From a virus, in the IMG/VR virus record IMGVR_UViG_3300031857_016723, positions 1-20,230 of that record: a stretch of 20,230 nt of DNA; one strand, written 5' to 3'. Under the pieces are notes generated by a model. It did no database searches. It saw nothing but the letters and a program-made list of their open reading frames with translations, and had not been told where the DNA came from. The position numbers and the translations under genes are program-made. This document shows positions 1 through 20,230 of the stretch, one piece after another; within the stretch, counting starts at the first letter, position 1; every line of letters starts with the position of its first letter.

Positions 1-90
1 GTGGACTTACTTGTGCCGGTTGAGGTGATGATGGACTTACTTGTGCCGGTTGAGGTGATGATGGACTTACTTGTGCCGGTTGAGGTGATG
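1..90. repeat. 30-bp perfect tandem repeat, three copies, cut by window edge
   Basis: Three consecutive 30-base units (1-30, 31-60, 61-90) are identical except for the first base of the first unit. A fourth unit decays after a few bases at 91. The period is a multiple of three and lies inside the minus-strand gene, where each unit encodes SSPQPAQVSP. The array may continue left of the window. There is no spacer between units, so it is not a CRISPR array. Confidence 0.97.
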
Positions 91-505
91 ATTGACTTAA
101 TCCTCTCAAAATTTTTGAGATTTGAGACCAAACCGTTTCTTCATCAATATCCCCATCCAAATCTGAATATAAATCAGTTCCATAAGTTGTTTTGTAATTT
201 TTAACAGCACTACAAAACGTATTAAAATCCTTAGTGGCGGTTAATGCCCCAAAGATAGAGTCTTCATCTGTTCCCAGACCTTGTACTGCTTTATAAATTC
301 TATCAACAATTTCATTTGTATTGTTGGGTGATTGTCTGGAGTTTCCACAAGAATCAAAAAATTGTCTAACCGCCTTTTGAGAACTACCTGACAGTATGTT
401 AGACCAAGGGTCTATTTGTTCACTAATCACATTTTTTTTACCTGAGTGCATCTCAAGGATTCTGTTTTTTTCTTCTTGAGAGATGTTATTAAATAAATTT
501 TTCAT
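1..505 (-). CDS. Annexin-repeat-like protein with Pro/Ser/Gln tandem repeat, C-terminus beyond window
   Basis: Read on the minus strand from ATG at 505-503, this gives 168 codons without a stop and runs off the left edge. Residues 1-30 form a charged helical leader (SQEEKNRILEMH, then ISEQ at 27-30). Residues about 62-134 resemble a single annexin repeat. GLGTDED at 76-82 matches the annexin type II calcium loop, an IFGALT helix follows, and YGTDLYSDLDGDI at 108-120 matches the annexin YGxDLxxDLxxE segment. Asp118 and Asp120 lie at the distance where annexins place the distal acidic ligand. From residue 139 onward SSPQPAQVSP repeats perfectly and continues to the window edge, which looks like a flexible linker to an unseen C-terminal domain. 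ATATTTAT lies 15 nt upstream of the start. I infer a virion or lysis-associated protein. The fold match is by motif only and calcium binding is untested. Confidence 0.85.
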   Translation of the reverse strand, partial: MKNLFNNISQEEKNRILEMHSGKKNVISEQIDPWSNILSGSSQKAVRQFFDSCGNSRQSPNNTNEIVDRIYKAVQGLGTDEDSIFGALTATKDFNTFCSAVKNYKTTYGTDLYSDLDGDIDEETVWSQISKILRGLSQSSPQPAQVSPSSPQPAQVSPSSPQPAQVSP

Positions 506-520
506 ACTAATATTTTTAAT

Positions 521-528
521 ATAAATAT
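521..528 (-). promoter_or_regulatory. ATATTTAT motif upstream of the annexin-like gene
   Basis: On the minus strand ATATTTAT lies 15 nt before the start codon at 505. The same octamer, in the sense orientation, precedes at least eight other genes in this window. It is probably the -10-like core of a phage promoter class. Confidence 0.5.
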
Positions 529-534
529 CAATAA

Positions 535-556
535 AAAAAACTTCGCGAAGTTTTTT
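535..556. terminator. Perfect 22-bp palindrome with A/T flanks (terminator-like insulator)
   Basis: Six A residues, CTTCGCGAAG, then six T residues form a perfect inverted repeat. It lies between two divergently transcribed genes and upstream of the promoter motif of each, so it does not end either gene. It could stop read-through from either side and insulate the two promoters. The central ten bases can also pair between strands, so a DNA-binding site is an alternative. Confidence 0.5.
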
Positions 557-597
557 AAAATAAATTTTTAAATTTAGTCTTTTCATTGATTTTTTTG

Positions 598-605
598 TAT
601 ATTTG
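598..605 (+). promoter_or_regulatory. TATATTTG, Bacteroidota-type -7 box
   Basis: TATATTTG fits the Bacteroidota -7 consensus TAnnTTTG and lies 38 nt before the start at 644. The bases 19 nt further upstream (TAGT) do not match TTTG well, so only the -7 element is supported. Confidence 0.5.
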
Positions 606-643
606 TAGAAATTATAACTAATTCACCCTTAATAACAATACAT

Positions 644-886
644 ATGATGAAAATATTGACAAATTCAAAGAATTTTAAAGGAATTACTGACGCAGAGTTC
701 AATTGGGTAGTTAAAGTCTTACAATCCTCAACAAAAATCTCTCACATTAACACATCAAACAAATTATTCAATAATTTTTTACAAAAATGGGGTAAAAAAC
801 TAAAAAGTTCTGAAAAATACGCTATGATAGTGAATTTTGTAGAAGAAAAACAGAAAATTAGAGGTAAAATAATGAAAAAATCTTGA
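644..886 (+). CDS. Unknown small basic protein (80 aa)
   Basis: I do not recognise this 80-residue protein. It is lysine-rich, with no transmembrane segment and no cysteine. A predicted helical C-terminal half (about residues 42-78) ends in a basic tail. Two adjacent ATG codons (644 and 647) could both start it; the promoter-like TATATTTG at 598-605 leaves a leader of roughly 35 nt. Nothing is co-directional within 150 bp downstream, so it is probably monocistronic, and a weak AAGTA/TACTT hairpin follows it. Small basic, singly transcribed proteins like this are common among phage early genes, but no function can be assigned. Confidence 0.75.
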   Translation: MMKILTNSKNFKGITDAEFNWVVKVLQSSTKISHINTSNKLFNNFLQKWGKKLKSSEKYAMIVNFVEEKQKIRGKIMKKS

Positions 887-923
887 TTTTTAAGTATTTT
901 ATAAGTACTTTTCTTAATGTTGT

Positions 924-1003
924 ATATTTATTAACACTATCACTCTCATCAGAGAGCCTATATATACAAAAAAGAGGGGTTACATATGTTGACCCCTTTT
1001 TTA
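924..1003 (+). ncRNA. Candidate small RNA: promoter motif, hairpin and terminator without an ORF
   Basis: ATATTTAT at 924-931 (the promoter motif seen before many genes here) is followed by the hairpin CTCTCATCAGAGAG at 942-955 and then by a GC-rich stem with a T run at 971-1003. No plausible ORF lies between. A transcript starting near 936 and ending near 1003 would be about 65-70 nt. The alternative is that the final hairpin is simply a spaced terminator of the preceding gene. Confidence 0.35.
971..1003 (+). terminator. Intrinsic terminator
   Basis: AGGGGT at about 975-980 pairs with ACCCCT at 992-997 around an 11-nt loop. A-rich flanks extend the stem, and seven T residues follow. It ends transcription just before the promoter of the gene at 1046. 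The A-rich left flank could also make it work on the minus strand. Confidence 0.75.
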
Positions 1004-1019
1004 TTTGTCAAAAATGTTG

Positions 1020-1027
1020 TATATTTG
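1020..1027 (+). promoter_or_regulatory. TATATTTG, -7 box for the 1046-2910 operon
   Basis: TATATTTG matches TAnnTTTG and leaves 18 nt before the ATG at 1046. At N19 spacing the upstream tetramer is TTTT (997-1000), three of four against TTTG; it is also the T tract of the preceding terminator. Confidence 0.55.
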
Positions 1028-1045
1028 TAAAAAACACTAAAAATT

Positions 1046-1684
1046 ATGAAAGTTAAGTTTACAGATACGTTTAGTAAGTCCCTTGACCGACTTATTTGGC
1101 ACGAAAGTAAGATTTATAAAACGTATTCTTTGTTTAGATACGACATCCCAAGATTTTTCCGTAATCTTTGGTTGTTTCGTAAGAACTTATGGAACCATAC
1201 TTGGTATAACGGCGATGGTTCAGTTTTACCTTGGGTAAAAACGGCAGTTGATGATATGTCTTGGAGAATTGAGAAATACGGTCTTGAAGTTGATGAAAGT
1301 CGTTTGAAAAAAGTGGCAAAAATGAAGAGACTTTCATATTTGATTGACGTTTGTGTAAAAGACTCATTTATTGAAGAAGCTGAGAAAGAGTTGGGGTTTG
1401 AGTATATTTACACAAATTTTGAGTTTGAGGAAGTTCCTGACAAAACTTTTGACAATCCATTCGGTAAAGATGGTGAAAAACTATATCAGTTAAAGGACAA
1501 CGAAACTCCTGAACAAAAAGAAAGTAATGAAAAACTTCGTAAAAGGTCTCACGAGATTCAAAAAGAGTACTGGGAAGAGCTTTGTCAAATTATTAAAGGA
1601 CCTGACTATGACGCTATGAAAGCGTCTAATGAAGAATGGGATAAATTATATGACGGGTCCGATTTAAGGGCTTGGTGGGATTAA
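1046..1684 (+). CDS. Unknown Trp-rich phage protein (212 aa)
   Basis: This 212-residue protein has an aromatic, basic N-terminal part (about residues 33-62, with repeated FR, LW and W residues) and a long acidic, charged C-terminal part ending in WWD. I associate this aromatic N-terminal pattern with a hypothetical family seen in large phages, but I can name no function. There is no signal peptide, zinc motif or recognisable catalytic signature. It is the first gene of an apparent operon with nusG (12-bp gap) and the metallophosphoesterase, behind a TATATTTG box at 1020-1027. The start is preceded by an A-rich leader instead of a Shine-Dalgarno sequence, as is usual in Bacteroidota. Confidence 0.88.
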   Translation: MKVKFTDTFSKSLDRLIWHESKIYKTYSLFRYDIPRFFRNLWLFRKNLWNHTWYNGDGSVLPWVKTAVDDMSWRIEKYGLEVDESRLKKVAKMKRLSYLIDVCVKDSFIEEAEKELGFEYIYTNFEFEEVPDKTFDNPFGKDGEKLYQLKDNETPEQKESNEKLRKRSHEIQKEYWEELCQIIKGPDYDAMKASNEEWDKLYDGSDLRAWWD

Positions 1685-1696
1685 AAAATAAAAATT

Positions 1697-2218
1697 ATGG
1701 AATGGTATATTGTAAGGTCTCAGGCTAATAGAGAAAGAAAAGTTTCTGAGAGAATTATTAAAGAAGGTGAAAAAGGAGAACTAATTGGTGTAATCGGAAG
1801 AGTTGTTGTACCAACAGAAAAAGTTTTTACTACTAAAGACGGTAAAAAAACTGAAAGGGAAAAAGTTATATTTCCTGGATATGTCTTTGTTGAGACATCC
1901 GCAATAGGTGAATTAAAACAAGTTGTTAGACGAATACAAGGTGCAACTGGACTATTATCGGATAGAGCGGGGAATATACAAGTAGTACCTGATTCTGAGG
2001 TTAATAGAATGATTGGTATCCACGAAGAAAATAAAACTAAATCCTTTAGTGATATCTATAGTATTGGTGATGAAGTTATAGTAACTGACGGACCTTTCAC
2101 ATCATTTAAAGGTAATATTGAATATATTGATAAAGAAAAAGGCAAAGTAAAAGTAAATGTCCTTATCTTTGGCAGACCAACAATTGTTGAATTAGAAGAT
2201 ACCCAAGTAAAAAAATGA
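1697..2218 (+). CDS. nusG: NusG-family transcription elongation/antitermination factor
   Basis: This 173-residue protein has both NusG domains. The NGN domain (about residues 1-108) carries the opening WYIVRSQANRERKVSERI, VVVPTEKV, and the hallmark FPGYVFVE around 55-62. The KOW domain (about 120-173) reads GDEVIVTDGPFTSFKG and ends in the usual VLIFGRPTIVELE strand. Bacterial NusG is about 180 residues, so this copy is complete. NusG binds the RNA polymerase clamp through NGN and contacts Rho or S10 through KOW; specialised paralogues such as RfaH or LoaP act on selected operons. In a phage it would most likely alter the host polymerase's pausing or termination on viral genes (inference). 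It follows 1046-1684 by 12 bp and overlaps the next gene by the ATGA at 2215-2218. Confidence 0.95.
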   Translation: MEWYIVRSQANRERKVSERIIKEGEKGELIGVIGRVVVPTEKVFTTKDGKKTEREKVIFPGYVFVETSAIGELKQVVRRIQGATGLLSDRAGNIQVVPDSEVNRMIGIHEENKTKSFSDIYSIGDEVIVTDGPFTSFKGNIEYIDKEKGKVKVNVLIFGRPTIVELEDTQVKK

Positions 2219-2910
2219 GACTGACACTAATATCAGACACACATAACAAACAAAAGTATATCACTGAAGACTTACCTGGAGGTGATTTGTTACTTCATGG
2301 GGGAGATATATCTTCTATGGGATATAAACACGAGATTCAGGAATTCTGTAAGTGGTTTAATAGTTTGGATAATTACGACAATAAAATTTTTATTGCTGGT
2401 AACCACGATTGGGGGTTTCAAAGGAGACCTGACGAGTCTAAAGAAATTATTAATTCTTATAAATGGATTGATTATCTCCAAGACGAAGAAATTGGATTAC
2501 AAATTGGTGACGGACCTATGGTGAAAATCTATGGGACTCCTTGGCAACCTGAATTCTATAATTGGGCATTTAATTTACCAAGAAACGGATGGGAACTTGA
2601 GCAAAAATGGAATGATATTCCTGTAAATACAGATATTTTGATTACTCACGGACCTGCTCAAGGATATAATGATACTTCAGGACCTCCTTGGAATGAACCT
2701 ATGTTGGGTTGTGAATTATTGGTTAAAAGAATTAAAGAAATCAAACCAAAAATTCACTTGTGTGGTCATATCCATGGCGGTTATGGTTACATGTTTGATG
2801 GTGATACACATTTCATTAACGCTTCAGTGTTAAATGAAAGATATGATTATGTTAATAAACCACTCACGATTGAGTGGGACCCTGTAACAAACTCAATTGA
2901 GTTTTTATAA
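2215..2910 (+). CDS. Calcineurin-like metallophosphoesterase (MPPED/UPF0046-like)
   Basis: The 231-residue protein carries the full set of two-metal phosphoesterase motifs: D8-x-H10 in ISDTHNK, GGD31 in LLHGGDIS, GNH64D in FIAGNHDWG, TH145G in LITHGPAQG, and GH185-x-H187 in CGHIHGG. Motif spacing and length resemble the MPPED1/2 and UPF0046 group, which hydrolyse phosphodiesters or cyclic nucleotides with a dinuclear metal centre. The true substrate cannot be told from sequence; a nucleotide, nucleic acid end or signalling nucleotide is possible. Its ATG overlaps the nusG stop by four bases, so translation is probably coupled. A bidirectional terminator follows the stop directly. Confidence 0.92.
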   Translation: MRLTLISDTHNKQKYITEDLPGGDLLLHGGDISSMGYKHEIQEFCKWFNSLDNYDNKIFIAGNHDWGFQRRPDESKEIINSYKWIDYLQDEEIGLQIGDGPMVKIYGTPWQPEFYNWAFNLPRNGWELEQKWNDIPVNTDILITHGPAQGYNDTSGPPWNEPMLGCELLVKRIKEIKPKIHLCGHIHGGYGYMFDGDTHFINASVLNERYDYVNKPLTIEWDPVTNSIEFL

Positions 2911-2938
2911 AAAAACCCCTCGTAGTGAGGGGTTTTTA
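2910..2938. terminator. Bidirectional intrinsic terminator between convergent genes
   Basis: CCCCTC and GAGGGG pair around a short loop, with five or more A residues on the left and T residues on the right, so a U tract follows the stem on both strands. It lies between the metallophosphoesterase stop and the minus-strand aaRS-like gene stop. Confidence 0.92.
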
Positions 2939-2940
2939 AT

Positions 2941-3798
2941 TTAAAATGGATTTACATCTCCATAATTCATATGTTCTTCATGGTGTTCATCCATAAGTAA
3001 CTGATACGCTCTTGCTAATCTCGTCATACCGATACCACCACCAAATCTCTTAAAAAATTTGTGAGTTAAAAATTCTTCCAATTCGGACTCAACTCTTTCT
3101 TTACCGAACAACTCAAAAAGTTTAGAACAATACTTACCGTCCTCAATGTTGTAGAACATTTCTTTCATTTTTTCTACATCACAACTTCTCTCTGCAGAAC
3201 CAATAGTTTCTTGACCATACAATATAACATCAACTTTATTGTATTTGTCACCTTCACCATCTTTCATATTCCAAAAAGGATTTGTTCTTACGGGGAAATT
3301 TTGAAGAGAAATAACACTACCTTTTTCATTCCACATTTTGGTTTCATGTTCGTTTTCCAAAATCGGAACTCCACCATATTCTTCACAAACATCATCGTAA
3401 TTAACCTCAACAGGTTTGCCAAAACCTAAGAATTCTAATAACTCAGCTTCTAATCTAATAAGTTCTTTTAAACCACCCTTAGATTCAAATTCAAACATCG
3501 GGAAGATTAATTCATGTCTTCCTTCAATAGGATTCTTTTCTTGTCTGTATGATGTTGAAATACAATATACCCCATTCCATTCAGGATTTTTAAGTAATTC
3601 GTACTCTAACCACATTTGTCCTGTTTGGGGTAAGGGCCAAATCTGTCCATTATACTCAAATGTTGCAATTGAGTGGGGATTTTCACATGCTGCCAAGATT
3701 GATAATCTTGACTGTGTTGGAACTTCTTTGAACCCTTTTGATTTGAAGAAGGTTCTTAACTTCGTTACTAACTCGTCGTAAATTTTTGTGTTTTTCAT
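2941..3798 (-). CDS. Class II aminoacyl-tRNA synthetase-like catalytic core (Asn/Asp type), no anticodon-binding domain
   Basis: The 285-residue protein has class II aaRS motif 2 (YRQEKNPIEGRHE followed by FPMFEFE, about residues 88-110) and motif 3 (FGGGIGMTRLARAY near the C-terminus), plus an upstream LPQTGQMWLE segment. The RHE-x(5)-FE form of motif 2 is that of the Asp/Asn/Lys subclass. The protein begins almost directly with the catalytic core; the N-terminal OB-fold that binds the anticodon in AspRS and AsnRS is missing. Stand-alone cores like this include the archaeal AsnRS-related asparagine synthetase, so amide synthesis from aspartate or a modifying role is as likely as tRNA charging. 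I start it at ATG 3798; a TTG at 3810 adds four residues and sits about 8 nt after GGAGG. An intrinsic terminator lies immediately upstream. Confidence 0.88.
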   Translation of the reverse strand: MKNTKIYDELVTKLRTFFKSKGFKEVPTQSRLSILAACENPHSIATFEYNGQIWPLPQTGQMWLEYELLKNPEWNGVYCISTSYRQEKNPIEGRHELIFPMFEFESKGGLKELIRLEAELLEFLGFGKPVEVNYDDVCEEYGGVPILENEHETKMWNEKGSVISLQNFPVRTNPFWNMKDGEGDKYNKVDVILYGQETIGSAERSCDVEKMKEMFYNIEDGKYCSKLFELFGKERVESELEEFLTHKFFKRFGGGIGMTRLARAYQLLMDEHHEEHMNYGDVNPF

Positions 3799-3808
3799 AT
3801 AATTTAGC

Positions 3809-3833
3809 AAAAAAAATCCTCCCGAAGGAGGAT
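3809..3833 (-). terminator. Terminator/attenuator directly upstream of the aaRS-like gene
   Basis: On the minus strand ATCCTCC and GGAGGAT pair around a TTCG tetraloop and are followed by eight T residues. That is a textbook intrinsic terminator. It ends only about 10 nt before the ATG at 3798, leaving no room for a promoter in between. The 3' arm of the stem contains GGAGG. It could terminate a leader transcript, or hide a ribosome-binding site used by the TTG at 3810. Confidence 0.75.
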
Positions 3834-3924
3834 GGTTTATTTATTATTTGGTTTATTATTTTTCATTTTGAAATAAATACGATACTTTTTACAAAAAATA
3901 AAGGATTGTCATGTTTTTTTTAGT

Positions 3925-3967
3925 TTTTGTCAAATAGTCAGTAACAAAAAATAATTATATGACAAAA
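3925..3967. promoter_or_regulatory. Inverted repeat upstream of dnaK (possible operator)
   Basis: TTTTGTCA (3925-3932) is repeated in inverted orientation as TGACAAAA (3960-3967). GTCAGTAA also occurs twice directly (3937-3944 and 3969-3976). The elements lie just upstream of the dnaK -7 box. In such AT-rich DNA this may be chance. Confidence 0.25.
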
Positions 3968-3978
3968 TGTCAGTAAAA

Positions 3979-3986
3979 TAAGTTTG
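3979..3986 (+). promoter_or_regulatory. TAAGTTTG, likely dnaK -7 box
   Basis: TAAGTTTG matches TAnnTTTG and would give a leader of about 75-80 nt before dnaK. No TTTG is found at the expected upstream spacing. Confidence 0.4.
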
Positions 3987-4068
3987 GCACACAATTTAAT
4001 AATTTTATGTTCGGAACTTGATTCCATAAAATAAAAAACATATAATTTAACAAAAACAAAAAAACTAT

Positions 4069-5940
4069 ATGAATAAAATTATAGGTATTGATTTGGGAAC
4101 AACAAATTCTTGCGTAGCAGTAATGGAAAACGGAGAACCTGTTGTGATTACAAACAGTGAAGGAAAAAGAACCACCCCTTCTATTGTTGGTTTTGCAAAT
4201 GGTGGTGAAAGAAAGATTGGAGACCCGGCAAAAAGACAATCGGTAACTAATCCAGATAAAACGGTCTACTCAATTAAGCGTTTTATGGGTGCTAGTTTTG
4301 ATGAAACAAAAACTGAAACAAAACGAGTACCGTATAAGGTGATTAAAGGTGATGGAAACACACCAAGAGTTCAGATTGACGAAAGGAAATATTCTCCACA
4401 AGAAATTTCAGCAATGGTACTTCAGAAAATGAAACAAACCGCTGAAGATTATCTTGGTCAAGAAGTTACTGAAGTAGTGATTACGGTACCCGCTTACTTT
4501 AACGACTCACAACGTCAAGCAACTAAAGAGGCTGGTGAGATTGCAGGATTGAAAGTTCGTCGTATTATCAATGAACCAACCGCTGCGGCATTGGCTTACG
4601 GTCTTGATAAACAATCAAAAGACATGAAGATTGTTGTGTTTGACTGTGGAGGTGGAACACACGATGTATCTGTACTTGAACTTGGTGATGGAGTGTTTGA
4701 AGTTTTATCAACTGACGGAGATACTCACTTGGGAGGGGATGACTTTGACCAAGTGATTATTGACTGGTTGGTAAATGAGTTTAAAGACGAAAACGGATTG
4801 GATTTGTCCAAAGACCCGATGGCTCTTCAAAGACTTCGTGAAGGAGCGGAAAAGGCAAAGATTGAATTGTCATCATCTCCATCAACCGAAATTAATTTAC
4901 CGTATATTATGCCAGTTGATGGGGTACCAAAACACTTGGTAAGAACATTAACAAAGGCTAAGTTTGAACAGTTGGTAGATTCGTTAGTTCAAAGAACAAT
5001 TAAACCTTGCGACTCCGCACTTAAAAACGCAGGTCTTAAACCATCTGACATTGATGAGATTATCTTGGTTGGAGGTTCAACAAGAATTCCCGCAATACAA
5101 GAAGCGGTTAAAAAATTCTTTGGAAAAGACCCATCAAAAGGCGTAAACCCTGACGAAGTAGTTGCATTAGGTGCCGCAATTCAAGGAGGAGTGTTGGCGG
5201 GAGACTCAACAGTTAAAGATGTTTTACTTCTGGATGTAACACCACTTTCATTGGGTATTGAGACAATGGGAGGTGTATTTACAAAACTGATTGATTCTAA
5301 CACAACAATCCCAACCAAAAAATCACAGGTGTTCTCAACTGCGGTGGATAATCAACCTTCAGTTGAAATTCATGTTCTTCAGGGAGAAAGAGCAATGGCG
5401 AAAGATAACCGAACCATCGGTCGTTTTCACCTTGACGGATTACCACCTGCAATGAGAGGTATCCCACAAATTGAAGTTACCTTTGACATTGATGCTAATG
5501 GTATAATCAATGTGTCTGCACTTGACAAAGCAACGAATAAGCAACAAACTATTCGTATTGAATCGTCTTCAGGTTTATCAAAAGATGAAATTGAGAAGAT
5601 GAAAAGAGATGCTGAATTAAATGCTGAAAAAGACAAAAAAGAAAAAGAAGAGGTGGAGATTATCAACCAAGCAGATTCAATGATTTTCCAAACTGAAAAA
5701 TCTATGAATGATTTGGAAGATAAATTGACTGAAAATGACAAAAATGAAATTACATCATCTCTTGAGGAATTAAAAGATTCACACAAATCAAAAGACATTG
5801 AGAAAATCAAATCGTCAATGGAAAAGGTAAATCAAACTTTCCAAAAAATAACTCAAAACTTATATAATCAGTCTACCGAAAGTGGTGGTCAAGATTATGA
5901 AGTTAGTGACGTTGATTTTGAGGAAGTTAAACAAAACTAA
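4069..5940 (+). CDS. dnaK: Hsp70 chaperone DnaK, full length
   Basis: The 623-residue protein has every Hsp70 block. [11 protein letters not shown] opens the ATPase domain (phosphate 1 loop), and [17 protein letters not shown] and [11 protein letters not shown] follow. The phosphate 2 loop is DCGGGTHD at 192-199, then GGDDFD and VGGSTRIP. After the hydrophobic linker [13 protein letters not shown] comes the substrate-binding domain and helical lid, and the C-terminus ends in [10 protein letters not shown]. Bacterial DnaK is about 600-640 residues, so it is complete. It refolds or remodels client proteins in the cytoplasm with DnaJ and GrpE, neither of which is visible here. The phosphate 2 loop differs from the usual DLGGGTFD: Leu is Cys193 and Phe is His198, while Thr197 and Asp199 are kept. 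The FEEVK-type tail and overall identity point to acquisition from a Bacteroidota host. Its own promoter and terminator flank it. Confidence 0.98.
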
Positions 5941-5951
5941 AAAAAGTTATC

Positions 5952-5978
5952 AAAAGTCCCACTTCGGTGGGATTTTTT
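5952..5978 (+). terminator. Intrinsic terminator of dnaK
   Basis: TCCCAC and GTGGGA pair around a TTCG tetraloop (5957-5972), followed by six T residues, starting 12 nt after the dnaK stop. Its T tract runs directly into the next promoter. Confidence 0.92.
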
Positions 5979-5981
5979 GTG

Positions 5982-5989
5982 TATCTTTG
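5982..5989 (+). promoter_or_regulatory. TATCTTTG, -7 box of the 5994-6903 operon
   Basis: TATCTTTG matches TAnnTTTG and ends four bases before the ATG at 5994. Transcription would therefore start at or next to the start codon, giving a leaderless or nearly leaderless mRNA. No TTTG is found 19 nt upstream, where the dnaK terminator stem lies. Confidence 0.55.
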
Positions 5990-5993
5990 TGGT

Positions 5994-6179
5994 ATGTTTA
6001 ACTTTTTAATACTCTGTTTAATAAACACATTTAGTCGTAGATTCTTTGATTACCATGTCAGAGAGGGAAAATACGTTTCATTTGGTAATGAAATTAAACA
6101 ACTATTTGTATGTTTTTTATATAGTATCCCAACCGTTTTATTAATTATGTTTGTAATCACTTTAATTTCAACGATATGA
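5994..6179 (+). CDS. Small membrane protein (61 aa), unknown
   Basis: Starting at ATG 5994, this is a 61-residue protein with two hydrophobic segments (residues 1-13 and about 38-61) flanking a polar, charged middle with FDYHVREGKYVSFG. I chose this start over an in-frame GTG at 5967 because the GTG lies inside the dnaK terminator and upstream of the -7 box at 5982-5989. The stop overlaps the next ATG (ATGA at 6176-6179), so the genes are likely translated together. I do not recognise the family. It may be a small inner-membrane protein such as those phages use for lysis or exclusion, but nothing specific supports either. Confidence 0.65.
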   Translation: MFNFLILCLINTFSRRFFDYHVREGKYVSFGNEIKQLFVCFLYSIPTVLLIMFVITLISTI

Positions 6180-6325
6180 ATAAAGATAAGTATGAAGTAA
6201 GATATGAAGATGAAGACCAAATATCAGTTTGGACTTATGATAAGACTAAATTTAAAAACGGTCCTATTTCAGTTGAGATAATTGACAAGAAAGAGACCCC
6301 AACTAAAAAGAAAAGGAAAACATGA
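6176..6325 (+). CDS. Unknown 49-aa charged protein in overlapping operon
   Basis: A 49-codon frame links the membrane protein and the HAD gene by ATGA overlaps at both ends (6176-6179 and 6322-6325). It begins MNKDKYEVRYEDEDQ, has an acidic N-terminal half with a tryptophan, and ends in a very basic TPTKKKRKT tail. I find no known domain. The main support is the precise four-base overlap on both sides, which would be unlikely if it were not translated. It could be a nucleic-acid-binding or adaptor peptide for its neighbours, but that is only suggested by charge. Confidence 0.75.
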   Translation: MNKDKYEVRYEDEDQISVWTYDKTKFKNGPISVEIIDKKETPTKKKRKT

Positions 6326-6903
6326 GTAAGGTAATATTCTTGGACCACGATGGAGTTATTTGTTTGGCAAATAACTGGGGTACAAGATGGAAAAAACAAA
6401 GAAATGCAAGAAAAAAATTTAGTGAAGACGAAATGTCGTTACCTGTTTCTGCGCGTTTTGATAACTTTGATATAAAATCCATAAAAATTCTTAATGAAAT
6501 TGTAAAAGAAACCGGAGCTGAAATTGTTGTAACTTCAGACTGGAGAAATTGGGCAACAGTTGAGGAAATGGGTGATTATTATGACAGTCAAAAAGTGGTT
6601 AAAAAACCAATTGGGTTTACAAAATTTTTGGGAGAATGTGAATATGATAATGATTTTCCTTGGTCAAGAGAATGGGATTTAGAACAGACCAGGTCAATTG
6701 AGATTAAACAATATCTCAAAGAACATCCTGAAATTACTCATTGGGTTGCAATTGATGACTTAAATATGGGTAAAAAAATTATCAGTTATAGTATGGAATA
6801 CAATAGAGACTGGGGACTTGATAATTTTGTACATACCCCACGTAAAAGAGAGGGTATTAAACAATGTGGAATAAAAGAAAAGATACTTTCTTATCTTAAA
6901 TAA
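6322..6903 (+). CDS. HAD-like hydrolase/phosphatase (HAD_SAK-like)
   Basis: The 193-residue protein has the HAD-fold signature. FLDHDGVI contains D8 and D10 (nucleophile and acid/base), VVTSDWRNW at about 69-77 supplies the motif II Ser/Thr, and WVAIDDLNM at 141-149 supplies the acidic motif IV. A conserved S-x-WR after motif II is typical of the HAD domain found in 'Swiss Army Knife' RNA-repair proteins and related phage phosphatases. A 3'- or 5'-phosphatase acting on nucleic acid or nucleotides is plausible but not provable from sequence. It is the last gene of the 5994-6903 operon and overlaps the 49-aa gene by four bases. A strong bidirectional terminator begins at the stop. Confidence 0.85.
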   Translation: MSKVIFLDHDGVICLANNWGTRWKKQRNARKKFSEDEMSLPVSARFDNFDIKSIKILNEIVKETGAEIVVTSDWRNWATVEEMGDYYDSQKVVKKPIGFTKFLGECEYDNDFPWSREWDLEQTRSIEIKQYLKEHPEITHWVAIDDLNMGKKIISYSMEYNRDWGLDNFVHTPRKREGIKQCGIKEKILSYLK

Positions 6904-6930
6904 AAAACCCCCTTTTATAGGGGGTTTTTT
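6903..6930. terminator. Bidirectional intrinsic terminator
   Basis: AAAAAACCCCC pairs with GGGGGTTTTTT around a seven-base loop. It separates the HAD gene (plus) from the holin-like gene (minus), and a U tract follows the stem on both strands. Confidence 0.95.
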
Positions 6931-6932
6931 AT

Positions 6933-7214
6933 TTATTCAGAGTCTTCTTCTTTTTTCTTTTCTCTCCTTGCGGTAAATTTATCAATACTTGCAAGACCTA
7001 AAGTCCCGAAAGCTAACAAAGCAACAGCATCAACCAAATATCTTGCCGGTGCAACATCAACGGATGAAAAACTGTTATGATACATGGTTATACAAAGTGC
7101 AACCGAACAACCTAACCCAACTATTCTTTTTGATGATGGGTTTCCTTTTTCGTCGTTGAAAACTCCCTTCAACCACATAAAGATTTCTTTAATAAATTCT
7201 AAAATTGTTTTCAT
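6933..7214 (-). CDS. Two-helix membrane protein, holin-like
   Basis: From ATG 7214 this is a 93-residue protein. An amphipathic N-terminus (MKTILEFIKEIFMWLKGVF) is followed by GNPSSKR and a first membrane segment at about 31-45. A second segment at about 58-77 (LVDAVALLAFGTLGLASI) and a charged C-terminal tail follow. Size, topology and the charged tail fit small phage holins, but no family motif proves this and no endolysin lies next to it. An in-frame TTG at 7316 would add 34 charged residues. I reject it because that stretch is occupied by another good gene in a different frame (7231-7353), whose stop lies 16 nt before this ATG. AAAGGAA just upstream is a possible ribosome-binding site. 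Confidence 0.75.
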   Translation of the reverse strand: MKTILEFIKEIFMWLKGVFNDEKGNPSSKRIVGLGCSVALCITMYHNSFSSVDVAPARYLVDAVALLAFGTLGLASIDKFTARREKKKEEDSE

Positions 7215-7230
7215 AGTTCCTTTTTTTTCG

Positions 7231-7353
7231 TTATCTACCTTGACCTCGGTAGGATTTTGGTCTTTGTTCCTTAGGTCCGTATTTTCTTTTAGGTTTTCCC
7301 TCTTTTTTTTTTCCAAAGGTCTCCTTTGAGCCTTGAGCGGTTGATTTTGCCAT
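7231..7353 (-). CDS. 40-aa highly basic peptide, unknown
   Basis: ATG at 7353 to TAA at 7233-7231 encodes 40 residues, MAKSTAQGSKETFGKKKEGK followed by PKRKYGPKEQ and RPKSYRGQGR. It is rich in Lys, Arg and Gly and ends in a compact basic tail, consistent with a disordered nucleic-acid-binding peptide. The sequence pattern (TFGKKKEGK, YRGQGR) looks conserved-protein-like and not random; I believe similar peptides occur in large Bacteroidota phages, but I cannot verify that here. It is followed after 16 nt by the holin-like gene on the same strand. ATATTTAT lies 41 nt upstream of the start. Confidence 0.7.
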   Translation of the reverse strand: MAKSTAQGSKETFGKKKEGKPKRKYGPKEQRPKSYRGQGR

Positions 7354-7394
7354 AATGCTTTACTTTATTTTGTTTTTATTTATATTGTTCAATT

Positions 7395-7402
7395 ATAAAT
7401 AT
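7395..7402 (-). promoter_or_regulatory. ATATTTAT motif upstream of the basic peptide gene
   Basis: ATATTTAT on the minus strand, 41 nt before the start at 7353. The spacing is longer than at the other copies of this motif. Confidence 0.35.
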
Positions 7403-7411
7403 CACAAAAAC

Positions 7412-7443
7412 AAAAAAGGGGACAGTAGCGAACTTCCCCTTTT
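7412..7443 (-). terminator. Intrinsic terminator of the 7491-8006 gene
   Basis: On the minus strand AAAAGGGGA pairs with TCCCCTTTT around a 12-base loop and is followed by a T-rich tract (complement of the A run at 7405-7417). It lies about 50 nt beyond the stop at 7491. Confidence 0.8.
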
Positions 7444-7490
7444 CCTGTTACCATAACTGATAACGGTCCTAAAAGTCCTCGTATAGAGGG

Positions 7491-8006
7491 TTATTTTTCC
7501 TTAATAAGATTTATACATCTTTTAAGATATTCTTTAGCTCTAGGTGATGGTGTATATTCATCATCCTTTGACTGTAATGCTAGTACTCTTTCAATATCTT
7601 TAACTAATTCAGTACCATGTTCATTTTCTTTATAAAGTTCAATTACTTTATCCATGGCACGATGACATTCACTTGAAGTTTCATCAAAATAATGTTTGTT
7701 TCTGAATTTGTTCAAATGATTCATCATTTCATAAGATAAATGTGCCCCACCATCAGAAACGTCTTTAAATAACCTTAAATTATTTAAAATACCTATAGTA
7801 TCCACCATTGAATTAACACCTCCTCCTCTTTTCATTACTCCTGGAGTGTAATGTACGTAATCATCCGATTTACCTACAATTTCATCTAATGAGATGGTAT
7901 TGTTAGATAAACACATAGGTTTTTTTTCTTTTGATTCAATCTCAGTTTCCTCAAGAATTCTTTTTCTAATAATTTCTCTGAGTTTTGATTCGTTTATTTT
8001 TTTCAT
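7491..8006 (-). CDS. Unknown helical protein with INESK/ILEE leader (171 aa)
   Basis: The first 20 residues (MKKINESKLREIIRKRILEE) form a basic amphipathic helix ending in I-L-E-E. The INESK part recurs inside the large protein at 16148-17863. The rest appears mostly helical, with a short GGG linker near residue 62, a CHRAMDKVIELY helix and a basic C-terminal helix. No known domain is recognised. ATATTTAT lies 19 nt upstream on the minus strand and GGAG about 14 nt upstream. I group it with the candidate virion/cargo proteins whose N-termini contain an [I/L]xE site, but this rests on shared leader and promoter motifs and not on homology to a known structural protein. Confidence 0.85.
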   Translation of the reverse strand: MKKINESKLREIIRKRILEETEIESKEKKPMCLSNNTISLDEIVGKSDDYVHYTPGVMKRGGGVNSMVDTIGILNNLRLFKDVSDGGAHLSYEMMNHLNKFRNKHYFDETSSECHRAMDKVIELYKENEHGTELVKDIERVLALQSKDDEYTPSPRAKEYLKRCINLIKEK

Positions 8007-8025
8007 AATGAGTTTCTTTTCTCCA

Positions 8026-8033
8026 ATAAATAT
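8026..8033 (-). promoter_or_regulatory. ATATTTAT motif upstream of the 7491-8006 gene
   Basis: ATATTTAT in the sense (minus) orientation, 19 nt before the ATG at 8006. Confidence 0.5.
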
Positions 8034-8118
8034 ATGTTTAAATAGAATTATTTGTATTATATAGTATTTATAAATTATTAGGTTATAACCATAAATTTTA
8101 ATTTTTACAACATGGAAG

Positions 8119-8340
8119 ATGGAGATAGTGAAAAGAACATGGAGGAGAATTTTCTTGGAGAACGTTTATGTAAAGCTACTTATGATGGGGATGTTTTTCA
8201 ACCCATTTGGATTCGACGCAATACAATATTCACTAATGTCACTAACCGGGAGTTTGTGGAAAGCAAACTTGGTTTTATACTCGCTATCGGGACTTTGCTT
8301 TGGGTCGGCTTTATTATTGAGAAAATTCTGTAAAATATAA
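8119..8340 (+). CDS. Small membrane protein (73 aa), unknown; reading frame uncertain
   Basis: Two overlapping frames of equal length are open here: 8112-8333 and 8119-8340. I prefer 8119. Its product has a basic N-terminus, a first hydrophobic segment (about residues 15-28), the compact motif NPFGFDA, then TGSLW and a second membrane segment (about 52-68). This reads like a conserved two-helix phage protein. The competing frame has a polar N-terminus and a single C-terminal hydrophobic segment, and it uses CGA, CGC and CGG arginine codons that look rare elsewhere in the window. In its favour, it uses T-ending codons more often, and a TAATTTTT box ends five bases before its ATG. No function can be given in either frame. 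Confidence 0.55.
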   Translation: MEIVKRTWRRIFLENVYVKLLMMGMFFNPFGFDAIQYSLMSLTGSLWKANLVLYSLSGLCFGSALLLRKFCKI

Positions 8341-8341
8341 A

Positions 8342-8349
8342 ATATTTAT
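8342..8349 (+). promoter_or_regulatory. ATATTTAT motif upstream of the 8364 gene
   Basis: ATATTTAT ends 14 nt before the ATG at 8364. Confidence 0.5.
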
Positions 8350-8363
8350 CATAAAGTCAGGTT

Positions 8364-8990
8364 ATGTCAAAAAATATAGAGTCAATTGTAAATAAAATAG
8401 TTAATGAGGTTAAAAATCCTCCTATGAAATTGACTGAGGATACAAAAGTATCTAAAGAATTACAATATCATTTAGATAACAAATTGTCACTTTCTGAAAA
8501 TGTGTTCAGAATATATTCTGATAAATTTTTCTCATTAATTAATGAGGTTAGATGGTTATATGATAATGATAAAATCAGATTAAATGAAGATGACATTTGG
8601 ATTGTTGAATCTGATTTAGGTAAAAAGGTTATTCTTGAGAATGACCAAGAGGTTTATCTTGATGCCCCGATATATGAGGAAGATTTATGGGAAATTATTT
8701 CTGAAGCTAAGCACAGAGGTAAAAACGTTAAATTAAATAGTCCATTTAGAACACCAGGTGGTCCTAAAAAATTCGCGGTATATGTTAAATCACCAAGTGG
8801 TAATATCAAAAAAGTAACTTTTGGGGACCCGAATTTACGTGTTAGAAATGCAAATAAAGGAGCTGCTAAATCATTCAGAGCTCGTCACAAATGTGACCAA
8901 AAGACAGACAGAACAAAGGCGGGATATTGGAGTTGTAATGTCTCTAGGTATAGAAAAAAGTTAGGTCTTAAATCAAGTAGAAGTTGGTAA
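8364..8990 (+). CDS. Phage protein with C-terminal SFRARH-C zinc-binding-like domain
   Basis: The 208-residue protein has an acidic N-terminal region with [I/L]xE-type sites (IVNE, LTED, LSEN) and an acidic middle. The basic C-terminal domain at about 105-208 contains KKFAVYVKSPSGNIKKVTFGDP, then SFRARHKC at 170-177, and AGYWSC at 186-191. The conserved His175, Cys177 and Cys191 suggest metal binding. This C-terminal domain recurs in many tailed phages, often attached to virion assembly or scaffold proteins; its exact role is not established. The next gene follows after a single base, so the two are co-transcribed. The gene starts behind an ATATTTAT motif. Confidence 0.85.
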   Translation: MSKNIESIVNKIVNEVKNPPMKLTEDTKVSKELQYHLDNKLSLSENVFRIYSDKFFSLINEVRWLYDNDKIRLNEDDIWIVESDLGKKVILENDQEVYLDAPIYEEDLWEIISEAKHRGKNVKLNSPFRTPGGPKKFAVYVKSPSGNIKKVTFGDPNLRVRNANKGAAKSFRARHKCDQKTDRTKAGYWSCNVSRYRKKLGLKSSRSW

Positions 8991-8991
8991 T

Positions 8992-9261
8992 ATGGAAACT
9001 CTTCCATTCAACGAAAATATAAATGGTAATGTTAGGACCAGAGTTTTTTCAGAATTAGTTGATGATTCTGAATTAAAATGGCACGTAGATAATGAGGATA
9101 GGGTTGTTAAATCTCTACATGAAACAGATTGGATGATTCAGTTTGATGATGAACTACCTGAAGTATTAGAAGAAGGTAAAGAATTTTTTATACCTAAAGG
9201 TTTATATCATAGAGTTATAAAAGGAAATGGAGACCTTAAAGTCTCCATTAAATTTGTGTAA
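8992..9261 (+). CDS. Small cupin-like phage protein (89 aa)
   Basis: The 89-residue protein has a compact beta-rich pattern. WHVDNEDRVV at about 30-39, WMIQFDDELPEVLEEG at about 47-62, and FFIPKGLYHRVIKG at about 65-78 give the G-x-x-[FY]-x-IP-x(4)-H order of a cupin second motif. Short single-domain proteins of this form occur in tailed phages. The WH-x-D and YHR residues could bind a metal, but the family's role is unknown to me. It begins one base after the preceding stop, and its own stop abuts the convergent guaB-like gene with no space and no terminator hairpin between them. Confidence 0.75.
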   Translation: METLPFNENINGNVRTRVFSELVDDSELKWHVDNEDRVVKSLHETDWMIQFDDELPEVLEEGKEFFIPKGLYHRVIKGNGDLKVSIKFV

Positions 9262-10272
9262 TTATTTATCAAATCTACGTAAAGCATTTTCTGTGATAAA
9301 AACATATTCAGATTCTCTAAAATCATCCAAATATCTTGAATTAGTATATGACATCGCTGACTTTAAATAGTCTTTAAAGTTAGTTACCCATTGAGATAAT
9401 CGGTATTCAACTTTGTTAGTCCTATGAACTCCCTCTGAAGTTTTTAAAACCCCCTTACCCCACTTTCTTTGAACCGCTTTGGTACTCATACCTCGGAACT
9501 CTTTGTAGAAATATTTTCTCATTTTAGGGAATTTTTCCCATATTTTAACACCTAAATCCTGCGAAATTTTTATTTTGTTAAATAACTTAATATCAGAACA
9601 GGATTCCAATGTTTTATTTAACATCCCACCCAACATCACATAATCCGCACCTAACGCAATTGCTTTAATTATTTCATCGTAATTTTTAAAACCACCATCA
9701 GCGATTATTTTAGTATTATATCCATTTTCTTTTTTTATAGTAAAGCATTCATTGATTAATGATGCCATGGGGTAATGAACCCCTGTGTTTGCAGAAGTTA
9801 GACACCCACTACCACCACCAATTCCTACGCGAATATACCCAACCCCTAACTTTGCAAATTTTTCATAAGTCTTAGGGTTTGCGATGTTTCCAACCATTAA
9901 ATTTTTACCACTATTGGTTTTTAAAAATGTTTCACAGATTGAGTATAGTTTTTCCATATGGCCATTTGCAATATCAACTAAGATATATTCATTCCCATTA
10001 TAACCAAATTCAACCATTAGCTCAAATTCTTCTAATGAAACCGATTTAAAATGGTCATCTCTATTGGGAGTTACACCTCTGGGTAAACAAACCATAAACC
10101 CCAAATCATCAAATAATTCAGAATTACTTTGATTGATAACGGTATCCATTGGTGAAACCACTAAAGGTAGATATCCATTATCCGTATAAACACTTATTTC
10201 ACTTCTTGACCTAATAGAAGATAATGTTTCAGGAACTAACGTAATGTCTTTAAAATCAAATTTTTTATTCAT
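9262..10272 (-). CDS. IMP dehydrogenase/GMP reductase family protein
   Basis: The 336-residue TIM-barrel enzyme has the purine-binding C-loop GIGGGSGCLTSANTGV, with catalytic Cys157 and Thr159. Downstream come IIADGGFKNYDEIIKAIALGADYVMLG (substrate phosphate site) and FRGMSTKAVQRK with a following SEG (flap region). There is no CBS-domain insertion. IMPDH oxidises IMP to XMP towards GTP; GMPR reduces GMP to IMP. Length, the missing CBS domains and RGMS-x-x-A-x-x-K lean toward the GMPR-like side, but the two cannot be separated safely here. The C-loop differs from the usual GPGSxCTT: the Pro is Gly and CTT is CLT. It would let the phage shift the infected cell's guanine nucleotide balance. It is convergent with the cupin gene, sharing no bases. 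Confidence 0.92.
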   Translation of the reverse strand: MNKKFDFKDITLVPETLSSIRSRSEISVYTDNGYLPLVVSPMDTVINQSNSELFDDLGFMVCLPRGVTPNRDDHFKSVSLEEFELMVEFGYNGNEYILVDIANGHMEKLYSICETFLKTNSGKNLMVGNIANPKTYEKFAKLGVGYIRVGIGGGSGCLTSANTGVHYPMASLINECFTIKKENGYNTKIIADGGFKNYDEIIKAIALGADYVMLGGMLNKTLESCSDIKLFNKIKISQDLGVKIWEKFPKMRKYFYKEFRGMSTKAVQRKWGKGVLKTSEGVHRTNKVEYRLSQWVTNFKDYLKSAMSYTNSRYLDDFRESEYVFITENALRRFDK

Positions 10273-10323
10273 ATTGTTGGTTTAACACTTAATTATAGAC
10301 AAAAAATTAAACAAGGTCAAAGT

Positions 10324-10331
10324 ATATTTAT
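10324..10331 (+). promoter_or_regulatory. ATATTTAT motif abutting the 10336 start
   Basis: ATATTTAT ends four bases before the ATG at 10336, so a transcript from it would be leaderless or nearly so. Confidence 0.45.
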
Positions 10332-10335
10332 TAGT

Positions 10336-11307
10336 ATGTTAAATGAAAAACAAATAGATAGGATTAACCGTTTATTAGAAAAAGAAACTTTTAATTTTAA
10401 CGATGATTTTTTTGGTTACGAGTCTAAGAATTCGGACGTTGATTTTAAAATACAAATATTAGGGTATAGACCAATGATTTCTGTTGGTACGGAATATCCT
10501 TATATTAGAATTAAATTAATTTTTACTGAGTTTAAAGATTCCATTACCCAATTTGTATTTGGAAAATTGTCTAAATTTGGACTCAAAGAACTTACTAAAT
10601 CATTTAACGAAAATCTTTATTTTTTTAGACAAAAAATCAGTGAACAAATTATTGATATACTGAAATTTTTTGACCCGAAAAATGCCGAACATATAGTAAT
10701 TGATGAGATTGAAATTAAACATAATTTTGATGATGAGGTTATAACCGAACAAAAAAAGTCCAGACAATCAACTAGACAGGTGGTAAGAGATATCGTTAAT
10801 ATATTAAAAACAAAAACTGAAGGTATATTTTTATTACCTGAAGATGAGTTTTATGAGTTTAAAAACTACCCTACTTCATTTTCGGTTGAGGTTGATATTG
10901 AACACGATAATAGTAAAAAAGGATATAGTATAAATGCGGATTACGATACTGATGATGATATAGTTACGGTTACAATAATATGTAACCCAAAAACATTATC
11001 AAAAGACTTATATGACATGGTTGGAGAATTGAATGAAATAATAACTCATGAATTACAACATGGAATACAGTCGTCTAAGGGAGAATTGGATGACTATGAA
11101 CCTAGATGGGAAAGTAATTTAGATTATTATTTACAACCTCACGAAATTGAAGCCCAAATTAAAGGATTTAGAAGAATATCAAACTTAACTAAAACTCCGT
11201 TTAAAAAAGTTGTTAAAAATTGGTTTAAAACTCACGAAGATTTTCACAATCTAACACCCGAAGAAGAAGAAATAATAATTAATAAATTAATTGAGATTAA
11301 CTCTTAA
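10336..11307 (+). CDS. Two-domain protein with C-terminal HExxH zinc metallopeptidase-like domain
   Basis: The 323-residue protein starts with a helical leader (MLNEKQIDRINRLLEKE) and an unrecognised alpha/beta N-terminal domain to about residue 130. A polar linker with VITEQKKSRQS follows. The C-terminal domain carries IITHELQHGIQS, giving a zinc-site HExxH at His238-Glu239-x-x-His242. PHEIEAQIKG follows at 268-277, where His269, Glu270 or Glu272 could be the third ligand. The arrangement resembles small phage metallopeptidases, but no family can be named. In a virion setting it could process a structural protein or degrade a host component (inference). It ends 11 bp inside the convergent gene 11297-11926. 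Confidence 0.85.
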   Translation: MLNEKQIDRINRLLEKETFNFNDDFFGYESKNSDVDFKIQILGYRPMISVGTEYPYIRIKLIFTEFKDSITQFVFGKLSKFGLKELTKSFNENLYFFRQKISEQIIDILKFFDPKNAEHIVIDEIEIKHNFDDEVITEQKKSRQSTRQVVRDIVNILKTKTEGIFLLPEDEFYEFKNYPTSFSVEVDIEHDNSKKGYSINADYDTDDDIVTVTIICNPKTLSKDLYDMVGELNEIITHELQHGIQSSKGELDDYEPRWESNLDYYLQPHEIEAQIKGFRRISNLTKTPFKKVVKNWFKTHEDFHNLTPEEEEIIINKLIEINS

Positions 11308-11926
11308 ATCTTCTTAAAATTTTTGTAACAATTTCTTTAATCATATTACCTGAAATTGTTAATAGACCAAACCCAGCTAATCTAGCGGAAATTTCTTTAA
11401 TATCGTTTTGATTAAATTGTTCACTTTGAGCCATTTGAAATAACATGGGGATAAGAGGTAATATAAATGTGTAACTCATTATATTAGTTACCTTGTGTAA
11501 GGTTAAATTTAAACTAGAAATAAAATCAATAAAAGTGTCTCTAAACTCTCTACTTTTACTAACTGCAGATGTAAAAACTTCACTTAAACCTTTTTCATTA
11601 ATTGTAGAAACAATTTTTTTAATAAATTTTTTATTATCTAAATAATATATTGAGATAATACCAGTTAAAATTAAACTTAAATCACTTTCACTTAAATTTG
11701 GATTTTCACCTTTAATATAATCATTTAAAGGTCCTACAAATCCACCGATACTTGCCCCCCAAGTAATAAGAAACTCAAGATTCATACCCATTTGTTTGGA
11801 CGAATCTTTTATAATATTTTTTACAAATTCATAGTTGTGTTTAACAATCCCTGTAAATTGATTTATTGAGGACTCAACTAAAATTTGTTTTTTTTGGTGT
11901 TCGTTAATTAAAACAGTTATGTTCAT
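11297..11926 (-). CDS. Unknown helical/membrane-associated phage protein (209 aa)
   Basis: The protein has a short N-terminal leader with LINEH and ILVES and is predicted to be almost wholly helical. Hydrophobic stretches occur around residues 52-66 (FLITWGASIGGFVGP), 84-95 (LILTGIISIYYL), 148-166 (IMSYTFILPLIPMLFQMAQ) and 185-197. The GASIGGFVGPLNDYI and YTFILPLIP segments look like conserved blocks of a phage family whose function I do not know. Membrane insertion or pore formation during lysis or DNA entry would fit the hydrophobicity, without proof. A TATTTAT element lies about 7 nt upstream on the minus strand, back to back with the motif of the divergent gene at 11957. Confidence 0.82.
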   Translation of the reverse strand: MNITVLINEHQKKQILVESSINQFTGIVKHNYEFVKNIIKDSSKQMGMNLEFLITWGASIGGFVGPLNDYIKGENPNLSESDLSLILTGIISIYYLDNKKFIKKIVSTINEKGLSEVFTSAVSKSREFRDTFIDFISSLNLTLHKVTNIMSYTFILPLIPMLFQMAQSEQFNQNDIKEISARLAGFGLLTISGNMIKEIVTKILRRFKS

Positions 11927-11933
11927 ATAATAT

Positions 11934-11941
11934 ATAAATAC
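11934..11941 (-). promoter_or_regulatory. GTATTTAT variant motif (divergent pair, left)
   Basis: On the minus strand GTATTTAT, seven of eight against ATATTTAT, lies 7 nt before the start at 11926. Confidence 0.35.
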
Positions 11942-11947
11942 TCTTAT

Positions 11948-11955
11948 ATATTTAT
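11948..11955 (+). promoter_or_regulatory. ATATTTAT motif (divergent pair, right)
   Basis: ATATTTAT ends one base before the ATG at 11957 and 16 bases before the in-frame ATG at 11972. The latter spacing equals that seen at 13384. Confidence 0.45.
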
Positions 11956-11956
11956 T

Positions 11957-12544
11957 ATGAAAACAGTTTTTATGATTAAGCAGGAATTAAATGTTGGTGA
12001 TAGAGTTAAACTTCTTTATATGGATGGTGAAACTTCTATTGAGCCAGGAACTGAGGGGACTGTTGTAAAATCCCTTGTGTTATTTGGTACCAAACAATAT
12101 GCAGTTAAGTGGGACAATGGTAGTGAATTAGATTTGATATCATCCGTAGATGCTTGGAAAAAGATAGAACCTAAAAAACTTGATGAAGCCTTTAACGAAG
12201 ACCCGTTCTATCAAAACATAGATACCTTTAGATTTTTTAAAATGAAATTCTTCCAAGAGTTTCTAAAAAAACTTAGAGAATGTGGTGTTACCAATATGTT
12301 CGGAGCAGCTCCATATCTTTACATGGGAAGACAACGAATGGAAGTTGATTTCAATTACAATAATGTAGAAAATGAAATTTGTGATGAGGTATTAGAAATG
12401 GCGGACCAAGCGCAATCAGAAATGATAAATGGTGTTATTAAATACATGAATGAAAATAATAGAGAAATTGAAATAGAAAAGGTTAATAGAAACGTTCAAA
12501 AATTTGCAACCTCTATAGTGGTTCTGTATATGAATTTATATTAA
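11957..12544 (+). CDS. KOW/SH3-like domain protein (195 aa), unknown
   Basis: The N-terminal 75 residues contain NVGDRVKLLYMDG, PGTEGTVVKS and YAVKWDNGSELDLISSVDAWKK, the pattern of a small beta-barrel (KOW/SH3-like) domain. Many phages carry a G-T-x-G-T-V with V-x-WD-x-G-S domain of this kind; its binding partner is unknown. The C-terminal part is acidic and helical and carries no motif I recognise. The start may be the ATG at 11972 (residue 6), because ATATTTAT at 11948-11955 abuts the first ATG while the second fits the spacing of other genes in this class. The 3' end overlaps the convergent gene 12513-12821 by 32 bp. Confidence 0.85.
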   Translation: MKTVFMIKQELNVGDRVKLLYMDGETSIEPGTEGTVVKSLVLFGTKQYAVKWDNGSELDLISSVDAWKKIEPKKLDEAFNEDPFYQNIDTFRFFKMKFFQEFLKKLRECGVTNMFGAAPYLYMGRQRMEVDFNYNNVENEICDEVLEMADQAQSEMINGVIKYMNENNREIEIEKVNRNVQKFATSIVVLYMNLY

Positions 12545-12821
12545 ATTCAAACCCACTATCAGTTTGTATTGGAGTTACAGATAAATCCAAGAATACTGGA
12601 TTCCTTTCTCCAAAATACCCACCAATAATATTGTAATCATAAAATTCTTCAGCTTCTTCATATGTCATACCATCTCTTTTTTGGAGAATATCCAAAATCT
12701 TAGATTTAGAATACAGTATTCTATTTCCATTACCGAATTCTTCTACAATCCCAACAATTGCGGTTTCAAGACCGTCTAATAAAATGGAACCTTCGGCATA
12801 TTCGTCTAAATCAACTTTCAT
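12513..12821 (-). CDS. Conserved phage hypothetical protein (102 aa)
   Basis: The central block is very phage-like: AIVGIVEEFGNGNRILYSKS, KILDILQKRDGMTYEEAEEFYDYNII and GGYFGE. I believe this belongs to a hypothetical family widespread in T4-like and other large phages (motif EEFGNG-x-RILY then RDGMT-x-EEA-x-E). No catalytic motif is apparent and the role is unknown. Its ATG overlaps the stop of the RmlC gene by four bases (12818-12821), so the two form a translationally coupled pair on the minus strand. Its 3' end overlaps the convergent gene at 12544. Confidence 0.88.
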   Translation of the reverse strand: MKVDLDEYAEGSILLDGLETAIVGIVEEFGNGNRILYSKSKILDILQKRDGMTYEEAEEFYDYNIIGGYFGERNPVFLDLSVTPIQTDSGFEFNINSYTEPL

Positions 12822-13324
12822 TTGTTAAGTGTTTTTATATATTCATAAAAATCTAACGATGTATCATCTTTTTTATTAATCGTTAGTCGGTTATCCCCCA
12901 AGTAGTTTTCAACGACATCTGAAACCTCTTTAATACTACCCCAAAAAATACTTTTTTCATGTTCTACTGAGTAATCATTATCCACAAAATAATTTATTAC
13001 GGTGTTGTGTTTTAAAGTCAAAAAACCATGAGCAAAACCTTTGGGTACATATAAACTATCACCTTCTTCCATTTCATAGTGATAAACTTTACCTAATTCA
13101 TCACCAACTAAACCAACAACAATATCAACAATTTTACCTTTTAAAACTGTAATTTGTTTTGATTGACGTTTAGGAGGTTCCTGTAAATGAAGACCTCTTA
13201 GAGTGTATATGTGTTCATTAAAACTTATGTTACTTTGAATCCAACCCTCTTTAATTGGTATTGGGATAAAAGAACCCCTATTATCATAAAAAATAGGTTG
13301 TTTTGAAATTATCGGAGTTTCCAT
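12818..13324 (-). CDS. rfbC: dTDP-4-dehydrorhamnose 3,5-epimerase-like protein (RmlC family)
   Basis: The 168-residue cupin-fold protein follows RmlC from end to end. It shows YDNRGSF near residue 13, TLRGLHLQEPPKRQSKQITVLKGKI at 41-65 with the catalytic-type His46, VPKGFAHGFLTL at 93-104, and NYFVDNDYSVEHEKSIFW at 111-128. RmlC epimerises C3 and C5 of dTDP-4-keto-6-deoxyglucose in dTDP-rhamnose synthesis; related sugar epimerases act in other deoxysugar pathways. The family is usually about 180 residues, so this copy is complete but compact. No rmlA, B or D is nearby, so it would feed on host intermediates or use another nucleotide sugar. I start it at ATG 13324; an upstream TTG at 13354 would add ten hydrophobic residues not typical of the family. 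A TATATTTT box ends four bases before this ATG. Confidence 0.92.
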   Translation of the reverse strand: METPIISKQPIFYDNRGSFIPIPIKEGWIQSNISFNEHIYTLRGLHLQEPPKRQSKQITVLKGKIVDIVVGLVGDELGKVYHYEMEEGDSLYVPKGFAHGFLTLKHNTVINYFVDNDYSVEHEKSIFWGSIKEVSDVVENYLGDNRLTINKKDDTSLDFYEYIKTLNK

Positions 13325-13328
13325 GATT

Positions 13329-13336
13329 AAAATATA
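13329..13336 (-). promoter_or_regulatory. TATATTTT -7-like box of the RmlC operon
   Basis: On the minus strand TATATTTT (one mismatch to TAnnTTTG) lies four bases before the ATG at 13324. GTTG (13356-13359, one mismatch to TTTG) is exactly 19 nt upstream. Transcription would start at or near the start codon. Confidence 0.4.
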
Positions 13337-13359
13337 AAAAAAACTTCTTACCAATCAAC

Positions 13360-13367
13360 ATATTTAT
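13360..13367 (+). promoter_or_regulatory. ATATTTAT motif upstream of the 13384 gene
   Basis: ATATTTAT ends 16 nt before the ATG at 13384. Confidence 0.5.
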
Positions 13368-13383
13368 AATAAAACTTAAAGAT

Positions 13384-13956
13384 ATGAACTCATACTTTTT
13401 CAAAATGAATCAGGCGGAAAAAAACGATATTCTTGACCAACATAAAAAGATTTATGATGGTTTTGCAACACAATACGCACAATCCAATACACAACCATTA
13501 TATGTTCAAGACTTTGCAAATGACAAAGGTGGAATTACCGTTAATAACAAAGGTGATGTTAAAACATATACTAATATGAACATTAATGAAGATGTTATGT
13601 CTGGTGCAAAGTTTGAACCCGAAGTTAGTTTTGATGAATATGTTAGTATGGGAGAACAATTAGATATGATTGGTGATGGTCCTACTGATATGGAACACGG
13701 TACCTTTGATGATAAGTCAGATTTAGATTGTACTCATTGTGGTGGATTAGGAATAGATGAATTTAATGATGAAGAATGTGAATGGTGTGGAGGAACTGGA
13801 TTTGAGGATAAAGGCTCTCATCATTTTGATTTAGAACCTGAGTTTGAGGATATTGATGATTTAGATATTGATGAACTTGATATTGACATTATGGAACCTC
13901 TCCAAGAACAAGTTAATAAAACTTTGGACATGTTCAGAAGATTTAAAAACTATTAA
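13384..13956 (+). CDS. Acidic protein with DnaJ-type CxxCxGxG zinc knuckles (190 aa)
   Basis: Residues 8-20 (MNQAEKNDILDQH) resemble the leader of the annexin-like protein (SQEEKNRILEMH), which suggests a shared targeting segment. In the middle two motifs, CTHCGGLG at 116-123 and CEWCGGTG at 132-139, match the CxxCxGxG repeat of the DnaJ/Hsp40 cysteine-rich domain. Two repeats are enough for one zinc site; DnaJ itself has four. There is no J domain. The C-terminal region is strongly acidic, with ID/DI dipeptide runs at 156-169, then PLQEQ and a basic tail. It could bind unfolded protein, or use the zinc knuckle for stability. A link to the phage DnaK is tempting but unproven. An alternative start at Met8 exists. 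Confidence 0.87.
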   Translation: MNSYFFKMNQAEKNDILDQHKKIYDGFATQYAQSNTQPLYVQDFANDKGGITVNNKGDVKTYTNMNINEDVMSGAKFEPEVSFDEYVSMGEQLDMIGDGPTDMEHGTFDDKSDLDCTHCGGLGIDEFNDEECEWCGGTGFEDKGSHHFDLEPEFEDIDDLDIDELDIDIMEPLQEQVNKTLDMFRRFKNY

Positions 13957-13970
13957 TTATAGATTTTTAA

Positions 13971-13978
13971 TAATTTTG
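13971..13978 (+). promoter_or_regulatory. TAATTTTG, possible -7 box of the 13996 gene
   Basis: TAATTTTG matches TAnnTTTG and lies 17 nt before the ATG at 13996. There is no TTTG at N19 upstream. Confidence 0.3.
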
Positions 13979-13995
13979 TGATATTTCTTAGGAAA

Positions 13996-14331
13996 ATGGA
14001 TATTATGGAAATCAAAGATTTAGTAGAATATGAAATAAACGAATCGTTACAAACCATTAAAGTGACATTCAGATTACTTCAAGACAGTGAAGATGAGGTT
14101 AGAATTGATACTATTGAATTAGAAGAATCCGAGCAATACGGATTTTCTTTTTTAGATAGTAAAGAAAAGAAATTTAAAGATATTTTTTTAGAGGAAGACG
14201 AAGAAGATGAATTTGATTTTGGTGATGATGATTTCTTAGAGGAATCAATAGATGAACAAGAATTAATTTCGTTTTTAACCGAATATTACATTTTAAATCC
14301 AAGAAGATTACCAGAGACTGAGTTTTTTTAA
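13996..14331 (+). CDS. Very acidic small protein (111 aa), unknown
   Basis: From ATG 13996 this is a 111-residue protein. The N-terminal half has beta-strand-like alternation (ESLQTIKVTFRLLQDSEDEV). A D/E-rich stretch follows at about 62-88, with DEEDEFDFGDDDF-like runs, and the C-terminus is LLTEYYILNPRRLPETEFF-like in character. I do not recognise it. The same strong acidity occurs in the upstream neighbour (13384-13956), and the two probably share a transcript; the gap is 39 bp. AGGAAA just before the ATG may serve as a ribosome-binding site. GTG at 13978 is a possible longer start but falls in the putative promoter box. The stop overlaps the convergent lipoprotein gene by four bases. Confidence 0.78.
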   Translation: MDIMEIKDLVEYEINESLQTIKVTFRLLQDSEDEVRIDTIELEESEQYGFSFLDSKEKKFKDIFLEEDEEDEFDFGDDDFLEESIDEQELISFLTEYYILNPRRLPETEFF

Positions 14332-14831
14332 GGACCGGTCCGCGTTAAATGTAGTGTAATAGATTTTTCTTCCCAAGAATTAAAAAACGTCCATCTACCC
14401 GTAGTTCTCAGAGTTAAACTCTCAGCAGAATCATCAATAATTTTAAAAATTAATCTTTTACCCTTTAAGTTAATATCAATATAACCCAAATCATATACGG
14501 TCCAAGAGGGTATTAAACTGTAAAAATATTGTTCAGTCCATTCAGTTTGACCCCAACCATTCATTTCCTTATTAAAAGATACAACACTGTAGTCAAAATG
14601 CCACTCTTTAAACCCAACGTCAATAGAATCTAAAGGAATTGTATCGTTTGGATTTAAAAATGTGGTACCTGGTAAATAGACACTATCAATAACTTCTTCT
14701 CCGTCAATAGGAGTTATAGTTATTTTATCAATAATGTACTCACCCGGCAAACTAACAAGAGTGGGTTCTTCGTATTTGACACAAGAAGTTAGTCCAAATA
14801 CCGCAAAACAAAATATCATTAATTTATTCAT
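14328..14831 (-). CDS. Predicted lipoprotein (167 aa)
   Basis: From ATG 14831 the protein opens with a short signal peptide (MNKLMIFCFAVFG) ending in the lipobox LTSC, so Cys17 should be lipidated after cleavage by signal peptidase II. The next residues, VKYEE, resemble the Lys-plus-acidic surface-export signal of Bacteroidota lipoproteins (known form K-[D/E]2 after Cys), though not exactly. The mature part is beta-rich with many Trp and Tyr, like the lipocalin-like lipoproteins of Bacteroidota. It would reside in the outer membrane of the infected cell. Blocking superinfection, as with other phage lipoproteins, is a reasonable guess but is not shown. An upstream in-frame start at 14858 would spoil the signal peptide. 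Confidence 0.85.
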   Translation of the reverse strand: MNKLMIFCFAVFGLTSCVKYEEPTLVSLPGEYIIDKITITPIDGEEVIDSVYLPGTTFLNPNDTIPLDSIDVGFKEWHFDYSVVSFNKEMNGWGQTEWTEQYFYSLIPSWTVYDLGYIDINLKGKRLIFKIIDDSAESLTLRTTGRWTFFNSWEEKSITLHLTRTGP

Positions 14832-14866
14832 GCCGCTAATATATGATGAAAATTCCAATTAACAAA

Positions 14867-14874
14867 ATATTTAT
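14867..14874 (+). promoter_or_regulatory. ATATTTAT motif upstream of the 14880 gene
   Basis: ATATTTAT ends five bases before the ATG at 14880, predicting a nearly leaderless transcript. Confidence 0.45.
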
Positions 14875-14879
14875 TACTA

Positions 14880-15128
14880 ATGAAAACTGATATTGACTCA
14901 ATCATAAGAATCATGAGGGATTACACTCCCAAAAACTCAAACGGTGAAATCGGAGAACAAGAATCAGCACCACCGTCATCAGGAGGTGGAGGTGCGAAAC
15001 CGGCATACCCTACAGTTACTAAGTGGGAAAGTGGTGTTGCTAGAACAGGACCCGCTAATCAAATTGGTCTAACTAAGTGGAGTGATATTGTAAAATTAAC
15101 AAGAGGTAAGGCAAATACCCTCTTATGA
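14880..15128 (+). CDS. Small phage protein with conserved KWESGV/TRGKAN tail (82 aa)
   Basis: The 82-residue protein has three parts: a helical leader (residues 1-15), a low-complexity linker with IGEQ at 24-27 and PPSSGGGG at 31-38, and a compact tail. The tail reads YPTVTKWESGVARTGPANQI, then LTKWSDIVKLTRGKANTLL. I believe this KWESGV-x-R-x-GPANQI with a TRGKAN ending recurs in small proteins of other large phages, which suggests a virion component, but I cannot name one. IGEQ fits the [I/L]xEQ pattern seen in its neighbours. It starts right after an ATATTTAT motif and is followed after about 45 bp by another gene with its own copy of that motif. Confidence 0.82.
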   Translation: MKTDIDSIIRIMRDYTPKNSNGEIGEQESAPPSSGGGGAKPAYPTVTKWESGVARTGPANQIGLTKWSDIVKLTRGKANTLL

Positions 15129-15151
15129 TTTAAATTTATCGGGTTAAACAT

Positions 15152-15159
15152 ATATTTAT
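15152..15159 (+). promoter_or_regulatory. ATATTTAT motif upstream of the 15173 operon
   Basis: ATATTTAT ends 13 nt before the ATG at 15173 and would drive both 15173-16141 and 16148-17863. Confidence 0.5.
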
Positions 15160-15172
15160 AAATAAAAAAATC

Positions 15173-16141
15173 ATGAGTTTAGATAAGAAAAAATTAGGAG
15201 AAGAAGAATTAAAAAGAGCTCTTCTTATGATGAAATACGATAGTCGTAAAACTTTAAGTGAGAATACCAATGATTTAATACTTGAGCAAATAAACTGTCC
15301 AAATGCGTATAACGCTAGTATTATTAATCAAAAAGCATTTGATATACGTGATTTAATTGAATACATTGATACCACAGGTTTTAGAATGTTCAATTTAGAA
15401 GGAAGATGTAAAGAAATTTATGACACAATAAAAGATTTATCTCAACACAATTTTTATAATGATTTAGAAAAAACCTGTGAAAATAGTTTGAAAAGATTTA
15501 AAGAGGAGTATTTAACTACCGGCAATGTGTTTTTTACTAATAACTCAATTGAGGAGCAAATACAAGAAATTCTTGACGATTATGTTGCGGATGTAAGTGT
15601 GGAGGCGGCAAATTATTTGAGGTCAACTTTAAAGTTAATTGCTGAAAATGAAAATAAATTAGCTGGTGGTACGGACCAAGTAGACCCACAAGAAAACCAA
15701 GTATCTCAAAACGCAAAAAAATGTGGATGGTTAAAAACAGATGGTAGTGCCGATGTTGAGGGTTATAGAAATTCAAATTGGAAATGTCCTAAATCAGGTA
15801 AAAGTGATGGAGGAACTGTTAAAAATAAATATATAGCTTGTAAAGGAACTAAAGATGACCCATTTAGAAAGGGTTGTTATGAGGCAAATATACAAGGTCC
15901 ATTACATCAAGTTCAAACATGTATTGGAGTAGTATCAGATGGTAAGTTTTGGACTAAAACAGAATCCGAATTAATCAATAAAACCCGAAAAAGTACCTTC
16001 ACTACTGATGATGTTAATACAATATGTAATATAAAACCAAACCCTGAGACACCGCCCAAGACAAATCCTTTTAGGGGATGGACATCAGTTGAACCTGAAG
16101 GTGGTGAAACAACAAATAATCAACGACAAGCAGAAGGATAA
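15173..16141 (+). CDS. Unknown Cys-containing phage protein with IxEQ leader (322 aa)
   Basis: Residues 1-39 form a charged helical leader containing ALLMMKYDSRKTLSEN and ending LILEQ (ILEQ at 36-39). A helical region (about 45-165) follows. A cysteine- and glycine-containing region at about 183-255 (KKCGWL, NWKCPKSGK, YIACKGTKDDPFRKGCYEA, QTCIGVV) looks like a small disulfide- or metal-stabilised domain. The C-terminus is a Pro/Thr/Asn-rich tail. No known family is recognised. It is followed after 6 bp by 16148-17863, so the two are co-transcribed and may act together. The leader, the ATATTTAT promoter motif and the repetitive tail make a virion or injected protein plausible, without direct evidence. 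Confidence 0.87.
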   Translation: MSLDKKKLGEEELKRALLMMKYDSRKTLSENTNDLILEQINCPNAYNASIINQKAFDIRDLIEYIDTTGFRMFNLEGRCKEIYDTIKDLSQHNFYNDLEKTCENSLKRFKEEYLTTGNVFFTNNSIEEQIQEILDDYVADVSVEAANYLRSTLKLIAENENKLAGGTDQVDPQENQVSQNAKKCGWLKTDGSADVEGYRNSNWKCPKSGKSDGGTVKNKYIACKGTKDDPFRKGCYEANIQGPLHQVQTCIGVVSDGKFWTKTESELINKTRKSTFTTDDVNTICNIKPNPETPPKTNPFRGWTSVEPEGGETTNNQRQAEG

Positions 16142-16147
16142 AATAAT

Positions 16148-17863
16148 ATGAAAACAAAAATATTTGAACAAGAAAATCAACCCCAAAGGGTTGATTTAAA
16201 ATCGGCAAGAGATGTAAATAAATGCCCGTTTTTAATAGGTGGTACGCTTGGAAAGATTACTGGCAAAACTGGAACGGAAGAAATTGTGATACGTAGAGTT
16301 GCAACTGAGGATAGTAAACTTGGTTATTACAAAATTGGTGACGAATTATTCATCAAAGATAATTGGACATTTAACGTTGTTAGAAATGATGAATTATTAA
16401 AAGAAAATTTACCTTGGAAGTGTGACTCTTATACGAAAACTATTGGTGTTGCTCAAGATACCTCAAAACTTACGCCTGACCAAACACAGATGGTTAATTT
16501 TGAAAAGATGAAAAATGCCGGATGGACTGATGTACCTCCACCAGACCCAGAAAATTGGGAGACTAATACAAAAATACCTGGATATACTCTTTACAGACAG
16601 AAAGCTTTCGTAAACATGTCTCCTAATCAAATTGAGAACATTAAAAAAGCATTGGAAAAATATAATCATACTTTTACAGTTCCTATTTATGATAGTCCTG
16701 AATGGCATTTTTCTATGCAACCCCAATATAGGAAGACTTTAGGAACTTATATTAGTCCTGAAGAGGCGGTTGATTTAGGTCTTACAGATTTGACAACTAA
16801 AATTTATCCGTTACCAGGTAAAATAGGTCCTAAAGACAAAGAAACTGTTAAGAGTGAGATTGAAGTGGTTAAAAATGCTAAAAGATACTCAAGACAAGAA
16901 TGTCAATTCGCAATTGAGAATCTTTATAATAACTCTGAATTAGTAACTAAGAAACCAAGAGACTTTACACCACTAATTGAGCCAGCTAATATACAATCAA
17001 CTAAAACAACAGCCGTGGCGTGTATTGCACAACAAGGTATTGATGGATTTACACCAATGAGAGGATATGGTTTTAAGACTGATGAAAAAATTAAACAATT
17101 AGTTAGAAACACAGGTAAATTTGGTTTGAAACAATTATTTGATTCTTATAAAAAGGATTTACGTACAACTCAAAGGGAGAGTGTTGAAACTAAGGACTTG
17201 AAAAAGGTAATTAGAGAAAACATATCAAAGATTAACGAATCAAAAACTGCGAGTTTACTACAAGAAGGTAAAATCATTAACAATAGATTTAACATTATTA
17301 CTGAAGGAACTACACCAAAAAATAAAAAGGACCAAAAGAAAGTTGGTAAAGAATTGTTTAACGAGATGATTTATCTTAATAAACAAGGTTACTCACAAGA
17401 ATTAATCTCAGAGGAACTAATGGATATTTTCTCAAGTATTTTCCCTAAAGGAGTTTCTGAACCAATCATGCAGTATTTCAAAGAGGAAGGAGCAAAATGG
17501 TTAGCTGGTAAATTTGGGTTGGACCCAAACAGTTGGTTATCTAGTATTGTTATATCGGCGATTGGAGATGTTGGTATTGGAGAAATACCTAGATTATTTT
17601 CTGATTGTAATTTTGCAACCAAAAAAATATCAAAAGCGGTTGCTGAGGGTATTGTCAGAAAAATACAAGTTGAGAAATTTGGTGATAGTGCGTTTTACAA
17701 TATAATGAGAAATACATTAGTTGACGCATTAGAAGCAACTGAATTGGCAACAAAGTTAGAAGAAAAACTAGGAACAATTATATGTCCTTTGGTATCAACT
17801 TTATCTGGAAAAATGGAAGGAGCTGCCGATACGATGAAACAAAAAGCTTTAGGAACTGTTTAA
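16148..17863 (+). CDS. Large unknown phage protein with internal INESK/LLQE motif (571 aa)
   Basis: This is the largest unknown in the window. It begins MKTKIFEQENQP (IFEQ at 5-8). Residues about 20-95 look beta-rich, and residues 95-290 contain repeated aromatic motifs. At about 350-386 lies a basic helical segment with VIRENISKINESK, LLQEG (371-374) and IITEG (383-387). It closely resembles the N-terminal leader of the 7491-8006 protein but sits in the middle of this chain. Residues about 400-571 are helical with hydrophobic stretches (for example 455-485, with SSIVISAIGDVGIG) and end in a Gly/Ala/Lys tail. This suggests two modules joined by a processing-like segment. I find no known family. 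It is co-transcribed with the gene 6 bp upstream. Confidence 0.88.
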   Translation: MKTKIFEQENQPQRVDLKSARDVNKCPFLIGGTLGKITGKTGTEEIVIRRVATEDSKLGYYKIGDELFIKDNWTFNVVRNDELLKENLPWKCDSYTKTIGVAQDTSKLTPDQTQMVNFEKMKNAGWTDVPPPDPENWETNTKIPGYTLYRQKAFVNMSPNQIENIKKALEKYNHTFTVPIYDSPEWHFSMQPQYRKTLGTYISPEEAVDLGLTDLTTKIYPLPGKIGPKDKETVKSEIEVVKNAKRYSRQECQFAIENLYNNSELVTKKPRDFTPLIEPANIQSTKTTAVACIAQQGIDGFTPMRGYGFKTDEKIKQLVRNTGKFGLKQLFDSYKKDLRTTQRESVETKDLKKVIRENISKINESKTASLLQEGKIINNRFNIITEGTTPKNKKDQKKVGKELFNEMIYLNKQGYSQELISEELMDIFSSIFPKGVSEPIMQYFKEEGAKWLAGKFGLDPNSWLSSIVISAIGDVGIGEIPRLFSDCNFATKKISKAVAEGIVRKIQVEKFGDSAFYNIMRNTLVDALEATELATKLEEKLGTIICPLVSTLSGKMEGAADTMKQKALGTV

Positions 17864-17944
17864 TAACAGTTATCTAAGAAACCGCTCAGAGTAGATTCTG
17901 AGATGGAATAAACCTATTAAAGAAAGGGGGGTATTCAAATCTAA
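17864..17944 (+). other. Structured 3' region between the 571-aa gene and its terminator
   Basis: CTCAGA (17885-17890) and TCTGAG (17897-17902) form a perfect six-base stem. A second weaker pairing joins GAATA near 17906 to TATTC near 17932, with CC/GG inside. No ORF is present. It may protect the mRNA 3' end or be a processed small RNA. Confidence 0.3.
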
Positions 17945-17979
17945 CAAAGAGGGAACCGAGAGGTTCCCCTTTGTTTTTT
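17945..17979 (+). terminator. Intrinsic terminator
   Basis: CAAAG-A-GGGAACC (17945-17957) pairs with GGTTCCC-CTTTG (17962-17973) around a GAGA loop with one bulged A, followed by six T residues. It ends the 15173-17863 operon and abuts the stop of the convergent HNH gene. Confidence 0.92.
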
Positions 17980-18469
17980 AGAAGTAACTGTTTTTGAATT
18001 CTTCCCAAACATGCTCAATTGATGGGTTTATAACATCTGAAAAAATATTTGGTTCAAATGGTTTTTTTATCATTTTCATACCAGCTTCATCAGGTGTTCT
18101 GTCACCTTTAACTCTGTTACATGACGAACAACATGTTACCAAGTTTAACCAAGTATTAGGACCACCTCTTGATTTTGGTACCAAGTGGTCAATTGTTAGA
18201 TTTCGTTTGCTACCACAATATACGCATTGATATTCATCTCGTCTGAACAACCTATGACGGTTAATCTTTAGACGGTGAATTCTGTATTTTACATAAGTGA
18301 ATAAACGAATAATTAACGGACGAGCATAGGTTCTCACTCCCGCAATGATTGGTTTTTCAGCGGCTTTTAATATTTCAGCTTTACCCTTGTTAACTAAATT
18401 GAACCCTTTAAATACGGTTGTAACGTTAATTGGGGTATAGTCAGCGTTAAGAACTAATACCTTGTCCAT
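17978..18469 (-). CDS. HNH endonuclease
   Basis: From ATG 18469 this is a 163-residue protein. An N-terminal domain (VLVLNADYTPINV, KGKAEIL) is followed by a basic segment and a canonical HNH/treble-clef nuclease: CVYC at 82-85, LTIDHLVPKSRGG at 91-103 with the Asp94-His95 pair, NLVTCCSSCNRVKGDRTP at 109-126 with Cys114, Cys117 and Asn118. The NADY-x-P-[IL]-NV opening is typical of a widespread bacterial and phage HNH family. It could be a homing-type or host-DNA-degrading nuclease; the target is unknown. An upstream TTG at 18493 overlaps the probable -7 box and is not used here. Confidence 0.93.
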   Translation of the reverse strand: MDKVLVLNADYTPINVTTVFKGFNLVNKGKAEILKAAEKPIIAGVRTYARPLIIRLFTYVKYRIHRLKINRHRLFRRDEYQCVYCGSKRNLTIDHLVPKSRGGPNTWLNLVTCCSSCNRVKGDRTPDEAGMKMIKKPFEPNIFSDVINPSIEHVWEEFKNSYF

Positions 18470-18490
18470 AATAAAAAAATTAAGTTTGTG

Positions 18491-18498
18491 CAAATATA
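18491..18498 (-). promoter_or_regulatory. TATATTTG, -7 box of the HNH gene
   Basis: On the minus strand TATATTTG matches TAnnTTTG and lies 21 nt before the ATG at 18469. TTTG occurs at 18510-18507, closer than the usual 19-nt spacing, so only the -7 box is firm. Confidence 0.45.
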
Positions 18499-18543
18499 TA
18501 AAAAAACAAATGAAAAAAAAAACTATTTTTTGATTAAAAAAAA

Positions 18544-18574
18544 TTTGTTTTTACCCTAAATGTGTTTATCTTTG
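18544..18574 (+). promoter_or_regulatory. Perfect Bacteroidota promoter TTTG-N19-TAnnTTTG
   Basis: TTTG (18544-18547), exactly 19 bases, then TATCTTTG (18567-18574) matches the Bacteroidota housekeeping promoter at every defined position. It would drive the 58-aa gene and, by read-through, tRNA-Arg and the 63-aa gene, since no terminator is seen between them. Confidence 0.88.
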
Positions 18575-18589
18575 TCAAAAATCCAAGAT

Positions 18590-18766
18590 ATGTATGTTAT
18601 AGTTAAGATGATAAAGAACAGTAACGGTAAAATGTTACCTGTTATCATTTTAGATGGTGATGGTGAAATTTGGGAATTCACAAATGAAAAAGATGCTGAA
18701 AAAATTAGGTCAGCATTTGAGAATAACTCAGATTCTGGTTATACTTATTTTGTAAAGAAGATTTAA
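18590..18766 (+). CDS. Small conserved-looking phage protein (58 aa)
   Basis: From ATG 18590 the 58-residue protein reads MYVIVKMIKNSNGKMLPVII, LDGDGEIWEFTNEKDAEKIR, then ends in YTYFVKKI. It looks like a compact beta-hairpin plus helix with a final strand, and I think related short proteins occur in other large phages. No function is known. The earlier in-frame ATG at 18560 lies inside the promoter at 18544-18574, so it cannot be transcribed from it; the start at 18590 leaves a leader of about 10 nt. tRNA-Arg begins seven bases after the stop. Confidence 0.8.
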   Translation: MYVIVKMIKNSNGKMLPVIILDGDGEIWEFTNEKDAEKIRSAFENNSDSGYTYFVKKI

Positions 18767-18773
18767 TTTTAAC

Positions 18774-18847
18774 GCCCCCGTAGCTCAGTTGGATAGAGCA
18801 ACAGATTTCTAATCTGTGGGTCACAGGTTCGAATCCTGTCGGGGGTA
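18774..18847 (+). tRNA. tRNA-Arg (anticodon UCU)
   Basis: A full cloverleaf of 74 nt is present. Acceptor GCCCCCG pairs with CGGGGGT (first pair G-U), with discriminator A at 18847. The D stem is GCTC/GAGC, the anticodon stem ACAGA/TCTGT with loop TTTCTAA, and the T arm ACAGG-TTCGAAT-CCTGT. The anticodon TCT at 18808-18810 reads AGA and AGG. CCA is not encoded (CTA follows). AGA is by eye the commonest Arg codon in this AT-rich window, so the tRNA probably supplements host supply. It seems to be transcribed with the preceding 58-aa gene. Confidence 0.97.
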
Positions 18848-18856
18848 CTATTTTTT

Positions 18857-19048
18857 ATGAACGATTCAATTAAACATAAAATCAAAAATTCACATTACTA
18901 CAAATTTGGTGGAGTACCTCCAGAAGGGTTTTCATTGATACCAACAAAAACAATGGAAAGACTGATGGATTTTGATAATTGGAAAGAATGGAAAAACAAT
19001 CCTAAAGTACTTGAAAAGTGGATGATTGAGGATGTTGAAAAAATTTAA
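18857..19048 (+). CDS. Unknown small protein (63 aa)
   Basis: The 63-residue protein begins MNDSIKHKIKNSHYYKFGG and has a proline-containing turn (VPPEGFSLIPTK). A helical, Trp-rich C-terminal half with DFDNWKEWKNNP and EKWMIEDVEKI follows. It is soluble-looking with mixed charge, and I know no family for it. It starts ten bases after the tRNA, with a T run between, and is probably expressed from the promoter at 18544-18574. The next gene has its own promoter within 35 bp of this stop. Confidence 0.7.
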   Translation: MNDSIKHKIKNSHYYKFGGVPPEGFSLIPTKTMERLMDFDNWKEWKNNPKVLEKWMIEDVEKI

Positions 19049-19079
19049 TTTGTAAATTCAAAAAAAATTAATACCTTTA
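19049..19079 (+). promoter_or_regulatory. TTTG-N19-TACCTTTA promoter of the archaemetzincin operon
   Basis: TTTG (19049-19052), exactly 19 bases, then TACCTTTA (19072-19079) has one mismatch to the Bacteroidota consensus. The box ends four bases before the ATG at 19084, so the mRNA should be leaderless or nearly so. Confidence 0.7.
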
Positions 19080-19083
19080 TCAA

Positions 19084-19701
19084 ATGAGAACTCTTCTTCT
19101 AATATGTGGTATGATAATCTTGTCTTTCTTCATTAAAGACGCGGTTAAGGAAAACAAATCATATAACATTAATGAGGTAAGGATTGAACAACCCTCATTA
19201 AAACAAGAGAAAGAAAAAACTAAGTCAGAGACAAAACCAAATCCTGAACCAAAAAAGAAAGTAGTTTATTTGAGAGGATTGGGTAAATTTACACCATCTG
19301 ATTTGGAAGAATTCAAAGGGTATATTAAAGAATTGTATAATTATGATGTAGTTATATTGGACCCAGTACAGACCAAATCACAGATGTACACACCTGATGG
19401 TAGGTCTTTGGAGGTTAGTGAATGTATTTTTTCACTAAATAACTATGATAAAACAACAATCTATATTACCGATGAAAATTTGGTGACTGAAGATTTAGAA
19501 GTTCGTGGTGGTACTTATCTGAACTGTAAGACAGTTATTATTGAGTCCGGAAATTACAATAAAGATACAGTATTACACGAATTAGGGCACACATTAGGAT
19601 TGGAGCACTGTGATAATCCAAAATGTTTAATGGCGATTTATAATGATGAACATATCACAAATGATTTTTGTGATGAATGTAAAAAGAAATTAAAACAATG
19701 A
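19084..19701 (+). CDS. Archaemetzincin-like zinc metalloprotease with N-terminal membrane anchor
   Basis: The first 18 residues (MRTLLLICGMIILSFFIK) are a signal anchor or signal peptide. A charged, Pro/Lys-rich linker (about 30-60) leads to the catalytic domain. That domain has the archaemetzincin signature: HELGHTLGLEHC at 165-176 gives HExxHxxGxxHC, C181-L-M183 follows after four residues, and CDEC at 196-199 gives the final CxxC. Members of the family have HExxHxxGxxxCx4CxM with a distal CxxC that binds a structural zinc; the distance from Met to CxxC is shorter here (12 residues). Glu166 would be the catalytic base. It probably acts outside the cytoplasmic membrane, in the periplasm (inference). 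Physiological substrates of this family are poorly known. It overlaps the next gene by ATGA. Confidence 0.93.
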   Translation: MRTLLLICGMIILSFFIKDAVKENKSYNINEVRIEQPSLKQEKEKTKSETKPNPEPKKKVVYLRGLGKFTPSDLEEFKGYIKELYNYDVVILDPVQTKSQMYTPDGRSLEVSECIFSLNNYDKTTIYITDENLVTEDLEVRGGTYLNCKTVIIESGNYNKDTVLHELGHTLGLEHCDNPKCLMAIYNDEHITNDFCDECKKKLKQ

Positions 19702-19982
19702 GAACATTTGACGATTTGATATTTAAACAACATCCGATTGTACCTGACGGGATTCAAGCAATAATGAAACTCAAGAACGGATACGAGATATCAGTTGTTG
19801 GTGGTGGAAGAGGATTGTACGGTGATGGTAAAAAAACTTTTGAAATTGCTGTTTTTGATAGACAGGGTGAAATGATAGCATTAGGTGATGGGGACCAAGT
19901 TTTGGGATATCAAACAAGGGACGAGGTTACTGACGTAATCCAAAAATACGATTCAGAAACGGTTTTAAAAATTAAACTATGA
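19698..19982 (+). CDS. Unknown small protein (94 aa) in the archaemetzincin operon
   Basis: The 94-residue protein begins MRTFDDLIFKQHPIVPDGIQ and has a glycine-rich centre (SVVGGGRGLYGDGKKTFEIA), then AVFDRQGEM, LGDGDQVLGYQTRDEV and a short C-terminal strand. The alternating pattern suggests a small beta-rich fold. I believe comparable proteins occur among large phages but can assign no function. Its ATG overlaps the protease stop by four bases, and its stop overlaps the next ATG in the same way, so the three genes are translationally coupled. Confidence 0.85.
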   Translation: MRTFDDLIFKQHPIVPDGIQAIMKLKNGYEISVVGGGRGLYGDGKKTFEIAVFDRQGEMIALGDGDQVLGYQTRDEVTDVIQKYDSETVLKIKL

Positions 19983-20149
19983 TAAATTCAGAATATTCTA
20001 TCAATTTTGCAAATTGGTTAAACGACAGTTATGAACCATGCGGAAAAAGACAATGGAAAATTAGGTATCCAAAAAATTCACAAGAAATGAAAGAGTGTTT
20101 TACCACTGAGTATCTTTTTGATGAATATATAAAAAAAATGGTGGAATAA
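19979..20149 (+). CDS. Unknown 56-aa protein at end of operon
   Basis: An ATG overlapping the preceding stop (ATGA at 19979-19982) opens a 56-residue frame, MINSEYSINFANWLNDSYEP, with CGKRQWKIRY and a C-terminal FTTEYLFDEYIKKMVE. The four-base overlap continues the coupling pattern of the operon, which is the main reason to accept it. No known motif is present. The stop lies in the loop of a hairpin (20139-20157) that serves as terminator on the opposite strand. Confidence 0.75.
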   Translation: MINSEYSINFANWLNDSYEPCGKRQWKIRYPKNSQEMKECFTTEYLFDEYIKKMVE

Positions 20150-20157
20150 ATCCACCA
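20130..20157 (-). terminator. Intrinsic terminator of the minus-strand gene at the right edge
   Basis: TGGTGGA (20139-20145) pairs with TCCACCA (20151-20157) around ATAAA. On the minus strand eight or more T residues follow (complement of the A run at 20131-20138). On the plus strand the downstream tract is only weakly T-rich. Confidence 0.75.
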
Positions 20158-20184
20158 CTTTATCAGGTTGATAATTAAAAGTTA

Positions 20185-20230
20185 TTAAGCTCTTTTGTTT
20201 AATACAGACCAGATTGTACCAACAAATGTT
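20185..20230 (-). CDS. C-terminal end of a minus-strand gene, truncated by window edge
   Basis: On the minus strand a frame enters from the right edge and encodes TFVGTIWSVLNKRA before a TAA at 20187-20185. The intrinsic terminator at 20130-20157 on the same strand starts about 28 nt beyond the stop, as expected for a real gene end. Too little is visible to name it. Confidence 0.5.
   Translation of the reverse strand, partial: TFVGTIWSVLNKRA

Follow-up and report, generated by a model that had tools for sequence, protein, structure and literature searches.

The window analyzed here, a viral record of 20,230 bases, carries at one end a minus-strand gene whose product combines a short N-terminal leader, a single annexin-like repeat and a Ser/Pro-rich tail (Table 1). 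The start codon at 505 is favored over an in-frame ATG at 586 because the homologue in L002 is 74% identical from residue 1, and translation from 505 to 2 yields MKNLFNNISQEEKNRILEMHSGKKNVISEQIDPWSNILSGSSQKAVRQFFDSCGNSRQSPNNTNEIVDRIYKAVQGLGTDEDSIFGALTATKDFNTFCSAVKNYKTTYGTDLYSDLDGDIDEETVWSQISKILRGLSQ and then SSPQPAQVSP three times over before the contig ends. The sequence-only reading had recognized in this product the motifs of one annexin repeat in their proper order and spacing, and all were found again: GLGTDED at residues 76-82, IFGALT at 84-89 and YGTDLYSDLDGDI at 108-120. Its placing of the domain at 104-322 holds as a location, but helix E of the repeat runs on until roughly residue 138, and the part of the protein that is informative begins at residue 1, at position 505. 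Genes of the window match one related contig (G001) near 291-315 kb and in its first kb, and another (G002) near 84-121 kb, with their order largely kept. On this synteny, the window most likely represents part of the genome of a T4-like jumbo phage.

Table 1. Features of the leader and annexin-repeat gene, its upstream region and further genes of the window
Feature	Position	Strand	Remarks and basis
Leader and annexin-repeat protein gene	2..505	(-)	168 codons, truncated by contig end; ORF listing
Residues 1-29, predicted leader MKNLFNNISQEEKNRILEMHSGKKNVISE	419..505	(-)	Predicted cleavage before Q30; common to otherwise unrelated proteins at about 85-97% identity; I-S-E end; N-terminal enrichment
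Residues 30-61, pre-helix and linker	323..418	(-)	Helix 42-53 in AlphaFold model
Residues 62-135, annexin-like repeat, helices A-E	101..322	(-)	PF00191, PDB sequence search, shuffle test, model and fold searches
G76-L-G-T79, type II calcium-loop motif GxGT	269..280	(-)	GTD invariant in nearly all aligned domains
D119, distal acid	149..151	(-)	Aligned with annexin V bidentate Glu; D/E in 23/23 aligned domains
30-nt unit x3 encoding SSPQPAQVSP (10-aa Ser/Pro)	2..91	(-)	Repeat search and translation; array runs past contig end
ATATTTATA element	520..528	(-)	Upstream of start 505; also before several window genes
Perfect 11-bp inverted repeat AAAAAACTTCG/CGAAGTTTTTT	535..556	.	Upstream of annexin-repeat gene
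Class II tRNA-synthetase-like (asparagine-synthetase-like)	2941-3795	(-)	
IMP dehydrogenase/GMP reductase-like	9262-10272	(-)	
dTDP-sugar epimerase-like	12818-13324	(-)	

Profile searches and structure prediction both assign the domain to the annexins. In Pfam-A the window protein matches PF00191 with E=2e-5 and 25.0 bits, which is exactly the curated cut-off (25), and the L002 homologue reaches 29.1 bits. The best PDB sequence matches are likewise annexins, the best single repeat having an i-Evalue near 2e-5. With a profile built solely from three bovine annexin repeats, the domain scored 42.3 bits, the highest score among 5000 shuffles being 10.6. An AlphaFold2 model from a 14-row alignment (pLDDT 82, pTM 0.72) consists of a pre-helix and five helices, A-E. 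Foldseek against the PDB ranked annexins first, with probabilities close to 1 but weak E-values of about 0.2. VIA-align recovered annexins, giardins and annexin fusions; its top match had a Z of 8.8, of a size that can be middling for helical domains, and an rmsd of 2.1 across 72 residues.

Since bacterial annexins were included in that alignment, an independent test was run on a set (A7) of nine phage domains preceding a lysozyme or zincin-like domain, with zero annexins in the alignment. The PDB sequence search again ranked annexins first (E 7e-10), the set matched A4 at 97.4% probability by hhalign, and the best matches of its model (pLDDT 82) were once more annexins and giardins, with Z 9.3 and rmsd 3.1 over 79. 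The case for an annexin fold is made by the agreement of sequence and fold and not by Z values alone. It could be argued that the likeness to annexins arose by chance in a short helical domain that contains a GLGTDE motif, given that the Pfam score merely equals the cut-off, that there is one short repeat and that helical bundles easily reach middling structural scores. We regard this as very improbable in view of the margin over the shuffled sequences and the recovery of annexins, by sequence and by fold, from two sets of which one had no annexin in its alignment. Our profiles and models thus support the view that the gene encodes an annexin-type repeat, as the sequence-only reading had proposed; neither a non-annexin fold nor a better match to another family emerged.

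The annexin fold is familiar chiefly from animal proteins that bind calcium and membranes, and the type II site of annexin V comprises a GxGT loop and a Glu some 40 residues downstream. By alignment, the window protein has the loop G76-L-G78-T79 and the acid D119. The acidic distal ligand expected by the sequence-only reading is present, but its Asp118 and Asp120 are renumbered D117 and D119, the latter being the residue that aligns with the bidentate Glu. Retention of the putative calcium ligands extends to the relatives: the distal column is D or E in every one of the 23 phage and bacterial domains, strongly diverged ones included, and most of them retain the glycines of GxGT, the first Gly being degenerate in a few enzyme-fused members (e.g. 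YWMGTD in L005). The repeat would most likely be an accessory adaptor whose attachment to the host membrane, or to a partner, depends on calcium, though for calcium-dependent binding to a membrane in particular our confidence is low. Studied eukaryotic annexins act with four repeats, and calcium is low in the bacterial cytosol; both points count against such an adaptor. In the main rival, which we likewise entertain only tentatively, the repeat works independently of calcium, as a structural or protein-protein module binding, for example, to DNA, the prohead core or a further virion protein, with GxGTD kept for folding. The solitary repeat, the degenerate loops of some members and the occurrence of the repeat at either the N- or the C-terminus all fit such a module, whereas the invariably acidic distal position and the widespread glycines speak against it.

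A search with the whole protein returned many contigs that match well in the first ~30 residues alone, mostly at 83-97% identity (65% over 23 residues in L015), and the remainders of these leader-sharing proteins (L004-L015) are mutually unrelated. An iterated leader profile gathered 31 ORFs that share the pattern I[ST]xxE[KR]xxIL..[HY], with [LI]xEQ as the usual ending. The window leader itself ends ISE|Q, which fits the L/I-X-E motif after which T4 gp21 cuts to free IPI-III and Alt of their capsid targeting sequences; these are proteins that enter the host along with the DNA (PMC9026906, PMC7411985). Among 541 genes of a 322-kb and a 261-kb phage, [LI]xEQ occurred within residues 9-45 of 38, roughly 5-fold above an expectation of 7.3 derived from the internal parts of these proteins. 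N-terminal [LI]xEA was enriched 3-fold in this set. There was also enrichment of [LI]xxEQ, which probably stems from the many leaders with two aliphatic residues before xEQ; the controls [FVY]xEQ, [LI]xDQ and [LI]xEK gave no N-terminal enrichment in the 541 genes. Furthermore, a protease of the gp21 family (PF03420) is encoded in ten related contigs (G001, G002, G003, G005, G006, G008, G010, G011, G016 and G019), several of which also carry gp23-type capsid proteins, and the capsid protein of four close relatives has a conserved FLINE|A. The 20-kb window fragment contains neither gp21 nor gp23.

From these comparisons, the N-terminal 29 residues are likely a head-targeting leader removed by a prohead protease, and we consider packaging and cleavage of the window protein to be fairly probable. 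Leaders in T4 are roughly 10-20 aa long as against 29 aa here; this difference counts against the assignment, as does the lack of gp21 and gp23 in the window fragment. The shared N-terminus might instead be another kind of signal, such as a sorting tag for tail or membrane-associated proteins or a regulator of translation, since the claim for these phages rests on comparison of sequences and [LI]xEQ will arise by chance in some genes (~7/38). We think this unlikely: both the motif and its position fit gp21, gp21 homologues occur in the ten related contigs, the control motifs are unenriched and the leader has no hydrophobic core suited to a Sec signal. The head-targeting-like leader also supports and sharpens the earlier suggestion of a virion or lysis protein on the virion side; a role in lysis is unsupported for the window gene, although the same module is fused to lysozyme in its relatives.

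Similar short leaders begin five other window proteins, at 13384-13956 (+), 11297-11926 (-), 7491-8006 (-), 15173-16141 (+) and 14880-15128 (+), with MNSYFFKMNQAEKNDILDQH, MNITVLINEHQKKQILVES, MKKINESKLREIIRKRILEE and, in two, LILEQ or EIGEQ. Several of these may be head proteins too. The ATATTTATA element upstream of the annexin-repeat gene recurs, as ATATTTAT(A), some 10-30 bases before many starts (505(-), 11926(-), 8006(-), 13384, 14880, 15173, 8364 and 10336) and is possibly a phage promoter. As a specific mark of leader genes it was unsupported, the counts for TATTTATA being 4/20 versus 40/275 and 7/20 versus 42/263.

Further phage repeats were sought with a 5-sequence profile, for which reversed ORFs as a control gave <=9 bits. 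In L055 the leader MKTYIKNFNSFVLNEQ is followed by an annexin repeat. Of two adjoining genes in L052/L053, one encodes the repeat shortly behind LSSLISEQ and the other encodes it at the C-terminus, and two genes in L054 both encode C-terminal repeats; hence the repeat is not always adjacent to the leader, which is a point against the head-protein model set out below. Elsewhere the module precedes an enzyme. In L041/L088 and L089 a leader ending ILIEQ or KLIEQ and the repeat are joined to a lysozyme (PF00959, E 3e-25 in L041), and in L042/L071, L005 (two genes) and L072-L075 to a zincin-like domain with the motif HEIQH. Judged on this motif alone, the HEIQH proteins are zincin-like and probable zinc proteases; they have no significant match in Pfam. 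The annexin domain of the enzyme-fused members was called by profile and fold comparisons only, single-sequence Pfam scans of these members not calling it, and the individual scores of those in L005, L072, L073 and L074 are weak, with added support from the set profile. Zincin-like homologues devoid of the repeat still carry leaders ending EISEQ, NLDEQ or LLSEQ, so leader and repeat appear to be separately swappable parts. L005 itself holds three tandem paralogous HEIQH proteins at 1113-4713 (+) with two different leaders, two of them with the annexin-like repeat and the one at 2444 without. We also considered the window gene as the positional counterpart of the annexin-lysozyme gene of G002, but dropped this idea, the nearby phosphoesterase not being clearly in the same arrangement.

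In the phage isolate records of INPHARED (50,697 phage records, tblastn) there was no convincing homologue, the whole protein giving weak matches with E 0.4 or above, and three other phage annexin-like domains were unmatched there. PHROGs returned weak matches only, to families of unknown function, and a structure search of BFVD gave no significant match. Of two scans of genome contigs, the first found none and the second found bacterial annexins.

Taken together, the annexin fold and motif, the common leader, the L/I-X-E site, the gp21 and gp23 homologues and the reuse of the module form the computed basis for a model that we somewhat favor, in which the product of the window gene belongs to the internal head proteins of a T4-like jumbo phage, is processed by the prohead protease and ejected, and carries an annexin module. 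The leader-bearing protein would be drawn into the prohead core by its 29-residue capsid-targeting propeptide, which a gp21-type protease would trim after ISE29, leaving the single annexin repeat and Ser/Pro linker in the mature head. Upon infection the protein would be ejected together with the DNA, a step towards which we lean, and the repeat would then tether it, or an enzyme joined to it, to the host membrane, the Ser/Pro repeats serving as a linker. It is tempting to speculate that annexin repeats are general, swappable calcium-sensing membrane adaptors on head-packed, ejected proteins of some T4-like phages, a lysozyme and zincin-like proteases among them, in parallel with the annexin-bearing toxins of phage-derived injection systems. 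In this broad form the proposal is doubtful.

Comparison with known systems helps to place the protein. Eukaryotic annexins (A4, A5, A6) share the repeat fold, the GxGT loop and the distal acid, but arrange four or eight repeats in a curved core, whereas one repeat is seen in the 168 codons of the window gene, which is truncated at the contig end. The T4 proteins IPI-III and Alt resemble it in that a short N-terminal propeptide with an L/I-X-E end is borne by unrelated proteins, although their leaders differ in sequence and length; to our knowledge, the T4 internal proteins have no annexin repeat. Bacterial annexins (Cytophaga hutchinsonii and others; here L056, L057 and L059) are alike in the single repeat, GxGTD and distal acid; those with one or few domains are often found in Bacteroidetes and some are fused to metalloproteases (PMC3894181). 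They are, however, encoded by bacteria and lack a capsid-targeting leader, while the window protein is phage-encoded and has a leader. The closest functional parallel is provided by toxins delivered by PVCs, which are phage-like particles; in these toxins one annexin domain precedes an enzymatic domain, metallopeptidases included, and has been proposed to assist in breaching the membrane of the target (PMC3482391). Lists of eCIS-associated domains likewise include annexin (PMC8213781). Such toxins are injection cargo aimed at other cells, as opposed to phage proteins with a leader of the prohead-protease type.

A 2014 survey of bacterial annexins recorded none in viruses (PMC3894181), and text searches of an open-access library gave no report of a phage annexin. 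The annexin repeat and the capsid targeting sequence are each of a known kind; what is new is their combination in T4-like phages and the reuse of the module before enzymes. If true, annexin repeats behind head-targeting-like leaders in several T4-like phages would constitute a phage reservoir of annexins, point to a step in which ejected head proteins attach to a membrane, and connect the cargo of phage heads with that of contractile injection systems where it bears annexin. The larger result, beyond the domain itself, is the leader together with the recurring architecture. From the leader sequence, candidates for head-packaged proteins can also be listed in jumbo phages that are uncultured; the strict [LI]xEQ motif gives ~20 per genome, some of them expected by chance.

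The remainder of the window encodes complete homologues of Hsp70 (DnaK) at 4069-5940 (+), with a score of 871 bits and 75% identity to the DnaK homologue of G001, and of NusG at 1697-2218 (+). A Peptidase_M54-like protein with HELGHTLGLEH lies at 19084-19701 (+) and a protein with HELQH at 10336-11307 (+), putatively two zinc peptidases within one 20-kb window.
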